A stretch of DNA of 64,000 nt, from the NCBI RefSeq assembly GCF_041355105.1, contig NZ_JBFUPK010000001.1:1426001-1490000 (forward strand), in the 5' to 3' direction. Numbering within the stretch: position 1 is the first letter of the stretch; every line of letters starts with the position of its first letter. Origin of the DNA: Terriglobus sp. RCC_193 (GTDB lineage: Bacteria > Acidobacteriota > Terriglobia > Terriglobales > Acidobacteriaceae). Below are positions 1 through 64,000 of this stretch, one piece after another. The notes beneath the pieces are model-generated. The model saw only the letters and a list, made by a program, of their open reading frames with translations, did no database searches and was not told where the DNA came from. The translations under genes were made by a program, and so were the position numbers.

Positions 1-1418
1 CGCGTGAGGTCGTAGGGCAGGAGGTTGGGCAGGAAGTCTGGGTTGATGCTGTATCCGGCGGTTGCGCATCCGCTGGTGGAAGTAACACCCTGTGCGGCCA
101 CAGGATCGCCCGCGGCATCGACGCAGAGCGCGTTGTAAAGCGGATCGGTAAGAGCGACGGCAAAGCGCTCATGCAGCAGTGTGTGCCAATAGGTGCCGCC
201 GATCTTGGCTGTGTGCGGGCCGTGGATGTATTCGCCTTCCAGACGAAAGCCGGTGTTGGTGAGTGTTCGATTCTGCGCGAGTGTTGCAGTGGCGTCGGCG
301 AGATGATTTTCCGTGGGAAAGTATTGCGCTTCATCATGACGGTAGAAGGGTGTGAAGCTGGTCAGAAGGTGAGGCGTAAAGATGTGCGTCCAGCCCAGGG
401 CGATGTTTGCATTGCGGATCTGGCTGCGCTGGTCCTGCCCTGTCGCAGCGGTGTCGTAGCTGTTGGGTGTTTGAAACCAGGAGCGTCCTGCCCCCAGATT
501 CAGATGAAGCTGGTTCGCTGCGTTTGGTTGGAAATCCAGCCGATTGAATGCACCCTGACCATTGCCGTTTGCGTGCATGGGGACGAATTCCGGCGTGTCG
601 AGAAAACGCTCGGAGCCGTTGGCGCCGATTGCCAGAAACTCGCCCCAGCGTTGGCCGCCTGTGCCGAGAGCCAGATTCTGTGACCAGGTACCGAAACTGC
701 CATAGCTGCTGGAGAACGTACCGAAGGGCTTGTGGGCAAGACCCGACTTTGTGTTCACGGTGATGACGAGGCTGGTCTTGTCGCCAAATTCTGCGGGAGG
801 CGCACCGGTCGTAGCGGTGAGCGTGTGAATGATATTCGGGTCGATCTGGTTGGAGAAGACCTTGGCCTGCTGGTCCGTGATGGGCTGGCCGTCGAGCGAG
901 ATGGAAGTGTCGGCGTGCTCGCCGAGAGGATGGGCAAAGCCATTGGCATCTGCAGCCACACCCGGTGTGGTGCGCGTCAGGATGTCTGTAAATCCCGTGG
1001 AGGCGTTGAAGACAGGCACAGCCGCAAGCTGCTTCGCGTTCAGAGTGTGTTGCGCTGTCGGGCTGTTGGCAAGTGGCAGCGACTCGTCTGCGGAAACTGT
1101 CACCTCTGCCTGCGTAACAGGTTGCAGCCGCAGCGCAATCTCGCTTTCGCCTCGCTGCAAGGCGTAGCGCCGGGAGGCAAAACCGTTTGCCGTGATGCGC
1201 AGCGTACAGGTTGCTTCCGTGGCGGTGAAACGAGCGATTCCCTCCGCATCCACTGGCAATGTTCGATCCGCGCTTCCATTGCAGTGGAGCAGCACGGTAG
1301 CGTGGGGCAAAGCTGCGCCTGCGAGGTCCTGCACATGGACCACCGTGGCATTCTGCGCAACAGCAGTCAGCGAAAAAGCAACAGAAACAATAGCAAGAAG
1401 ACTTCGAGGGCGTCGCAT
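1..1418 (-). CDS. TonB-dependent receptor, carboxypeptidase-like N-terminus (5' part only)
   Basis: The gene runs off the left edge, so only about 472 N-terminal residues are present. I translated the frame from the ATG at 1416-1418: it starts MRRPRSLLAIVSVAFSLTAV, a signal peptide. A carboxypeptidase-regulatory-like beta domain follows (about residues 24-100), then a plug-like region (SLDGQPI, about 175-180, and ITVNTKSG). The early barrel contains Tyr/Gly-rich strands. Such proteins are outer-membrane receptors that import siderophores, metals or oligosaccharides using TonB energy. The substrate cannot be read from this part. The start codon lies directly beneath two metal-regulator-like palindromes, which suggests a metal-responsive receptor (inference). 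Confidence 0.88.
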   Translation of the reverse strand, partial: MRRPRSLLAIVSVAFSLTAVAQNATVVHVQDLAGAALPHATVLLHCNGSADRTLPVDAEGIARFTATEATCTLRITANGFASRRYALQRGESEIALRLQPVTQAEVTVSADESLPLANSPTAQHTLNAKQLAAVPVFNASTGFTDILTRTTPGVAADANGFAHPLGEHADTSISLDGQPITDQQAKVFSNQIDPNIIHTLTATTGAPPAEFGDKTSLVITVNTKSGLAHKPFGTFSSSYGSFGTWSQNLALGTGGQRWGEFLAIGANGSERFLDTPEFVPMHANGNGQGAFNRLDFQPNAANQLHLNLGAGRSWFQTPNSYDTAATGQDQRSQIRNANIALGWTHIFTPHLLTSFTPFYRHDEAQYFPTENHLADATATLAQNRTLTNTGFRLEGEYIHGPHTAKIGGTYWHTLLHERFAVALTDPLYNALCVDAAGDPVAAQGVTSTSGCATAGYSINPDFLPNLLPYDLT

Positions 1419-1420
1419 GA

Positions 1421-1457
1421 TTTAGGTTCACCTAAAGATATTTAGGTTAGCCTAAAT
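1421..1457 (-). promoter_or_regulatory. Two tandem palindromes of DtxR/MntR-family operator type
   Basis: TTTAGGTTCACCTAAA (1421-1436) and TTTAGGTTAGCCTAAA (1441-1456) are near-perfect palindromes whose centres are 20 bp apart, about two helical turns. They lie 2 to 38 bases upstream of the receptor start. Their TTAGGTTAGCCTAA core matches the known DtxR/IdeR/MntR consensus. I infer metal-dependent repression of the receptor. Which regulator binds is not visible here. Confidence 0.72.
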
Positions 1458-1480
1458 CATAGACGGGGTGAGCGCCACTG

Positions 1481-1504
1481 CTTTTGCTTCCGAGGAAGCA
1501 AAAG
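1481..1504. repeat. Perfect 10-bp hairpin between udg and the TonB receptor
   Basis: CTTTTGCTTC and GAAGCAAAAG flank a four-base loop, CGAG. The hairpin lies downstream of the uracil-DNA glycosylase gene and upstream of the operator pair. It has no T-run on either strand, so it is a weak terminator or mRNA-end stem at best. Confidence 0.5.
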
Positions 1505-1532
1505 TTCGCAGCTAAAGCATGTTTTCCGGGGG

Positions 1533-2546
1533 TTAGCTGCGGGCTGGTGGCTTCAGGCCGAGTTCCACCATGACGCGTTGGAGATCCTTCCATGCCTCGC
1601 CTTTCTGGCGTGGGTCGCGCAGAAGGAAGGCAGGATGGTAGGTGACAGCGCATTTGGCTCCGCGCACGTCATGCCACTGGCCCCGCAGATTGGCGAGGGA
1701 TTGCTTTACACCGAGCAGGTAGGTTGCCGCCGTGGCACCGAGTGCCACGATGACCTTTGGCTGCACGATGTCCACCTGTTGCAGAAGGAAGGGTGAGCAG
1801 GTGTTGGCTTCTTTCGGTTCTGGTGTGCGGTTCTGCGGTGGACGGCACTTGACCACGTTGGCAATGTAGACCTGTTCGCGCTTGAGGCCCATAGCGGTAA
1901 TCATGTTGTTGAGCAACTGCCCTGCCTTGCCTACGAAGGGGATACCGCTGGCGTCCTCGTCGGCTCCGGGGCCTTCGCCGACGAACATAAGTTCGGCGTT
2001 GGGGTCGCCGTCGGCGAAGACAATGTTGCGACGTCCGGCGTAGGCCAGGGGGCAACGCGTGCAATCGCCGATGATGTTGCGGACGCGCTGCAGCGCGACG
2101 GCTTTGTCCGCAGGCGCGACGCGCTCCGTGGGCAGGGGTGCGAGTTTGTTAAAGCTGACAAGTGGCATGGCAGGGGGTGCGTACTGTCCTGTGGGCGCTG
2201 GCGCCTGGTCGAAGTCATATGCGAGAGGCGGTACAGCCGCGGCTGTGGGCGGTGTGATGACAATGTCCGGTGCGCGATTGCTCGATGGCATGGGCGGACG
2301 CGGTGGTGCAGAGGATGGAGAGGGACGCTGTACCGGCGCGGCGGGTCGCGGTGGAGCGGACGCGCTGGAGGTTGCGGGACGCTGAGGATTTGCAGGTGCA
2401 GAAGCCGCTACGGGCGAGGCAACCGACTTCCACCATGCGGCAAGCGCAGGATCGTCTGACGGATCGCTGGTGCGATACACGTCGTAAATTCCCAGGTCGC
2501 GAAGGTACTCAAGGTACCCACGCAATGATTCCGCGCTTCCGTCCAT
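1533..2546 (-). CDS. Uracil-DNA glycosylase, family 4 (UDGa-like), with Pro/Ala-rich N-terminal extension
   Basis: Removes uracil from DNA at the start of base-excision repair. The 337-residue protein has an unstructured Ala/Pro-rich stretch at about 35-120, then a catalytic core. The core shows GEGPGADED with IPFVGKAGQLL (the family-4 uracil pocket) and a C-terminal YHPAFLLRDP motif. Four cysteines (CTRC in the core's first segment, CRPP and NTC after it) fit the [4Fe-4S] cluster of family 4. The usual length is about 200-230 residues, so the N-terminal 100 or so are an addition. It resembles SPO1 DNA-polymerase-related proteins. It is followed downstream by the TonB receptor region and preceded by rpoZ. 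Confidence 0.88.
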   Translation of the reverse strand: MDGSAESLRGYLEYLRDLGIYDVYRTSDPSDDPALAAWWKSVASPVAASAPANPQRPATSSASAPPRPAAPVQRPSPSSAPPRPPMPSSNRAPDIVITPPTAAAVPPLAYDFDQAPAPTGQYAPPAMPLVSFNKLAPLPTERVAPADKAVALQRVRNIIGDCTRCPLAYAGRRNIVFADGDPNAELMFVGEGPGADEDASGIPFVGKAGQLLNNMITAMGLKREQVYIANVVKCRPPQNRTPEPKEANTCSPFLLQQVDIVQPKVIVALGATAATYLLGVKQSLANLRGQWHDVRGAKCAVTYHPAFLLRDPRQKGEAWKDLQRVMVELGLKPPARS

Positions 2547-2620
2547 GTGTCCATTTTAGAGCGCAGCAAGAGTTATCGCCCTGTGGACGCCCGTACAACG
2601 GACCAGCGCCACACGGGAAC

Positions 2621-2851
2621 TTACAGTGCAGACGGCAGAATGGCCTTCGGTGAAGGCTTTACGAAATACCGCACGTATCCGTCGCGGATTTCGTCCTGCG
2701 CCACGCGGCAGGCTTTCATACTGTTGGTGTGGACCAGCGGAGCAGCACCGGACTGAAGCTGACGCGCGCGGCGTGCGGCTCCCTTGACCAGGCTGTACTT
2801 ATTGAGCAGAGCGTCGTCGATACCGTTCAGGGCTTGCGATGATTCATTCAT
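2621..2851 (-). CDS. rpoZ: DNA-directed RNA polymerase subunit omega
   Basis: Small subunit that helps assemble the beta-prime subunit into RNA polymerase. The 76 residues contain NKYSLVKGAARRARQL and SMKACRVAQDEI, the conserved omega core that follows the first helix. A frame open further upstream exists, but the ATG at 2849-2851 has a GGAGG eight bases before it, so I chose that start. It lies 88 bases downstream of gmk on the same strand, the common gmk-rpoZ order. Confidence 0.85.
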   Translation of the reverse strand: MNESSQALNGIDDALLNKYSLVKGAARRARQLQSGAAPLVHTNSMKACRVAQDEIRDGYVRYFVKPSPKAILPSAL

Positions 2852-2939
2852 TCCCTTTGCCTCCGTACCGCATGAGGCAACTGTAACCCAGACTGGCAAG
2901 AAACGGCGCGAAGATTTTTATCAGAAGTAGATGAAACGG

Positions 2940-3623
2940 TTACTTCGCCGGTGGTAGCGGTGCAGCGGCAAACTGTTCCAGCACCTGATGGACACCTTCT
3001 GGTGATATCTGTGTGCGGCATCCGTCGGCCAATGCAATATCTGCCGGCGAAGCTACACCGCGTGCTTGCAACACGATAGCGCGAAGTTCCGCAGCTGCGG
3101 TATCCAGCACGTTGTTCACGATGGCGAAGCGATACTTCGACACATGTTCCAGTTCGCCGTGTGCCTGGCGGAGACGAAGTTCAATTACTGCTTCGTCCGT
3201 CATGCGTTCGGCGGCGCTGCGATTGCGAAGGCGTGTTTCCAGCACACCGGGACTGGGCGGAAGGATGAAGATGGAGATGGCGTCCGGCATGCGTTCTATC
3301 ACCTGCAGCGCACCCTGCACATCGATATCCAGAAGAAGATCGTGGTTATTCTCTGCGGCGTGGGCCAGTGCGGCACGCGCGGTTCCGTAGTAATTGCCGA
3401 AGACGTCTGCCCACTCAAGGAACGCGTCTTCCTGAATCATGCGTTCAAAATTTTCGCGCGTGGTGAAGTGGTATTCGCGCCCATCCTCTTCACTGCCGCG
3501 AGGTGCGCGGGTGGTGTATGAGACGGAGAATTCCAGCCCCTCCACATACTTTCGCAGTTCGCCGACGAGTGTGCTCTTACCGGAGCCGCTGGGCGCAGAG
3601 ATGATGAAGAGAATACCTGCCAT
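2940..3623 (-). CDS. gmk: Guanylate kinase
   Basis: Phosphorylates GMP to GDP with ATP, in the cytosol. The 227 residues begin with the P-loop SAPSGSGKST (about 9-18). They continue with SYTTRAPRGSEEDGREYHF (the GMP-binding segment, about 38-55), LDIDVQGA, and a C-terminal lid and core. The length fits the family (about 205-230). It sits between the MsbA-like transporter and rpoZ, all leftward, with a 27-base gap to the transporter gene, so co-transcription is likely. Confidence 0.96.
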   Translation of the reverse strand: MAGILFIISAPSGSGKSTLVGELRKYVEGLEFSVSYTTRAPRGSEEDGREYHFTTRENFERMIQEDAFLEWADVFGNYYGTARAALAHAAENNHDLLLDIDVQGALQVIERMPDAISIFILPPSPGVLETRLRNRSAAERMTDEAVIELRLRQAHGELEHVSKYRFAIVNNVLDTAAAELRAIVLQARGVASPADIALADGCRTQISPEGVHQVLEQFAAAPLPPAK

Positions 3624-3650
3624 TGTCGTTCGTCCGTTTTTGAAGTGAGT

Positions 3651-5513
3651 TTATACGTCCTGCGGTTGCGGCGGAGCATCTGGTGCTGCATCGTCTCCGG
3701 CAAACTGCATCCTGTAGAGCTTGTTGTACGTGCCGCCATGCACCAGTAGTTCGGCATGCGTGCCGGTTTCCACGATCTGCCCGCGTTCCACCACCAGGAT
3801 GCGATCCGCCCGGCGCACAGTGGACAGCCGATGCGCAATGACCAGCACGGTGCGATCGACCATGAGGTTGGAAAGCGCCGCCTGCACCAGCGACTCACTC
3901 TCCGCGTCGAGTGCGGAGGTGGCTTCGTCGAGGATGAGGATGGGAGCGTCCTTCAGGATGGCGCGGGCGATGGCGAGACGCTGACGTTCGCCACCGGAGA
4001 GCCGGAAACCCTTTTCGCCAATGACGGTGTTGTAGCCGTCGGGCATGCGTTCGATGAAGTCGTGTGCCAATGCTGCTTTCGCTGCGGCGAGAACGCGCTC
4101 CACGGGCACGTCAGGCTGGCCATAGGCGATGTTGTTGCGCACGGTATCGTTGAACAGCACTGTCTCCTGCGTGACCGTGCCCACGAGCTTGCGCAGGCTG
4201 CTGAGTTGCACGTCGCGCAGGTCGTTACCGTCGATGGTGATGCTGCCGTCCGTGGGGTCAAAGAAACGAGGGATGAGATTCACCAGCGTGGATTTGCCGC
4301 CGCCACTGGGGCCAACGAGCGCAATTACTTCGCCACGCTGCACGTACAGGTTGATGCCACGGAGGACTTCGTGGAAGTTCTCTTCGTCTTCTTCATCGCG
4401 ATAACCGAAGCGCACGTCGTTGAAGCGGACGCCTTCCTGGAATCCGTCCAGACGGATGGCGTCACGTTTTTCGGGAAGTTCGTCACGCTCGTCAAGGAAC
4501 TGGAATATCTTATCGCTGGCTCCCAGCGCCTGCTGAAAGCTGTTGTAATACACGGCGAATTTGCGGACGGGATCGTACAGCGCAAAGACCGCTATGAGGA
4601 AGGTGATGAACGAACCCGCCGTCATCTGGTGATGCACGATGCGGTTACGACCGATCAAGAGCAGCAGCGCGATAGCGATGGAGCCAAGCGCATCCATGAG
4701 CGGTGAGGAGATGGCGCTAAAGCCGATGGCGCGCATGTTGGCACGAAGCAGCTTACGTGCAGCACGACGGAAGCGGGCCATCTCCCACATCTCCATGCCG
4801 AAAGCCTTGACGATGCGGTTGCCGGTGAGCGTTTCATGCAGGAGATTCTGAATGTCCGAGAGGCGGTCCTGGCCGCCGCGCGTGGTGCGGCGAACGCCAC
4901 GGCCAATCTTCTTTGCGGAATAAAAGATGACCACGACGAAGCCAAGCAGAATCCACGCGAGTTTGCCGCCCGCGATAACCACGACGAACGCGGTGAAGAG
5001 GAGCGTGAAGAACTGCTGCAGGAAATCGCTGAGCACCGTGGACATGGCGATCTGCACGCGCTCAATGTCATTGATGAGCGTGGAGAGCAACGCGCCGGTG
5101 GTGTAACGCTGGAAGAAGGTGCTGGACCGCTTGAGCACCGCGCCATACAGGTCATTGCGCAGGTCCGTGATCATGCCAAAGCCGGCGTAGTTGACCAGAT
5201 ACGTTCCAATGTAATCGCAGATGGACTTCAGTACCGCGGAGACGAACAACGCGTAGGCCACCACCGTCCATGCGTTGTGGAAATGATGCGGCACAAACCG
5301 CTGCAGGTTGATGACCCAGTGCGTGTGCGGAATGGTGAAGACGAGGATGTTCGCAGGCTGAGACTCTGCGCTGAGCACATTGTCGAGAATGGGCTTGACC
5401 AGCAGGATGCGGAGAGCGGCCATGGCGCCGACAATGGCCATGAGTACCACCGACATCAGGGCGAAGGGCAGATATGGACGCAGATACCACAGCAGGCGCA
5501 GGATGCGTTTCAT
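3651..5513 (-). CDS. msbA: MsbA-like lipid A/lipid flippase, ABC exporter
   Basis: Half-transporter that flips lipid A-core or another lipid across the inner membrane. The 620 residues hold an N-terminal six-helix ABC membrane domain (about 15-330), then an ATPase domain. The ATPase shows Walker A GPSGGGKST (about 405), the signature LSGGERQR, Walker B ILILDEATSALDAES and the H-loop VIAHRLSTVRRAD. The Pro-rich tail (PDAPPQPQD) is unusual but short. Neighbouring lptB and lptC-like genes support an envelope lipid role. A multidrug exporter of the same fold cannot be excluded. Confidence 0.85.
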   Translation of the reverse strand: MKRILRLLWYLRPYLPFALMSVVLMAIVGAMAALRILLVKPILDNVLSAESQPANILVFTIPHTHWVINLQRFVPHHFHNAWTVVAYALFVSAVLKSICDYIGTYLVNYAGFGMITDLRNDLYGAVLKRSSTFFQRYTTGALLSTLINDIERVQIAMSTVLSDFLQQFFTLLFTAFVVVIAGGKLAWILLGFVVVIFYSAKKIGRGVRRTTRGGQDRLSDIQNLLHETLTGNRIVKAFGMEMWEMARFRRAARKLLRANMRAIGFSAISSPLMDALGSIAIALLLLIGRNRIVHHQMTAGSFITFLIAVFALYDPVRKFAVYYNSFQQALGASDKIFQFLDERDELPEKRDAIRLDGFQEGVRFNDVRFGYRDEEDEENFHEVLRGINLYVQRGEVIALVGPSGGGKSTLVNLIPRFFDPTDGSITIDGNDLRDVQLSSLRKLVGTVTQETVLFNDTVRNNIAYGQPDVPVERVLAAAKAALAHDFIERMPDGYNTVIGEKGFRLSGGERQRLAIARAILKDAPILILDEATSALDAESESLVQAALSNLMVDRTVLVIAHRLSTVRRADRILVVERGQIVETGTHAELLVHGGTYNKLYRMQFAGDDAAPDAPPQPQDV

Positions 5514-5621
5514 TGCGTGGGCCGGGTCATCAGAAGTGTCTTGTACAGCACGGGTTTTATCTTACTCGTTCGCCCAAGTATTCAGGCTGGCCCGAAACAT
5601 CGCCGAGGGCACAGGTAAGAA

Positions 5622-5764
5622 GCAGGTCCTTCGACTTCGCTGCGCTTCCCTCAGCGACCGTCTTCGTACGTATGTTCGGATACAAACGTGGCTTTCCTAA
5701 GCATTGGAGTGGGCAGAAAAGAATGCAGGTCCTTCGGCTTCACTTCGTTTCGCTCAGGATGACG
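5622..5764. repeat. Two direct copies of a dispersed acidobacterial intergenic repeat
   Basis: Copies at 5622-5658 and 5725-5764 both begin GCAGGTCCTTCG and end with CTTCGCTCAGGATGAC-like sequence (the first copy has drifted to CCCTCAGCGAC). The same unit recurs at 29286-29314 and 29398-29441, and a variant core (GTCATTCTGAGC) at 13136-13163 and 13255-13281. The surrounding 5514-5808 interval contains no gene that I can support. Confidence 0.75.
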
Positions 5765-5808
5765 GCCTTCCTGCTTACAGAGCCATCGCGGCATGTCGCC
5801 TTACGGAG

Positions 5809-6708
5809 CTATCGGGGCATGTCGCGGTGCGAGACCCTTACCTGATAACCCGCATCGCTGAGACGCTTTTTCATCTCTTCTGCAATGGCCACGGAGCGAT
5901 GCTGTCCGCCCGTGCAGCCGAAGGCAATGGTCAGATAGCTCTTCCCTTCCGTAACGTAATACGGCAGAAGAAACATCAACATGTCCGCGGTACGGTCCAG
6001 GAACTCCTTTGTCTGCGGAAAGTCCATCACATACTTCGCCACACGCTCGTCGCGGCCGGTGAGCGGACGGAACTCCGGCACAAAGTGAGGGTTCGGCAGA
6101 AAGCGCACGTCAAAGACGAGGTCTGCCTCCGCAGGTACGCCGTTCTTAAAGCCAAAGCTCATGGTGGAGACAAGGAGTCTTTGTTCGCCTTCACGACGGC
6201 TGAACTGCGTGATGATGTGCGCGCGCAACTGGTGCACGTTGAAATGCGAGGTGTCCAGCAGGACATCCGCAACGTTGCGGATGGGCTCCATGCGCTTGCG
6301 TTCGGAGGCAATGCTCTCCGACACCAGCTCATCGCGGCGCAAGGGATGCGGGCGGCGCGTCTCGGAGTAGCGACGCACCAGAACGTCGTCCGACGCCTCA
6401 AGGTAAACGACCGTGGTGGGCAACAGGCCACGCACGTTATGCAGGATGCCGGGAAAGTTCTCAATGGAACCCTCGCGCACATCCACGCCAAGAACCGCGC
6501 GACTGAACTCGCTGGAGCCACGCAGAAGTTCAGCGAACTGCGGAATCAATTCCAGGGGCAGATTATCAACGGCATAGTAGCCAAGGTCTTCAAATGCTTT
6601 CAGCGCGGAGAGTTTGCCTGCGCCGGAAAGACCGGTCAGTACGACCAGTTCGCATCCGGGGGTGCGCGGCGCTCCCTCCTGGTTCCTGACTGACGGAGGT
6701 TCGACCAT
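5809..6708 (-). CDS. rapZ: RNase adapter / nucleotide-binding protein RapZ (YvcJ)
   Basis: P-loop protein. In Escherichia coli it guides RNase E to the sRNA GlmZ and so sets amino-sugar synthesis; in other phyla its role is less clear. The 299 residues carry the P-loop GLSGAGKLSALKAFEDLGYY (about 25-44), with Leu where many homologues have Ser or Thr. They also carry DVRFLPNPH and the C-terminal GCTGGQHRSV (about 265-275), the family hallmark. The gene lies downstream of hpf and rpoN, matching the rpoN-hpf-(ptsN)-rapZ order seen in Proteobacteria. A terminator separates it from hpf. Confidence 0.92.
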   Translation of the reverse strand: MVEPPSVRNQEGAPRTPGCELVVLTGLSGAGKLSALKAFEDLGYYAVDNLPLELIPQFAELLRGSSEFSRAVLGVDVREGSIENFPGILHNVRGLLPTTVVYLEASDDVLVRRYSETRRPHPLRRDELVSESIASERKRMEPIRNVADVLLDTSHFNVHQLRAHIITQFSRREGEQRLLVSTMSFGFKNGVPAEADLVFDVRFLPNPHFVPEFRPLTGRDERVAKYVMDFPQTKEFLDRTADMLMFLLPYYVTEGKSYLTIAFGCTGGQHRSVAIAEEMKKRLSDAGYQVRVSHRDMPR

Positions 6709-6754
6709 GCGGAAATGCTAGCATCGCCCGGCAACATTCGAGTGGCCCGGAATG

Positions 6755-6789
6755 AAAAAGAGGCATCCGCGAATGGGATGCCTCTTTTT
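6755..6789 (-). terminator. Rho-independent terminator after hpf
   Basis: A 14-bp stem pairs AAAAAGAGGCATCC (6755-6768) with GGATGCCTCTTTTT (6776-6789) across a 7-base loop. Read leftward it ends in a T-run just past the hpf stop, so transcription from hpf probably stops before rapZ. Confidence 0.88.
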
Positions 6790-6811
6790 TTCTGGAATGC
6801 TCTCAAACCTG

Positions 6812-7267
6812 TCAGGCGGCTTCGACTTCCTCCATCTCGACTTCGCCGTCATCAATGGCCGCAATGGCCTTTCCTACACCGGTTTTGTTCTTGCCCGGGG
6901 ATTTTCTGACTGAGGTGACTTCGCCCGCTTCCGTAGTCTGGCGGCGAATGGTTCCCGTGGCATCGTGATCCGGATGATGGCGCGTTGTAACAACCCTCTT
7001 GCGCGCCTTTACGGCCTGCAGCTCCACCTTGTCCAAAGCATCTTTCAAGGCAATCTCGACATCCTTTGCCGAGGTATGTGAGGAGAAATTACTGATGGTA
7101 TTGCGTACCGTAACTTCAACCTCGCAGCGGTTTTTCTCGCAGCTGAGCACCACCTTGGCCATGCATTTGGGTCCAAGGATTTTTTGAATACGCGCCAGGC
7201 CCTCTTCTGCCTGCGCACGCAACTTTGCTGTTACCTGTGTGCCTCTGCCGGTGATCTCAAGATCCAT
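6812..7267 (-). CDS. hpf: Ribosome hibernation-promoting factor / sigma-54 modulation protein
   Basis: Binds the 30S subunit and silences or dimerises ribosomes in stationary phase. The N-terminal S30AE domain runs from MDLEITGRG to about residue 100. The remaining 50 or so residues are acidic and do not clearly form the dimerising domain of the long form. I chose the ATG at 7265-7267: a GGAGGT sits seven bases before it, while the slightly longer GTG frame would start across that ribosome site. It is the next gene downstream of rpoN, its usual neighbour. Confidence 0.88.
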   Translation of the reverse strand: MDLEITGRGTQVTAKLRAQAEEGLARIQKILGPKCMAKVVLSCEKNRCEVEVTVRNTISNFSSHTSAKDVEIALKDALDKVELQAVKARKRVVTTRHHPDHDATGTIRRQTTEAGEVTSVRKSPGKNKTGVGKAIAAIDDGEVEMEEVEAA

Positions 7268-7429
7268 GCTGCTTACCTCCTTCACCTCTTGGGTAAGATG
7301 CCGGGCTGGTTAGGTCACGAAGCCTGTGAACGCCACGTGAATCCCGGCGCCTTGAAGTGTCTTTGTAGTCCCTGAAAGGCGTCGCGTCAACATGCAATGT
7401 GGACACACCTGTGGATCGCACAGATTCGG

Positions 7430-8944
7430 CTAGTCGCGCTTGCGGCGCTGATGTGTACTGGGGATATTCATGTCCTCACGGTACTTCGCCACTGTGCGCC
7501 GTGTGACCTGAATTCCCTGCCGCTGAAGCTCACTGGCCAGCGCGTCGTCCGTCAAAGGTTTCTTCGGATCTTCTTCCTCAATCAGCCTGCGAACCTTTTT
7601 CTTCAACAGCATGAGCGGAAGATCGCCGCCTTCTGGGCCATTGACGGCCTCGCTGAAGAAGAAACGCAGCTCGAACACGCCCTGCGGGGTGTGCACATAT
7701 TTATTCGCGACCGCTCGTGACACGGTGGAAGGATGCACGCCAATCTCTTCCGCCACCTCTTTGATCATCATGGGGCGAAGAGAATCCACGCCGTGCTCCA
7801 GAAACTCCGGCTGACGGCGGACGATGGATTCGCAGGTGCGGACGATGGTGTTCTTACGCTGCTCGATGTTGCGCAGGAGCTGGATGGCGGAGCGATAGCG
7901 CTCCTTGACGTACTCCTTCACCTCGCGCTCGGTGTCCTTCTGGCGCAGCATCCTGCGATAGCCGGCGTTGAGACGCAGGGTGGGCAGGTCATCCTCATTC
8001 ATAATGACCTGCCACTCGTCATTGCGTTTGACGAAGGCCACATCCGGCTCAATCAGCCGCGTCTCCTGCTGGTTGTAACGCTGGCCGGGGCGCGGATCGA
8101 GGGAACGGATGGCGTCGAGGGCAGCCTGCACCTGCTCCGGCGTGGCTGCAAGAAGGCGGGTGAGTTCGCGCAGATCGCGTTTCTGCAACAACGGCAGATG
8201 GTCGCTGATGATCCTGCAGGCGAGTGTCAGTTCGCTGTGCCGGGCCGCGTAGTCGTCTTCATCCAGAATGGCGTCATCTGTATCGCGAAGGGCGGCGTGG
8301 ATCTGCAGCAGGAGGCACTCTCGCAGATCCGCTGCTCCCACGCCAATGGGATCAAGCGTATGCACGGTTGCCCTTGCCTCTGCCATGAGGGCTGGCGTGG
8401 CCTGGCCCGTCTCGTCCAGCGAGGCAAGCTCTGCGTCGTCCACGGTGAGATAGCCGTTGTCTTCCAGATTGCCGATGATCACTTCGCAGGCAGCGCGCAA
8501 CTCCGGCCGCAGTGTCATGGCGCCCAGTTGCCACTGCAGGTGGTCGGACAGCGTCGAAGGCTTGGACAGGAAATTTTCAAAGGAAGGCGAATCGAGTTCT
8601 TCAAACGATGGGCCAGAGGCGCGGAAGCCGGGGTCAAGATACTCCTGAAAGTATTCGCCCATGTCGATTTCATCGAACGGGTCTTTCTCTTGGCGATCCG
8701 CTTCTGCCTTCTGCTGTTCCGCGGAAAGCTCGCGGTCGCCCTCGCGTCCGGCAAGCTCCTCAAAACTGGCGGAGGAATCGTCAATCTCCTCCAACACCGG
8801 GTTCTCCACCACTTCGGCATTGATCATCTCCTTCAGTTCCAGCTTGTTGAGCGCGAGTACGCTCACCATCTGGACCAGTCCCGGTGTCAGCACCTGGCGC
8901 TGGGCGACTCGAAGGTTCAACTTGGGCTGAAGCAGCAAAGACAA
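7430..8944 (-). CDS. rpoN: RNA polymerase sigma-54 factor
   Basis: Alternative sigma factor for -24/-12 promoters, needing AAA+ activators. The 504 residues start with a region I motif (LNLRVAQRQVLTPGLVQMV). An acidic region II (about 60-110) and the core-binding domain follow. The DNA-binding C-terminus includes GVHPSTVSRAVANKYV (HTH) and the RpoN box TRRTVAKYRE at about 481-490. Length and domain order are normal. It lies in the lptC/lptB-rpoN-hpf cluster, all leftward. No -24/-12 promoter was confidently recognised in this window. Confidence 0.96.
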   Translation of the reverse strand: MSLLLQPKLNLRVAQRQVLTPGLVQMVSVLALNKLELKEMINAEVVENPVLEEIDDSSASFEELAGREGDRELSAEQQKAEADRQEKDPFDEIDMGEYFQEYLDPGFRASGPSFEELDSPSFENFLSKPSTLSDHLQWQLGAMTLRPELRAACEVIIGNLEDNGYLTVDDAELASLDETGQATPALMAEARATVHTLDPIGVGAADLRECLLLQIHAALRDTDDAILDEDDYAARHSELTLACRIISDHLPLLQKRDLRELTRLLAATPEQVQAALDAIRSLDPRPGQRYNQQETRLIEPDVAFVKRNDEWQVIMNEDDLPTLRLNAGYRRMLRQKDTEREVKEYVKERYRSAIQLLRNIEQRKNTIVRTCESIVRRQPEFLEHGVDSLRPMMIKEVAEEIGVHPSTVSRAVANKYVHTPQGVFELRFFFSEAVNGPEGGDLPLMLLKKKVRRLIEEEDPKKPLTDDALASELQRQGIQVTRRTVAKYREDMNIPSTHQRRKRD

Positions 8945-9231
8945 TTCTCCCGTAGCAAAAAAGTCGGCAGCCCTGGGCCGAAGGAGGTCGGGGCAACCGC
9001 TTCTTTTCGCAGTCTACTCCGATACGATGCGCCACGAACGGCCAAATGGCAAGCAACGTGCTTACAAAGCTTCTTCGGGTCGTCTTCTGAGGCGAAAAAG
9101 TCAGATTCGGATGATCAGTTTGTTGGGATTTCCGGTCACGGAGGCCGTTATAGGGCCGGGGATCGCTTCTTCCAACAGCAGCCCGCTTTGACGAAAGCCT
9201 TTAACTGGCCAGGGTTCCTTTGTAGCGGAAC

Positions 9232-10050
9232 TTAGAGACGGAAGCTTTCGCCCAGGTAGACACGCTTCACTTCCGCGTCGCGGCCCAGTTCGCCGGGCGT
9301 TCCGTGGCGGAAGATGCGGCCTTCCGCAATGATGTAGGCACGATCTGTGACGCTGAGTGTTTCGCGGACGTTATGGTCGGTGATGAGTACACCGATGCCG
9401 CTCTTCTTCAAGTTGAAGATGATCTGCTGGAGGTCGAGCACGGCGATGGGGTCGATGCCGCTGAAAGGTTCGTCCAGCAGGATGAAGCTGGGATCAATGC
9501 AGAGACAACGTGCAATCTCAACACGGCGGCGTTCGCCACCGGAGAGCGCATAGCCCTGTGTGCGGCGCACATGGCCCAGATTCAACTGTTCGATGAGCTG
9601 CGCGGTGCGGTTGCGACGCTGTTCCCAACTGAGGCGCTGCGTTTCCAGGATGGCGAGGATGTTCTCTTCCACTGTGAGCTTGCGGAAGACGCTGGGCTCC
9701 TGCGGCAGATAGCTGATGCCAAAGTTACGCGCGCGAAGATACATGGGTGTGCGGGTGATGTCTTCTTCCGCAACGGTGACGCGACCGGAGTCCGGGCGCA
9801 CAAGGCCCACGATCATGTAAAAGCTGGTGGTCTTGCCAGCGCCATTGGGGCCGAGGAGGCCGACGACTTCGCCCTGAGTGATGCTGATGCTGACGCCGCG
9901 AACGACTTCACGACCGCCATAGCTCTTGGCAATGCCGTCCGTGGAAAGCGTGTGCCGCGTCTGCGCCGCGCTGGATTCAAAAAGTTCCAAGCCAGATGAC
10001 GAAGACTCGCCCCGTCCCTCCATCTCCAATGTACCCGCAGCCGTTGTCAT
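9232..10050 (-). CDS. lptB: LPS export ABC transporter ATP-binding protein
   Basis: ATPase that powers lipopolysaccharide extraction and transport with LptFG. Walker A is GPNGAGKTT (about 67-75), the signature is [13 protein letters not shown], Walker B is [13 protein letters not shown], and the H-loop is LITDHNVRE. At 272 residues it carries about 30 extra N-terminal residues compared with the E. coli protein. It lies downstream of the LptC/LptA-like gene (53-base gap) and upstream of rpoN, the conserved order. LptF and LptG are not in the window. Confidence 0.93.
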
Positions 10051-10103
10051 GCAACCTGTTAGACGCTATCTAAAAGACTGAGGACTCAGTATTTGAGTAC
10101 AAA

Positions 10104-12404
10104 CTATCGCTTCTGCGGGTTGGCTTCCACTTCCGTATGGACGCGATGTGTACCTGTGCCCTCGACCTCCACGTTGTTGTCCGCGCCATGCAGGATGAGC
10201 GTTGCGCCCGTGATGGTTCCCTTTTGAGTGTCGATGACCTTCGGCTGGCTTTGCGGCGTTCCGGTGAGAACGTAGCGCTCATCCGCAGAGGTGTAGACAA
10301 GGCGTTCGCCCTGGCCAGTGCGGCCCGGCTGCGCGATGTTGACCGCGCCGCTGGCCACGATCTGCTGCACGCTGCCCGAGAGAACGCCCGGAGTGCTGCC
10401 AGACAACGTGGCCACGGCCTGACGCGCGGTAAGCGAGGCACCTGAAGTATCCATGCGCACGCCGCCAGTCACATCGGCATGAGCGGGACGCGTGCCTTCC
10501 ACGGGCACGTAGAGCAGCGTAGTTCCGACGATGCGCACCACACCGCTGTTTTTTTGCTTGCCGGTGGCGGAAGCAGGCAGCAACAGATGGACCGTGCCTG
10601 TGGCGGCAGAACCGGAGGGGGCATGGGCCATCAGGCGGTTTGTGTTGCGATCCACTTCGATCACCGGCGCTTCCATCTGCGAAGAGGACGTCCACATGCG
10701 CGCGGCGTTAGCTCCGGCGAAGAACTTCGCCACGGAACCGGCGACGGTGGCATGTTCCGCCGTCACATGTACGGGGTCGGAGTCCTTCTGCGACTGATAG
10801 ACACCGCGGACGCTGCCGGTGGCGTCCGCATCGCCGTTTCCCTGTGTGAGCGTGATGCGGTCCGCGGCAATCTGCATGCCGTCGCCGGTGACGCTGGGCG
10901 CGCCGGTGAGCAGCAGCTTGCCGGTGGAGCCTTCAAAGTCGGCGTGCGAGGCCGTGGCATGTGTCTCAGACGCGGTCTTGCCGCTTTTCGCAGGCGATTT
11001 CGCCATGACGGTGACGTGTCCATCCTGCATGGCCGATTGCACGGTCGAGGCAGCTTTGGTTGCGCCGGGTGGCAGCAGTTTGATCTGCAGGGTGTCGCCC
11101 GTACTGGTGCGCGTGGTGCCTGCGCCGTCATCCTCATCCAGCCGCGTGGAGCCATTGCCGGTCAGCAGGGATACGTAATGCTTCCTGCCAGAGGCGGCCA
11201 TGATGGCGTGGAGCGTATCGCCAGAAATCACGGTCGTCTTGGCTGGCTTGCCTGTGGTGACGGAACGAAGCTGCGCGCGGCCGGTGGCGGTGGCGTCCTT
11301 CAGGATGGTGTGGCGGGTGGCGTCCTGCGCGAGTGCTGCTACGAGATTAGCTGCCGTCAGGTGATCCAGCGAGGTGGCCGAGTGGTGGTCGAACGTGACG
11401 CCACCGGTGAGTTCCGCCGTTGTTGCGTTGCCTAGCCCGTCGAAGTGCACCACCGCAGTCTGCCCGGAACCACTGCCGTCGGGATGAGACAAGATGACGC
11501 CACCGGACATGGTGGCCAGCGTGGGCTTGTTTTGCTCAGAGATTTTGGCGACAAGCTTCGGAGCCTGGGCGCGAATGCCGTCGCCGCTCTGCAGTGACGT
11601 GTGGCCGTCAGCGCGAATCTCGTCGATCCCACCGGATGGGCCGGCATCCAGAACCACCGTGTCTCCCTGCGCCTTCATCTCACCAGTACGCACGAAAGCC
11701 GTGTGCAGCGTGGCAAGACGCTGGTTACGATCCAGTTGCGCGGAGGCCGCCGTCAGATGCACTGGCTGGCGGTCCTGTGTGCCATCCATGATCACGGCGG
11801 AATGCAGATTCAGAAGGCCCGTGGCTGTGGTGTAATCGGCGCCCGTGGCTGTGCCGTGCAGATCGCCATACTCAATGTGCAGCGGCTGGTCTGTTGTGGC
11901 GATGCCCTGTTTTTGCATGAAAACCAGACCGCTGGTGGTTACGGCGATGCGTTTGGCACTGGGGTTTTGCTGCGCACTGGAAGGTGACGCCAGGTCGAGA
12001 TGCACTTCGCCCATCGCTTTCACAATGCCGTTGTTCTGGTCATATTCAAACTCCGCGCCGCGGATGCTGTCTGTTTCGTGCGAACCTTCCGGGCCGTAGA
12101 GGGTAATGGCAACGTCGTGAAGCGTGGTCTTGCCGTTCTGCCGCTGAATGGCCTTCGCTGCGTGCAGCGTGAACAGTGTGTGGCCCTTTACCGATTGCGA
12201 ATAGGTGAAGCCGTTGGCCTGCGATTTGATGTCGATGCCGAGTTTCGCAGGCAGGTCATGCAGGAACCTGCGCGCCTTCCAGCGGGCAATGCCGAGCAGT
12301 CCCACAAGGGCGGTCAACAGGACGATGACGCCGACAAGAAGCCAACGGCGAAGACGCGTCACCGAAATGCCGCCTGCCCTGCCCCGTCTGCTGCCCATTG
12401 CCAT
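10104..12404 (-). CDS. Long LptC/LptA (OstA)-like LPS transport protein
   Basis: 766 residues: one membrane anchor at about 19-41 (RRWLLVGVIVLLTALVGLLG), an LptC-like beta segment from about 60 to 200, then several hundred residues of repeated beta-strand motifs of the OstA/LptA type. These include the TVVLDAGPSGGIDEIRADG, GDTLHAIM and GDGMQIAADRITLT types of strand. LptC is normally about 190 residues and LptA about 185, so this single protein may provide both the LptC anchor and a long periplasmic bridge. Its place directly upstream of lptB supports that. Domain borders are estimated by eye. Confidence 0.8.
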   Translation of the reverse strand: MAMGSRRGRAGGISVTRLRRWLLVGVIVLLTALVGLLGIARWKARRFLHDLPAKLGIDIKSQANGFTYSQSVKGHTLFTLHAAKAIQRQNGKTTLHDVAITLYGPEGSHETDSIRGAEFEYDQNNGIVKAMGEVHLDLASPSSAQQNPSAKRIAVTTSGLVFMQKQGIATTDQPLHIEYGDLHGTATGADYTTATGLLNLHSAVIMDGTQDRQPVHLTAASAQLDRNQRLATLHTAFVRTGEMKAQGDTVVLDAGPSGGIDEIRADGHTSLQSGDGIRAQAPKLVAKISEQNKPTLATMSGGVILSHPDGSGSGQTAVVHFDGLGNATTAELTGGVTFDHHSATSLDHLTAANLVAALAQDATRHTILKDATATGRAQLRSVTTGKPAKTTVISGDTLHAIMAASGRKHYVSLLTGNGSTRLDEDDGAGTTRTSTGDTLQIKLLPPGATKAASTVQSAMQDGHVTVMAKSPAKSGKTASETHATASHADFEGSTGKLLLTGAPSVTGDGMQIAADRITLTQGNGDADATGSVRGVYQSQKDSDPVHVTAEHATVAGSVAKFFAGANAARMWTSSSQMEAPVIEVDRNTNRLMAHAPSGSAATGTVHLLLPASATGKQKNSGVVRIVGTTLLYVPVEGTRPAHADVTGGVRMDTSGASLTARQAVATLSGSTPGVLSGSVQQIVASGAVNIAQPGRTGQGERLVYTSADERYVLTGTPQSQPKVIDTQKGTITGATLILHGADNNVEVEGTGTHRVHTEVEANPQKR

Positions 12405-12491
12405 TGCTGACTATCTTCTCAGGGAACGGGGGTGCGTGTCCGTTTTCTACGTTATGAAACGCATTCCGTGCGGTAGCATCCAATATTGGTT

Positions 12492-13124
12492 ATGGCCGAT
12501 CAGCTTTATCTCAGCCTCTGGTTTCCCAACTTCCGCCTCGCTTCCCTGCCGGAGAAGCTCACCGCTGTCCTGGACCAGTTCGCGAAAGTGGCGAACAACC
12601 AGGGACGCATTGCCGTGGCGTCCGCCATCCCGCTGGGATGGAATGAGTCGCCCGTGTTTCAGCGCATCTTTGTGAACGATGACCGCTCCGAAGATTCGGA
12701 CGACTCGCTCGCAAAAAATGCCGTCGCCGAAGCCACCGAACAGCTTCATGACGACATGTCCTATGAGTTCGAAGCGAAGTGGCAGCTATGGCAGCCGGAA
12801 GAAGGCGCCGAAGGTTTCGACAGCACCTGGCGACTGGAACCGGCGACCGTAAAAGTCATCGGCTTTGGGCCGGAGTTTGACGACGCCAGCTACGAGCAGA
12901 ATGGCCACATCCGCGTGGACTTCGGACTCGACACGCCGTGGGTGCAGGACGAAAACGATCTGGATGAAGACGGGCAGAAGCGCCTGCAGCAGAATGTGGA
13001 GAAGCTGCTGGCGTTTGTCTTGTCGGTTGAGAAACACTGTGGGATTTCATCGCGGCTGCTTTGGACGGAGAGCGGTGAACCGCTGGCGGAAAAGCTGATC
13101 GCCCGGTTGCAGCGTGTGAACTGA
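12492..13124 (+). CDS. Conserved hypothetical acidobacterial protein
   Basis: A soluble, acidic protein of 210 residues that begins MADQLYLSLWFPNFRLASLP. It has no signal peptide, membrane helix or motif I recognise; Trp-rich middle strands (KWQLWQPEEG) and an all-alpha C-terminus are visible. Codon use is like the neighbours, and no long frame competes on this strand. It is divergent from the LptC-like gene and convergent with glyS. I chose the ATG at 12492 over the TTG two codons earlier. The function is unknown. Confidence 0.7.
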   Translation: MADQLYLSLWFPNFRLASLPEKLTAVLDQFAKVANNQGRIAVASAIPLGWNESPVFQRIFVNDDRSEDSDDSLAKNAVAEATEQLHDDMSYEFEAKWQLWQPEEGAEGFDSTWRLEPATVKVIGFGPEFDDASYEQNGHIRVDFGLDTPWVQDENDLDEDGQKRLQQNVEKLLAFVLSVEKHCGISSRLLWTESGEPLAEKLIARLQRVN

Positions 13125-13135
13125 AGTCTCTCGCT

Positions 13136-13281
13136 GTCATTCTGAGCACCGCGAAGAATCCCCGCATACTGACTCACCACAAAGCTAAACGCCTTCCAGC
13201 CTGTACATCTTCGGCTGGAAGGCGTTTAGCTTCTTAGGTGGCACAGAACTCGTCGGGATTCTTCGCTGCGCTCAGAATGAC
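13136..13281. repeat. Nested inverted-repeat element between convergent genes
   Basis: Outer arms 13136-13162 and 13255-13281 are 27 bp with three mismatches (core GTCATTCTGAGC, GCGAAGAATCCC). Inside sits a perfect 20-bp stem, 13182-13201 with 13213-13232 (AAGCTAAACGCCTTCCAGCC), around an 11-base loop. No T-run follows on either strand. The outer arms belong to the same family as the repeats at 5622 and 29286. It may be a non-autonomous mobile element or a bidirectional mRNA-end structure. Confidence 0.8.
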
Positions 13282-13289
13282 GGACGCTG

Positions 13290-13317
13290 TTCCCTGTTCC
13301 CTGTTCCCTGTTCCCTG
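13290..13317. repeat. Four perfect tandem copies of TTCCCTG
   Basis: Copies start at 13290, 13297, 13304 and 13311. They end five bases before the glyS stop codon region, next to the nested inverted repeat. The copy number probably varies by slippage. Confidence 0.9.
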
Positions 13318-13322
13318 TAAAG

Positions 13323-15449
13323 CTATCCCGCGATTACGATTTCCGAGAAGTCAGCGACCTTGCTGTAGTCCAGAAGAATACGCAGCAGCAGGCCCAGGCG
13401 TGCGGCGCGCTGTTGCGGTTCGGGTGCCATGACCATCACCTTGTCAAAGAACGCGTCCACGAAGGGACGAAGCTCTGCGATGGTTGCCAGGGCGAGCGTG
13501 TAGTCGCCGTCCTTGCGCAGACCTTCTACCCATGCGGCGCGGCGTCCGGCCTCTTCTGACAGACTGCGTTCCACGGGTTCGGTAAGGAACTCATGCTTTG
13601 AACCGGGTGAGAAGACTTCGCCCTTGGCCTTCGCCTGTTCAACGAGGTTCTTCATGCGTTTGAAGGCCGCAGCAATGGCCGCGAAATCCGCCCCGGTGCG
13701 TGCGGCGGAGACGGCATCGACGCGCTTCATGGCATCGCGCACATCGTCCGGATCCGTGGTCATAACGGCCTTCACCACGTCGTAGGCTCCGCCGCGAATA
13801 TCGCGCAGATACCATTCCAGACGCTCGCTGAGGAAGCCCTTCACGTTTGCGTTGAGTGCTTCGTTGTTATCCGTGGCAGCATCTGCGATTTCACTGAGTG
13901 TCAGCGGCAAATCGCTTTCGGCTAGGATCTTCACGATACCGTTGGCCGCGCGGCGCAGACCGAAGGGATCCTTCGATCCAGTGGGCTGCATCCCCAGACC
14001 AAACATACCGGCGATGGTGTCCACCTTATCCGCGATCGAAAGCAACTGGCCTTCGATGGTGGATGGGATGGCGTCTTCCATGCCTGCGGGCTGGTAGTGC
14101 TCGTAGATGGCGATGGCTGCGGCTTCATCCACGCCCTGCGCCCTGGCGTAAAGACCACCGATGATGCCCTGCAGTTCGGTGAATTCCTTCACCAGTTCGG
14201 TGGTGAGGTCGGCCTTGGCGAGCGTTGCGGCTGCGGTGAGCGCATCCAGCTTCAGGCTGACTCCCTGACCGCGTGTGCCGGGCTGCGTGTACATGCGTTC
14301 GCGCACGAACTGGCCCAGCGCGAGAACAAGTGCGCCGGTGCGCTCCATTTTTGCGTAGTACGAGCCAAGTTCCTTCTGGAAGGTGACGTTCTTCAGCAGT
14401 TCCACGCGCTCCAGCAGTGAGACGCGCTGATCGAACTCGTAGAAGAAACGCGCGTCGTTGAAGCGGGCGCGCAGAACGCGCTCGTTACCGTGACGGATGA
14501 TCTCAACGCCAGCACCCGCAGGCTCTGTGTTGAGTACGGCGAGGAAGTATGGCTGCAGTTTGTGCTCGCCGTTTTCCAGCGCGAAGTAGTTCTGGTGATC
14601 GCGCATAACGGTCACGAGGACTTCTTCCGGCAGAGGAAGGAACTCATCCTCAAACTTGCCGAGGAGGACACTTGGCCATTCGGTGAGATGCGTTACCTTG
14701 TCGACCAGCGGATGGTCTTCGCGCCAGCGTGCGCCTTCGACGGTGCGCGTGGCTTTGTCCAGGTCTTTGCGGATGCGTTCACGGCGATGCTCCACGTTGA
14801 CCATGACCTTCGCCTGGTACAGCTTGTCTGCATATTCCGCGGGTGCGGCGATGGTGATGGGCTCGTAGCCGTGCAGAACGCGGTGGCCGTAGGTGACATT
14901 CGATGCCGTGACACCCGCCCATTCGACGGGAAGGACTTCGCTGTCGAGGAGAGCGAGCATCCACTTGATGGGACGTACGAAACGCTCTGGCAGGAACGGT
15001 CGCCAGCGCATGTTCTTGGCCCAGTACATGGCGGCGATTTCCTTTGGCAGTTCCGCTAGAACAACCTCAGAGAACGACTTGCCTTCGCGCTTTGCGGTGG
15101 CAGCAAGGTACTCGCCCCTGGCGTTGGTGATGGTGCGAAGCTGATCGACGGGAATGCCCGCCTTCTCCGCGAAGGCTTCGGCAGCCTTGGTAGGCTTACC
15201 GTCTTTGTAGGCAGCCTTCACGGGTGGTCCAACAAGTTCTTCCTCGGCATCGCTCTGCTGCGCGATGACACCCTTTACCCACACGGCCAGACGACGCGGC
15301 GTGGAGTAGCTTTCCACGGAAAAGCCTTCTTCTACCAGACGCTCACGCGTGAGCAGGTCGCTGACACGCTTGGTCAGTTCCGCTTCAGCTCCCGGCAACA
15401 TGCGTGCGGGAACTTCTTCCAATCCAATTTCAAACAGAAACTCTGCCAC
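13323..15449 (-). CDS. glyS: Glycyl-tRNA synthetase beta subunit
   Basis: Partner of GlyQ in the alpha2-beta2 enzyme that charges tRNA-Gly. About 708 residues. The start AEFLFEIGLEEVPARMLPG is diagnostic, followed by RRLAVWVKGV and MRWRPFLPERFVRPIKWMLAL. HD-like and anticodon-binding parts lie near the end. The GTG at 15447-15449 overlaps the glyQ stop by one base (TAGTG), indicating coupling. A longer upstream frame inside glyQ is rejected because it lacks homology to the family start. Confidence 0.95.
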   Translation of the reverse strand: MAEFLFEIGLEEVPARMLPGAEAELTKRVSDLLTRERLVEEGFSVESYSTPRRLAVWVKGVIAQQSDAEEELVGPPVKAAYKDGKPTKAAEAFAEKAGIPVDQLRTITNARGEYLAATAKREGKSFSEVVLAELPKEIAAMYWAKNMRWRPFLPERFVRPIKWMLALLDSEVLPVEWAGVTASNVTYGHRVLHGYEPITIAAPAEYADKLYQAKVMVNVEHRRERIRKDLDKATRTVEGARWREDHPLVDKVTHLTEWPSVLLGKFEDEFLPLPEEVLVTVMRDHQNYFALENGEHKLQPYFLAVLNTEPAGAGVEIIRHGNERVLRARFNDARFFYEFDQRVSLLERVELLKNVTFQKELGSYYAKMERTGALVLALGQFVRERMYTQPGTRGQGVSLKLDALTAAATLAKADLTTELVKEFTELQGIIGGLYARAQGVDEAAAIAIYEHYQPAGMEDAIPSTIEGQLLSIADKVDTIAGMFGLGMQPTGSKDPFGLRRAANGIVKILAESDLPLTLSEIADAATDNNEALNANVKGFLSERLEWYLRDIRGGAYDVVKAVMTTDPDDVRDAMKRVDAVSAARTGADFAAIAAAFKRMKNLVEQAKAKGEVFSPGSKHEFLTEPVERSLSEEAGRRAAWVEGLRKDGDYTLALATIAELRPFVDAFFDKVMVMAPEPQQRAARLGLLLRILLDYSKVADFSEIVIAG

Positions 15450-16435
15450 TATGCACCAGCCTTTTCTTTCAAGGCAGCAAGGCGTTCCACCTGCTCCGCG
15501 TAGATCTTCGCCACCCCCACGATCAGCGTGCGGATGCGCGCCATTACACCCACGCGCTCCGTTACGGAGATGGCTCCGCGCGCGTCCAGCAGGTTGAACA
15601 ACTGCGAACACTTCAATGCCAGTTCATACGCGCCCAGCACGGGGAAACGCTTGACCGTTACCTCATCCGCATCTTCCGGCAGCGCTTTTGCGGCTGCAAG
15701 AAGGCCAAGGCATTCCGCCTCGTAGTTTTCAAGGTGCAGCCACAGCTTTGCCACATCTGCGTGATCGAAGGCGAATGCAGAAAGCTGTTGTTCTTCGTAG
15801 AGGCGGATGTCGCCATAAGTGGTGATCTTGCCGGTGTCCGGCTCCTTCGCCCACTCAATGTCGTAAATGGATTCCTTGTCCTGCAGGAACTGCGTCAGGC
15901 GCTCCATGCCGTAGGTGATCTCACCACTGATGGGGTCCAGGTCCATGCCGCCGCACTGCTGGAAGTAGGTGAACTGTGTGATCTCCTGGCCGTCCATCAT
16001 GACCTGCCAGCCAACGCCCCAGGCGCCGCCCACGGGCCATTCCCAGTTATCTTCTTCGAACTTGATGTCGTGCTCGGCCAGCACAATGCCGATGGCTTCC
16101 AGGCTCTTGAGGTACAGCTCCTGGATGTTTGCCGGTGGCGGTTTCAGGATGACCTGAAACTGCGTGTGCTTGTACAGGCGATTGGGGTTGTCGCCGTAAC
16201 GACCGTCTGCCGGGCGACGCGAGGGCTGCGCGTAGGCGATGCGGACAGGTGTTGGCCCCAGAACGCGCAGGAAGGTATCCGGCGACATGGTGCCAGCGCC
16301 CATCTCCGTGTCATACGGCTGCTGGAGGACACAGCCCTGCTCTGCCCAGAAGCGCTGCAGGGCAAACAATGTTTCCTGAAAAGTCATCACGCTACGGCGC
16401 GGCGCGGACGCGGCTGTTTCTGCTACGGCAGACAT
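15449..16435 (-). CDS. glyQ: Glycyl-tRNA synthetase alpha subunit
   Basis: Catalytic class II subunit binding glycine and ATP. The 328 residues include TFQETLFALQRFWAEQGCVL, the class II motif region RYGDNPNRLYKHTQFQVILK, and WEWPVGGAWGVGWQVMMDG. All are typical of the bacterial alpha subunit (about 290-300 residues). The N-terminal 16 residues may be an over-extension: Met17 (16387) starts the conserved part. It forms an operon with glyS. Confidence 0.96.
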   Translation of the reverse strand: MSAVAETAASAPRRSVMTFQETLFALQRFWAEQGCVLQQPYDTEMGAGTMSPDTFLRVLGPTPVRIAYAQPSRRPADGRYGDNPNRLYKHTQFQVILKPPPANIQELYLKSLEAIGIVLAEHDIKFEEDNWEWPVGGAWGVGWQVMMDGQEITQFTYFQQCGGMDLDPISGEITYGMERLTQFLQDKESIYDIEWAKEPDTGKITTYGDIRLYEEQQLSAFAFDHADVAKLWLHLENYEAECLGLLAAAKALPEDADEVTVKRFPVLGAYELALKCSQLFNLLDARGAISVTERVGVMARIRTLIVGVAKIYAEQVERLAALKEKAGA

Positions 16436-16499
16436 GTGTGGGTGCGTACTCCTTGATGCGTTCCCGTAAGTTTATCGCGAGAAGCGCAGGAAGCCCCGA

Positions 16500-16748
16500 T
16501 CAGATATGAATGGCCCAGCCGAGTTCCGCGAGTTCGCGCTCAATCTCAAGCAGGGCGGCTTCCAGGGCGGAACGGCGATGCGGGCTGGAGGTGCGCTCGC
16601 TCAGGACGCGTTCGCGCTGTAGCTCAAGCTCCTGCAAACGACGCTTCTTCTCGCGGTCTGTGCGCTGCTGTTCTGCTGCAGTCACCAGCTTTGCCGCTGG
16701 CGTTGGTTCTGGTGCGTCCACGTCTTCTTTCCCCCATCCACGAGCCAT
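16500..16748 (-). CDS. Small coiled-coil protein, unknown function
   Basis: 82 residues, highly charged. The middle two-thirds (AAEQQRTDREKKRRLQELEL) is a continuous amphipathic helix with heptad-like spacing and no signal or membrane segment. It lies 64 bases upstream of glyQ on the same strand and is divergent from the RND pump. I do not recognise a family. Charge pattern and codon use favour a real gene. Confidence 0.55.
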   Translation of the reverse strand: MARGWGKEDVDAPEPTPAAKLVTAAEQQRTDREKKRRLQELELQRERVLSERTSSPHRRSALEAALLEIERELAELGWAIHI

Positions 16749-16928
16749 AGAAGTATTCTATGCCCCTTATTGCCAATGTCGTAAAACGACTTGAATCATC
16801 CATGCCTTCTAAAACGTCAACAGGTCACACGGAAAGTATCCCTTTGTCGCTGCAATTTGGCACAATGAAAGTCTGCGGACTTCTCCGCAAACTGCTAACG
16901 CACCTTTTTCCTTTTCGGAGCTGTCCAG

Positions 16929-19900
16929 ATGTGGATTGTCCGCCTTGCCCTTCGGCGCCCTTACACCTTCGTGGTGATGAGTGTGCTGATCCTTGTGCTT
17001 GGCATTGTCTCGATTGAGACCATGTCCACGGACATCTTCCCCACCATCGACATTCCCGTAGTCACGGTGGTGTGGAGCTACAACGGCACCAGCCCGGATG
17101 AGATGGAAAAGCGCTTCACCACTATCAGTGAGCGCGCCATGACGACGACCGTAAACGACATTGAGCACCTTGAGTCGCAGTCAGTCAACGGCATCTCCAT
17201 CATCAAAATCTTCTTTCAGCCGGGCGTGAAAATAGAAGCCGCAGTTGCGCAGGTAACGGCCGTCAACCAGACCATTCTGCGTATTCTGCCGCCGGGCACC
17301 ACACCGCCGTTCATTCTGCAGTTCTCTGCGTCGAATGTGCCGATCCTGCAGGCGGTGGCTTCTTCGAACAAGTTGTCTGAGAGCGAACTGTTTGATGTAG
17401 GTTCGCAGTTCATCCGTACGCAGTTGGCTACGGTGCAGGGCGCACAGGTGCCGCAGCCGTATGGCGGACGTATTCGCCAGGTTGCTGTCGATCTTGATCC
17501 CGCCGCGCTGTATGCGAAAGGACTCTCGCCGCAGGACGTGGTGAATGCATTAACGGCGCAGAACCTTATCCTGCCTGCTGGTGACCTGAAGGTACAGGAC
17601 CGCGACTACGTGGTGCGCACCAATGCTTCACCACTGATTGCAGCGCAACTGAACGACATTCCCATCAAGCAGGTGAATGGCGCCACGGTGTACATGCGCG
17701 ATGTGGCCACCGTTCACGAGGGCTCCGCGCCGCAGCAATCCATCGTCCGCTATAACGGCCAGCGCGCCGTGCTGATGACGATTCTGAAGGCCTCCTCTTC
17801 GTCCACACTGGACATTGTGAAGCGTGTGAAGGATGTGCTGCCGCACATTCTGGCCAATGTGCCGCCACCTGCTCCTGACATCCGCATCCTGTTTGACCAG
17901 TCGATCTTTGTGCGTGCGGCGCTGCAGGGAGTGGTGAAAGAAGCCGCTATTGCTGCCGGTCTGACCGCCATCATGATCCTGCTCTTCCTTGGGTCATGGC
18001 GCTCGACGGTGATCATTGCCGTGTCCATTCCGCTGTCAATCCTGGTGTCTGTCATCTGCATGAAGTTCCTGGGGCAGACGCTGAATACGATGACGCTGGG
18101 CGGACTCGGCCTTGCGGTGGGTATTCTCGTCGACGATGCCACGGTGGAGATTGAAAACATTCACCGCAACCTGGGGCTGGGCAAGGAGATTGAACCCGCC
18201 ATCCTGGATGGCGCTGCGCAGATTGCTGTTCCGGCATTCGTCTCCACGCTGGCCATCTGCATTGTGTTCGTCCCGGTGGTGTTCCTGACCGGTGCAGCAA
18301 AGAGCCTGTTTGTGCCGCTGGGCCTGGCGGTGGTCTTCGCCATGATGGCTTCGTACTTCCTGTCGCGAACGCTGGTGCCCACCATGGTGAAGTTCCTGCT
18401 GGCGAAGGAAGTGGATGTGTACTCGCTGGCCGAAGCGTCCCACGGTGACCATCCCTTGTCCGCAGAAGAGCAGGCAGAGGTGGACCAGAAGATGCGCGGT
18501 CTGGGAGCGATCTGGCGCACGCATTTCGCCTTTAACCGTGTTTTTGAGGCGTTGCGCTCGCGGTATCAGCGTGTGCTGGATTGGGCATTGGGCCATCCTG
18601 CATTTGCGCTTGGCTGCTTCGGTCTTTTCATTGCCATGTCCGCTTGCCTGTTGCCGTTCATCGGTCAGGACTTCTTTCCAGACGTGGATGCGGGCAGCTT
18701 CCGGCTGCACGTTCGCACCGCTCCCGGCACTCGTTTGGAAGCCACGGAAGCCGTCTTTGCGCAGGTGGAGAATGTCATCCGCCAGACCATTCCAGCAAAC
18801 GAACTGGACGGCATTCTGGACAACATCGGAACGCCGAATGGCGCCTTCAATCTTGCCTTTGGTGACGGTGCACTTACCGACGTGCAGGACGGCGAAATTC
18901 TTGTCTCGCTGAATCAGGAAAAGCACAAGCCCACCGCGATCTATCGCGAGAAGTTGCGCGAAACACTGCGCAAACAATTCCCGCAGACCACGTTTTATTT
19001 CCAGGCTTCGGACATTGTGAACCAGATCCTGAACTTTGGTTTGCCTGCTCCGATTGACATTCAGGTGAGCGGGCGTCTGGCCGATGCCAACTATGCGACG
19101 GCACAGGCCATTCGCGCAGACATTGCAAAGATTCCGGGCGTGGTGGATGCACATGTACACCAGGTGCTGTATGCGCCGGAGTTGCGGGTAAACGTGGACC
19201 GCTCACGCGCACAGTTACTCAACATGACCGAGCAGAACGTGGCGGGCAGTATGCTGACGGCGCTCTCGGGATCGGGTATCGCTTCGCCGAACTACTGGCT
19301 CAGCCCCAAGACCGGCGTGAACTATTCCGTGGTGGTGCAGGTGCCGCCCACGACGCTGGATTCTGTGGATCAATTGAACAACCTGCCGATCTCCAACGGC
19401 ACGACCACAACAGCAGGAGCGACCAATGCTGGCGCACCACCGGTGGGTGCATCGCAGTTCCTTTCTAACCTGGCGCAGGTACAGCACGGGTCAAGCCCCG
19501 CCATCACGAACCACTACAACGTGCAGCCGGTGTATGACGTCTATGCCAGCGTGCAGAGCCGCGATCTGGGTGGCGTGAACCGCGACATCCAGAAGGTGCT
19601 GAAGAACTACACCGTGCAGAGCGGCAAGCTGTCCAAGGGCGCGACCATCACGGTGCGTGGCCAGGTGAAGAGTATGCAGGACAGCTTCACAGGACTTGGG
19701 CTGGGCATGATCTTCGCGGTTCTGCTGGTGTACCTGCTGATGGTGGTGAACTTCCAGAGCTGGCTTGATCCGTTCATTATCCTGATGGCGCTGCCGGGCG
19801 CGGCCTGCGGCATTCTGTGGATGCTGTTCCTGAGCGGCACCACCTTCTCAGTCCCCTCACTGATGGGCACCATCATGACCATTGGTGTGGCCACGGCAAA

Positions 19901-20234
19901 CTCCATCCTGATGGTGACCTTCGCCAACGATCAGCGCTCGCTGGGCCTGAACAGTATTCAGGCCGCGTCGGCCGCGGGCTTTACGCGTTTACGTCCTGTC
20001 ATGATGACGGCGCTGGCCATGATCCTGGGCATGCTTCCCATGTCGCTGGGCATGGGTGAAGGCGGCGAACAGAATGCACCGCTGGGACGCGCTGTTATCG
20101 GTGGCCTGCTGGTGGCCACCGCAACAACCCTCGTAATTGTTCCCATCTTCTATTCACTGCTACGCAAGAAGGTTCCGAGCCATCTTCAAACAGAAGAGCT
20201 TCCGGAACCCGAGGAGGAGTTCTCCCATGCGTAA
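16929..20234 (+). CDS. RND efflux pump, inner-membrane subunit (HAE-like)
   Basis: 1101 residues, a proton-driven tripartite exporter in the AcrB/MdtB superfamily. An N-terminal helix (MWIVRLALRRPYTFVVMSVL) is followed by a porter domain. TM helices include AVGILVDDATVEIENIHRNL, whose DD pair is the TM4 proton relay. A second half repeats the layout and ends GVATANSILMVTFANDQR and GEGGEQNAPLGRAVIGGLL. A CGGAG eight bases before the ATG supports the start. The fusion protein follows. No TolC-like channel lies nearby. The substrate is unknown. Confidence 0.93.
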   Translation: MWIVRLALRRPYTFVVMSVLILVLGIVSIETMSTDIFPTIDIPVVTVVWSYNGTSPDEMEKRFTTISERAMTTTVNDIEHLESQSVNGISIIKIFFQPGVKIEAAVAQVTAVNQTILRILPPGTTPPFILQFSASNVPILQAVASSNKLSESELFDVGSQFIRTQLATVQGAQVPQPYGGRIRQVAVDLDPAALYAKGLSPQDVVNALTAQNLILPAGDLKVQDRDYVVRTNASPLIAAQLNDIPIKQVNGATVYMRDVATVHEGSAPQQSIVRYNGQRAVLMTILKASSSSTLDIVKRVKDVLPHILANVPPPAPDIRILFDQSIFVRAALQGVVKEAAIAAGLTAIMILLFLGSWRSTVIIAVSIPLSILVSVICMKFLGQTLNTMTLGGLGLAVGILVDDATVEIENIHRNLGLGKEIEPAILDGAAQIAVPAFVSTLAICIVFVPVVFLTGAAKSLFVPLGLAVVFAMMASYFLSRTLVPTMVKFLLAKEVDVYSLAEASHGDHPLSAEEQAEVDQKMRGLGAIWRTHFAFNRVFEALRSRYQRVLDWALGHPAFALGCFGLFIAMSACLLPFIGQDFFPDVDAGSFRLHVRTAPGTRLEATEAVFAQVENVIRQTIPANELDGILDNIGTPNGAFNLAFGDGALTDVQDGEILVSLNQEKHKPTAIYREKLRETLRKQFPQTTFYFQASDIVNQILNFGLPAPIDIQVSGRLADANYATAQAIRADIAKIPGVVDAHVHQVLYAPELRVNVDRSRAQLLNMTEQNVAGSMLTALSGSGIASPNYWLSPKTGVNYSVVVQVPPTTLDSVDQLNNLPISNGTTTTAGATNAGAPPVGASQFLSNLAQVQHGSSPAITNHYNVQPVYDVYASVQSRDLGGVNRDIQKVLKNYTVQSGKLSKGATITVRGQVKSMQDSFTGLGLGMIFAVLLVYLLMVVNFQSWLDPFIILMALPGAACGILWMLFLSGTTFSVPSLMGTIMTIGVATANSILMVTFANDQRSLGLNSIQAASAAGFTRLRPVMMTALAMILGMLPMSLGMGEGGEQNAPLGRAVIGGLLVATATTLVIVPIFYSLLRKKVPSHLQTEELPEPEEEFSHA

Positions 20235-20297
20235 TGCTGAACAGCTTTCCACTTTTTTGAACTGCCACCGCAACACGTCTGAAGGAGCTTGCTGAGC

Positions 20298-21545
20298 ATG
20301 GCCCAGAACGTCGCACAGGATCCGGCAACGACCGGCCATTCCGCAACCACTCAACAGCCCGCAGGCAAAGGTCCATTCGTTGCCGCAGCAGGTGGCTTTC
20401 TTCTGCTTGCAATTGTCGGTGTCGCCTTTCTGATTCCGAAACTGCATCACCAAAACGACCTGGAAGACCGCGCACACGATGTTTCCGGTCCCCCGCCGGT
20501 TGCGGTTGTGGCCGTCGGCCTGGGGCAACCCAGCAGCAGACTGGAACTGCCCGGCACCGTGCAGGCATTTGCACAGACTCCCATCTATGCGCGTACTTCG
20601 GGCTACATCTCAAAGCGTTACGTGGACATTGGCGACCACGTAAAGGCCGGACAGTTGCTCGCCATCATTGAAGATCCGCAGACGGAGCAATCACTGCGGC
20701 AGGCGCGCGCAAACCTGTTGCAGTTGAAAGCGCAGCTACTGCAGGCACAGGCCAATGCGAAGCTATCCACGCTGAACAATACGCGTGGTCAGCAGCTTTA
20801 TAAGCAAGGCGTTATTTCGCAGGAGGCGGCGGACAATTACACCGCGCAGTCTGGCGCGAACGATGCAACCGTGGAAGCGGCCAAGGCCAACATTGCTGCC
20901 GGCGAAGCGAACGTGAGGTCGCTGGAAGAACAGGCGTCCTTCTCACGCGTGCTGGCACCTTTCACCGGTGTGATCCTGTCGCGTTCCATCGATAATGGAT
21001 CGCTGATCACGTCCGGCTCGGCCAACAGCGTGACGCAGCTCTTCACGATTGCGCAGTCCGGCGTGGTTCGAGTCTTTGCCAATGTGCCACAGAGCAACGC
21101 ACCGGATGCACTGAGCGCATCCACAGCGCAGGTGACCTTCCGCGAACTCCCGGGGCACATCTACTCTGGTTCCATCACACGCTCTTCCACGTCAATTGAT
21201 CCGGCATCGCGCACGCTGCTGACCGAAATCGACCTGCCAAACGCCGATGGCAAGATCCTTCCCGGCATGTTTGCGACGGTGACCTTCGCGGTGAAGAATT
21301 CGCGTCCGCCGGTGCTGCTACCGGGAAATGCCCTGGTGGTACGCACCGCAGGGCCACAGGCCTATACCGTGGACGCCAACAACATTGTGCATCTGCACAG
21401 CGTCGTCCTGGGACGCGACTATGGCACCAGCGTTGAGATCCTCAGCGGGTTGCAGCAGGGCGATCATGTGATCCTGTCACCATCCGATGCGGTACAGGAA
21501 GGAACGAAAGTGGCTCCGGAATTAGAGAAGGCGCAGAAGCCGTAG
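20298..21545 (+). CDS. RND efflux membrane-fusion (periplasmic adaptor) protein
   Basis: 415 residues with an N-terminal TM anchor (FVAAAGGFLLLAIVGVAFLI, about 27-47). The lipoyl/barrel-sandwich halves (PIYARTSGYISKRYVDIGDHV) flank an alpha-hairpin (residues about 130-190). The beta-barrel (FANVPQSNAPDAL, LPNADGKILPGMFATVTF) and membrane-proximal domains follow. The ATG at 20298 has AAGGAG ten bases before it; a TTG frame slightly upstream is rejected. The gene is 63 bases from the pump and ends before a strong terminator, so the two form an operon. Confidence 0.93.
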   Translation: MAQNVAQDPATTGHSATTQQPAGKGPFVAAAGGFLLLAIVGVAFLIPKLHHQNDLEDRAHDVSGPPPVAVVAVGLGQPSSRLELPGTVQAFAQTPIYARTSGYISKRYVDIGDHVKAGQLLAIIEDPQTEQSLRQARANLLQLKAQLLQAQANAKLSTLNNTRGQQLYKQGVISQEAADNYTAQSGANDATVEAAKANIAAGEANVRSLEEQASFSRVLAPFTGVILSRSIDNGSLITSGSANSVTQLFTIAQSGVVRVFANVPQSNAPDALSASTAQVTFRELPGHIYSGSITRSSTSIDPASRTLLTEIDLPNADGKILPGMFATVTFAVKNSRPPVLLPGNALVVRTAGPQAYTVDANNIVHLHSVVLGRDYGTSVEILSGLQQGDHVILSPSDAVQEGTKVAPELEKAQKP

Positions 21546-21563
21546 TCTCTTCCAGGCACATAG

Positions 21564-21589
21564 AAAAGCCCGCCATTGGCGGGCTTTTT
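21564..21589. terminator. Bidirectional terminator between efflux and kinase genes
   Basis: AAAAGCCCGCC (21564-21574) pairs with GGCGGGCTTTT (21578-21588) across a three-base loop. T-runs appear on both strands, serving the rightward efflux operon and the leftward kinase operon. Confidence 0.93.
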
Positions 21590-21613
21590 CCATAAGTGCT
21601 GCGTTGTAAGTGT

Positions 21614-23521
21614 TCAGACCAGATGATCTGCAAGCACCTCTGCCGAGCTATGCACAATGCGCGGCCCCCGTGGTACGCCCTCCCACGGGAAGAACAGTGA
21701 GAACACGGTACCGGAACAATCGCCGCGATACTTTGCCTGGCGGCTGCGCACCAGCATGGCGCCGTGATGCTTCTCCAGAATCTCCGCGCTCACCCACAAG
21801 CCAAGGCCGGTGCCGCTGGCATCCTTGGTGGTAAAGAACGGTTCAAAGATGCGGCGTCGCACAGCATTCGACATCCCCATGCCTTCATCCGCAACAGTAA
21901 CGCGCACTCCCCTTCTGTCGTTGTGCCGCATGGTGCGTGCGCGAATGAAGAGGCGTCCTCCCTGAGGCATCGCATCAATCGCATTACCCACAAGGTTTGC
22001 AAAAAGCTGGCGCAGTTCTCCCGCGTAGCCAAAGAGCAGCGCTGGATCCTCCAGACGCAACTCCACCTCCACTTTTGCGGACCGCAGCTTGGCATTGTGC
22101 AGCAGCAGCACACTGCGCAGCATCTCGGTCACCTCCACATCCGTGGCGGTTGAGGACTGACGATGAAAGCGCAGCGTCTGTTGCGTGATCTCACCCACGC
22201 GTCCCAGTTCTGTCTGCGCCAATGCCACCCAGTCCTGCGCCTGTATATCCAGCGATGGGTTATTGCGCAGCAGATACAGGGCATTGGTAACAGCTTCCAG
22301 CGGCGTATTGATTTCATGCGCAATGGAAGACGCAAGACGCCCTGCAATTGCAAGCTTTTCACTGCGGCGCATGGCTTCTTCCGCGTGACGACGCTCTGTC
22401 ACCTCCGTGACAATGACACCCACCCAACGCACTTCGTCACCGATGAACACGGGGAAGTAACTGGCGAGCCAGATACGCGGATGAATGTCACCGACCATCT
22501 CGCCGCTGAGTTCGTGTTCGGCAATGCCTTCACCCGTACGGAAGACCTGCTCCAGCAGGCGTTCCGACTCCAGCGCCAATGAGTTCACATCACCATCAGT
22601 GGTAGGAGCCAGATCACGCAAACGGCGACCCAGGTGGTGTTCCAGCGGCACACCGTGCATCTTCGCCAGGCGGTCATTGATACGGATGTAGCGATAGTCG
22701 CGGTCGTAAAACGCAAAGCCAATCGGAGCGGTGCGCAGCATGGCGTCGAGCAGATTCAACGTCTCCTGCGTGCCGCGACGCTGGCGCGCAATTTCGCTCA
22801 CCATGCCGTTGAAGCTGCTCAACAAGGCGCCCGCCTCGTTTTGCGCGGCAACCACTGGAACCGTCAACGGGAATGCTGACAGATCGTTGGGGTCCTTGCC
22901 TACCTGCAGTGTTGCGCGCCGTAGCTGACGCAGAGGCTGTGCCAGCGTGGCGCTCAACGCCCATACCAGCAACACATTACCCAGCAAAGCAAACGGGAAG
23001 TAAATCAGCAGATTTTTCAGCACGCGCTTGGGCGTGTTCATGGTCAGCGCGGAGTCCTGGGTCACCCACAAGATGCCGCGTATCAATCCATCAGAGATGA
23101 TCGGCTGCGCGCCTTCCTCGTTGCCTTCGTCGGAAAGTACACGAAGATACTTGCGCCCGGAAACCAGTTTGGGCAACAGCTTCTGTTCGCGGTCCGAAAG
23201 CTGCATGGGCAGTTCGTCGCTGGTGTTCCGCAGAACCGTGCCATGCACATCTGTGACACGCGCCCCCTTCAACGAAGCAGCGATGGGAAGCTCATGCATC
23301 ACATCGTCGATCATCTCGTCGTTGTGCTGCTCCATTGGCTGCGCCAGCGATGCTGCGATGATGGAACTCTGCCGCTGCAAACGGATACGGTCGCGTTCAC
23401 GGCTTTCGCGGAACTGGTCGCGCACACTGAAGCTCAGGAAAGCAGCGAACACGATGATCTGCACCAGCAGCGTACCAGCGATCAACTGCCCCATGATCGT
23501 CTTCGGCCCCCAGCGCATCAT
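21614..23521 (-). CDS. Membrane-bound PAS-domain sensor histidine kinase
   Basis: 635 residues. TM1 lies at about 12-32, a periplasmic sensor at about 33-170, TM2 at about 172-195 and a HAMP-like linker at about 196-260. A PAS/PAC domain (DAMLRTAPIGFAFYDRDYRY) spans about 270-390. The HisKA domain has the H-box SSIAHEINTPLEAVTNALYL, and a HATPase_c domain with a GGRLFIRART strand, DEGMGMS and GTGLGLW follows. No response regulator is adjacent, so the target is unknown. It lies 21 bases downstream of the ypdA-like gene and is probably co-transcribed with it. Confidence 0.9.
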   Translation of the reverse strand: MMRWGPKTIMGQLIAGTLLVQIIVFAAFLSFSVRDQFRESRERDRIRLQRQSSIIAASLAQPMEQHNDEMIDDVMHELPIAASLKGARVTDVHGTVLRNTSDELPMQLSDREQKLLPKLVSGRKYLRVLSDEGNEEGAQPIISDGLIRGILWVTQDSALTMNTPKRVLKNLLIYFPFALLGNVLLVWALSATLAQPLRQLRRATLQVGKDPNDLSAFPLTVPVVAAQNEAGALLSSFNGMVSEIARQRRGTQETLNLLDAMLRTAPIGFAFYDRDYRYIRINDRLAKMHGVPLEHHLGRRLRDLAPTTDGDVNSLALESERLLEQVFRTGEGIAEHELSGEMVGDIHPRIWLASYFPVFIGDEVRWVGVIVTEVTERRHAEEAMRRSEKLAIAGRLASSIAHEINTPLEAVTNALYLLRNNPSLDIQAQDWVALAQTELGRVGEITQQTLRFHRQSSTATDVEVTEMLRSVLLLHNAKLRSAKVEVELRLEDPALLFGYAGELRQLFANLVGNAIDAMPQGGRLFIRARTMRHNDRRGVRVTVADEGMGMSNAVRRRIFEPFFTTKDASGTGLGLWVSAEILEKHHGAMLVRSRQAKYRGDCSGTVFSLFFPWEGVPRGPRIVHSSAEVLADHLV

Positions 23522-23542
23522 CGTTCTCAGTTCCCTTTCCTG

Positions 23543-24541
23543 TTAAGACTTGCCAAGCAGTTTGACGGCCAGGTCACGCGCGATGAGAGCGCCATGAAAG
23601 CGGCCATTTTCGATAAAGATTTCGTTGGTGCGTTCGCCCGCCACCACCACACCTGCCATGTAGATACCCTTCACGTTCGACTCCAGGGTCTCCGGGGTGC
23701 AGACCGGGCAACGACTGTTGTCCGAATCAAGCGCAACACCCATACGTTCCAGGAAGTCGAAGTCAGGATGATATCCCGTCAACGCAAACACGAAATCATT
23801 CGCCAGGGTGATTTCACCCTGCGGTGTGTTCAGCGTAACGGTGTCCTCCGCAATCTGTTTCACAGTTGACGCAAAATACGCCGCAATTTCGCCATTTGCA
23901 ATGCGATTGTTAATGTCCGGCAGAATCCAGTACTTTACGTGCCGATGCATGGTTTCACCACGATGCACCAATGTCACCTTCGCACCATGACGCCACAGAT
24001 CCAGCGCCGCAATCGCTGCGGAATTCTTGCCGCCGATCACCAGCACGTTCAGCCCGAAGTATGGGTGCGGCTCGTCGTAGTAGTGATGAACCTTGTTGAG
24101 GTCTTCGCCCGGGATGCCGAGATAGTTCGGCAGATCGTAATAGCCCGTGGAGACGATGAGCTTCTTCGCGCGGAAATCCTGCGCACGGCCAAAGCGATCC
24201 GTGGTGTGTACGGTGAAATCGCCGTCCGAGCCGCTGACCCGGTCCACGTGATGATATTGCCGCACGTCCAACGCGTAGTGCTCCGCCACTTTGCGGTAAT
24301 ACTCCAGCGCCTCACTGCGTGTGGGCTTCTGGTTGGGGCTGCTGAACGGCATGTTGCCAATCTCCAGCAGTTCCGGCGTGGTAAAAAACGTCATATGCGC
24401 CGGGTAATGGAAGAGGCTGTTGCACACGCATCCTTTATCCACCAGGACCACGCGCAGGCCTTCCTTCTGCGCATCAATAGCGCACGCCAGCCCGGTGGGT
24501 CCAGCCCCTATCACCAGCACATCGAACAACATGTTGGACAT
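23543..24541 (-). CDS. ypdA: YpdA-family FAD/NAD(P)H thiol-disulfide reductase
   Basis: 332 residues with an N-terminal FAD fold (LVIGAGPTGLACAIDAQKEG) and a second Rossmann motif (VLVIGGKNSAAIAALDLWRHG) for NADPH. Motifs near CVCNSLFHYPAHMTFF and FALTGYHPDFDFLERMG are typical of YpdA, the putative bacillithiol-disulfide reductase. The family links to low-molecular-weight thiol homeostasis. Bacillithiol genes are not in the window, so the substrate is inference. The sensor kinase follows in the same direction. A nitroreductase is divergent from it. Confidence 0.85.
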   Translation of the reverse strand: MSNMLFDVLVIGAGPTGLACAIDAQKEGLRVVLVDKGCVCNSLFHYPAHMTFFTTPELLEIGNMPFSSPNQKPTRSEALEYYRKVAEHYALDVRQYHHVDRVSGSDGDFTVHTTDRFGRAQDFRAKKLIVSTGYYDLPNYLGIPGEDLNKVHHYYDEPHPYFGLNVLVIGGKNSAAIAALDLWRHGAKVTLVHRGETMHRHVKYWILPDINNRIANGEIAAYFASTVKQIAEDTVTLNTPQGEITLANDFVFALTGYHPDFDFLERMGVALDSDNSRCPVCTPETLESNVKGIYMAGVVVAGERTNEIFIENGRFHGALIARDLAVKLLGKS

Positions 24542-24680
24542 ATATTGACCATTGAATCATGCTGTGCGCAGAAGGCAAGCAACATTCACCGGTCATCGCA
24601 CACGCCATAAGCGGACGCACATCGTAACGACCGTCCGCAACATCAAACCAGAATCACTTCACGCTCAAAAAGGAATGCCC

Positions 24681-25295
24681 ATGTCCGACCTCGCCGCACT
24701 GGAAAAGCTAAAACACGGAACCCCGGAAGCCGCTGTCCATGAACTGCTGCTGCATCGCTGGAGCCCGCGCTCGTTCTCCGATAAGCCCGTGTCCGATGCC
24801 GACCTGAAAAGCATCTTTGCCGCAGCCGCGTGGGCTCCCAACAGCTACAACGAACAGCCTTGGCGTTTCCTGGTGGGTCGAAAAGGCGATGAAACCTACA
24901 CCAAGATTTTCAACGCACTGGTAGCGCCGAACCAATCCTGGGCAAAGTCCGCGCCGGTTCTCTACTGCAGCTTTGGGAAGAAAACCTTCTCCGCAAATGG
25001 GCAGCCCAATCCCTATTGCCTGCACGACACCGGCGCCGCTTCCACGTTGATCGCGCTTCAGGCCATTTCTCTCGGGATCCACACGCACGGCATGGGCGGG
25101 TTCGATAAGGAAACGCTCCGCGCATCGTTCGGCGTGCCCAGCGAATTTGAGGCAGGCGCATGCTGGGCTATCGGCTATCTGGGTCAGCCAGAAGATGCCC
25201 CCGAAAATTTCCGCGCCATGGAAACAGCGCCGCGTTCGCGCAAAGGCCTGCCGGAATACGTGTTCAGCGAATGGGAGAAGCCCGCTTCGTTCTAA
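24681..25295 (+). CDS. Nitroreductase-family flavoprotein
   Basis: 204 residues, FMN-dependent oxidoreductase fold. Motifs RWSPRSFSDKPVSDADLKSI and AAWAPNSYNEQPWRFLVG bind FMN and are conserved in the family, as is IALQAISLGIHTHGMGGFD. The start at 24681 is preceded by AGGA six bases upstream; an upstream frame is rejected for lack of a ribosome site. The substrate is unknown (nitro compounds, quinones or flavins). It is divergent from ypdA and convergent with trxA across a terminator. Confidence 0.9.
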   Translation: MSDLAALEKLKHGTPEAAVHELLLHRWSPRSFSDKPVSDADLKSIFAAAAWAPNSYNEQPWRFLVGRKGDETYTKIFNALVAPNQSWAKSAPVLYCSFGKKTFSANGQPNPYCLHDTGAASTLIALQAISLGIHTHGMGGFDKETLRASFGVPSEFEAGACWAIGYLGQPEDAPENFRAMETAPRSRKGLPEYVFSEWEKPASF

Positions 25296-25317
25296 CCCTT
25301 CGCCACCGCAAACGCAG

Positions 25318-25349
25318 AAAGGCCCGGCGCATCTGCTCCGGGCCTTTTT
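25318..25349. terminator. Bidirectional terminator between nitroreductase and trxA
   Basis: AAAGGCCCGG (25318-25327) pairs with CCGGGCCTTT (25338-25347) across a 10-base loop, and two more Ts follow. It sits between convergent genes. Confidence 0.92.
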
Positions 25350-25373
25350 CCTGCAACCTCTCAGGCGATCAGC

Positions 25374-25706
25374 TTATGCCAGTACCTTACCGATGGTCTT
25401 GTCGATGGTGTCCTTGGGCACGTAGCCAACGATCTGCTCTGCGACCTTGCCGTCCTTGAAAAGCAGCAGCGCGGGGATACCGCGGATGCCATAACGGCCC
25501 GGCGTGGCGGCGTTGCGGTCCACGTCCATCTTCATGACCTTGATCTTGCCCTCGTACTCACCGGCAACCTGATCCACGACAGGGGCGAGCGCTCGACATG
25601 GTCCGCACCAGGTGGCCCAAAAGTCCACCAGGACGGGCGTCTCACTCTTCAGCACCTGCTGTTCAAAGTCCACGTCGTTCACTTCGGTTACAAACTGTCC
25701 TGCCAT
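25374..25706 (-). CDS. trxA: Thioredoxin
   Basis: 110-residue disulfide reductase with the canonical active site WATWCGPCRALAPV (residues about 31-44). It also shows the cis-Pro segment RGIPALLLFKDGKVAEQIVG. Length and fold match trxA. The sequence is cytosolic, with no signal peptide. It lies close to YpdA and a nitroreductase, so thiol redox supply is a shared theme. Confidence 0.97.
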   Translation of the reverse strand: MAGQFVTEVNDVDFEQQVLKSETPVLVDFWATWCGPCRALAPVVDQVAGEYEGKIKVMKMDVDRNAATPGRYGIRGIPALLLFKDGKVAEQIVGYVPKDTIDKTIGKVLA

Positions 25707-25871
25707 CGATTTGCCTCTTCTCCCGGGAATGTTCGCTCGACCGGATTGCCCGCCTTGGCGGGGGTCTCGCGATCGTTCCTGCTTAAGAATAGATGCTCCG
25801 TGCCCGAAAATGTTTCAGGAGGGTCCATGTAGGTCCATGCGGGGTTCATCCAGCCTTGCGACAATAGAAGC

Positions 25872-26594
25872 ATGAATCAGGCTACAAGCGCTAGTCCACG
25901 TCGTTTCTCCCGTTCCGAATTCCTGCAGAATGTGCGTGATGCACGTCCACGCACCGCCGTTTTCGACTTCGACGGCACGCTCTGGCCCGGCGATGCCGGT
26001 TCCGGATTTATGCACTGGACCATCGCCACACGCCTGTTGCCCAGCGACGCAACACGCCACATTCTGGATCGCCATGCCCTCTACCACCGTGGCGAAGTGG
26101 GCGAAATTGCCATCTGCGGCGAGATGACCTCCATCTATGCCGGCATCCCTGAGAAAGCCCTGCGTGACTCTGCCGCGAAGTATTTCGTGGACCATGTGCA
26201 GCCGCATTTCTTCCCGGAAATGATCGTCCTGCTGCGCGAACTGCAGGCCAGCGGAACGGACATCTGGGCCGTGTCGTCCACGAATAACTGGATGATCGAA
26301 GAGGGTGTACGCGACCTGGGCATTGCGCCGGATCACGTGCTGGCGGCCTGCGTAGCTGTAGAAGACGGCATTGCAGGCGAAACGATCCTGGATGTCCCCT
26401 CGGACGAAGGCAAGGCCGAGGCGCTGCGCCGCGTGGGGCTGACGCATCCTGATGCCGTCTTTGGCAACAGCGTGCACGACCTGCACATGCTGGAGATGGC
26501 AAAACATCCCTATCCGGTGAATCCAACCGTGGCACTGGCGGAAAAAGCGGCGGAACTCGGCTGGAACGTTTACTATCCGGCGACCGAAGGCTAG
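25872..26594 (+). CDS. HAD-superfamily phosphatase (PSP-like)
   Basis: 240 residues. Motif I FDFDGTLWPGD (about 31-41) supplies the aspartate nucleophile. Motif II is VSSTNNW (about 136-142), a Lys follows, and motif III is FGNSVHDLHMLEMA. The alpha-helical cap between motifs I and II resembles phosphoserine-phosphatase-like HADs. No signal peptide is present. A Nudix gene follows 30 bases later in the same direction, suggesting co-transcription. The substrate is unknown. Confidence 0.87.
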   Translation: MNQATSASPRRFSRSEFLQNVRDARPRTAVFDFDGTLWPGDAGSGFMHWTIATRLLPSDATRHILDRHALYHRGEVGEIAICGEMTSIYAGIPEKALRDSAAKYFVDHVQPHFFPEMIVLLRELQASGTDIWAVSSTNNWMIEEGVRDLGIAPDHVLAACVAVEDGIAGETILDVPSDEGKAEALRRVGLTHPDAVFGNSVHDLHMLEMAKHPYPVNPTVALAEKAAELGWNVYYPATEG

Positions 26595-26624
26595 GGCCAG
26601 TGGCCCTTCAGCATCTACACTGCT

Positions 26625-27143
26625 GTGACGGTGGTGCAATTACCGCCAGAGGATGCGGGAGCTTTGAAGAAGAAAGCGGCCATTCGAAAGCTCGACGGAA
26701 AGCGAGACAACGCTGCGCGATTGCCCCGCACCGTTCGCCTGGTGGTGGCCGCCCTGATTCTTCGCCCCGGCCCCGATGGCGCGGAGGAAGTGCTGATCTG
26801 CCAGCGAAAGCCGGATCAACCCATGAGCCTGAAATGGGAGTTTCCCGGCGGCAAGATTGAAGCCGGTGAAGGCCCGGAAGAGGCCCTGCGTCGCGAACTG
26901 GATGAAGAGCTGGGCATCCATGCGGAGATTGGGCCGTTGCTGACACGCGTCCGCCACAACTATCGCAATGGCGGCGCGGTAGATATTCAGTTTTTCCGTG
27001 TACGCAGTTTCACCGGCGAGCTACAGAATCGGATCTTTCAGCAGATTTGCTGGTCTGGTTTTGAGGCGCTGCCGGAATATGACTTTCTGGCGGCAGACCT
27101 GGGCATGATCCATGATCTGGCCGAAGGCAAGCTGCGCGTATAA
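26625..27143 (+). CDS. Nudix hydrolase (MutT-like)
   Basis: 172 residues from a GTG. The Nudix box is intact: GGKIEAGEGPEEALRRELDE then ELGI (about 74-98), with all catalytic Glu residues. The preceding LILRPGPDGAEEVLICQRKP and following VDIQFFRVRSF strands give an 8-oxo-dGTPase-like fold. Nucleotide pool cleaning is likely but not proven. The first 30 or so residues are not conserved in the fold and may include an over-extended start. Confidence 0.88.
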   Translation: MTVVQLPPEDAGALKKKAAIRKLDGKRDNAARLPRTVRLVVAALILRPGPDGAEEVLICQRKPDQPMSLKWEFPGGKIEAGEGPEEALRRELDEELGIHAEIGPLLTRVRHNYRNGGAVDIQFFRVRSFTGELQNRIFQQICWSGFEALPEYDFLAADLGMIHDLAEGKLRV

Positions 27144-27207
27144 CAGCAAGTGGCATACTTTCTGATACTTAAAGAAACTATCGAAGGCGGGACTTCAGCA
27201 TCCCGTC

Positions 27208-27753
27208 CTAGGCCGCGAGCGCGTTCACAATTTCTCGCGAGAAGGCTGGAATGTCTCCCGGGTTCCGGCTTGTGATGAACTGACCGTCGACCACCACGTC
27301 CTTGTCTACCCACTTTGCCCCGGCGTTCAGCAGATCGGTGTGGACACTGGGCCATGAAGTCATGGTCTTTCCCTTCACCACGCCCGCTTCAATCAACGTC
27401 CACGGGCCATGACAAATGGCTGCTGTCGGCTTGCCGGTTTCCACAAACTCCTTTATGAAGTGCACCGCATCCTTGTCTATGCGCAACCTATCGGGGTTGA
27501 TCTGGCCGCCGGGCAGTACCAGCGCATCGAACTCGTCTGCCTTTGCGCTTCCCACGAGAGCATCGACTTTGACCTTGTTGCCCCAGTCGGTCTTATCCCA
27601 ACCCTTGATTTCCTTCGGTGTGGTTTTCACGCTCAGCACGGTGATGGTGGCGCCTTCCCTCTCCAGGTTCTTCTTTGGCTCCATCAGTTCCGCCTGCTCA
27701 AAGCCATCGGTCGCCAGAATTGCAATCTTTTTTCCTGTCAGCTTACCGTTCAT
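27208..27753 (-). CDS. DJ-1/PfpI-family protein (YhbO-like)
   Basis: 181 residues. LPGGQINPDRLR and the nucleophile elbow AAICHGPWTLIEAG (Cys-His) identify the class I glutamine-amidotransferase-like PfpI/YhbO family. Members are described as glyoxalase III or deglycase/stress proteins. The ATG at 27751-27753 has AAGGAG seven bases before it; an upstream extension is rejected. It is convergent with the Nudix gene. Confidence 0.9.
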   Translation of the reverse strand: MNGKLTGKKIAILATDGFEQAELMEPKKNLEREGATITVLSVKTTPKEIKGWDKTDWGNKVKVDALVGSAKADEFDALVLPGGQINPDRLRIDKDAVHFIKEFVETGKPTAAICHGPWTLIEAGVVKGKTMTSWPSVHTDLLNAGAKWVDKDVVVDGQFITSRNPGDIPAFSREIVNALAA

Positions 27754-27910
27754 CGTGAATCTCCTTCCGTCGGACACCTTGCCGCCGACAGGTTCTGAGA
27801 TGGCCGGATAGTGCCGCGCGAGGCCTGCAGATGCCTTTCTGGCGCGGGGTCCATGTCTTGTTATGAAAATCAGCGGTTTGCCCGTGGCGCAAGTCTGCTA
27901 TAAACCGTCA

Positions 27911-29239
27911 ATGCGCCGATTGCTGCTGTTCCTGTTATTTCTTGTGGCGGTTCCGATCCACGCCGCCGCCACGCCCGCTGAAAAGCTGGCCAACGATGCG
28001 GCCCAACATGAACTGGATACTTCGCCCGAAGGTGGCAACATCCCGTCGTATTCGCTGAAGCCGGCGGATCTGGCCAAGGCACAGCATTTGGACAAGGTGG
28101 ATACGGTGCTGCACTTCGCCACGTCCATCTGGTCGCTGGTGTACACCATAGCCCTGCTGGCGCTGGGGTCTGTGGGATGGATGCAACGGACGGCGACCTC
28201 GCGCTTCAAGAATCGCTGGCTGCAGGGTGCCACCTTTCTACTTCTGTTTCTTGTCATTACAGGTTTGTTGGACGCGCCCTTTGGCATCTATGGCCATTGG
28301 CTACGTTTGAAGTACGGGTTGAGCGTGCAGGGCTGGGGAAGCTGGCTGGGAGATCAGGCGAAGAGTGCGGGTATTGGCTGGGTGATTGGAACGCTGCTGG
28401 TGATGCTGCTGTTCTGGTTCATCCGCAAATTCCCACGACGCTGGTGGTTTGGGTTCTGGATTGTCTCCATCCCCATCACGCTGGCCGCCATCTTCGTTAC
28501 GCCCTATGTGATCGATCCACTGTTCAACAAGTTTGAGCCGCTACAGCAATCGCATCCGGAACTGGTGCAGCGACTGGAAGAGGTGGCGAACCGCGGACAC
28601 ATGAACATTCCGCCGGATCGCATGTTCCTGATGAAGGCGTCGGCAAAGGTGACCACGCTGAACGCATACGTCACCGGCTTTGGCGCATCGAAGCGCGTGG
28701 TGGTTTGGGATACGTCGATTGCCAAGGGCACACCCGACGAGATCCTGTTCATCTTCGGGCATGAGAGCGGGCATTACGTGCTGCATCACATTGTGCGCGG
28801 CATCCTGGTCAGCACTGTGATCACGTTCATCACGCTCTACCTGGGATACCTGTTTGTGCAGTGGGCCATCCGTCGCTTCGGCATTGCGTGGGGTATCCCT
28901 TCGCAGGATGACTGGGGCGCGCTTGCCGTGTTGTTGCTGGCGTTTTCTCTGTTCAGCTTCTTTCTGGAGCCGGTTACTTCCACACTGTCACGCCAGCAGG
29001 AACATGCTGCGGATGTCTACGGCATGGAGGCGATTCACGGCATCGTAGCCAACCCACAGGAGACTGCACGCGGAGCGTTTCAGGTGTTGGGAGAGACAAG
29101 CTACGACGTGCCGAATCCAAACCAGTTCCTGGAGTTCTGGACGTATGGACATCCCAGCATTGGACGCCGTGCGGCTTTCTCCACGCATTACGATCCGTGG
29201 GCCGGTGGCTACGCTCCGAAGTATTTCCCGAAGCAGTAA
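27911..29239 (+). CDS. M48-family (Ste24/CAAX-type) membrane metalloprotease
   Basis: About 442 residues. A signal or anchor (MRRLLLFLLFLVAVP) is followed by several TM helices. The zinc motif GHESGHYVLHH (HExxH form) has a downstream EHAADVYGMEA, whose Glu is the third ligand. TM helices flank the active site as in Ste24, so the role is membrane-protein or prenyl-peptide cleavage or quality control. I prefer the ATG at 27911 over one 48 bases upstream because the hydrophobic start fits. It has no operon partners. Confidence 0.88.
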   Translation: MRRLLLFLLFLVAVPIHAAATPAEKLANDAAQHELDTSPEGGNIPSYSLKPADLAKAQHLDKVDTVLHFATSIWSLVYTIALLALGSVGWMQRTATSRFKNRWLQGATFLLLFLVITGLLDAPFGIYGHWLRLKYGLSVQGWGSWLGDQAKSAGIGWVIGTLLVMLLFWFIRKFPRRWWFGFWIVSIPITLAAIFVTPYVIDPLFNKFEPLQQSHPELVQRLEEVANRGHMNIPPDRMFLMKASAKVTTLNAYVTGFGASKRVVVWDTSIAKGTPDEILFIFGHESGHYVLHHIVRGILVSTVITFITLYLGYLFVQWAIRRFGIAWGIPSQDDWGALAVLLLAFSLFSFFLEPVTSTLSRQQEHAADVYGMEAIHGIVANPQETARGAFQVLGETSYDVPNPNQFLEFWTYGHPSIGRRAAFSTHYDPWAGGYAPKYFPKQ

Positions 29240-29285
29240 GGCGCTACCATTCATCATTTGAGCGAAGCTCGTACGAACTAGGTTC

Positions 29286-29441
29286 GTCATCCTGAGCGAA
29301 GTCGAAAGACCCGCTTTCTTCTCGCACCACGGGAATGTTTCACAGAAGCCTGCTGCTTCTGTGCTTTCCATGAAGCATGTAGAGAGCACAGAAGGATGCA
29401 GGTCCCTTCGGCTTCGCACTCTGCACTTCGCTCAGGATGAC
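29286..29441. repeat. Inverted pair of the dispersed GTCATCCTGAGCGAAG repeat
   Basis: The arm 29286-29314 (GTCATCCTGAGCGAAG, then GACCCGC) faces its inverted counterpart at 29398-29441 (GCAGGTCC ... GCTCAGGATGAC). A smaller ACAGAAGC/GCTTCTGT stem lies between. The region from 29240 to 29481 holds no gene that I can support. Confidence 0.8.
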
Positions 29442-29481
29442 GGACTTCGAAGAACGCATTTGGTAAATGGATGAACTGCGG

Positions 29482-30732
29482 TTATCCGCGAATTGATTGC
29501 CACACCAGAACCAGCGATAGCCCCGTGACCAGAACGGCGGTGATCCACGCGATTGCGTTAAACCATGTGCGATTGCGGTACTCGCCCATCAACTCTGGTT
29601 TGTTGATCAGCTTCAACATGAAATACATCACCACGGGCAGCAGCAGGCCGTTCAACACCTGCGACAACACGGCCATCTTCACCAGCGGGAAGTTAGGAAT
29701 GAGTACAACAGCCGCGCCCGCTGCAATCAGGATCGTGTACAGCCAGTAGAAGACTGGCGCCTGTTTCCACGTGCGATCCAGACCGCTTTCAAAACCAAGG
29801 CCTTCGCAGACCGTGTATGCCGTGGAAAGCGGAAGGATGGATGCCGCAAATAACGATGCGTTAAACAACCCTGCGGCGAACAACAGGAAGGCGTAATCGC
29901 CCGCGATGGGTCGCATGGCCTCTGCCGCATCGGCTGCAACGTTGATGTTGCGCACGCCGTGAATCCACAACGTGGCTGCGCAGACCACCACGATGAACCA
30001 CGCCACCACGTCTGTGAAGATGGAACCGATAGTCACATCAAGGCGGGTGGCACGGTAATGCTTCACCGTCACACCCTTCTCCACGATGGAAGACTGCAGG
30101 TAAAACTGCATCCACGGCGTGATCGTCGTACCGATAACACCGATGGTCATGTAGACGTAATTGCGGTCGTGCCATAGAGAACGGTCGGGCAGTTTTACGG
30201 TTTCGACCAACGCCGTATGCCAGTCGGGTCTGCCGAGCACGCCTGCTGCGATGTAAGCGAGATAGACCACGCTGGCGAAGAGAAAAATCTTCTCGACGCT
30301 TTTGTAATCGCCTTTCACAACGAGTGCCCACACCAGGAACGCACAGATAGGCACGGCGATGTATTTGCTGACATGAAAGAGACCGAGTGCGCCAGCAATA
30401 CCGGTGAACTCCGCAATAACATTGCCAAAATTCACCACCACCAGCAACAACATGATGATGAAGGTCAGGCGCAGGCCAAACTCTTCGCGGATGAGATCGC
30501 TAAGCCCTTTGCCGGTAACCGCGCCCATGCGCGCGCACATCTCCTGCACCACGATGAGCGCGATGGTGATGGGAATCATCGTCCACAGCAGCGCGTAGCC
30601 ATACTGCGCGCCCGCCTGCGAATACGTGAAGATGCCGCCCGCATCGTTGTCCACGTTGGCCGTGATGAAGCCAGGGCCAAGTGCTGCAAGAAAGAAGAGG
30701 ATGCGGTAACGCCAGACCTTCAGCCACTTCAC
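29482..30732 (-). CDS. NRAMP-related divalent metal transporter (atypical; possible Mg transporter)
   Basis: 416 residues with about 11 predicted TM helices and the LeuT-like NRAMP fold. The usual TM1 metal-site motif DPGN is replaced by DNDA (28-31) in ANVDNDAGGIFTYSQAG. The usual TM6 MPHN is replaced by TPWM (205-208) in GTTITPWMQFYLQSS. NRAMP-related Mg transporters are known to lack the canonical residues. I infer Mg2+ or another divalent ion as substrate, not Mn/Fe with certainty. The GTG start overlaps the aldo/keto reductase stop (GTGA). Confidence 0.82.
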   Translation of the reverse strand: MKWLKVWRYRILFFLAALGPGFITANVDNDAGGIFTYSQAGAQYGYALLWTMIPITIALIVVQEMCARMGAVTGKGLSDLIREEFGLRLTFIIMLLLVVVNFGNVIAEFTGIAGALGLFHVSKYIAVPICAFLVWALVVKGDYKSVEKIFLFASVVYLAYIAAGVLGRPDWHTALVETVKLPDRSLWHDRNYVYMTIGVIGTTITPWMQFYLQSSIVEKGVTVKHYRATRLDVTIGSIFTDVVAWFIVVVCAATLWIHGVRNINVAADAAEAMRPIAGDYAFLLFAAGLFNASLFAASILPLSTAYTVCEGLGFESGLDRTWKQAPVFYWLYTILIAAGAAVVLIPNFPLVKMAVLSQVLNGLLLPVVMYFMLKLINKPELMGEYRNRTWFNAIAWITAVLVTGLSLVLVWQSIRG

Positions 30733-31712
30733 GCGTCACACTCCGCATGGATGGAGGCGGCTGATTCCTGCACCTTTTCGTAAAGTTTGCGCGCGGCCTC
30801 GTCTCTTGCGGAGGGCACAGCAAACGCGGCATTCTCCGCAATATGTTTCCGGTTCTTCGACGAGAACAACAGTACGCCAGAAGGATTCATCTGCAAGGCG
30901 GCGCGCATCATCAATTCACTCAGGACTCCGCCATCGGCAAGATCCTGATTCACTGCCGCGGACCACTCCCTCATCCGAGGCGGCGATGCAGACAACCACT
31001 GCCGCAAACGTCGGAAGTTATCGCCAAGCGAACGGTGATGGATGCGAAACGCAGCGTCCGAACGAGCCGCATCAAAGACGGACCACTCACACTGAATGAC
31101 CTGCGCATAGGCGGGGCTTTCCTGCTGAATGGCCTCAACATGCGCGGGATCGGTACCAATCCCGAATGCGCCAATCTTGCCTGCGGACTTCGCTGCTTGC
31201 AGGAACTCCAACAGAGCCGCGTTGCGTACTTCTTCAGCCGTTGCGTCATGCAGCAGGAACAGGTCAATGCGTTCCACACGCAGATCGCGCAGGCTCTTTT
31301 CCAATGATGCGGAAGCCTTTTCCGGCGACAGATCACGTGGTGCGCGCGGCCCTGCAACACTCTTTGCCACGCGTTGCGCACGTTGCTTCAAGCCAGGAAC
31401 AGCCTTCACCAGCGGCGCGACAAAACGACGTGCCGTGGCGATCATGCCGGGATGTTTTGCAGGCGGGATGCCGAACTTTGTTGCGACGGTTACCTCGCCC
31501 GGATGCCGGGAGAGGAACTCGCCGAGGCAGGCCTCTGCTTCGCCATAACCGTACATCGGCGCGACATCAAAGTGGCGAATGCCCGCTTCAAATGCCCACT
31601 CCAGCGTCCGCAACGACTGTCGGCGATCCATGCTGCCCATCAGGCTGGAGCCGCCGAAGCCAAGCCGCGTTGTGCGTCTTGCCGTGTCCGCGAGTTGAAC
31701 TGTATCCACCAT
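30729..31712 (-). CDS. Aldo/keto reductase
   Basis: 327 residues in a TIM-barrel NADPH oxidoreductase fold. LGFGGSSLMG opens the barrel. HFDVAPMYGYGEAEACLGEF holds the catalytic Asp and Tyr. VTVATKFG carries the catalytic Lys, and RIDLFLLHDA supplies the His. The C-terminal cofactor segment is divergent (LLFSSKNRKHI), so the nucleotide preference is unclear. The gene overlaps the transporter start and follows the GMC oxidoreductase by 37 bases. Confidence 0.88.
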   Translation of the reverse strand: MVDTVQLADTARRTTRLGFGGSSLMGSMDRRQSLRTLEWAFEAGIRHFDVAPMYGYGEAEACLGEFLSRHPGEVTVATKFGIPPAKHPGMIATARRFVAPLVKAVPGLKQRAQRVAKSVAGPRAPRDLSPEKASASLEKSLRDLRVERIDLFLLHDATAEEVRNAALLEFLQAAKSAGKIGAFGIGTDPAHVEAIQQESPAYAQVIQCEWSVFDAARSDAAFRIHHRSLGDNFRRLRQWLSASPPRMREWSAAVNQDLADGGVLSELMMRAALQMNPSGVLLFSSKNRKHIAENAAFAVPSARDEAARKLYEKVQESAASIHAECDA

Positions 31713-31749
31713 GTTTATTGCAGTATCACCTAAGCGTTACGTGTGCCGT

Positions 31750-33312
31750 TCAGGATTGCGCCAGTGTTGCGCCCAGGCGCAATGCCAGTGCCAGCGCGGT
31801 ATGTGTGGGGTTGGAATAGCCGCCGGTCGGGAAGACTCCGGCACTGCATAGGTGCAGGTTCTTCGTTCCCCATAGGAGCAGGTTGGTATCCACCACGCCC
31901 TTTGCAGGATCGGCAGACATGCGCGTACCGCCAATGTGATGCAGGCCATCGTCACAGTGCGCACGGATCGCATCATCCGACGCGAGATCAATGCGCGGCT
32001 TCAAACGCGCAATGCCCTGCTGTATCAGCTCGTCACCGGTCAATTGCAGAAAGGTGCGGATGGTGGCCAGTTCCAACTTCGAAATAACCCAGCGCAGACT
32101 GGAGCGACGCATACCCAGTGCGTCTCGATCGTCTGTAAGTGTGATGCGGCTCTCTGAATCAGGCTGCTGTTCACAGTGCACACGCATGGTGATGCGCGCA
32201 CTCGGCGCCACGTACACGCGATGACGTGCTGCATAAGCCCACGTCTGTTTCAGCAATAGAGGCAGGTTCTGCATCAGCGCGGAAATCTGTGTACTATCCA
32301 CGTCTTTCCATTGGCGATAAAGCAGGCGCTTGCCGATTGCTTTCACCGCCGCGCCACGCTCTTCCGTATCGTCGTGGAACGCCATAGTCGCCGCCACGTT
32401 CAGAATCCTGCGTTGCTCCTGCTGCCGTGCACTCAATCGAAACTTCGGGTGGAATTTGTAGCCGTTCAGAAGCACGTTAGTGAATGCAGCAAAGAATCGA
32501 CCGCGGTCCAGCGGTTCCACATCCATCACATCGCAATCCACGTGGTCCTGAAAGCCTCGTCCTACCAGGCCATTGGGATTCCATGCGACTCCATGCTTCT
32601 CTTCCAGGTGCAGCAACAGCCGCGACGTTTCAATGGCTCCGGTGGCCAGCACAAACTCGTTTGCGGTCACACGCGCGGTGTTGCCATTCAGGCTGCGAAG
32701 GATTGCCGCGCGGATGTGTGCGTCATCGTCTGCACGCTCCAAGTCCACCAGGTTCGCGTGTACCAGCACCGTAAGGTGTGGCGACGACGCCATCTCCGCG
32801 CCGTGGACTTTCGCAAAGTTTGGCTGCTTAAGCCAGCGTGTGAAATACGGTTGCAGATCCGGCCCAAGCTGCGGCGCGGACATACCCAGAGCCTTCCACA
32901 CCGCGGCATCTTCGCCGATAGCGCCCAGGCTTTCGTATTGAATCGCTTCTGCATAAAACGGCATCAGTTCTTCGCGTGACACATCCCATCCGCTGTGCGG
33001 AACCCATTCGCGATGCGCAAAGTCAATAGGCTCCAGCGGCAGTATCTGGCCACCCCATCGCGTGGTGGTGCCGCCCCATGTACGAAAGCGACCGGTGTGA
33101 ACGCCGGTGTGTGGCTGCTCCGTCACATCCGTGCGGTAAAGCTGCTGCGAAGCTTCTTCCAATACAGCGCCACCGCTTTCCACCAGCAGAACGCGTTTCC
33201 CGGCGCGCAGCAGGCGCACCGTAAGCACGATGCCGACGGCACCTGCCCCAACGACGCAGACGTCATAGGCAGCTTCGTTTGTGAATGGCTGCTTCTCCAG
33301 ATCAAACGTCAT
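31750..33312 (-). CDS. GMC-type FAD-dependent oxidoreductase
   Basis: 520 residues. The ADP-binding motif VVGAGAVGIVLTVRLLRAGK (about 20-39) starts the FAD domain. The signature RTWGGTTTRWGG, then VLATGAIETSRLLL, and a C-terminal HHIGGTRMS ... GYSNPTHTAL motif supply the FAD-contacting His and Asn of the family. The protein is cytosolic, with no signal peptide. It overlaps the glycosyltransferase stop by four bases. The likely substrate is a sugar, alcohol or glycan, given the neighbours; this is inference. Confidence 0.9.
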   Translation of the reverse strand: MTFDLEKQPFTNEAAYDVCVVGAGAVGIVLTVRLLRAGKRVLLVESGGAVLEEASQQLYRTDVTEQPHTGVHTGRFRTWGGTTTRWGGQILPLEPIDFAHREWVPHSGWDVSREELMPFYAEAIQYESLGAIGEDAAVWKALGMSAPQLGPDLQPYFTRWLKQPNFAKVHGAEMASSPHLTVLVHANLVDLERADDDAHIRAAILRSLNGNTARVTANEFVLATGAIETSRLLLHLEEKHGVAWNPNGLVGRGFQDHVDCDVMDVEPLDRGRFFAAFTNVLLNGYKFHPKFRLSARQQEQRRILNVAATMAFHDDTEERGAAVKAIGKRLLYRQWKDVDSTQISALMQNLPLLLKQTWAYAARHRVYVAPSARITMRVHCEQQPDSESRITLTDDRDALGMRRSSLRWVISKLELATIRTFLQLTGDELIQQGIARLKPRIDLASDDAIRAHCDDGLHHIGGTRMSADPAKGVVDTNLLLWGTKNLHLCSAGVFPTGGYSNPTHTALALALRLGATLAQS

Positions 33313-34361
33313 GCCGTACCGAGCCTCTTTCTCACCAGTGGTTCCAACCGCTCCACAATGTGACGCACCTGCGTGTCGTTGTCATAACCGGAACTTAGAG
33401 CGCGCTGCCATCCCGCATACGCAATGCGTGTACGCGCCGGTTCGTCATGCAGATACTTCCGCACCTTTGCAATGCACTCTTCCAGCCCGGTGAAAAACAC
33501 AGCTTCTTCGTCTTCCACAAATCGCGCCGCGTGCCCGGCAGAACGTTCGGCCAGCAGAAAGCCGCCGCACGCTGTAATTTCAAAGCTCTTGTGAACGAAC
33601 TCGTCCTGGTTGGAATGCGTCAGGAAAGACAGGTTGATACGCGAACGCCAGATGGCCTCGCGATAGTCATCGTTCCGCAGTTCGCCGTTACCGCGATACA
33701 GCGCAGCACCTCCCACGCGCTCCAGAGCAGGCTTCCATACCAACCCGCCATTCACTGCGACGGAAAAGCCCCCTTCCTTTGCCAGACGTGTAAGAAACTC
33801 CGGACGCTGATCGTACGGTGTGCCCACAAACGAAACATCACGATCACGGTCACGATCGGTCCAGCCTTCCGGAGGAGCAAAGTGGATGGTGGGCTCAAAC
33901 GCCGTCTGAATTTTGATGACGTCACGTGCACCGGCATTCCTGTAGTCGGTTACATTCACATCGCGCTGGGTGCAGTGCAGGTCATAGAACGGAATAGTCC
34001 TGGCATACAGCCTCCAGCCCGGATCGCGGCGCGGGCCGAAGAAGTTGTCGATCATGTACGAGACAGTGACGATGCCCTTCTTCCGCAGGCGCTTCAGCGT
34101 GGAGGGCTTCATGAAGAGGACCTTGTCCGCCCACACCACATCTGCTCGCAGAGTTTCCGCCATCGACAGGATGTCGCGATTCAGCCGTTCGACCTGAGGC
34201 CCCAGGACCAGACGAAATTCAACCTTCTGCAGCAGAGGATTTTGCTGGCGGTAGTCCAGCGTGTTCAGTTCAAAGACTTCATGCCCTTCCCGGCGCAACG
34301 CAAGAATGCGATACCACGCGGAGTCATAGGAAGTGATCTGCCCGGCGTAAAGAATCCTCAT
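33309..34361 (-). CDS. CgeB-like glycosyltransferase
   Basis: 350 residues. The N-terminal half (MRILYAGQITSYDSAWYRIL) is a Rossmann-like fold. The C-terminal half holds ITACGGFLLAERSAGHAARF, a GT-B nucleotide-sugar-binding type segment found in CgeB/DUF3880 and group-1 transferases. Acceptor and donor are unknown. It overlaps the GMC gene by four bases and follows the MgtE_N/CBS gene by three, so it is part of one leftward unit. Confidence 0.8.
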   Translation of the reverse strand: MRILYAGQITSYDSAWYRILALRREGHEVFELNTLDYRQQNPLLQKVEFRLVLGPQVERLNRDILSMAETLRADVVWADKVLFMKPSTLKRLRKKGIVTVSYMIDNFFGPRRDPGWRLYARTIPFYDLHCTQRDVNVTDYRNAGARDVIKIQTAFEPTIHFAPPEGWTDRDRDRDVSFVGTPYDQRPEFLTRLAKEGGFSVAVNGGLVWKPALERVGGAALYRGNGELRNDDYREAIWRSRINLSFLTHSNQDEFVHKSFEITACGGFLLAERSAGHAARFVEDEEAVFFTGLEECIAKVRKYLHDEPARTRIAYAGWQRALSSGYDNDTQVRHIVERLEPLVRKRLGTA

Positions 34362-34364
34362 GCG

Positions 34365-35636
34365 TCAGTGACCCGCCCTTAACAGAGCAATGACGTGTTC
34401 AGGGTAGATGACCCCTGCAAGCTGACGATCATGGTCCAGGACGGCCAATGAACGCAGGTTGTACTTATCGAATTGTTCCGCAATGGCGCGGCTTCCGGCG
34501 TCAATGGAACATATGTGCAGGTGCGCGTCCTTCACGTCCACCAACTTCGTTTCACCGTTCGAAAGTGCAAGTTTTGCCAAGGTCACAGCGCCTTTCAAGC
34601 GACCCTCCGTGTCCAGAAGAAAGACCTCATTCACCGTATCCAGATCGCCTTCAAAATTACGCAACGCCTCAATAGCCTGGTACACATCTGCGTCTTCGGG
34701 AACGGCAACATATTCCGTGGTCATGCGACCTGCGGCCCAATCTTCCGGAAACTCCAGCAGCTCTTTCACCTCGGCACGTTCTTCCGGTTCCATCTCAAGA
34801 AGGATTTCCTCGGAGCGCTCCTCGGGAAGCTCTGCCAGAAGATCCGCAGCGGCGCCGGGATCCATCTCTTCCACAATGTCCGCAACACGGCTGGATTCCA
34901 TGCCTTCCAGCAGGGAACGCTGCAGCTTCGGATCAACTTCTTCCAACGCTTCTGCTGCGATTTCTTCATTCAGCGAGCCAAACACGGCCTCGCGCTCCGC
35001 AGGCGCAAGCTCCTCCAGGATGTCCGCAATGTCCGAGGGATGCATGGTGGAGAGGCGGTCGCCTTCAATCTTCAAACGCACGCGGCGCGCTGGATCGCGA
35101 TCGATGAGATCAACAAATTCCCAGGGGATGACGCGGGGCTGAAAGCGGTGCGCCATGGCATCCACTGCATTTACAGGCAGGCCACGAAGCAGTCGCCGGA
35201 CCGCGCCACGCATGCCCACTTCCACTTCTGCAATGCGCAAACGGTGGAGTTCCTCGTGCGTCTCCCAGACCAGGTCGACGTCGTTTACACGCACCACCTT
35301 GTGGCCGTGTACGTCGATGATCTGCTGGTCGAGAAGGTCACGCTCCAGCAGCACGGAGGCATGCGGGATGTCGACGGGCTGTGGCCACTCCGCTTCCTGC
35401 TTCAGATGCAGTTCACCGGTATGACTGAAATGCAACGCGTGCAGCGGAACGGATTGCACTTGTCCCCCGCGCAGCTGGCCGGAAGCCGTCAGGAGCAGGC
35501 TGCTGATGTGTGTTCCGCCATCTTCCGTGGCCACAACAAGCTCCGCAATGCGTCCCATCAGGACGCCGTCGTGCGCCCGCACAGGATAGCCCAGCAGTGA
35601 GGAGAGACTCGTGCGGCGAACCGGCTGTTCGTTCAT
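34365..35636 (-). CDS. Soluble PRC-barrel / MgtE-N / CBS-domain protein, putative Mg sensor
   Basis: 423 residues. An N-terminal PRC-barrel-like part (LLGYPVRAHDGVLMGRIAEL) is followed by an MgtE-N helical repeat (MHPSDIADILEELAPAEREA, then repeated DPKLQRSLLEGM and MDPGAAADLLAELP), and tandem CBS domains (MTTEYVAVPEDADVYQAIEA and following). MgtE's membrane pore is absent. In MgtE these domains sense Mg2+ and gate the channel. Here the protein heads a five-gene unit ending with the atypical NRAMP, so I infer it regulates that transporter. Confidence 0.85.
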   Translation of the reverse strand: MNEQPVRRTSLSSLLGYPVRAHDGVLMGRIAELVVATEDGGTHISSLLLTASGQLRGGQVQSVPLHALHFSHTGELHLKQEAEWPQPVDIPHASVLLERDLLDQQIIDVHGHKVVRVNDVDLVWETHEELHRLRIAEVEVGMRGAVRRLLRGLPVNAVDAMAHRFQPRVIPWEFVDLIDRDPARRVRLKIEGDRLSTMHPSDIADILEELAPAEREAVFGSLNEEIAAEALEEVDPKLQRSLLEGMESSRVADIVEEMDPGAAADLLAELPEERSEEILLEMEPEERAEVKELLEFPEDWAAGRMTTEYVAVPEDADVYQAIEALRNFEGDLDTVNEVFLLDTEGRLKGAVTLAKLALSNGETKLVDVKDAHLHICSIDAGSRAIAEQFDKYNLRSLAVLDHDRQLAGVIYPEHVIALLRAGH

Positions 35637-35817
35637 GCGTCACCGCCCCCTCTGTCCGAATCTGGGTGTTTTTACTGCCCTTCCGGCAGTCTACCGAAGC
35701 TACTGCCTTCCGGCGAAATCACCGGTTCGTCACAATTGCATTCGCAATGCTCCTTGACATTCCCGCGCTGGGAAAGCACACTGCCAGCAAGACCAAGCGG
35801 CCAGGGACCGAGACACG

Positions 35818-36258
35818 TTGCCCAATACACCCACAACACGGACAACCTTCACCCTGCCGTCCACGCTGGATACCGTGGACCGTGTGGAGCAGGAGGCGGA
35901 ATCCTTCGCCAACCGCGCCGGGTTCCACGAAGACGACATCTCCAACATCGCCATGGCCGTCCGCGAGGCTGCCGTGAATGCCGTCATCCACGGCAATAGC
36001 TACAGCCGCGACAAGGAAGTGACCGCCAGCTTTGAAGCGAATGACGATGACCTTGTCATCCGCATCAGCGACGAGGGGCCAGGCTTCAATGAGGAAGTCA
36101 TTCCCGATCCCCTTTCGCCGGAGAATATCCTCCGCGGCTCGGGACGCGGGGTGTTCCTTATGCGCGCCTTCATGGATGAGGTACACTTTCGCCAACTGTC
36201 CCCGGGAACTGAGCTGACTCTCATCAAGCATCGCATTCCCGCGCAGGACGCAGCCTGA
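35818..36258 (+). CDS. rsbW: Anti-sigma factor / serine kinase, RsbW type
   Basis: 146 residues, GHKL (HATPase_c_2) ATPase. MAVREAAVNAVIHGNSYSRD is the N-box and ISDEGPGFNEE the G1-box, with GRGVFLMRAFMDEV as the G2 region. RsbW/SpoIIAB proteins bind a sigma factor or phosphorylate an STAS antagonist. The start codon is a TTG with a poor ribosome site, so the exact start is unsure. An STAS partner follows 71 bases downstream, but no cognate sigma factor is near. Confidence 0.85.
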   Translation: MPNTPTTRTTFTLPSTLDTVDRVEQEAESFANRAGFHEDDISNIAMAVREAAVNAVIHGNSYSRDKEVTASFEANDDDLVIRISDEGPGFNEEVIPDPLSPENILRGSGRGVFLMRAFMDEVHFRQLSPGTELTLIKHRIPAQDAA

Positions 36259-36329
36259 ACCACTTTAACGACCGCAGATTTTCCAAGTTTTAATTTCGCC
36301 GATTCCTTCGGCAGGAGAGCACACAGACG

Positions 36330-36677
36330 ATGAGTATCAAGGTAAGCACGCGCCAAGTGGACGGCGTTACGATTCTCGACTTGAGCGGCCGGATCACCCT
36401 GGGCGAAGGCTCTGTCACCCTGCGTGACACCATCCGCGATCTCGTCGCCAAGGGCGACAAGAATATCCTCCTCAACCTGGGCGATGTCTCCTACATCGAC
36501 TCCTCGGGTATTGGTGAACTGGTTTCCGCTTACACCTCCGTGAAGAACGCAGGCGGCGAGCTGAAGCTGCTGAACCTGACCAAGAAGGTGCAGGACCTGC
36601 TCCAGATCACCAAGCTATACACCGTATTCGACGTCCGCGACGACGAAACGCACGCCGTGGGTTCGTTCACCCGCTAA
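36330..36677 (+). CDS. rsbV: Anti-anti-sigma factor, STAS domain (RsbV/SpoIIAA type)
   Basis: 115 residues. The conserved YIDSSGIGELVSAYTSVKNA includes the phosphorylatable serine (SSG) expected for the RsbW kinase. Strand IKVSTRQVDGVTILDLSGRI fits the fold start. A GGAG site lies upstream (GGCAGGAGAG). It forms a pair with the upstream kinase and ends before a terminator. Confidence 0.9.
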   Translation: MSIKVSTRQVDGVTILDLSGRITLGEGSVTLRDTIRDLVAKGDKNILLNLGDVSYIDSSGIGELVSAYTSVKNAGGELKLLNLTKKVQDLLQITKLYTVFDVRDDETHAVGSFTR

Positions 36678-36700
36678 TTTCCGCAGAAATCTTCATCCTG

Positions 36701-36733
36701 AAAAGGCCGCCCCCGACCAGGAGCGGCCTTTTT
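36701..36733 (+). terminator. Rho-independent terminator after rsbV
   Basis: AAAAGGCCGC (36701-36710) and GCGGCCTTTT (36723-36732) form the stem. A T-run follows directly, about 25 bases past the rsbV stop. Confidence 0.92.
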
Positions 36734-36910
36734 CTCGTAGTTTTCTATCCAAACGCCAACTTCCGCCGATTTACGCAGATGGCGCAATCCGTCTCGGGGA
36801 AACGTTCACTTTCCCGTCACATTCGGCTTGCATCGGTGTTCTTTCAGTGTGTAGTGTGGGTGAATCAGTCCACATTTGCGGGATAAGAAATTCGGCTGTT
36901 TGAGGTTTTC

Positions 36911-37324
36911 ATGCGCTTTTACATGGCGTCCGCTGCGACTCTGCTCCTCTTCTCCTCCATCCTCCCGTTGCAGGCATCCCGCGTGAAGCGCGGACCTACG
37001 GCGAAACATAAAAAGACCCAGACCGCCGCACCGCATCAGCGTGCGATCGATAACAGCCGCGCCACGCAGATTCAGACGGCGCTGGTGAAGGCCGGCTACC
37101 TGAAGGAAGCCAGTGGTCACTGGGATTCGGAAAGCCAGGCCGCCATGCAGAAACTGCAGGGAGATAATGGCTGGCAGACCAAGCTGGTACCGGATTCCCG
37201 CGCTTTGATCAAGCTGGGCCTTGGCCCGAACTCGCAGGCTACGCCGACCAGTGTTCCGGTTGCACTGTCAAAAGGCGGTTCCGCAGCAGCACAAACGGAC
37301 GTTGACACCTTCGGCGGCAAGTAA
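36911..37324 (+). CDS. Secreted peptidoglycan-binding-like protein
   Basis: 137 residues. A signal peptide (about 1-22, MASAATLLLFSSILPLQA) is followed by a basic linker, then a PG_binding_1-like repeat (QIQTALVKAGYLKEASGHWD, SQAAMQKLQGDNGWQTKLVPD). That fold binds the cell wall in hydrolases. The tail is low complexity (Thr/Ser/Gly). No catalytic domain is present, so it is an anchor or accessory. It is monocistronic. Confidence 0.72.
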   Translation: MRFYMASAATLLLFSSILPLQASRVKRGPTAKHKKTQTAAPHQRAIDNSRATQIQTALVKAGYLKEASGHWDSESQAAMQKLQGDNGWQTKLVPDSRALIKLGLGPNSQATPTSVPVALSKGGSAAAQTDVDTFGGK

Positions 37325-37385
37325 GCCGCATTCTGGCTCCCCTGCTGGACAATCTTCACGGTCAGCAGCGGCCCGCGAAGGCGCT

Positions 37386-37988
37386 ATGCTAAGAAGCGTG
37401 AAGCGCCTCCTGCTCCCGGTTCTGCTGCTCATGTCTCTGCTTACCCTGAATGCGCGCGCGATTGAATTGAAGGTCTCCGCCGCGGCACTGGAACGCACCC
37501 TCAAAGAACAACTCCTGAGCGCTCCCGATGCCCGTTATTACCTGCGCGGCGACCGTAATTCTGCCTGTTATGTCTACATCGATCAGGCCACAGTCACCTT
37601 TCAGGATGACCGCGTGGTGGTGCATGTGAGCACCCATTCGCGGATGGGCGCGGGTGTCTTTGGCAAATGCGTCGGTGTGGGATTCAACACCATGGCCGAC
37701 GTTTCCGTGATTCCCGTGGCAGAGGGTGAATCCATCGGCTTCCGCGATGCACGCGTCGACCGCTTTACCGGCAACAAGGAACTGGACTTCCTGCTGGTTC
37801 CCTTTCTCCAACGCAAACTGCCCGCCAGCATGAAGCTGAATGCGGCAGAACTGCTACGCGCGGCGCTGGCAAAGTCAAAGGACAGCACCGGCTACGACGT
37901 GGCGCTGGATTCGCTGAAGGTGCATTCCATGCTGGTGACGAAGGATCGCCTTACGGTCGATCTGGACGGCTCGCTGCACGTCGACTAA
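37386..37988 (+). CDS. Secreted hypothetical protein
   Basis: 200 residues. A signal peptide (RLLLPVLLLMSLLTLNARA) precedes a beta-rich domain with a single-Cys pattern and strands such as YVYIDQATVTFQDDRVVVHV. The fold loosely recalls periplasmic lipid-binding-like or DUF1439 proteins, but I do not claim it. The end is convergent with the FtsB gene six bases away. Confidence 0.68.
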   Translation: MLRSVKRLLLPVLLLMSLLTLNARAIELKVSAAALERTLKEQLLSAPDARYYLRGDRNSACYVYIDQATVTFQDDRVVVHVSTHSRMGAGVFGKCVGVGFNTMADVSVIPVAEGESIGFRDARVDRFTGNKELDFLLVPFLQRKLPASMKLNAAELLRAALAKSKDSTGYDVALDSLKVHSMLVTKDRLTVDLDGSLHVD

Positions 37989-37994
37989 AGAAGA

Positions 37995-38366
37995 TTACTT
38001 TGCAGCCTTTTGGTCCGAAGGCAGCGTGTAGATGACCTCACCGGGACGCGCATAGTGCAGGGCCTCACGCGCTTCATGCTCAATGGCATCCGGGTTGTTC
38101 GTCAGGCGTTCCACATGGCTGCGCAGCCGTTCGTTTTCCTGCTCCAGTTGCTGACCTTGCGTCTGCAGATCGCGCAGGTCGTGGCGCTTGTTCTGATACG
38201 CCGTCAGCCCATTCTTTCCAAAGACCACGTGGTAACCAACCATGATCGCCAGCAATGCCGCTGCTCCCGTCGCCAGGCGGCGCCGGTTGCCGTAAAACGC
38301 CTCACAGATGCGGCCGATGGTGGCGGCGAATCCGCGGAGTTGCGTCGTCTTTTGCTGCGTTTCCAC
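37995..38366 (-). CDS. ftsB: Septum formation initiator FtsB/DivIC
   Basis: 123 residues, bitopic. The cytosolic N-terminus is about 25 residues long. A TM helix (ATGAAALLAIMVGYHVVFG, about 32-50) is followed by a coiled coil (KRHDLRDLQTQGQQLEQENE) and a C-terminal conserved tail (EHEAREALHYARPGEVIYTL), which is the FtsB/DivIC signature. It helps assemble the divisome with FtsL and FtsQ. Confidence 0.85.
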   Translation of the reverse strand: METQQKTTQLRGFAATIGRICEAFYGNRRRLATGAAALLAIMVGYHVVFGKNGLTAYQNKRHDLRDLQTQGQQLEQENERLRSHVERLTNNPDAIEHEAREALHYARPGEVIYTLPSDQKAAK

Positions 38367-38529
38367 TTCCTTTCAGTAGATGCGTGGATGCAACACGATG
38401 CAAGAGGTGGCACCCTGTTCGATACCTCCTTTTTTGCGGTGAAAATCTATCCACGGCACGAAAACCGGTGTAAACGTGATTCTCCTTTCAGAACGGGTCC
38501 GGTGGTTGTATTCTCGGGTTCATCTTTCC

Positions 38530-38916
38530 ATGCAAATGCTTGCCCAGATCGCTGCCGTGTGTTGCATCGTTTTGTTGCTGAGCGTTGTTGCGCTGTGGCG
38601 CAGCATGCGCAAGACACGACCGGCTGCCTCACCGCAACGCAAGCCCACCATGCGTGAGAGACGGCAGCATCCGCGCATGGATCTGGCGGCCGGCGTTGTA
38701 TCTTCTTCACAGTCGGTACGCGTGCGCAGTCGCGGACAAGGGTTGCAGAAAGACGCGTCTGCCTCCAACGCGCAGGATTCTCCATTACGCAAGAGACCGG
38801 ATCGCGCCTATTTCAACGAGGACATGGGCGACCTGCGGGACCCGGATATGAGCAGAGCGCCTGCGGGTGGCGTGCTTCGTCCCACGGGAACTCTGTCAAA
38901 ACCCGAATACCGTTGA
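38530..38916 (+). CDS. Small bitopic membrane protein, unknown
   Basis: About 128 residues. One N-terminal TM helix (LAQIAAVCCIVLLLSVVALW) is followed by a basic hydrophilic tail with many Arg, Ser and Pro. There is no recognised domain. It is divergent from ftsB. I placed the start at the ATG at 38530 (38536 is also possible) because upstream codons only extend a non-hydrophobic lead. Confidence 0.55.
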   Translation: MQMLAQIAAVCCIVLLLSVVALWRSMRKTRPAASPQRKPTMRERRQHPRMDLAAGVVSSSQSVRVRSRGQGLQKDASASNAQDSPLRKRPDRAYFNEDMGDLRDPDMSRAPAGGVLRPTGTLSKPEYR

Positions 38917-38951
38917 TCTCGCATCATCCTTAACAGCCGGTACAATCAAAC

Positions 38952-39548
38952 ATGAAAGGCACCTGGCCCATGTCACGTATCTCTCTGTCTTCTCTGCGTC
39001 CCGCCATCGCGGGCGAGTCGCGTTCAGTTTCGTTTGTGCTGCAGGCAGCGGCTGTTGTGGCTGCGAGCCTGTTCATCGCGCTGTGCGCACACATCTCCGT
39101 GCCACTGCCGTTCACGCCGGTTCCCTTCACGCTGCAGCCCTTTGCGGTGATCCTGGTGGGCATGCTGATGGGCCCGACTGCGGGATTCGCCGCACTGGCA
39201 CTGTATCTGGCGGAAGGCGCGGCAGGCATGCCGGTATTCACCACCGCCGGACTGCCCGGCGTGGCGCGCCTGCTGGGACCCACGGGCGGCTATCTCTTCG
39301 CCTATCCGCTGGCAGCAGCGATTGCCGGTATTCCTGCCGCGCTGCGGTCGCGCCATTACGTCAGCTTTGCTGCGGCAGGCGCTGCAGCCATGCTGCTGGT
39401 ATACGCCAGCGGCTCTGCATGGTTTAGCGTGTCGCTGCATGTTCCGTTCTCCATGGCGCTCAGTGGCGCTGTGGCTCCGTTTGCTCTTGCAGATACCGTC
39501 AAGGTCCTTGCTGCGGCAGGCATGGCCACAGCCGTGGCTCGTCGCTAA
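38952..39548 (+). CDS. bioY: Biotin transporter BioY, energy-coupling-factor S component
   Basis: 198 residues. Six TM helices and the motif FTPVPFTLQPFAVILVGMLM with LLGPTGGYLFAYPLAAAIAG are typical of BioY substrate-binding S units. Biotin uptake is the usual role, possibly with a shared ECF module encoded elsewhere. No biotin regulator or synthesis gene lies near. The ATG start is in agreement with the family. Confidence 0.93.
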   Translation: MKGTWPMSRISLSSLRPAIAGESRSVSFVLQAAAVVAASLFIALCAHISVPLPFTPVPFTLQPFAVILVGMLMGPTAGFAALALYLAEGAAGMPVFTTAGLPGVARLLGPTGGYLFAYPLAAAIAGIPAALRSRHYVSFAAAGAAAMLLVYASGSAWFSVSLHVPFSMALSGAVAPFALADTVKVLAAAGMATAVARR

Positions 39549-39602
39549 GCCGTAACTTCTTTCCCCCAATTACCTGAATAACCCGAAGGGCAAACAAATT
39601 TC

Positions 39603-40460
39603 ATGAGCACCACCCCGACAGGCGTACAGGAGATCAAGGTGGCCCACAGCCCCGACTCCGACGACGCATTCATGTTTTACGGTCTTGCAACGAACAAGGT
39701 CCGCGTCCCCGGCTACAAATTCACGCACGTCCTCACGGACATTGAAACGCTGAACCAGCGTGCGATTCACGATCCGTACTACGACGTGACCGCCATCAGC
39801 TTCCACGCCTATCCCTACCTGCAGGACGAGTATGCCCTGATGGCGTGCGGCGGCTCTGTGGGCGAGGGTTACGGTCCCATGATCGTCGCTCCGCGCAAGT
39901 ACACCACGGACGAAGTAAAGAAGCTGAAGATTGCCGTTCCGGGCGAACTGACCACGGCGTTCCTGACGCTGCGTCTCTTCCATCCCGAAGTGGCATATGA
40001 GGTTGTTCCATTCGACCAGATCATTCCGCGGGTGGTTGCGGGCGAGTTCGAAGCCGGCCTGATCATCCACGAAGGCCAGCTCACCTACGGCGACAACGGC
40101 CTGCACAAGGTGCTGGACATGGGTCAGTGGTGGCGCGAACAGACCGACGGACTGCCGCTGCCGCTGGGTGGCAATGCTATCCGCCGCTCGCTGGGGCCGG
40201 ACTCCATGCGCATTGCCACGCAGGCGCTGCGCGACTCCATTCAGCACGCACTGGATCATCGTCCGCAGGCACTGGAATACGCCATGCAGTTTGCCCGTGA
40301 CCTGGACCCGAACCTGGCTAACAAGTTTGTGGGCATGTACGTGAACGAGCGCACCCTGAACTACGGCGACGATGGCCGCGAAGCCATCAAGAAGCTGCTG
40401 GACATGGGCTATGAACGCGGCGTGATTCCGCACAAGGCAAAGGTCGATTTCATCGACTAA
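39603..40460 (+). CDS. mqnD: 1,4-dihydroxy-6-naphthoate synthase (futalosine menaquinone pathway)
   Basis: 285 residues. The start VAHSPDSDDAFMFYGLATNK is diagnostic of MqnD. VVPFDQIIPRVVAGEFEAG, GLIIHEGQLTYGD and the two lobes give a periplasmic-binding-protein-like fold. It converts cyclic dehypoxanthine futalosine to 1,4-dihydroxy-6-naphthoate in menaquinone synthesis, so the host probably uses the futalosine route. It is followed by a terminator shared with the sigma-factor gene. Confidence 0.92.
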   Translation: MSTTPTGVQEIKVAHSPDSDDAFMFYGLATNKVRVPGYKFTHVLTDIETLNQRAIHDPYYDVTAISFHAYPYLQDEYALMACGGSVGEGYGPMIVAPRKYTTDEVKKLKIAVPGELTTAFLTLRLFHPEVAYEVVPFDQIIPRVVAGEFEAGLIIHEGQLTYGDNGLHKVLDMGQWWREQTDGLPLPLGGNAIRRSLGPDSMRIATQALRDSIQHALDHRPQALEYAMQFARDLDPNLANKFVGMYVNERTLNYGDDGREAIKKLLDMGYERGVIPHKAKVDFID

Positions 40461-40481
40461 TCGCAGTTCTTAAGCAATAAG

Positions 40482-40509
40482 AAAAGGCATGGCGCAAGCC
40501 ATGCCTTTT
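40482..40509. terminator. Bidirectional terminator between mqnD and the sigma gene
   Basis: AAAAGGCATGGC (40482-40493) and GCCATGCCTTTT (40498-40509) form a 12-bp stem with a four-base loop (GCAA). It is symmetrical and lies between convergent genes. Confidence 0.94.
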
Positions 40510-40512
40510 GCT

Positions 40513-41103
40513 TTAGCACCGTTTGCAGGTGCAGACTTCACAATGATGTTCCGCACAGGCTCCGCAGGAACGAAGAAGCTCCTTGCGCAGAGCCGCACGC
40601 GCACGATGCGCTCGCACCGCAGCGTTGTTGCTGGTCAGGCTTCGCTTCTGCGCATAGGCAGTAAGCGGTTCGTCCGCCAGGTCTACCTCGCGCAACAGCT
40701 CCGCGTAGTCCGGCGAAAGAGAATCTACTGCTGACTGCAGGCAGAGGCACACTTCATCGCGCAGGTCGACCGGCGACGTAACGGCATCTTCCATCTCACG
40801 CGCCAGCAAGGCCAAGCCTTCGTTCTCCACGCTGTGTCTGCGATAGGAATCGATCACCGCATTGCGCAGAACGCGATAAAACCAGCCCACAACGGACTCG
40901 TGCTCCTGCACATTCCCTTCGTGTTCCAGCGCGCGGATGTAAGCCGCCTGCAGGATATCTTCTGCCTTGTTGCGGTCATGAACGCGACGCTCCAGGAATG
41001 CGAGAAACTGCCCGCGGTGCTCCAGAAGCGTGTCGAGTTTTGTCGTAACAGGCATAGCGGCTACAGAATGAGATGTTCCGTAGCCGCCTGAGGAACTAAG
41101 CAT
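40513..41103 (-). CDS. ECF-like sigma-70 factor with Cys-rich C-terminal tail (CorE-like)
   Basis: About 196 residues. Region 2 spans HRGQFLAFLERRVHDRNKAE, then EDILQAAYIRALEHE; region 4 contains LSPDYAELLREVDLADEPLT and NNAAVRAHRARAALRK (HTH). The last 17 residues hold six Cys (CGACAEHHCEVCTCKRC), as in CorE-type factors that sense a metal directly. No anti-sigma gene is adjacent, which fits. The start is uncertain: ATG at 41103 or Met 16 codons later, or a GTG upstream at 41151. Confidence 0.85.
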   Translation of the reverse strand: MLSSSGGYGTSHSVAAMPVTTKLDTLLEHRGQFLAFLERRVHDRNKAEDILQAAYIRALEHEGNVQEHESVVGWFYRVLRNAVIDSYRRHSVENEGLALLAREMEDAVTSPVDLRDEVCLCLQSAVDSLSPDYAELLREVDLADEPLTAYAQKRSLTSNNAAVRAHRARAALRKELLRSCGACAEHHCEVCTCKRC

Positions 41104-41251
41104 TCCGTTTGCATCCACACACAACGCAGACGCAGACTTCACCACACTCACATGAATTGCACTTCATTGACGTTCTCCCTCTGAGCCGTATTGAGGCTCA
41201 CTGGGAAACACGCAGCGGGTGGGGAAACATTACACCGGCCGCCAAAACTTT

Positions 41252-42001
41252 TCAGCCACGATGCCGAAGCGCCGTTGCCACGGCAGAAGCCAGCGATATT
41301 ACGGTGGCTTCTCGAGCTTCGACCGTCGGCATGCGTCCCTGCTCCTTCAACGATGCCGTGGTGATGGGTCCGATGGATGCCAGCACCATCTCCTTCGGGA
41401 GGGTCAGTCCAGCAGCATCCAACAGCGCAAACAAATTCTGCACCGACGACGAACTGGTGAAGGTGATGGCGTCCACCGTAGGCAGTTCACGTTTCAGGCG
41501 CTCCACGGATTCTGTGGGAATCACCGTGCGATAAGCAGGAGCCAGAGTCACTTCGGCACCTGCTTCCTCCAGTATTTCAATCAGGACATCTCTTCCCTGT
41601 TCTGCGCGCACCAGCAGCATGGATGCGCCACGTGCGTGCGGCAACAATGACTTCGCAAGAGACTCCGCAACAGCCGTCTGCGCCTGCAGACGCACGGGGA
41701 AGCCCGCATCGCGCAGCGCCTTGCTGGTAGCCGCGCCAATGCTGGCAATGCCGCAGGTCAGCGGCACAGCCTCATCCTCAAGCCTCTCAGCGAAGACAGC
41801 GACTGCATTTGCCGAAGTAAACAGGATCCAATCGAACTCATCCAGCCGCATCAGCACACGGTCCAGCGTGGCGTAGTCATCGCCGGGCGGTGCAAGCGCA
41901 ATGGTGGGGACAGAAGCAACACGCAGGCCATGAGCCGCCAGCGCATCGCCCAGAGCCGAAGCCTGGTGCGGGGCACGTGTAACCAGAACACGAGGAGCCA
42001 A
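41252..42001 (-). CDS. hemD: Uroporphyrinogen-III synthase
   Basis: 249 residues from a TTG start. It closes and inverts the D ring of hydroxymethylbilane. Two Rossmann-like lobes are visible: VLVTRAPHQASALGDALAAH and FTSANAVAVFAERLED, then TFTSSSSVQNLFALLDAAG and ASIGPITTASLKEQGRMP. This weakly conserved family is recognised mainly by layout and context. It follows hemC with a three-base gap, so they are one transcript. Confidence 0.9.
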   Translation of the reverse strand: MAPRVLVTRAPHQASALGDALAAHGLRVASVPTIALAPPGDDYATLDRVLMRLDEFDWILFTSANAVAVFAERLEDEAVPLTCGIASIGAATSKALRDAGFPVRLQAQTAVAESLAKSLLPHARGASMLLVRAEQGRDVLIEILEEAGAEVTLAPAYRTVIPTESVERLKRELPTVDAITFTSSSSVQNLFALLDAAGLTLPKEMVLASIGPITTASLKEQGRMPTVEAREATVISLASAVATALRHRG

Positions 42002-42004
42002 GCG

Positions 42005-43102
42005 CTACTCGGCCTCCACCCCGGCAAAGCCTTCCACCAGCAACTCACGCGCGCCCTGATCGACGAGCAACTGCGCACCACGCGAACCGAAGCTCTGTGC
42101 GGATTCGCCTTCCTCGGCAAACAGCATCGCGGTGACCACACACTCGCCATCCGGTGCTGCAACCACCGCATGCAATTTCACGCGGCCGTGTTCCTGGATA
42201 CACAGCGCTCCAACGGGCAGCGCGCATCCTCCGCCGAGAGCGTGTAGCAGCCAGCGTTCGCTTTCCACGGCATAACGAGTCGTTGCGTCGTCCAGCACTT
42301 TGATAGCGGCAATCGTCTTTACATCGCCAGCGCGCGTTTCAATGGCCAGCGCGCCCTGTCCCGGCGAAGGACATAACATCTCCGGATCGAAACGCTGACG
42401 AATCCAGTCGGCCTGCCCGGGAAGCTCCTCACCATGATCGTGATCGGCAAGATGATCGTGGTCCGGATGCGTGATGCATTCGATGTGCGGCGGACGGCCA
42501 AACTCCGGGTGCTGCGGATCAAGCTCCACCGGCTTCAGCAGCTTCGTTCCAAGGCGATCAATCCCCGCGGCAGCCAGCACCAGGGCATCGCAATCACCGC
42601 GGCCCAGCTTGCGAATACGCGTGTCGATGTTGCCGCGGATGGCAACAAACTGAAACTCCGGATTGAGCGCGCGTAACTGCGCCATGCGGCGCGGCGATGT
42701 GGTGCCAATACGTGCATTCGCAGGCAGCGTGTGGATCTGCAGCCAGTCCGGCACCAGCAGAACATCGCGCGGATCAGCGCGTTCCGGGATAGCAGCCAGT
42801 GTGAACTGCGCATCCAGTTCCGTGGGAAGGTCCTTCAGTGAATGCACCGCAAGGTCAATCGTCCCAGCCGCAAGCGCCTCTTCAATTTCCTTGATGAAGA
42901 TGCCTTTGCCGTCCACGTTGGCTGGCGTCTTGCCATCGGGACCAATCATCTTCGCAGCGATGGCAGGGTCCTGCATACGGTCGCCCGTGGTGCGGATGAT
43001 GAGAATCTCTGTTGTATGTCCCAGCGCACGCAGATGCGCTGCGATGTGATTGCTTTGCCATAACGCGAGCCGCGAGCCGCGGGAACCAATTCGCAGATGC
43101 AT
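42005..43102 (-). CDS. hemC: Hydroxymethylbilane synthase with His/Asp-rich insertion
   Basis: 365 residues. The start MHLRIGSRGSRLALWQSNHI is diagnostic. The cofactor-binding Cys293 sits in LGGGCALPVG; GTTSPRRMAQLRAL and KDLP are conserved. Residues about 196-230 form an insertion rich in His and Asp (ITHPDHDHLADHDHGEE) not found in typical enzymes of about 310 residues. A shorter insertion occurs near 50-62. It makes hydroxymethylbilane from porphobilinogen. Met1 at 43102 was chosen because homology begins there. Confidence 0.94.
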   Translation of the reverse strand: MHLRIGSRGSRLALWQSNHIAAHLRALGHTTEILIIRTTGDRMQDPAIAAKMIGPDGKTPANVDGKGIFIKEIEEALAAGTIDLAVHSLKDLPTELDAQFTLAAIPERADPRDVLLVPDWLQIHTLPANARIGTTSPRRMAQLRALNPEFQFVAIRGNIDTRIRKLGRGDCDALVLAAAGIDRLGTKLLKPVELDPQHPEFGRPPHIECITHPDHDHLADHDHGEELPGQADWIRQRFDPEMLCPSPGQGALAIETRAGDVKTIAAIKVLDDATTRYAVESERWLLHALGGGCALPVGALCIQEHGRVKLHAVVAAPDGECVVTAMLFAEEGESAQSFGSRGAQLLVDQGARELLVEGFAGVEAE

Positions 43103-43239
43103 GGAGTGATCATACTGCGGCCCGGAACGCCTGCCCACTCCCCCGGCGGCGGCTATACCCCAGAGCCATCCTTTGCATCACAAGCAAACAAGCTGCGCCT
43201 TTTGTCGATCATGGCAAACACGCGGTTGGAGGGAAGTTC

Positions 43240-44886
43240 GTGGTTACAGAGCAAACTGCACCGCAGCCGCCTGCAAAACGTCGCGGGGTGTGGCGGTGGA
43301 TCGCAATTGGCGCACTGATCGTCCTCGCTGTCTTGATCGTCATTGGCAACGTAATGGTACATCGCGCTGGCCCCATCCTGAAGGGCCGCGTGATTGATAC
43401 GTTGAGCACGCGATTCAACAGTCGCGTGGAACTGGATACGCTGGATGTCTCTCTCATCAAAGGGCTGGAAGTTTCCGGTACAGGACTGCGCATTTACGCA
43501 CCAGACGATGTCGTTGCTGCTGGCGCAACGGAACCTCTGCTTGCCATGCAACACTTCCGTTTCCACACTCCTTTACGCGGTTTATTTGTGAAGCCCACGC
43601 ATGTTGACACGGTCTACGTTAGCGGCATGGAAATTCATATTCCGCCAAGGGAAGCGCGCGCGGCTGCTCCCCCGAATCCGCATAAGAAAAAGGGCAAGAT
43701 TGAAATTCTCGTCGACCAGATTGAGGTGGAGAACTCACACCTGATCATTGGCACCTTCAAACCGGATAAGGACCCGAAACACTTTGATCTGCAACATATC
43801 CGCCTGCGCGATGTGGGGCCGGAACGACCGTGGAAATATGAGGCTGTGCTGGTGAACGCCATTCCGAAAGGCGATATTCACGCCACGGGAGACTTCGGTC
43901 CGTGGAACAACGAAGAGCCCGGCGATTCGCTGGTGAATGGCAATTACACCTTCGACCACGCTGACCTGGGGACAATCAAAGGCATTGGTGGAACGCTCTC
44001 TTCCACCGGAAGCTTCGATGGACAGCTCGACCGCATCGTTGCGGACGGCAAGACTCATACACCGGATTTCACGCTGGATACCGCAAACCATCCCATGCCG
44101 CTGGAGACCACATTTCACGCCATTATTGACGGCACCAGTGGCGATACCTATCTGCAACCTGTACAGGCAAAGCTTGGCGATTCAGAGTTCACCTGCTCCG
44201 GCGCCGTGGTCAACGTAAAGGGCAAAGGCCACATCACCGAACTGGATGTGAATATCCCCAACGGCCATCTGCGCGACTTCCTGATGCTGGCTGTGAAAAC
44301 GAAACCGCCCATCATGCAGAGCAACATTGGGATGAAGATGCATCTGCGCATTCCCTATGGCAAGGAAAGCGTGACGAAGAAGCTGGAAATGAACGGCGCA
44401 TTTACCCTGCGCAATATCCATTTCACCAACCCAAAGGTACAGGACAAGGTGGATATGCTGAGTCTGCGTGCACAGGGTAATCCAAAAGAGGCAAAGCCCG
44501 GTGCGCCCGACGTGTCTTCCAACATGCAGGGCAGGCTTGTGAGTCGCAATGGCAGACTGAATTTCCCCATGTTGCACTACACACTTCCCGGTGGTGAAGT
44601 AAATCTGGAAGGCACATACAGCATGGACGGCAAGCAGTTTGATTTCTTCGGCAAGGTCCGCACTGAAGCGAAGGTGTCAGAGATGATTGCATCAAAGTGG
44701 AAGAGCCTTCTGCTGAAGCCTGTCGATCCGTTCTTCCATCACAACGGCGCGGGCGCGGAAATCCCGGTGAAGATCACAGGCACAGAAGACGAACCGCACT
44801 TCGGCCTGGACCTGCATCACAAATCGCCCGAAGAACAGAAGAAACAAAAGCAGGAAGTAATGAAGGACAGCGGCGTGGTGAAATAA
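43240..44886 (+). CDS. AsmA/DUF748-like envelope protein
   Basis: 548 residues. A short cytosolic N-terminus, a TM helix (WRWIAIGALIVLAVLIVIGN, about 19-38) and a long beta-rich periplasmic part (TFDHADLGTIKGIGGTLSSTG, GKGHITELDVNIPNGHL) resemble AsmA/TamB-type lipid-bridge proteins. The tail (KQKQEVMKDSG) is basic. The GTG start at 43240 has GGAGGG six bases upstream; a longer frame overlapping hemC's start is rejected. It is divergent from hemC. Lipid transport to the outer membrane is inferred. Confidence 0.8.
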   Translation: MVTEQTAPQPPAKRRGVWRWIAIGALIVLAVLIVIGNVMVHRAGPILKGRVIDTLSTRFNSRVELDTLDVSLIKGLEVSGTGLRIYAPDDVVAAGATEPLLAMQHFRFHTPLRGLFVKPTHVDTVYVSGMEIHIPPREARAAAPPNPHKKKGKIEILVDQIEVENSHLIIGTFKPDKDPKHFDLQHIRLRDVGPERPWKYEAVLVNAIPKGDIHATGDFGPWNNEEPGDSLVNGNYTFDHADLGTIKGIGGTLSSTGSFDGQLDRIVADGKTHTPDFTLDTANHPMPLETTFHAIIDGTSGDTYLQPVQAKLGDSEFTCSGAVVNVKGKGHITELDVNIPNGHLRDFLMLAVKTKPPIMQSNIGMKMHLRIPYGKESVTKKLEMNGAFTLRNIHFTNPKVQDKVDMLSLRAQGNPKEAKPGAPDVSSNMQGRLVSRNGRLNFPMLHYTLPGGEVNLEGTYSMDGKQFDFFGKVRTEAKVSEMIASKWKSLLLKPVDPFFHHNGAGAEIPVKITGTEDEPHFGLDLHHKSPEEQKKQKQEVMKDSGVVK

Positions 44887-44963
44887 TCTCCCGGCAGCAT
44901 TCCATACGACAGAAGAGCGGTCGCATGGGCCGCTCTTTCTGTTGATCTACTGGCTATCCGCAC

Positions 44964-45185
44964 CTATTGGCGGTGATGCGATTTACCATTTCGCGCGGGG
45001 TCCTGTGGAGGCTGTTGAATGGAACCTGCCTCACGGCCCTGCTTGCCGATATTCACTGACGACGGTCTCACGTTACCCTCTGTTCCAAGGTGTGCTGCGT
45101 GGGAATGAGCATGACCTTTGTCACTCCCCGGCACCGCATCTCGCCGACCTGTGCGCATCTTCGTTGGTTCGTTCAGAAATGCCAT
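44964..45185 (-). CDS. Small hydrophilic protein, unknown
   Basis: 73 residues, rich in Gly, Arg, His and Gln, with no hydrophobic segment; likely disordered. The ATG is preceded by GGAGGA seven bases upstream, and that ribosome site lies inside the last codons of the upstream gene. That link makes a real gene likely. It might be a stress or desiccation protein. I know no family. Confidence 0.55.
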   Translation of the reverse strand: MAFLNEPTKMRTGRRDAVPGSDKGHAHSHAAHLGTEGNVRPSSVNIGKQGREAGSIQQPPQDPARNGKSHHRQ

Positions 45186-45188
45186 GTA

Positions 45189-45446
45189 TCAGTCCTCCTT
45201 CGTGAGCGTGTCCAGCGCCTTCCTGACCTCTTCCGTACGGGTGGCGCCCATGCTGAGCGGTTCATCGCCAAAGTCCTGCGCGCCATAATCGTAGTCGGCG
45301 CCGCCGTAGGTATTCTGTTTTCCTGGTCGTAGAGCGGTACGTTGTTCCTGGTCCAGGTCCCATCCCAGGGCATGCGCTTTCTCGGCTGCAGGACCTCGTG
45401 CGTGTTCGCCAAAGCCCCTTGGTTCACGATGCTGCGAAGCGTTCAT
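45189..45446 (-). CDS. Small hydrophilic protein, unknown (first of a coupled pair)
   Basis: 85 residues, with QRTALRPGKQNTYGGADYDY and a more helical, acidic C-terminus ending LTKED. No signal or membrane segment. Its final codons (Lys-Glu-Asp) hold the ribosome site of the next gene, whose start is three bases past its stop. The gene lies between the AsmA-like gene and hemA, leftward. Confidence 0.58.
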   Translation of the reverse strand: MNASQHREPRGFGEHARGPAAEKAHALGWDLDQEQRTALRPGKQNTYGGADYDYGAQDFGDEPLSMGATRTEEVRKALDTLTKED

Positions 45447-45533
45447 CTCATCACCTCACCAACATGTGGGATGGACGATGGAGTGGCAAGGTAGCCCTGA
45501 AGAGAAGCGCAAAATGCGCCAGTGGCGGGGAAA

Positions 45534-46784
45534 CTAGCGGTCGCGCGAAAACATGCGGCGGATAACGTCCACTGCGACAGCGTCGCCGTCATTCGCACTC
45601 TTGCGCAGACCAGTCATGGGAGCGTGCAGAAATTTACTCATCATGGAACGCGTCATGGCCTCCACGGCGTCCTGTTGCTCCGCGGTCAAACCGGCAAGTT
45701 TTGTGCGTGCGCGATCCAATTCCGCGAGGCGCAACTGTTCCGCATGTTGCTGCAAAGCGAGGATGCCGGGGACAGCGTCCAGTGTCTGCAACCGCTGCTG
45801 ATAGCGACTAACTTCGTCTGAGACAATGCGTTCCGCAGCCGCTGCTTCTTCGGATCGCGCTGTCAGATTCTCTGCGGCCACCTGCTGCAGATCGTCCACG
45901 GAATAAACGAACGCTCCATCCACGCCGTTCACCGCAGGTTCCACATCGCGCGGTACAGCAATGTCGATGAAAAACACAGGCCGTCCGCGACGCTTGTGCA
46001 GAATCTCCTGCGCGTCGCGCACGTTGAACAGGTGTTCGTGTGAACCGGTACCGGTCACAATAATGTCAGCCTTTGGCGCGTGCTGTTGCAGATCGGCAAA
46101 GGGCACGGCAAGCCCGTGAAACTGTTCGGCAAGCTTTTGCGCGCGCTCCGGCGTGCGATTGGCAACGAGGATGCCGGTGGCTCCCTGCGCAATGAGATGG
46201 CGCGCAGCAAGTTCGCTCATCTTGCCCGCGCCCACCAGCAACACCTGCTTCCCTTTCAGGGAGCCAAAAATCTGTTTCGCAAGGTCCGCAGCAACCGACG
46301 CAATGGATACCGATGAAGAACCAATCTCTGTCTCTGTACGAACTTTCTTCGCCACCGTAAAGGCCGATTGCAGCAAGCGCTCCAGCGTGGAGGAGACAGC
46401 CCCTACTTCACGCGCCACGGAATAGCTTTCCTTCACCTGCCCAAGAATCTGCGGCTCGCCCACGACGAGGCTGTCCAGCGACGACGCCACACGGAACAGG
46501 TGGCGCACCGCCTCATCCTCGCGGAACTCATACAGATGCGGCGCCAGCGTGGATTCCGGCACGGCAAAGTAATCTGAGAGGAAGGCCCGCACATCGCTGG
46601 CCGATTCATGCTCCGTGAGCAGTTCCACGCGGTTACAGGTGGAGAGAATCAACCCTTCATGCACGCCCGGATGCTGCACCAGCGAACGAATCGCATCAGC
46701 AAGCTGGTCCGGCGCAATGGCAAGACGTTCCCGTATATCAATCGGCGCGCTCTTGTGGTTCACTCCCAGCAGGCTCAGGCTCAC
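45534..46784 (-). CDS. hemA: Glutamyl-tRNA reductase
   Basis: 416 residues from a GTG. It reduces charged tRNA-Glu to glutamate-1-semialdehyde, the first committed step of C5 heme synthesis. The catalytic Cys50 lies in LSTCNRVELL, matching its position in E. coli. VVGEPQILGQVKES, VAKKVRTET and the NADPH motif LLVGAGKMSELAARHL are present. The GTG start overlaps the stop of the CcsA-like gene by four bases (GTGA); a longer upstream frame is rejected. With hemC and hemD nearby it forms a heme-synthesis region. Confidence 0.95.
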   Translation of the reverse strand: MSLSLLGVNHKSAPIDIRERLAIAPDQLADAIRSLVQHPGVHEGLILSTCNRVELLTEHESASDVRAFLSDYFAVPESTLAPHLYEFREDEAVRHLFRVASSLDSLVVGEPQILGQVKESYSVAREVGAVSSTLERLLQSAFTVAKKVRTETEIGSSSVSIASVAADLAKQIFGSLKGKQVLLVGAGKMSELAARHLIAQGATGILVANRTPERAQKLAEQFHGLAVPFADLQQHAPKADIIVTGTGSHEHLFNVRDAQEILHKRRGRPVFFIDIAVPRDVEPAVNGVDGAFVYSVDDLQQVAAENLTARSEEAAAAERIVSDEVSRYQQRLQTLDAVPGILALQQHAEQLRLAELDRARTKLAGLTAEQQDAVEAMTRSMMSKFLHAPMTGLRKSANDGDAVAVDVIRRMFSRDR

Positions 46785-47620
46785 GGGCGCCCCGCAAACT
46801 GATGCACACTGCTGACCTGGTCTGCTGACCACACGGCCAGCATGATGAAGAACACAAACGACGACAGCCACACGGCGCGGCGTCCACGCAGGCCACTGGA
46901 TCTACGAATGGCAATCATCGCCACGTAGGCAATCCACATGGCAAAGCTGAGCAACACCTTCGGGTCGCGGAAATAGGACGCGCCATAGGTCATCTGAGCC
47001 AGCGCCGTACCAATCAGCAGCCCCGCCGTCATGCAGGGCAGGCCCACCAGCAGCGACTTCAGCGCAATCTGATCCGTCGTCTCCAACGGCGGCAGCTTGC
47101 TGAGAATGCCGCGCGACGAACGCGATTTCAGCCTGCGTTCCTGAATGAGATAGAGCACCGATGCCAGCACGCTGACAAACAACGCCGCATACGCCGTCAG
47201 TAATAGCCCGATGTGCAGCCACAGCCACGCCGAATTCATGAACGGTACGGTGATGTCGTGCGTTCCGGGCGCAAACGCCGGCATCAGCCCCAGCAGGAAC
47301 ACCGCAGGCAACAGAACCACGCCCACGGTCAGCGTCCGATAGGCCGCATAAACCAGCAGAAATGCCGCAGCCAGCAGTAAGCCGAGGGCCGCCTGGATCT
47401 CGCTTGCGTTGACCGGAACCAGGTGATGGGCCGAGCGCAGCATCTCCGCCACGGAGACGAAATGGAACAGCAGCGCCGCCACGGTGGCCGGAATGGCCAC
47501 TACCCTCCATCGGGGACGGTCATACAGCACGGCAGGCAGCACCGCCAGCGAGGCAACGCCATACAGTACAACAGCGACTTTGAGCCAGAAAATAGACACG
47601 GCAGAAGGGCTTGCAACCAC
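46781..47620 (-). CDS. CcsA/HemX-like membrane protein
   Basis: 279 residues, eight or so TM helices. LWLHIGLLLTAYAALFVSVL has the WxxH motif of the CcsA family, and FRDPKVLLSFAMWIAYVAM is typical of cytochrome c maturation/HemX proteins. It sits directly before hemA, a frequent pairing (hemX-hemA). Function is heme handling or glutamyl-tRNA reductase stability (inference). It shares the divergent region 47621-47700 with mutS. Confidence 0.87.
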   Translation of the reverse strand: MVASPSAVSIFWLKVAVVLYGVASLAVLPAVLYDRPRWRVVAIPATVAALLFHFVSVAEMLRSAHHLVPVNASEIQAALGLLLAAAFLLVYAAYRTLTVGVVLLPAVFLLGLMPAFAPGTHDITVPFMNSAWLWLHIGLLLTAYAALFVSVLASVLYLIQERRLKSRSSRGILSKLPPLETTDQIALKSLLVGLPCMTAGLLIGTALAQMTYGASYFRDPKVLLSFAMWIAYVAMIAIRRSSGLRGRRAVWLSSFVFFIMLAVWSADQVSSVHQFAGRP

Positions 47621-47700
47621 TATCCAGTATAGCGGGTGCCGGATTTGGGCCTAGTCCTCCACAGGCTGCATCGCCATAAAACGGTATCCTGACGGAAGCG

Positions 47701-50376
47701 ATGCCCCCGGAAAAGACCACCGTCGAAGGCAACAAGCTTTCGCCCATGATGCAGCAGTTTGCCGCCGCCAAGGCTGCGCACCCCGATGCGTTGCTGTTCT
47801 TCCGCATGGGCGACTTCTACGAGCTCTTCTACGACGATGCCATTGTGGCCTCGCGCGAGCTGCAACTGACCCTCACCGCACGCGACCGCGAACGGCAACA
47901 GCCCATGTGCGGCGTTCCCTACCACGCGGCCGAAGCTTACCTGCAACGCCTGCTTCGCAAGGGCTATCGCATTGCCATCTGCGAGCAGATGGAAGACCCC
48001 AAGCTGGCCAAGGGCATTGTCAAACGCGAAGTTACGCGTGTCGTCACGCCCGGCACAGCGTTGGACCCGACAGCATCCGCCAGTGAGAACACTTTCCTTG
48101 CCGCCCTCACGGTAAGCGCAGATCGCAAGTCCTCTGGCATTGCCATGCTGGATCTTTCCACCGGCGAATTCCGCACCACGGAGTTTCGCGGTACGAACGC
48201 AGTCAACCTTGCGTTGGAAGAAGTGGCACGCAATCGCCCTCGGGAAATTCTTTTGCCTGCTGGCCTGCACCTGGGCAATGGACAAACCGACCTGAACGGC
48301 GAAGTCGATACCGACGCCGACCTGCTTTCCGGCGTTCGTACGCGCACGCCAGTTGAGGACTGGGTCTTCACCAGCGAATACGCGCTGCCGCTGCTGCAGA
48401 ACCACTATCGCGCACACTCGCTGGAAGGCTTCGGGCTCGCAGGTAAAACCTTTGCTGCTATTGCAGCCGGTGCGTTGCTGCATTACCTGCGCTCAACGAA
48501 GCATGATGAGCTGGAACACCTTGATGTGCCACGCTTCTACGAACGCACTACATGCCTTGAGCTGGATGCGGTCAGCGTGCGCAATCTTGAACTCGTCGAA
48601 CCTTTGTTCAGTGGAGAGAACCAGCAGACCACGCTCTGCTATGCGCTCGACGCCTGTCGCACGCCGATGGGCAAGCGCCTGTTGCGTTCGGTTATCTTGC
48701 GACCATCTATCCATGCGGAAGAGATTGAAGCAAGACACAGCGCTGTGGCACAAGCGAAGAATGATCTTGCAGCACGCGAACGTTTACGTCGTGCATTGGA
48801 AGGCGTGCTCGATCTGGAGCGCCTGCTGGCGCGTCTTGCGCTGGATTCCGCAGGCCCGCGCGAGGTCGTTGCGCTGGGTCGAACGCTTGCCACACTCCCT
48901 GCTATTCACGAAGCTCTGCAGGACTTGAACAACGGCCGCTGGTCTGCACTTAAAACCAACTTCGATACGCTCATCGACGTCTGCTCTCGCATTGCACAGG
49001 TGATTGTGGAAGAGCCGCCTTTGCGATTGGGCGAAGGCGATGCGATCCAACCTGGCGTAGATGCAGAGCTGGACGAACTGCGCGGCCTGTCTCGCAGTGG
49101 ACGCGAAGCCATCGCCGCTATTGAAGAACGCGAACGTGCACGTACCGGCATCGGCAGCCTGAAGGTTCGTTTCAACAACGTCTTCGGCTATTACCTTGAG
49201 ATCACCAAGGCGAACCTCAGCAACGTGCCTGCGGATTACGAACGCAAGCAGACACTGGTAAATGCAGAGCGATTCACCACACCGGAGCTGAAGGATTACG
49301 AACGCAAAATTCTGACGGCGCAGGAACGCCTGGGAGAAATTGAGCGTCGCATCTTCGCCGCACTGCGTCGTGAAGTGCTCGACACTGCACCACGCATGCG
49401 CGACACAGCCCGTCGGCTTGCGGAGATTGATCTACTGGCAAACTTCGCACATGTCGCCGCATTGCGCGGGTGGACGCAGCCAGAAGTGATCGCGGACAGC
49501 ACCGTACTTGAGTTTGCTGAAGCTCGCCATCCTGTCGTCGAACTTCGACTGGAAGAAAATGGCACGGGTCGCTTCATTCCCAACTCCGGTTATCTCGACA
49601 GCGACAACGGCCCATCGCTCGCGCTTATCACCGGCCCCAACATGGGTGGTAAATCAACCTATCTGCGCATGGCCGCGCTGCTGGTCATTCTTGCGCAGAG
49701 CGGCTCCTTCGTTCCTGCCGCGTCCATGAAGCTGGGCCTTGTCGACCGCATCTTCACACGCATTGGAGCCAGCGACAACGTGGCGCGTGGCCGCTCCACC
49801 TTCATGGTGGAGATGACGGAGACCGCCGCAATCCTGAATTCCGCAACGCGCCGCAGCCTTGTTCTTCTGGATGAGATGGGACGAGGAACGGCCACGTATG
49901 ACGGCTTATCGCTGGCGTGGGCCACAGTCGAACATCTGCACGAACGCATTGGCGCACGCACGCTGTTCGCCACGCATTACCACGAGCTCACACTGCTGGA
50001 AGAGAAACTGGTGCGGCTGAAGAATCTGCGCGTGGCCTGCCGCGAAACTCCGCAGGGCATCGTCTTCCTGCATCATGTGGAGAGCGGTGCTGCCGACCGC
50101 AGCTACGGCATTGAAGTTGCTAAACTTGCTGGTCTGCCGCGCGAAGTCATTGCACGTGCACGTGCCGTGTTGAAGATGCATGAGAAGGCAGAATCTGCAT
50201 CCATTGCAGCAGCCGGACAAGCGGTGCAGCCAGCAGCGCCGTCCATGCAGATGACCATCTTTACCCCACTCTCACAGCGCGTTGTGGATCGTGTGCGCGA
50301 ACTCGATGTAGACCGTATGACGCCCATGGAAGCACTACAGCTGCTGGCCGAACTGAAGCGGGAGATTGCCGAATGA
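47701..50376 (+). CDS. mutS: DNA mismatch repair protein MutS
   Basis: 891 residues. The mismatch-binding motif FFRMGDFYELFYDDA (Phe-x-Glu) lies near residue 37. The connector, lever and clamp domains follow, and the ATPase domain has Walker A TGPNMGGKSTYLRM at about 645 with Walker B LVLLDEMGRGTATYDG and LFATHYHELT. The C-terminal segment is complete. It recognises base mismatches and recruits MutL. It overlaps anmK by four bases (ATGA). The mismatch-binding Phe is intact. Confidence 0.97.
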   Translation: MPPEKTTVEGNKLSPMMQQFAAAKAAHPDALLFFRMGDFYELFYDDAIVASRELQLTLTARDRERQQPMCGVPYHAAEAYLQRLLRKGYRIAICEQMEDPKLAKGIVKREVTRVVTPGTALDPTASASENTFLAALTVSADRKSSGIAMLDLSTGEFRTTEFRGTNAVNLALEEVARNRPREILLPAGLHLGNGQTDLNGEVDTDADLLSGVRTRTPVEDWVFTSEYALPLLQNHYRAHSLEGFGLAGKTFAAIAAGALLHYLRSTKHDELEHLDVPRFYERTTCLELDAVSVRNLELVEPLFSGENQQTTLCYALDACRTPMGKRLLRSVILRPSIHAEEIEARHSAVAQAKNDLAARERLRRALEGVLDLERLLARLALDSAGPREVVALGRTLATLPAIHEALQDLNNGRWSALKTNFDTLIDVCSRIAQVIVEEPPLRLGEGDAIQPGVDAELDELRGLSRSGREAIAAIEERERARTGIGSLKVRFNNVFGYYLEITKANLSNVPADYERKQTLVNAERFTTPELKDYERKILTAQERLGEIERRIFAALRREVLDTAPRMRDTARRLAEIDLLANFAHVAALRGWTQPEVIADSTVLEFAEARHPVVELRLEENGTGRFIPNSGYLDSDNGPSLALITGPNMGGKSTYLRMAALLVILAQSGSFVPAASMKLGLVDRIFTRIGASDNVARGRSTFMVEMTETAAILNSATRRSLVLLDEMGRGTATYDGLSLAWATVEHLHERIGARTLFATHYHELTLLEEKLVRLKNLRVACRETPQGIVFLHHVESGAADRSYGIEVAKLAGLPREVIARARAVLKMHEKAESASIAAAGQAVQPAAPSMQMTIFTPLSQRVVDRVRELDVDRMTPMEALQLLAELKREIAE

Positions 50377-51560
50377 AGACACAGAAAGCGATGATTGTGG
50401 CTGGTGTCATGAGTGGCACTTCTGCCGATGGCGTGGACGTTGCACTGGTCCGCATTACGCCGACAAAAGATGCTGTAAAGCCACGACTGAAAATGCTTTC
50501 GCACACAGCATTCGCTTATCCGAAAAAACTTCGTGATGCCGTACTCGCCTCGATGGATGCACCTGCAATGAGCACCGCGGACTTTGCACGCGTGCACTGG
50601 CGACTTGGCGAGTTCTATGGTGATTGCATTGCGCAGGCACAGGAGCAAAGTGGCATCCGTGCAAAGCTTGCCGGTCTTCACGGACAAACAATCTACCATC
50701 AGGGCGCGCCCACAAAATTCTTAGGAGAGCCGCTGCGCTGCACGTTGCAGATTGGTGAAGCCAGCGAAGTCACCGCGCGCACCGGACTTCCGGTGGTCAG
50801 CGACTTCCGCCCGGCAGACATGGTCGCAGGTGGACAGGCAGCACCGCTGGTACCCATGTTTGATCGCGTCTTCTTTGCACATACGAAACGCAATCGTGTT
50901 TTGCAGAACCTTGGCGGTATCGCAAACATGACGGCCATGCCCGCTGGCACAGACAAACTGCTCGCCTTCGACAGCGGCCCCGCCTCCATGATCATCGACG
51001 CCTGCATGCAGCAACTCTTTGGCAAAAGTTATGACCGCAATGGAGCAACAGCAAAACGCGGCAGCGTCATCAACGAAGTAATTGCCGACGCATTGAGACT
51101 TCCCTACTTCCATCTGCCGGCACCGAAGAGCTGTGGACGCGAAGAGTTTGGCAAAGCTTACGTGGAACGCTTCCTTGCTGCGTGCCGTCAACACGATGCC
51201 AAAAACGAAGACATCATCGCGACCGCAACGGCACTCACAGCGGAAAGCATCCTCGCGGCGTATCGCACTATCGTGTGGCCTTTTCTGGGGCAAAACGCAC
51301 CGTTGGCACAATCCACGGATTACATCGTTGCGGGCGGTGGTGCAAAAAACTTAACGCTGATGAAGCTGCTGCGCAACGGGCTGGAATCGCTCGGCGTCGC
51401 CGTCAGCACAACAGACGACTTCGGAGTGCCCTCACAGGCAAAGGAAGCCATGGCCTTTGCACTGCTGGCATGGCTGCGCTGGCATGAACTTCCTGGCAAT
51501 GTCCCTTCCGCCACCGGAGCCACGAGGCCCGCAATTCTGGGAAGGATTACGCTGCCATGA
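50373..51560 (+). CDS. anmK: Anhydro-N-acetylmuramic acid kinase
   Basis: 395 residues. GVMSGTSADGVDVALVRI (about 11-28) is the family phosphate-binding signature; LAFDSGPASMIIDACM and YIVAGGGAKNLTLMK are conserved. It phosphorylates and opens 1,6-anhydroMurNAc during cell-wall recycling. The ATG overlaps the mutS stop (ATGA) and the stop overlaps the next gene (ATGA), so the three are translationally linked. Confidence 0.95.
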   Translation: MKTQKAMIVAGVMSGTSADGVDVALVRITPTKDAVKPRLKMLSHTAFAYPKKLRDAVLASMDAPAMSTADFARVHWRLGEFYGDCIAQAQEQSGIRAKLAGLHGQTIYHQGAPTKFLGEPLRCTLQIGEASEVTARTGLPVVSDFRPADMVAGGQAAPLVPMFDRVFFAHTKRNRVLQNLGGIANMTAMPAGTDKLLAFDSGPASMIIDACMQQLFGKSYDRNGATAKRGSVINEVIADALRLPYFHLPAPKSCGREEFGKAYVERFLAACRQHDAKNEDIIATATALTAESILAAYRTIVWPFLGQNAPLAQSTDYIVAGGGAKNLTLMKLLRNGLESLGVAVSTTDDFGVPSQAKEAMAFALLAWLRWHELPGNVPSATGATRPAILGRITLP

Positions 51561-53086
51561 GGAAGCGTGTCTGTTCCACGGCGCTTCTGCTTTGCCTTCT
51601 CCCGCTGGCTGCGTGCCACGAACGTCCTGACCGCGACACCGTCGTCATCGACATTGAAAGCTCACCCACTAACCTTGACATTCGAATTGGTTCTGACGCG
51701 CAGGCGGAACACATCGGAGCACTTCTCTTCGATTCCATCGTTCGCAAGGATCAGCACTACAATTTGCAACCCGCGATTGCCACCGCGTGGGAGTGGCGCG
51801 ATCCACTGACACTGGTGCTGCACATCCGCGATGGCGTGCGCTTTCACGATGGCAAACTACTGGATGCGAGTGATGTCGCATGGTCCATCGACTCGATGCA
51901 CAACGGTGCCATCACCACGGCCAAGAGCGGCAACTATGCCAGCGTCGATCATGTAGAAGTCCCTGATGCGCACACCTGCATCGTCCATCTGAAAAAACCG
52001 GACGCCAGCCTGCTCTTCAACATGAGCGATGAACTCAGCGCCGTGGTGGAGAAGGGCGCAGGCCAAAACATGGGCGACCATCCTATTGGGACCGGGCCGT
52101 TTCGCTTTGTCAGTGAAGAGCAGGACAAGGAAGTTGTTCTGGAACGCAATCCAAACTACTGGGGCGGCGCCCCAACGATTCCGCGTGTGCGTTTCGCGAT
52201 TGTTCCCGATGCCATCACACGCGCGCTGGAGTTGCAGAAAGGCTCTGCCGACGCGGCTTCCAACGCGCTCACAGGCGACATGGTTGCCGTGATGCAGAAG
52301 GACCCTCGACTCGTCGTAGAAGCGAAACCTGGCTCCATCGTTCTCTACATCACTTTCAACGCAACCGATCCGCAGCTACGCGATCCGCGTGTGCGGCAGG
52401 CGTTTGCCTATGCAGTCGATCGTCCTGCGATCATCCAGGCGCTGTATCACGGACAGGCAGAGTTGCAGGACACTCTGCTGCCCAACGGCCACTGGGCCGC
52501 ACCCACAACGAACGATTCCATTACCCGCTACTCGCACAACATTGCAAAGGCGAAACAGCTTCTGGAAGAAGCCGGCTATCACGCGGACAAGAACGGCACG
52601 CGCATTCATCTGACACTGAAAAGTTCCACTGACGACACCATGCGATTGCTGGCTGCCGTGGTGCAGCAACAGGTGCGCGATGCAGGCATTGACCTATCGC
52701 TGCGACAAAACGAGTTTGGCACGTTCTACTCTGACGTGACCAAAGGCGCCTTCCAGATGTACGTGTTGCGCTGGGTTGGCTCCAATGAAGATCCGGATAT
52801 CTTCCGCTACGCCTACAGTTCCGCCATGATGCCGCCTAAAGGTTCCAACCGTGGCCACTACAGCAATCCGCGCGTGGATGCATTGATTGCACAGGGCGCG
52901 GCAGAGATAGACATCGCAAAACGCCATGCGATTTACCTGGAGTTGCAGCGCATTCTGTCGGAGGATGAGCCAACACTGGTGCTGTGGTCGCCGGATAACA
53001 TTGTGGTCCACACCAGGCGTTTGCAGGGTGTGGTCCCCGCATCGGCAGGCAGCTTCGGCTGGCTTCGCACGGCCACGCTGAACTAG
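51557..53086 (+). CDS. Solute-binding lipoprotein, family 5 (peptide type)
   Basis: 509 residues. The signal peptide with lipobox LPLAAC (Cys20) makes it a lipoprotein. SBP_bac_5 features include LVLHIRDGVRFHDGKLLDAS, PIGTGPFRFVSEE and NPNYWGGAPTIPRVRFAIV. Family members bind oligopeptides or muropeptides for an ABC importer. Its direct coupling to anmK suggests murein-peptide uptake. No permease or ATPase is encoded nearby. Confidence 0.9.
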   Translation: MRKRVCSTALLLCLLPLAACHERPDRDTVVIDIESSPTNLDIRIGSDAQAEHIGALLFDSIVRKDQHYNLQPAIATAWEWRDPLTLVLHIRDGVRFHDGKLLDASDVAWSIDSMHNGAITTAKSGNYASVDHVEVPDAHTCIVHLKKPDASLLFNMSDELSAVVEKGAGQNMGDHPIGTGPFRFVSEEQDKEVVLERNPNYWGGAPTIPRVRFAIVPDAITRALELQKGSADAASNALTGDMVAVMQKDPRLVVEAKPGSIVLYITFNATDPQLRDPRVRQAFAYAVDRPAIIQALYHGQAELQDTLLPNGHWAAPTTNDSITRYSHNIAKAKQLLEEAGYHADKNGTRIHLTLKSSTDDTMRLLAAVVQQQVRDAGIDLSLRQNEFGTFYSDVTKGAFQMYVLRWVGSNEDPDIFRYAYSSAMMPPKGSNRGHYSNPRVDALIAQGAAEIDIAKRHAIYLELQRILSEDEPTLVLWSPDNIVVHTRRLQGVVPASAGSFGWLRTATLN

Positions 53087-53096
53087 TGCCCGGCGT

Positions 53097-53125
53097 TTGA
53101 CTCTATCGCGAGTGTTTCGTACACT
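53097..53125 (+). promoter_or_regulatory. Sigma-70-type promoter of the tRNA-Gln gene
   Basis: TTGACT (53097-53102) and TACACT (53120-53125) are separated by exactly 17 bases. The -35 box has five of six consensus bases, the -10 box four. Transcription would start near 53132, about 63 bases upstream of the mature tRNA. Confidence 0.72.
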
Positions 53126-53158
53126 TAAAAAGTCAGTTGAGACGCGCAGGCGACTCGC

Positions 53159-54766
53159 TTACACAACCAAGCGGAAGCTCTTCCGCGTCTGTGTTGCCCT
53201 CTCGTTCAATGGTAGGACCGACGACTCTGACTCGTCTAATCGGGGTTCGAATCCCTGGGGGGCAACCAAAGCAAGCTCTTGGCTATTCGAGGCCTCATTG
53301 CGGAGCGCAAAGCCTGCTAATTCCGAATAAATTGAAGGGTTCGGTGGTGTTCCAAAGCCCTGAATTGTGAGTGGCAACCCCTTGGGGAAAAGTTTCTGCT
53401 GAATCCTTTGTTTTCCCTGTAAATCCGCGGCCTCCCATGTGCTTCTGGTGTTCCAAAGCGTGTGTTCGAGATAGCGGAAAGCATCGTCCGAATGGAAGCT
53501 GTTGGCCTCTACGGTGTAGAGGTGGTTCTGTGCGACTGCGATGGCGTTGCTGATGGACTTGCTGGCGGCCTTGTAATCCTCTGCCTCAATCACGCCATCG
53601 GCGAGTTGAGATAGTAGGCGTTCTTTGCGTGCCTTGAGTCTTCCTAGCTCCCTACGCAATGCCTCCGCCTCTTCGCCAGCGTTCTCATTGCGCTCTTGCC
53701 AGACGGAACGGAAGGCTTCACGCATTCGCGACATTGCTTCGTGCGAAGGGATCATGCTATCCAGCAGCGATGTAAAGCTGGCCTCAACTACTTCGCGCTT
53801 TACGTTCAGGTGTCCAGCTGCACGGTGGCACCTGTAATAGCCGAATTTGTTTCCCAGTTTGCCAGTGCTTATTGAAGCCGTCACGGGCTTCATACACTGA
53901 CCACAGAGGATCAGACCTCGGAGAGGAAAGTCCTCGCGGTCACGAGCGTGAGGCACGGCTACGGGCGACTTTCCTGACAGGATTACCTGCACCTGATTGA
54001 ATAGTTGCTCAGACACAAGTGGTTCAAAATCCCCTTGTACTGACATACCCCACTTCGCATTCACGATCTGCCCGGTGTACATGGGGTTCACTAGAAGGCC
54101 AGCGAGGGTTTCCTGATTGATTCGCAGACCTCGCTTTGAACGAAGGCCGCGCTCCGTGACCGTCTTCAAGGCAACCGCTTTCTGATGCCCCTTCGCTACC
54201 AGTTCAAATATCTGGCGAACTAAAGGGCCACGTTCTGGATCAATTACCAGCGATGGCCCGCCTGATGAGCCGTTGAGGTATCCAAGAGGCGCGGGCCACT
54301 GCCATCTGCCACTAGCCAAGCGAGTACGCATCCCCGATACTGTACGTTCTGCTCTTACGTCGTTGTCTAACTCAGAGACAGCAGACAAAAGTGTGGTGAG
54401 AAACTTACCCGACGGAGAGTTATCGGTTCGCTCCGTGGCACTCACCAGGGCGATGCACAACTTCTTCAGCGCAAGGCGATACACCGCCCCATCGTCAACA
54501 GACCGTGAGAAACGATCAAACTTGTAAACGACAACGTGCGTGATGCCCTTCTTGCGTGCATTGGCTTCGAGATGCCGGAACATGGCTTGGAACTGTGTAC
54601 GGTCTGCGGACTTTGCAGATTCACCGCGCTCGATGTAGCAGGTATCGACCGCTATGCCATTAGCTGCACACCAATCCCGGCAGACTTTCTCCTGAGCGTC
54701 CAAGCTGGTGTTGTCAACCTGTCTGCTCGACGACACGCGGATGTACAAAACGGCTTTACCACTCAT
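53159..54766 (-). CDS. Large serine recombinase (integrase) of the island; C-terminus reads through the tRNA gene
   Basis: 535 residues. Catalytic Ser12 lies in YIRVSSSRQ. The resolvase domain (VVYKFDRFSRSVDDG, to about 150), a recombinase domain (INQETLAGLLVNPMYTGQIV), a zinc ribbon (LILCGQCMKPV ... YYRC) and a coiled coil (about 370-430) are in the order of large serine recombinases. The last 39 or so residues (VAPQGFEPRLDESESSVLPL and on) are the antisense translation of the tRNA-Gln gene and host flank, so they are not the element's own end. The start overlaps an upstream small gene by four bases. Confidence 0.9.
   Translation of the reverse strand: MSGKAVLYIRVSSSRQVDNTSLDAQEKVCRDWCAANGIAVDTCYIERGESAKSADRTQFQAMFRHLEANARKKGITHVVVYKFDRFSRSVDDGAVYRLALKKLCIALVSATERTDNSPSGKFLTTLLSAVSELDNDVRAERTVSGMRTRLASGRWQWPAPLGYLNGSSGGPSLVIDPERGPLVRQIFELVAKGHQKAVALKTVTERGLRSKRGLRINQETLAGLLVNPMYTGQIVNAKWGMSVQGDFEPLVSEQLFNQVQVILSGKSPVAVPHARDREDFPLRGLILCGQCMKPVTASISTGKLGNKFGYYRCHRAAGHLNVKREVVEASFTSLLDSMIPSHEAMSRMREAFRSVWQERNENAGEEAEALRRELGRLKARKERLLSQLADGVIEAEDYKAASKSISNAIAVAQNHLYTVEANSFHSDDAFRYLEHTLWNTRSTWEAADLQGKQRIQQKLFPKGLPLTIQGFGTPPNPSIYSELAGFALRNEASNSQELALVAPQGFEPRLDESESSVLPLNERATQTRKSFRLVV
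53195..53268 (+). tRNA. tRNA-Gln (anticodon CTG)
   Basis: All four arms fold: acceptor TGCCCTC/GGGGGCA with discriminator A and an encoded CCA; D arm GTTC/GGAC; anticodon arm GACGA/TCGTC with loop CTCTGAC (anticodon CTG); T arm CGGGG/CCCTG with loop TTCGAAT. The variable loop has four bases. Its last bases are the left copy of the island's att repeat, and the tRNA remains complete. Confidence 0.96.
53260..53269 (+). repeat. Left attachment-site copy (tRNA 3' end)
   Basis: GGGCAACCAA ends the tRNA-Gln gene (discriminator and CCA) plus one base. The same ten bases occur in the same orientation at 61544-61553. Identity does not extend beyond these ten on either side. Confidence 0.6.
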
Positions 54767-54906
54767 TCACATTCCCCCGTCTCGTGTGCATACAGCGCCC
54801 ATCTCAGAGATTCGGAATCTCGCTGCGCGTGTGCTGTGAATAGATCGTAGATTACATGGGCAAGCTCGATGTAGGGATCTTGCATATCTTCTGTGGGGTC
54901 TTCCAA
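54763..54906 (-). CDS. Small protein translationally coupled to the recombinase
   Basis: 47 residues from a TTG, with an AGGAG five bases before it. It is acidic and probably helical (MQDPYIELAHVIYDLFTAHA). The stop overlaps the recombinase start (ATGA). A longer frame would begin inside the upstream terminator, so I reject it. A direct partner or directionality factor is possible. The family is unknown. Confidence 0.55.
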   Translation of the reverse strand: MEDPTEDMQDPYIELAHVIYDLFTAHAQRDSESLRWALYAHETGECE

Positions 54907-54921
54907 AGTCACTCCTAAAAC

Positions 54922-54954
54922 AAAAAAGCCCCTCGCCCGGTGAAGGACGAGGGG
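54922..54954 (-). terminator. Terminator/stem-loop upstream of the recombinase operon
   Basis: Read leftward, CCCCTCG and CGAGGGG (54929-54935 with 54948-54954) form a stem followed by TTTTTT (54922-54927). It lies after the 33-residue peptide gene and only 16 bases before the coupled small gene's start. Confidence 0.85.
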
Positions 54955-55049
54955 TTCCCAAAACATAAAACCCGAGTCGGGGTATAGCGGGTTGATGTTG
55001 CGTTGGGGTGGACTCGTGATTTTGCGACACGAGGGGCAGGTGAGTTTAA

Positions 55050-55151
55050 CTAGATCGTGAAACTGGTGCCGCCTGAACTGCTGCCGTTGTTGTTGGCATA
55101 GTTCAAAATGGAGCCACCACTCGAATGGCCACTAATCATTCCGCCTTTCAT
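55050..55151 (-). CDS. 33-residue Gly/Ser/Asn-rich peptide, coupled to upstream gene
   Basis: The frame begins MKGGMISGHSSGG and ends NNNGSSSGGTSFTI, with no Cys and no acidic residue. GGAGGT lies eight to nine bases before the ATG. The ATG overlaps the previous gene's stop (ATGA), so the two are translated together. It is followed by a terminator after about 95 bases. It could be a modified peptide precursor, an antitoxin-like or a structural peptide. I do not recognise it. Confidence 0.6.
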   Translation of the reverse strand: MKGGMISGHSSGGSILNYANNNGSSSGGTSFTI

Positions 55152-55795
55152 GCTTCGTTCACCTCCTCTCTCTTCTGCGTGAGAAATTCTTTGGTCGACC
55201 GGGCAAAGGTCTCTTCTCGACATGCGTTCATCATCATCCGGCTAACTCTTACCGTTAGGTCACGGTGCTCTGCCGAACCGGGGTGCATGTGCTCAAATGC
55301 TTTTGGTGTGAAGTGGATGGAGTCCGGCATGAGTCCGAAGACTGCGGAGTTTCCCCGGTCAGCCAGGTAGAAGCGGCCCGTGTCGTCCTTGCCGAGATTG
55401 CCTCGCCAGATAGGAGAATCGGGGTCTCCACCTTCACATAGGCGTGTGTCACAAAGCCATGTAACTCCCGATACAGGCCGTGGCTTGCTAGAGAACCTTG
55501 AGTCGTGGACATGAAGATGACCTGTAATATCATCCACGGCAAGATCCCTATAGAACACGTCCACCTTGTCGTCTGGACTGGTGAGTTGGTCTAATGTCGT
55601 GAGCTTCAGAGCAACGAGCACACCGGGATTTACGCGCTTGGGGCCGAAGCTGAGTGCGGCACCATAGATGGGTACAACGACGCGAGGAAAGATCGTCGCC
55701 GTCGTTAACTCTGAATAATTCGCGAGCCGTCTGCGTTTCCAGAGGTGAGGCAAATATCCTTGCCCACCACGTTCTTCCAACTCCCAGTCTGGCAA
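55148..55795 (-). CDS. Unknown island protein, possibly the downstream part of a frameshifted gene
   Basis: 215 residues from a TTG. Features are an early basic segment (LPHLWKRRRLANYSELTTAT), a middle with HVHDSRFSSKPRPVSGVTWL, and a C-terminus ending EEVNEA that holds the ribosome site of the 33-residue peptide. An overlapping frame (to 55917) carries the N-terminal-looking half (GSTRIVWELPLGLVAKVERD). Together they could be one protein split by a frameshift near 55790. I know no family. Confidence 0.5.
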   Translation of the reverse strand: MPDWELEERGGQGYLPHLWKRRRLANYSELTTATIFPRVVVPIYGAALSFGPKRVNPGVLVALKLTTLDQLTSPDDKVDVFYRDLAVDDITGHLHVHDSRFSSKPRPVSGVTWLCDTRLCEGGDPDSPIWRGNLGKDDTGRFYLADRGNSAVFGLMPDSIHFTPKAFEHMHPGSAEHRDLTVRVSRMMMNACREETFARSTKEFLTQKREEVNEA

Positions 55796-55917
55796 GGATC
55801 AACGTCAGGGTTATCGCGCTCGACCTTAGCCACAAGACCTAACGGCAACTCCCAGACGATCCTCGTGGAACCGATCCCGATAAGCCTCGGAAACCCTGCT
55901 GGAAGGTTCTGTTGCAA
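55705..55917 (-). pseudogene. Overlapping frame, possible N-terminal half of the split gene
   Basis: The frame reads NLPAGFPRLIGIGSTRIVWE, then LPLGLVAKVERDNPDVDPCQ, and ends 35 codons further. GSTRIVWELPLGLVAKV resembles a nucleotide-binding or kinase-like glycine loop and strand, which is a loose comparison. It has no good start of its own; upstream codons continue the frame to at least 55970. It overlaps the 55148-55795 frame by 91 bases, so a frameshift, real or from sequencing, is plausible. Confidence 0.35.
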
Positions 55918-55940
55918 GTCTGCGAAAAGCTCGTGGGCAT

Positions 55941-56141
55941 CTAAGCAATATGCGGCCCTTTGACAGATGCCAAGTGACCACGTAACATTTCGGTGGCGTC
56001 TGCTGGTAGGTCTGGGTACAACTCCAACAAGCCAACTGAAGGTAGATCGAGCGGTGGTTTACGGGGACGCGCTACGCGCGTATGGGCGAGAGTGGCAAGG
56101 CGGTTGGCTGTGTAATCGAGCCAATCTTGTTCAAAAGGCAT
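55941..56141 (-). CDS. Small unknown island protein
   Basis: 66 residues beginning MPFEQDWLDYTANRLATLAH, with no TM or Cys motif. AAGGAAGG is close before the ATG, which supports the start. The gene ends in the start region of the frameshifted pair. It might act with its neighbours. I know no family. Confidence 0.58.
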   Translation of the reverse strand: MPFEQDWLDYTANRLATLAHTRVARPRKPPLDLPSVGLLELYPDLPADATEMLRGHLASVKGPHIA

Positions 56142-56177
56142 TTACCTTCCTTCATGGGTTCTGCGACAAGAGAGAAA

Positions 56178-56196
56178 CCCCGGCGTGTGGCCGGGG
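56178..56196 (-). terminator. Stem-loop after the DUF1376 gene
   Basis: CCCCGGC (56178-56184) pairs with GCCGGGG (56190-56196) across a five-base loop. Read leftward it is followed by TTTCTCTC. It stands between the DUF1376 gene and the next small gene. Confidence 0.75.
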
Positions 56197-56223
56197 CTGC
56201 AAAGTCTGCGGATGGGTGGAGTG

Positions 56224-56829
56224 TCATGCTGCCTTCTGGATCTTCTGCGCACGTAAGCGAGCAATCTGTGATCTGGCTTTCCTCTCGTCAGGCGAGAGAG
56301 TCAAGGGTGATTTCTCAAAGAGTTGTTTGGGAGTGCATCCGATAGACGCAGCGATGGTTTCTTCTCCATCTGCTTCTGTCATCTGATCTTCTTTCTTCTC
56401 CCTCTCTCTTCTTTCATCTGTCATCTTTCCTCTGTCATCTTCATAGGGGTCTGTCAAAGACGCTGTCACAGGGTCTGTGACAAGCTGAGACTTTGCTTTT
56501 CCCTGTCTTGCCTTCAGGCCGCGTCGTTGGTTTGCTTCCACAGTCTTCGAGACTTCTGCGAGAGAAGCATCAAGTTGATCGTGGCGCAGACTGCCGTTCG
56601 ACATTTCGAAGAACTCGCCGATGACTGATTCGGTGATCCCTTCGGAGTCCTTGCCGAGTTGCGCGAGACGCTGAAGTTGTTTCATGTCTGACGGAAGGCC
56701 CTGCCTGTACCAGTACGCGATGTAGAGCCGCGTATACGCCCTGAATGCTGCGTCATCGAGGTGATCGGTTTGGTTTAAGAAGTCGGCTGCCCAGAATTTG
56801 ACCCAAGGCAGAAATAGTTTTTCTGGCAT
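56224..56829 (-). CDS. DUF1376-domain protein, phage replication-like
   Basis: 201 residues. The N-terminal FLPWVKFWAADFLNQTDHLD, then DAAFRAYTRLYIAYWYRQG, matches the DUF1376 (YdaU-like) family found in prophages next to replication genes. The middle is acidic and the C-terminal half highly charged (ERREREKKEDQMTEADGEE). A replication-initiator or helicase-loader role is inferred. The start is the ATG at 56829. Confidence 0.8.
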   Translation of the reverse strand: MPEKLFLPWVKFWAADFLNQTDHLDDAAFRAYTRLYIAYWYRQGLPSDMKQLQRLAQLGKDSEGITESVIGEFFEMSNGSLRHDQLDASLAEVSKTVEANQRRGLKARQGKAKSQLVTDPVTASLTDPYEDDRGKMTDERREREKKEDQMTEADGEETIAASIGCTPKQLFEKSPLTLSPDERKARSQIARLRAQKIQKAA

Positions 56830-56874
56830 GTACTTTCCCAAGTGGTTTTAGTTATTCCCTCCAAGTAGGCAAAG

Positions 56875-56904
56875 TGGGCCATCCCCAGCGCCGAAGATGG
56901 CCCA
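56875..56904 (-). repeat. Stem-loop in the leader of the DUF1376 gene
   Basis: TGGGCCATC (56875-56883) pairs with GATGGCCCA (56896-56904), a 9-bp stem with a 12-base loop, 46 bases before the start codon. There is no clean T-run. Confidence 0.75.
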
Positions 56905-56948
56905 TGCACGCACTTGGGGTACGTGAACTTTTGAAATTGTGTGCAGAG

Positions 56949-57209
56949 CTAATAGCCAGTGCGTTGCGTGGCGGCGATACGGTTCACGACGCGGCGAACA
57001 TCGCCCATATTCAGCCGCTCAGCGAGGAGTCTTCGCTCAACATAGACGGCGGCTGCGGGATTGCCTTTCCTGACGAGGTTTTTCGCGTCTCGAAAGGTCG
57101 CGCGATTCAGTTGTTCAATGTCGGTGCTCAATGCAGCTTCGCGTTCCTCGTTAGTGAGGAATTGCCACAACTCCACGCCGATGGCGTGCGCCCATTGGTA
57201 GCTGTCCAT
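56949..57209 (-). CDS. Small helical island protein, unknown
   Basis: 86 residues starting MDSYQWAHAIGVELWQFLTN. Amphipathic helices and basic patches (RKGNPAAAVYVERRLLAERL) are seen, with no known domain. The ATG at 57207-57209 has AGGAGA close before it. A longer frame upstream lacks a ribosome site and looks non-coding. It belongs to the leftward island array. Confidence 0.6.
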   Translation of the reverse strand: MDSYQWAHAIGVELWQFLTNEEREAALSTDIEQLNRATFRDAKNLVRKGNPAAAVYVERRLLAERLNMGDVRRVVNRIAATQRTGY

Positions 57210-57574
57210 GTATCTCCTGAATAGAAACAGCGACGGGCAGGTTCTCCCGTCGCCATTGGTCGTTCCGGCTGTTTTCACTACGCACCACGTCGGGGGTACA
57301 TTTGCCGGGACGAAACTAAGGGCCGTCGATGCGAGAAGGAAGTGAACGCAAGGACGGCCCGTTTCCCCATGCCGGTTAGGCGCGGGGCCGCTCAACACGT
57401 AGGGGTAGCCGGTGCTACGCGGAGCGAAATTTGAAGCGACAGACGAGGAAGGACGCGCATGGCTACGCACTCGTCCGTCGCTCTGCTGCGCGTCCTACTT
57501 CGCAGCGCAGTCTGCCCAATCAGGCAGACGAGCAAAAAGTGTGCCGCCCGTTGTGGGCGGCGGTTTGCCGACCA
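57210..57574. other. Gene-free gap with hairpins in the leftward island array
   Basis: About 365 bases without a convincing gene. A hairpin at 57230-57253 (GCGACGGG with CCCGTCGC, loop of eight bases) lies 20 bases before the downstream start. GGGCCGTC (57320-57327) and GACGGCCC (57353-57360) form another long-loop stem. The terminator of the upstream gene is at 57533-57561. Confidence 0.7.
57533..57561 (-). terminator. Terminator after the 57575-58117 gene
   Basis: GCCGCCC (57543-57549) pairs with GGGCGGC (57555-57561). Read leftward, a T-run follows after ACAC (57535-57539 as A on the + strand). It lies 14 bases past the stop. Confidence 0.82.
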
Positions 57575-58117
57575 TTAAATCCAGCGGCGTAGCTGGCCGA
57601 AGCCGCGAAGCTGGTAATACTTTTGGCGATCCGTGTTCATCAGTCGATTTGCTTCCACGTGGGTACCCGGCCCGAAGAATCGGGCGACGTCTTCTCGCGT
57701 TGGTACGGCGGTCATACCCAAGGAAACAGCGAGTTCGTTATCGGAGAGCCGGTCCAGTTGATAGGGCTTCATCTTTCTTGAAAGTTGTTCTGCGGTCAGC
57801 TTGGCGGCGGTGCCACTGCCCTGCTGTGACGTAGGGCGAGACTGCCCTGCCTGCACGGCATCAAGCAAACCGCGAAGGCGATGATTTTCAGCCTTCGCAT
57901 CATCTAAGAGGGCCGCGTAGTCGACAACACCCTGTTCTGCACTCGCGAACTGTTCTGGGTTCGACTCACGGCGGCGCATGAAGTCGTCCCAATCCGGCTT
58001 AAGGTTTTCGTCACGGATACTATCCACGGCAGAGGGGATACCGTTGGGTTCCACTCGTTCAGGGGCGCGAGCAAATTCGCGCACGGCATTGATTTCCTTG
58101 GCTTCTTGTTCTGTCAC
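57575..58117 (-). CDS. Unknown island protein, coiled-coil middle
   Basis: 180 residues from a GTG. The N-terminal 60 or so residues are acidic; ALLDDAKAENHRLRGLLDAV is helical, and the end (EDVARFFGPGTHVEANRLMN) is helical too. It could be a scaffold- or head-like protein, but I see no specific motif. It lies downstream of the excisionase pair. Confidence 0.62.
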   Translation of the reverse strand: MTEQEAKEINAVREFARAPERVEPNGIPSAVDSIRDENLKPDWDDFMRRRESNPEQFASAEQGVVDYAALLDDAKAENHRLRGLLDAVQAGQSRPTSQQGSGTAAKLTAEQLSRKMKPYQLDRLSDNELAVSLGMTAVPTREDVARFFGPGTHVEANRLMNTDRQKYYQLRGFGQLRRWI

Positions 58118-58244
58118 TTCTTGTCTTCTTCCTTTGTTTTGTCTGCGGTGGTGGTGGTGGGCTGCCTATTGGTCCAGCTTTGGATTTGTTGCGCGAACAC
58201 GTTCGTCTGATCGCATGACCTACCGGGATGCTTCAAACGTCGAG

Positions 58245-58436
58245 TCACTGCAAACGCTCCGCGTGATCTCGCAAGTCCTGGATCGTGTACTCCACCGTTC
58301 CTTGTCCATCTCGGAACTGGCGAAGCGTGCCTGCATCAACGGCAGCCTGAAGAGCTTCAGATTTGACCGCGAGAATGGCGGCGGCTTCTGCGGCAGAGAG
58401 GCGAGGTTGCGGATATTCGGCGGTGTTAGAGGGCAT
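58245..58436 (-). CDS. Small HTH/excisionase-like protein, coupled to the upstream gene
   Basis: 63 residues starting MPSNTAEYPQPRLSAAEAAA. The layout (helix, EALQAAVDAGTLRQFRDGQG, then a short strand) resembles a MerR/excisionase winged helix. Its GGAGG ribosome site lies within the last codons of the upstream gene, eight bases before its ATG, and the frames overlap by 11 bases. A longer frame is rejected. It may regulate recombination direction with its neighbour. Confidence 0.65.
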   Translation of the reverse strand: MPSNTAEYPQPRLSAAEAAAILAVKSEALQAAVDAGTLRQFRDGQGTVEYTIQDLRDHAERLQ

Positions 58437-58623
58437 CGTCTTCGCCTCCGCGACTGCGGCAACTGATGAAGCGACTGAGGTCGCCTCGCTGGATTCGGAT
58501 GCATCGCTTTGTGCCAAGTCGGACGCTGCGTAGGGTGCCAGCGCGAAGCCAGTCGCGGATCGTAAACGGAGACACGCTTAGGTGTTCCGCCGCTTCCGCA
58601 ACGGTGAGAAATGGTTTGTCCAT
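58426..58623 (-). CDS. Excisionase-family helix-turn-helix protein
   Basis: 65 residues. FLTVAEAAEHLSVSPFTIRD and WLRAGTLRSVRLGTKRCIRI are the HTH and wing of the excisionase (xis/MerR-like) family. These bind DNA and often tilt a recombinase toward excision. A stem-loop lies 36 bases upstream. The last codons encode the next gene's ribosome site. Confidence 0.82.
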   Translation of the reverse strand: MDKPFLTVAEAAEHLSVSPFTIRDWLRAGTLRSVRLGTKRCIRIQRGDLSRFISCRSRGGEDDAL

Positions 58624-58658
58624 TGTGTATGTGTTGTCCTTTATCGGGGAAAGAAAAA

Positions 58659-58685
58659 GGCCCAACACCGGCTATGGTGTGGGCC
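58659..58685 (-). repeat. Stem-loop in the leader of the excisionase gene
   Basis: GGCCCAACACC (58659-58669) pairs with GGTGTGGGCC (58676-58685) with one bulged A. Read leftward it is followed by CCTTTTTCTTTCC, a terminator shape, 36 bases before the start codon. Confidence 0.8.
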
Positions 58686-58688
58686 TTC

Positions 58689-59073
58689 TATGCTTTCTAG
58701 GGAAGCCTCAGCGTGCTTGACGCCTGACCTCTACCTATGCTTATAGGATATCACATTTATGCAGTTTGTCAAGCCCTCTCCATAAAAGGGAGTACCTAAG
58801 CTACTCATTCCAAGGGAGAAAATAAATTTGGCCAAGGTTTCGAAGTCGCTGAAAAATTGCGTGATACCACCGCGTACTTTCGCCGTTTCTTACCCCTACC
58901 ATGAAGCACTAGCCTAGCGCCGTGGCGTAGGCCATAGCCGGGAGCAGATGTGTAGATGGAACCGTTCCCGACGGTGCTAGGCATACTATGCAGCCAGTAC
59001 GCAGAATCAACAACTTACAAATTTCTACAGAATGTTGTTGACGTATTAACGGTAGTATACGTACAGTATAGAT
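58689..59073. other. Gene-free, AT-richer divergent control region
   Basis: About 385 bases with no gene; it lies between the leftward excisionase array and the rightward resolvase. A TTGACG box near 59036-59041 with an imperfect TACAGT 18 bases on is a possible rightward promoter. A palindrome adjoins the resolvase start. The region is visibly richer in A/T than the host sequence and could hold an origin, but I see no iterons. Confidence 0.5.
59056..59070. promoter_or_regulatory. Palindrome TATAC-GTACA-GTATA before the resolvase gene
   Basis: Arms TATAC and GTATA flank a five-base spacer, three bases before the ATG. It overlaps the possible -10 region, so it could be an autoregulatory operator or part of a res site. 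Confidence 0.5.
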
Positions 59074-59745
59074 ATGACAGAGGCAGTTGCGTATCTGAGA
59101 GTGAGCGGAGCTGGACAGGTAGACCGTGACGGCTTCATAAGACAACAGGAGGCGATTGAGCGTTATGCGAGTGCGCACGGCTTGAATGTCATCGAGGTCT
59201 TTAGAGAAGAAGGTGTTTCAGGAACCAAAGACCTTGAAAACCGGCCTGCTCTGCAAAATCTGTTACTGGCAATCAATGAAGGCGATGCCCAGGTCGTTCT
59301 CATTGAGCGACTGGACAGGCTCGCGAGAGACTTGATGATTCAGGAAACGATTCTTGGCGATCTGCGTAAGAGGGGAATCACGGTCATCTCAGTCGCAGAG
59401 CCGGACTTGTGCAGCGATGATCCTTCACGGAAGTTGATGAGGCAGATATTCGGTGCCATCGCAGAGTATGACAAGGCGATGATCGTCCTCAAACTACGTG
59501 GTGCAAGGCAGCGTATGAAGGCGAAAACGGGTCGCTGTGAAGGCGCAAAAGCTTTCGGCACATCTGGCCATCATCGTGTCACCATCGACCGCATTTTGAG
59601 CCTTAGGGACGCGGGGATGGCCGTCGATAAGATTGCAGAGACGATCAACTCAGAAGGTCTGCCCTCAAAGAACGGTGGACGGTGGTATGGAAGCTCCGTT
59701 CGGAATGTCCTGCTGCGTGAGCAAGGGAAGGCGGTGGCGGCATGA
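59074..59745 (+). CDS. Serine resolvase/invertase
   Basis: 223 residues. Catalytic Ser11 is in YLRVSGAGQ; VVLIERLDRLARDLMIQETI and AIAEYDKAMIVLKLRGARQR follow. The C-terminal DRILSLRDAGMAVDKIAETI carries an HTH for site binding. Size and layout fit small serine recombinases rather than large integrases. It overlaps the next small gene (ATGA). It may resolve replicated copies or invert a segment. Confidence 0.93.
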   Translation: MTEAVAYLRVSGAGQVDRDGFIRQQEAIERYASAHGLNVIEVFREEGVSGTKDLENRPALQNLLLAINEGDAQVVLIERLDRLARDLMIQETILGDLRKRGITVISVAEPDLCSDDPSRKLMRQIFGAIAEYDKAMIVLKLRGARQRMKAKTGRCEGAKAFGTSGHHRVTIDRILSLRDAGMAVDKIAETINSEGLPSKNGGRWYGSSVRNVLLREQGKAVAA

Positions 59746-59975
59746 CAGCAAAGAAAGCCAGTCCCCAAAGGGGCAAGCGAGTCACCATGTATCTGCGCGA
59801 TGAGGACAGGGAGAAGGTTCGGCAGCTCATGGCCGATATCGCCTTGCAGGGGGAGAGAGTCAGTGAAAGCCTGATTGTGCGTGCTGCGATCCTTGCGGCA
59901 GAACCGGGAAAGAAGTTCCTCACCGCTTATAAGCAGGCCGCATCGGTAGATCTTCGGTTCAATGCCAGTGAGTAG
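59742..59975 (+). CDS. Small DNA-binding-like protein coupled to resolvase
   Basis: 77 residues with KRVTMYLRDEDREKVRQLMA (strand then helix) and VSESLIVRAAILAAEPGKKF, reminiscent of a ribbon-helix-helix protein. The ATG overlaps the resolvase stop (ATGA). It probably modulates the resolvase or its own promoter. Confidence 0.65.
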   Translation: MTAKKASPQRGKRVTMYLRDEDREKVRQLMADIALQGERVSESLIVRAAILAAEPGKKFLTAYKQAASVDLRFNASE

Positions 59976-60048
59976 TCACTTGGTACGACTCGTACCTCAT
60001 TTTCACCCCAAAACGGTACGGATAACTACGACCTCTATCAACGAAAAG

Positions 60049-60082
60049 GCCCGTCATTGCTAGACAAAAGCGAATAACGGGC
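60049..60082. terminator. Bidirectional terminator-like stem
   Basis: GCCCGTCATT (60049-60058) pairs with AATAACGGGC (60073-60082) with one mismatch. A leftward CCTTTTC and a rightward TAAAATT follow. It lies between convergent genes. Confidence 0.75.
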
Positions 60083-60097
60083 TAAAATTGACTGGGT

Positions 60098-60412
60098 TTA
60101 GGATGTGCAGGACTTTTGTGGGATGTTGGGAGTAGCCACTATGTACTCTATTGCTTTGCGGACAACTTCCTCTTGCCAATAGACGGTGAAACTCGTGAGC
60201 CAATAATCGGGGATTTCGACAGCTACGGACTCATTGGTTCGGAAATACTCGATTGTTTGGTTCACAATCGCGCCTTGGCTGACGGCTGAAAATGTTGAAC
60301 CACGGTCAGCAGACTCCAACTTCAATGTGAAATGAAGAGTGAAGAATGGACTCACTGGATCATCCTCGAACGTCGGTTTAGCGGACGCAAGAGAAACACA
60401 GTAGATCGCCAC
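60098..60412 (-). CDS. Unknown island protein
   Basis: 104 residues from a GTG. It is a beta-rich protein with FFTLHFTLKLESADRGSTFS and EIPDYWLTSFTVYWQEEVVR, with no signal peptide. The upstream gene ends five bases before this start, so they are coupled. It could be a toxin-antitoxin partner pair with the next gene, but nothing specific supports this. Confidence 0.5.
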   Translation of the reverse strand: MAIYCVSLASAKPTFEDDPVSPFFTLHFTLKLESADRGSTFSAVSQGAIVNQTIEYFRTNESVAVEIPDYWLTSFTVYWQEEVVRKAIEYIVATPNIPQKSCTS

Positions 60413-60417
60413 CAGAG

Positions 60418-60603
60418 TTAGTCCCTGTTCGCTTCGAGATAACTTGCTACTTGTTCGTCGGTCATGCCGGCGAAGTCTATGCTCTCGTCGGCAGTTGTCC
60501 ATTCGTAGATTTCCGGACGTTCTTTACCAAAGTACTTTCGGAGCCGTGCAATCTTCTCAACAGCCTTGCGCTGCCTATCGCTTATTTGAATATCGATCGT
60601 CAT
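60418..60603 (-). CDS. Small unknown island protein (first of a pair)
   Basis: 61 residues, MTIDIQISDRQRKAVEKIAR onwards. A GGAG lies eight bases before the ATG. The N-terminal strand-helix and an acidic C-terminal helix (MTDEQVASYLEANRD) are visible. It is a possible DNA-binding or antitoxin-like protein. I know no family. Confidence 0.58.
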   Translation of the reverse strand: MTIDIQISDRQRKAVEKIARLRKYFGKERPEIYEWTTADESIDFAGMTDEQVASYLEANRD

Positions 60604-60681
60604 GTTTCTTTCTCCACCGGAAGCATAAAACGAATGGGCCTGTGGAGAACCGGCGAAAAGCTGCCATCGTTTGGCAGTAGT

Positions 60682-61080
60682 ATGGCTCTCATTATGGGCC
60701 GTAAACGGAAATCTCTGACACCAGCGGAAGCTAATGCTATGCGACGTGCGAAGAAGTCTTATCGGAACGCCACATCAAATCTTAAGAGCCGGGCATTGCA
60801 CCTCGTTCCACCTGACGAGCCTTCGAGGCGAGCAACACGCCCATTGTCCTCTCGAACTGGAGTTGTTGCTATCGGTGCAGGCAGAGGCAAGCGAGCACCA
60901 CTGACGCCTGATGAAGTGGAGAGCTTACCGAAAAAGAAGGCCGCGAAGTTGCCCGTACTGCCTGCACGCAAGAGGAAAACGACTAAGCCGAAGAGGACAC
61001 AGTATGAGGGAACGATTCGCTTCGAGGGCAACGTGCGCGTCCTGCAAGGCGGTCTGCCAGAACTGGGTAAACGCCGATAG
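60682..61080 (+). CDS. Basic Lys/Arg-rich unknown protein
   Basis: 132 residues. MGRKRKSLTPAEANAMRRAK and KLPVLPARKRKTTKPKRTQY are strongly basic, and the tail EGTIRFEGNVRVLQGG is beta-like. A nucleic-acid-binding role is likely. The start is unsure (60682 or 60694; neither has a strong ribosome site). A longer frame upstream overlaps the divergent gene and is rejected. Confidence 0.5.
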   Translation: MALIMGRKRKSLTPAEANAMRRAKKSYRNATSNLKSRALHLVPPDEPSRRATRPLSSRTGVVAIGAGRGKRAPLTPDEVESLPKKKAAKLPVLPARKRKTTKPKRTQYEGTIRFEGNVRVLQGGLPELGKRR

Positions 61081-61093
61081 CTAATACGAGAAT

Positions 61094-61125
61094 GGCCGGG
61101 GCTGCTGTGTGGGCAGGTCCCGGCC
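61094..61125 (+). terminator. Terminator-like hairpin after the basic protein gene
   Basis: GGCCGGG (61094-61100) pairs with CCCGGCC (61119-61125) across an 18-base loop; only two Ts follow, so it is weak. Confidence 0.5.
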
Positions 61126-61149
61126 TTGGATCGTTTGCAGAGTATGCAG

Positions 61150-61395
61150 CTAGACGGCTACGGCTTCCATACTCCGCAGCAGACCTAGAGCTTCCTTGCG
61201 AGATTCGGTGGAGAATTTCAAAGCGTGTTCCAACAGCCCGGAGTGGTTGGCGATCTTGTCGAGGGCGTCTATCAGGTCGATAACAGCATTGTCGAAATCT
61301 GATATCAAATCAAATTGGGCATGTGACACGGCTTCGTCAAGTTCATTTGAGGTAGCAGAGGGTGTAAGGCTAGAGCAAAACAAGCATTGCGCCAT
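61150..61395 (-). CDS. Small unknown island protein, CxxC start
   Basis: 81 residues. MAQCLFCSSLTPSATSNELD has a CxxC near the start, and the rest is acidic and helical (AVIDLIDALDKIANHSGLLE). The ATG at 61395 is preferred over one three codons earlier. It is convergent with the basic protein. I know no family. Confidence 0.5.
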   Translation of the reverse strand: MAQCLFCSSLTPSATSNELDEAVSHAQFDLISDFDNAVIDLIDALDKIANHSGLLEHALKFSTESRKEALGLLRSMEAVAV

Positions 61396-61543
61396 ATAAA
61401 TCAAATCATCCTTGGTTCAGGGTTCCGTAAATTCCCGGTGGACAGCGAGCCGGGAGCATCGTTGCAGACCATGCAAACAATAGACTGTTTTCAGATTCCT
61501 GAACGAATATCGTGGGCAAGTTCGTTCCAATAATGCCGGAAAA

Positions 61544-61553
61544 GGGCAACCAA
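61544..61553 (+). repeat. Right attachment-site copy
   Basis: GGGCAACCAA repeats the tRNA-Gln 3' end. Terminator stems begin 15 bases later, as expected for the original sequence downstream of the tRNA gene. Confidence 0.6.
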
Positions 61554-61567
61554 CAACTTTACCTTCG

Positions 61568-61618
61568 ACCCGCGATTCGTGCGGGTTTCGTGTTTCACCC
61601 GCGCCCAGCGCGGGTTTT
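61568..61618 (+). terminator. Two adjacent terminator hairpins, probably of tRNA-Gln before insertion
   Basis: ACCCGC (61568-61573) pairs with GCGGGT (61581-61586) and is followed by TT. CCCGCGC (61598-61604) pairs with GCGCGGG (61608-61614) and TTTTATT follows. No rightward gene ends just before them, which fits a terminator cut off from the tRNA by the island. Confidence 0.8.
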
Positions 61619-61685
61619 ATTGTTTGTGGGATATTTTCAATGCAGTCAACGGAACCAACTGAATACCACTGAAACAAGCGGATTT

Positions 61686-61715
61686 GTGACACCAAGCTAT
61701 GTAGGTGACACCAAG
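61686..61715. repeat. Two direct copies of GTGACACCAAG
   Basis: Copies at 61686-61696 and 61705-61715, period 19. They lie 12 to 42 bases before the start of the truncated integrase-like gene and may be arm-type or regulatory sites. Confidence 0.65.
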
Positions 61716-61727
61716 TATCGAGGAACG

Positions 61728-61985
61728 ATGAGCGAGCATGCACTACGCGTTATGCGGAAGGTGAAGATCGAGGGGAAGTGGGTCCTTGCACCCGTACCCT
61801 TATCGAAGGGCAAACCGGATCCATCTCATGTGATGCACAAGGGAAAGATCACACCGGTTGAAGGTGGGACCTTCTACTTGGATCATGGTCACGGCCGCGG
61901 GCGCGCAATTTGCAGGGATTGCACCTCACTGCTTTTAGTATGTTGCTGGCGTTTTGTAGCTTTGTTCTATGTTTTTAGTTCATGA
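61728..61985 (+). pseudogene. Truncated integrase-like gene (N-terminal fragment)
   Basis: 85 residues. MSEHALRVMRKVKIEGKWVL, then APVPLSKGKPDPSHVMHKGK and GGTFYLD, look like the N-terminal arm and SAM-like start of a tyrosine recombinase. After GTFYLD the frame turns into Cys/Leu-rich non-coding-looking sequence and runs into the end of the dehydrogenase gene, so the catalytic domain is lost. The family assignment is a judgement from the N-terminus only. It is outside the inferred island boundary. Confidence 0.5.
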
Positions 61986-63573
61986 CGAAGGCAAACAGCT
62001 TATCGCCTGCGCCAACGAGCACATATTGATGGCCATCCAACATATAGGTGATCGCGCCGTTCGACACGCCCGTACCCAGGTTCACATGCCATAGCGATTT
62101 GCCTGTTGTGGCATCCATCGCAATAAAGTTATTGTTCGGATCGCCCGTAAACAGCAAGTTGCCCGCAGTGCTCAGCAAGCCGCCTTTACTTCCCGGAGTC
62201 TCCCACGTGTGACTCCACTTGATCTTGCCCGTGCGGTAGTCCAGCGCTTCAAGAATCGCCTCTGACCAATGTCCATTCTGTTGACCGCCCCAGCCTTCAG
62301 GTCTGTTGGTGTCGTCATAGATGTAGAACATCGAATACGAGTGTGTTGCGTTCACATAAAACAATCCCGTTGCAGGGCTGAATGATGGCGGCTCCCAGTT
62401 CACACCGCCCGAAGCGTCCGGTGCAACCAGAACACCCGGAATCTGCGGTTCTTTTGCGGTATCAGGAATCGGTTGCCCCTTTGCATCCAGCCCCTTCACC
62501 CAGTTCGTCTTCACAAACTCTGTGCTCACAAAGTTCTTGCCGGTCTCGCGGTCCAATACAAAGAACCATCCGTTTCGGCTCGCCTGCGCCAGCAGTTTGT
62601 GATGTTTGCCATCCATCACTCCATCAAACAAAACAGGCGTTTGAATCGCATCCCAATCATGCGTGTCGTGCGGTGAAGGTTGAAAGTACCAGGCCATCTT
62701 GCCTGTATCGGCATGCAGGGCCACAATCGATTCCGTGAAAAGGTTGGCGCCTGCGCGTGAGCTTGCATTCAACACCGGTTGCGGATTCCCTGTACCGATG
62801 TAAAGAAGATTCAACTCAGGGTCATAGGTTGGAGGAATCCATGTCATACCGCCGCCATGCGCCATTGCGTCCGCACTCGGCCATGTCTCTGATCCCGGCT
62901 CGCCCGGTTTCGGCACCACAGACCAGTGCCATTGCAGCGCGCCCGTCTCAGGATCGTGCGCTTCCAGATATCCAGGCCGATCCAGATCGTCACCGCTCAC
63001 GCCAGTGATGACATGGTTCTTCACCACCACGGGAGCCACCGACGCATAATACATCTGATCAAGATCGCAGATCGACTGGCTCCACCGCTTCGTGCCATCG
63101 GCAATATTCAAAGCAACAAGGTTGCAATCCGGCGTTTCAAAATACAGCGTGTTCCCGGAGATTGCAGCCCCGCGATTGCCAAGGTGAATGCCACCCTTGG
63201 TTGTCCACATGAAATGCCACAACTCCTTGGCGGTGCGCGCATCCAGCGCCCAGACATGGTCGGCTGTGGTGATGTAGATCACGCCATTCACCACGATGGG
63301 GGTACCGGCAAGTCGCCGAACCATACCTTCGCCAAGGTTCGGCATCTGGTACAGCCATGCAAGACTCAACGACTTCACATTCTTATCGTTGATCTGTGTC
63401 AGCGTGCTGAAGCGGCGGCCGGAGTAATCTCCGTTGTACGTGGGCCATGAATCCGGTGCTGGATGAACGATCGATGCCGGATCAAGCCCAGCTCCCACCT
63501 TCCCTTCCTGCGCGGTGGCATGAAGAGAGGTCAAAGCAAACAGGGTAAGCAAGAGTGTCGTAAAAAACTTCAT
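61975..63573 (-). CDS. PQQ-dependent alcohol dehydrogenase, D-x-D (lanthanide-type) motif
   Basis: 532 residues. Signal peptide MKFFTTLLLTLFALTSLHAT, then an eight-bladed propeller with W-motif repeats. HDTHDWDA at 302-309 aligns with the family's HDEWDYD: catalytic Asp306 and the extra Asp308 that marks lanthanide-dependent enzymes. The vicinal Cys pair of methanol dehydrogenases is absent (GIHLGNRGAAI instead). It is a periplasmic quinoprotein oxidising an alcohol. Its ATG overlaps the stop of the cytochrome c gene. Confidence 0.92.
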   Translation of the reverse strand: MKFFTTLLLTLFALTSLHATAQEGKVGAGLDPASIVHPAPDSWPTYNGDYSGRRFSTLTQINDKNVKSLSLAWLYQMPNLGEGMVRRLAGTPIVVNGVIYITTADHVWALDARTAKELWHFMWTTKGGIHLGNRGAAISGNTLYFETPDCNLVALNIADGTKRWSQSICDLDQMYYASVAPVVVKNHVITGVSGDDLDRPGYLEAHDPETGALQWHWSVVPKPGEPGSETWPSADAMAHGGGMTWIPPTYDPELNLLYIGTGNPQPVLNASSRAGANLFTESIVALHADTGKMAWYFQPSPHDTHDWDAIQTPVLFDGVMDGKHHKLLAQASRNGWFFVLDRETGKNFVSTEFVKTNWVKGLDAKGQPIPDTAKEPQIPGVLVAPDASGGVNWEPPSFSPATGLFYVNATHSYSMFYIYDDTNRPEGWGGQQNGHWSEAILEALDYRTGKIKWSHTWETPGSKGGLLSTAGNLLFTGDPNNNFIAMDATTGKSLWHVNLGTGVSNGAITYMLDGHQYVLVGAGDKLFAFVMN

Positions 63574-64000
63574 TGCAAGGTCTCCAGGTACGACACCACG
63601 TCATGAATATCCTTGTCGGTGTAGACATCGAGAAGCGCCACATGCGCGGCGTACGGATCATTCTTCTCTACCTTGAGATCTGGACTGCGTGTAAAGCTGT
63701 AGTACTGCCCTGCGGCGTCGCGCAATGAAACGTTGTAATCATCCATGTTTGTTGGCACGCCGGTCACCTTCGTTCCCTTGGGAGTTGTCACGGTAACTGT
63801 AAGCGTCTTGGCCTGCCGCGAAACCGATCCCTGCCTGGTGATCGCCCGATTATCCGGGAACACCACCTTTTGCTGCAGGGCAAACGGTGCATACTTTGAA
63901 GCAATGTGTGCCAGGTCGCCCGTAACGGAGTGACACTTCGTGCAGCCTCCAGCGCCTTCAAAGTAGGTCTTACCTGCCTTCGGATCGCCCACAAGAATAT
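63570..64000 (-). CDS. Cytochrome c, partial (continues beyond the window)
   Basis: At least 143 residues; the 5' end lies outside the window, the frame being open to base 64000. Heme site GCTKCHSVTG (CxxCH) lies near the start of the visible part, and the rest is beta-rich (TLTVTVTTPKGTKVTGVPTN), unlike a minimal cytochrome c, until VYTDKDIHDVVSYLETLQ, a class I-like C-terminal helix. It is probably the electron acceptor of the dehydrogenase, whose start it overlaps (ATGA). Confidence 0.88.
   Translation of the reverse strand, partial: ILVGDPKAGKTYFEGAGGCTKCHSVTGDLAHIASKYAPFALQQKVVFPDNRAITRQGSVSRQAKTLTVTVTTPKGTKVTGVPTNMDDYNVSLRDAAGQYYSFTRSPDLKVEKNDPYAAHVALLDVYTDKDIHDVVSYLETLQ

Follow-up and report, generated by a model that had tools for sequence, protein, structure and literature searches.

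The DNA analysed here, hereafter the window, is a stretch of 64,000 nucleotides that carries an element of 8.28 kb, bounded by two copies of GGGCAACCAA and integrated at the 3ʹ end of a tRNA-Gln(CTG) gene (Table 1). At its integrase side the element encodes a large serine recombinase. The protein has an N-terminal Resolvase domain with the catalytic serine (Pfam, 5.2e-29) followed by the recombinase domain (Pfam, 3.9e-13), zinc ribbon and coiled coil by which large serine recombinases are recognized. The Zn_ribbon_recom match, at 24.1 bits, falls just below the cut-off of 25.3, and its Cys columns are conserved in the alignment of relatives; long helices are seen at 338-385 and 392-415 in the predicted model of a relative. 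Residues Y8, R10, V11 and S12 and further Arg columns are invariant (alignment A1), PHROG 95 (integrase) matches at 4.7e-81, and 3guv, TP901-1 and A118 are among the solved chains matched.

Table 1. Features of the element and its insertion site (positions in the window)
Feature	Position	Strand	Details
Large serine recombinase ORF, integrated form	53159-54766	-	535 aa; continues across the core and tRNA-Gln(CTG)
Element-coded and core-coded part of the recombinase (M...LALVA)	53261..54766	-	502 codons
Host-coded tail, integrated form	53159..53260	-	33 codons and a stop codon; runs antisense through the tRNA and past it
tRNA-Gln(CTG), host target	53195..53268	+	ARAGORN; its final 9 nt fall within the att core
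Left core copy GGGCAACCAA (attL, integrase side)	53260..53269	.	10-mer repeat; homology of relatives stops at 53269
DUF1376/primosomal-protein-like gene	56224-56841	-	
Small HTH_17 protein, excisionase-like	58426..58668	-	Pfam HTH_17 3.4e-11; PHROG 66 and 2907 (excisionase)
Second, small serine recombinase	59074-59745	+	223 aa; resolvase type
Circular tail LFRHYWNELAHDIRSGI plus TGA	61491..61543	-	First base of codon 1 lies within the core
GTTCCAA, window form of the attP-arm motif	61524..61530	+	
Right core copy GGGCAACCAA (attR)	61544..61553	.	10-mer repeat

A first-pass annotation of this DNA had proposed that the recombinase has two possible C-termini, depending on whether the element is integrated, and the frames agree with this proposal. 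In the integrated state the frame does pass the att site antisense to the tRNA and enter host DNA, where ...LALVA is followed by PQGFEPRLDESESSVLPLNERATQTRKSFRLVV and a stop; the extension had been put at about 38 residues and is in fact 33. When the two ends are joined at GGGCAACCAA, the frame that had been predicted is recovered: ...LALVA continues into LFRHYWNELAHDIRSGI and stops after 17 codons, with the right end of the element supplying this part of the gene, stop included. The joined frame is the same wherever within the 10-bp identity the exchange falls. The accompanying claim, that only the circular element has a stop of its own, is borne out for the window, as integrated copies take their stop from host DNA.

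The left boundary of the element is independently supported, because in L012 and L014, two relatives whose site is uninterrupted, the match to the window (approximately 90%) extends as far as 53269 and no further. The right boundary is placed by means of the core repeat and the tail themselves; positions 61400-61974 were aligned by none of the 15 loci compared, and a search for the right flank of an empty site gave no confirmation in relatives. The 10-mer occurs at only two places in the window, searched on both strands, namely the left and right cores. The putative attP-arm motif reads GTTCCAACT, GTTCAAACT or similar in relatives, where it lies about 13 nt from the core, and the combination GTTCCAA-N12..17-GGGCAACCAA occurs a single time in the 4.2-Mb genome, at the site of this element. 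A search for dyad symmetry around the attP core found no common centre. The DNA just 3ʹ of tRNA-Gln is a variable site that differs between most of the 11 loci from the genus (L012, L014, L019, L020, L022, L023, L025, L026 and L028-L030); L012 and L014 are alike there.

The directionality of serine integrases is usually ascribed to a separate factor, and the small HTH_17 protein of the element is a candidate for this role. The element also encodes a second, resolvase-type serine recombinase, whose profile is weakly matched by plus-strand ORFs in three related elements (G234, G392 and G415). Its DUF1376 gene suggests a replication part derived from a phage.

Relatives were sought in 61, 399, 300 and 396 genomes (some of which recur between searches) and in one viral scan. 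The subfamily was found at approximately 29-38% identity to the window protein. Scans of genome and viral contigs for close relatives with the single window protein found nothing, and phage and plasmid collections returned partial matches only, with no record covering 80% of the query. From these searches we picked by hand 36 integrated copies, including that of the window, in which the frame enters the 3ʹ half of a tRNA antisense and in one phase. An ARAGORN call identifies the tRNA in 29 of these copies, and the other seven were recognized by a tRNA-like 3ʹ end or by the peptide pattern; unbroken genes, a second group, V065, V074, G867a and G604 (which has Ns at the junction) stand outside this set. 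No copy has a stop before the core. The frame continues in every case into the tRNA (Gln, Glu, Ala, Lys, Arg or Met), the read-through ends GFEP-, GIEP- or similar, and the host-coded tails comprise 8 to 47 residues. A conserved C-terminus ending before the att site, which the first-pass annotation had named as evidence against its proposal, is therefore absent from the collected copies, and the conserved end of the protein lies beyond the core.

The 396-genome search yielded 23 new matches, of which 16 were fetched and seven omitted as partial or near a contig end. For a phylum-level test set of 16 loci, the prediction had been fixed before any of the DNA was fetched. Thirteen of these loci enter the tRNA in the expected phase, and eight of the 13 give a joined tail of the predicted type (G725 was joined by hand, and the other seven came from the automatic repeat list), with 1.5-7.7 kb of DNA in hand for the five that do not. 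The remaining three are G633 and G867b, which are unbroken, and G867a, which enters the tRNA in another phase. A single phase for all integrases of this kind was considered and is ruled out by V065, V074 and G867a, which enter the tRNA in still other phases, and by the second group (G539, G524, G455 and G280; loci L113, L117 and L119), which enters it in another phase. In G539, G524, G455 and G280, helix-like sequence precedes the core. No convincing joined tail was found in G539, G455 or G280, and there was no candidate for G524 in 2.5 kb.

The second core was located in 18 of the 36 copies, including all 14 for which more than 18 kb was in hand; the 18 copies without it had 0.9-11.5 kb. Every one of the 18 joins is in frame and produces a tail with [WL]-N at positions +6/+7. 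An out-of-frame junction, the other outcome named beforehand as counting against two C-termini, was thus encountered neither in the window nor in the 17 relatives that could be joined. Sixteen of the other ends were identified by a second copy of the tRNA end, of 8-15 bp in those measured (that of G725 was located by hand), and two, G111 and G472b, by the arm motif GTTCCAACT. The longest tRNA-end repeat yields the tail in eight loci (the window, G472a, G491, G777, G770b, G928, G733 and G669), and G725 has a single further copy of GGTCCACCA. In seven more (G312, G234, G392, G172, G908, G873 and G415) a repeat at least as long lies elsewhere, and the tail helped the choice; these joins are weaker evidence, and G312 and G392 had first been spotted by the tail pattern. 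The right-end cores of G111 (L051) and G472b (L128) depart from the tRNA end at some bases, and therefore the two partners need not have identical cores. The other end of V066 was found neither in its 12.6-kb locus nor in the first 8.6 kb of its 42.6-kb record.

Length and ending differ among the joined tails, which include HLAVSWNQTLEWLKQLNTLRNSCD (G472a), HLFENWNQTMQYLASMAQFKQADPLG (G491), QTVAGWNQIVTGLREMDLLRREGLFRAA (G312), LSTQSLNQFAENVSRAEALSAEIASIY with a further continuation (G234), RIFASWNQLSTWLTRLDALRRAA (G873), PICVSWNQLRWWLRAVDGLRRAA (G777), LNSASWNPLISWLRRIEALRSVA (G733) and RIFTSWNRLTTWLRQVERLRLAA (G111). A similar C-terminus is present within one continuous gene in six relatives (G573, G564, G530b, V067, G633 and G867b). 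In G573, for example, the unbroken end reads LVH followed by PAFESWHQLAEEIRVLAMISQGT and a stop, with WH where other members have WN or LN. A profile was built from four of these unbroken genes only (G573, G564, G530b and V067) and used to rank the joined 14-mers among all open 14-mers of the same DNA, in pools of 3,081-33,510. The window 14-mer ranks first of 7,684. Those of G472a, G491 and G312 also rank first, followed by G172 (5), G392 (6), G234 (8) and G415 (22), and ten later joins from seven loci rank 1, 1, 1, 2, 1, 2, 1, 2, 1 and 3. With the WNQ codons removed, the window tail still ranks 1 of 9,609 over codons 9-14 and 12 of 9,067 over codons 9-16, and G472a ranks 1 of 15,505. The other joins drop to 0.3-1.3% when these codons are withheld, with weak ranks for G234 (402 of 31,559), G312 (131 of 31,703), G172 (101 of 34,490) and G491 (14 of 3,818).

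The unbroken genes also bear on the age of the tail. In a tree of 52 members, 33 cut and 6 whole, the G573 clade is distant from the window protein, and if the likeness of their tails reflects descent, the tail is therefore old. G573 and G564 have about 12.5 kb in common on both sides of the gene, and this shared DNA includes a tyrosine recombinase (G573 being the one scanned). Three loci (L131, L132 and L133) hold related elements in which the large serine recombinase is unbroken; L131, the one scanned, carries a tyrosine recombinase, a TrwB/HerA-like ATPase, a D12 methyltransferase and a weak RuvC match. Two of ten ORFs flanking the V067 gene match PHROGs, both upstream of it, and a search for V067 as a free circle found no terminal repeat of at least 10 bases.

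Joined frames are also present in real DNA, at tandem junctions in G733 and G770b, where integrase remnants are in frame with the tail. Two successive right ends occur at one tRNA-Ala in G733 (L190-L191) and three in G669 (L192), each with its own tail, and these are stacked insertions at one site. Taken with the joins and the unbroken genes, the frames make it very likely that the circular C-terminus is the native one and that integration removes it. We are thus largely confident in a coding switch in which the circle would encode the conserved end and the integrated copy would lose it.

Whether the tail is conserved as protein or as DNA can be addressed by its codon patterns. If it were conserved merely as an attP half-site bound by the integrase, the frame would be incidental and the tail would have no role in the protein. 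Codons 5-7 (SWN, AGTTGGAAC) are identical at all three positions in all ten joins of one clade, and the codon before W keeps T at position 3 even as its residue varies. Because these codons are constant at all positions, the SWN part may be under constraint as attP DNA, and it fits what is expected of a recombinase half-site. In addition, G472a, G491, V067 and G312 show no clear codon pattern beyond the motif, with differences at positions 1/2/3 of 0.67/0.38/0.71 for codons 9-16 and 0.75/0.65/0.71 for codons 14-28. Against a half-site as the full explanation, the frame is open in all 18 joins as well as in the six unbroken genes, and constraint of the kind expected for a protein extends past the motif in some groups. 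In G234, G392 and G415, codons 9-28 have a dN of 0.09-0.17 with a dS of 1.35 or saturated, and differences in codons 14-28 fall at 0.09/0.13/0.56; past codon 28 an ungapped comparison gives no constraint (dN 1.1-1.7 or saturated). The Ala/Lys/Glu clade has 0.30/0.28/0.77 in codons 17-23, and little third-position excess in codons 10-16 (0.54/0.37/0.60). For the window with G573, G564 and G530b, the values are 0.37/0.00/0.63 in codons 9-13, and pairs among the latter three have dN/dS ratios of approximately 0.17 to 0.38 from codon 9 onward. These patterns show protein-level constraint beyond the att motif in some groups, with others lacking it, and both DNA and protein constraint appear to act on the tail. 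We therefore regard conservation purely as DNA as highly improbable.

The same codons weigh on a simpler possibility, in which the tail is a spare end, attP sits at the 3ʹ end of the gene for compactness, and both forms of the protein behave alike. Variation in tail length and ending would be expected of such an end. The tail of an unbroken relative has a pLDDT below 50 in its predicted model, and because of this low value no contact of the tail is shown, which is likewise compatible with a dispensable segment. However, purifying selection on codons 9-28 of G234, G392 and G415, and the fact that the G573/G564/G530b clade, distant in the tree, has a similar tail, make a spare end quite unlikely.

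The mechanism we propose begins with an attP core placed within the 3ʹ part of the integrase gene in this tRNA-targeting subfamily. The circular element would produce a full-length integrase whose tail past the core, of 17 to about 80 residues, starts with the conserved stretch ([WL]-N at +6/+7, then helix-like sequence). Recombination with the tRNA 3ʹ end would leave the tail codons at the opposite end of the element, separated from the start of the gene, and would join the integrase body to variable residues encoded on the antisense strand of the host tRNA gene, with a stop taken from host DNA. Integration would in this manner turn the circle form into the prophage form, which might differ in stability or reaction preference and may help to make integration directional. 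The chances that the long and short forms differ in function seem to us about even. The role we favour for the tail is control of stability or direction, with a short form that probably is still a recombinase, because the catalytic and DNA-binding domains stay in place, and that, given a directionality factor, could carry out excision of the element.

A more specific version of stability control would make the tail a C-terminal degradation tag, such that the circle integrase is short-lived and integration stabilizes it by removing the tag, as for the repressor of mycobacteriophage BPs, whose ssrA-like tag is removed by integration according to the available part of that report (PMC4557955). 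The last two residues are AA or VA in ten of 24 tails, compared with 19 of 546 ORFs of at least 200 aa in the fetched DNA, and the low confidence of the tail in the predicted model would suit a tag. However, the AA/VA tails are not independent because seven of the ten come from one clade; the window tail ends in SGI and several others also lack a final Ala; and the constraint in G234, G392 and G415 falls on codons 9-28 and not on the last residues. A degradation tag is thus a doubtful explanation, if less so than a spare end.

Alternatively, the short form could be inactive and the element locked in place until full-length integrase arrives from outside, by analogy with archaeal suicidal integrases of the SSV type (PMC8371274, in the part available). 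The right ends stacked at a single tRNA in each of G733 and G669 would fit such one-way insertion. However, the resolvase, recombinase, zinc-ribbon and coiled-coil regions all precede the core and the C-terminal tail alone is lost, which leads us to consider an inactive short form unlikely, more so than a degradation tag.

The broadest reading that we entertain is that a whole lineage of bacterial integrases uses its own att site as a protein switch, with the circle making an integration-competent (or tagged and short-lived) long form, integration turning this into a prophage form of different behaviour, and the product of the reaction in this manner resetting the enzyme and enforcing its direction. 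We hold this joint claim only tentatively, at somewhat less than an even chance. If integration does edit the integrase, the arrangement would provide a built-in layer of control. Furthermore, wherever integrase genes of this lineage are annotated from integrated copies, their C-termini would be antisense readings of a tRNA, and tests and tools built on such annotations would therefore use the wrong protein.

To our knowledge, the attP sites of the model large serine integrases lie outside the integrase frame. The window protein resembles integrases of the phiC31/Bxb1/A118 type in its resolvase, recombinase and zinc-ribbon domains and its long coiled-coil-like helices, and differs in having the attP core within the 3ʹ part of its own gene and in targeting tRNA 3ʹ ends. 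Among the matches listed in open-access literature (by titles and the starts of abstracts), there was no report of attP inside the gene of its own bacterial serine integrase, which is weak evidence as subscription papers are mostly absent there; the available part of a survey of serine recombinases (PMC10083194) likewise contains nothing on attP inside the gene. The nearest parallels are the archaeal suicidal integrases and the BPs repressor. SSV-type integrases also have attP within the integrase gene, which is disrupted by integration, and the accessible portion of a review describes the two parts of the split gene as inactive and self-disrupting recombinases as exclusive to archaea (PMC8371274). 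Those enzymes are tyrosine recombinases, whereas the window protein has serine recombinase domains, and in its subfamily the C-terminal tail alone is exchanged. In BPs, as described in the available part of the report, attP lies within the repressor gene and integration trims 33 C-terminal residues, with a measured effect (PMC4557955). The two systems share an attP within a gene, a C-terminus changed by integration and circle and prophage forms that differ, the last of these being a prediction here. Unlike BPs, the gene that contains attP here is that of the integrase and not a repressor. If the switch is real, the lineage would represent a bacterial serine counterpart of the archaeal suicidal integrases.
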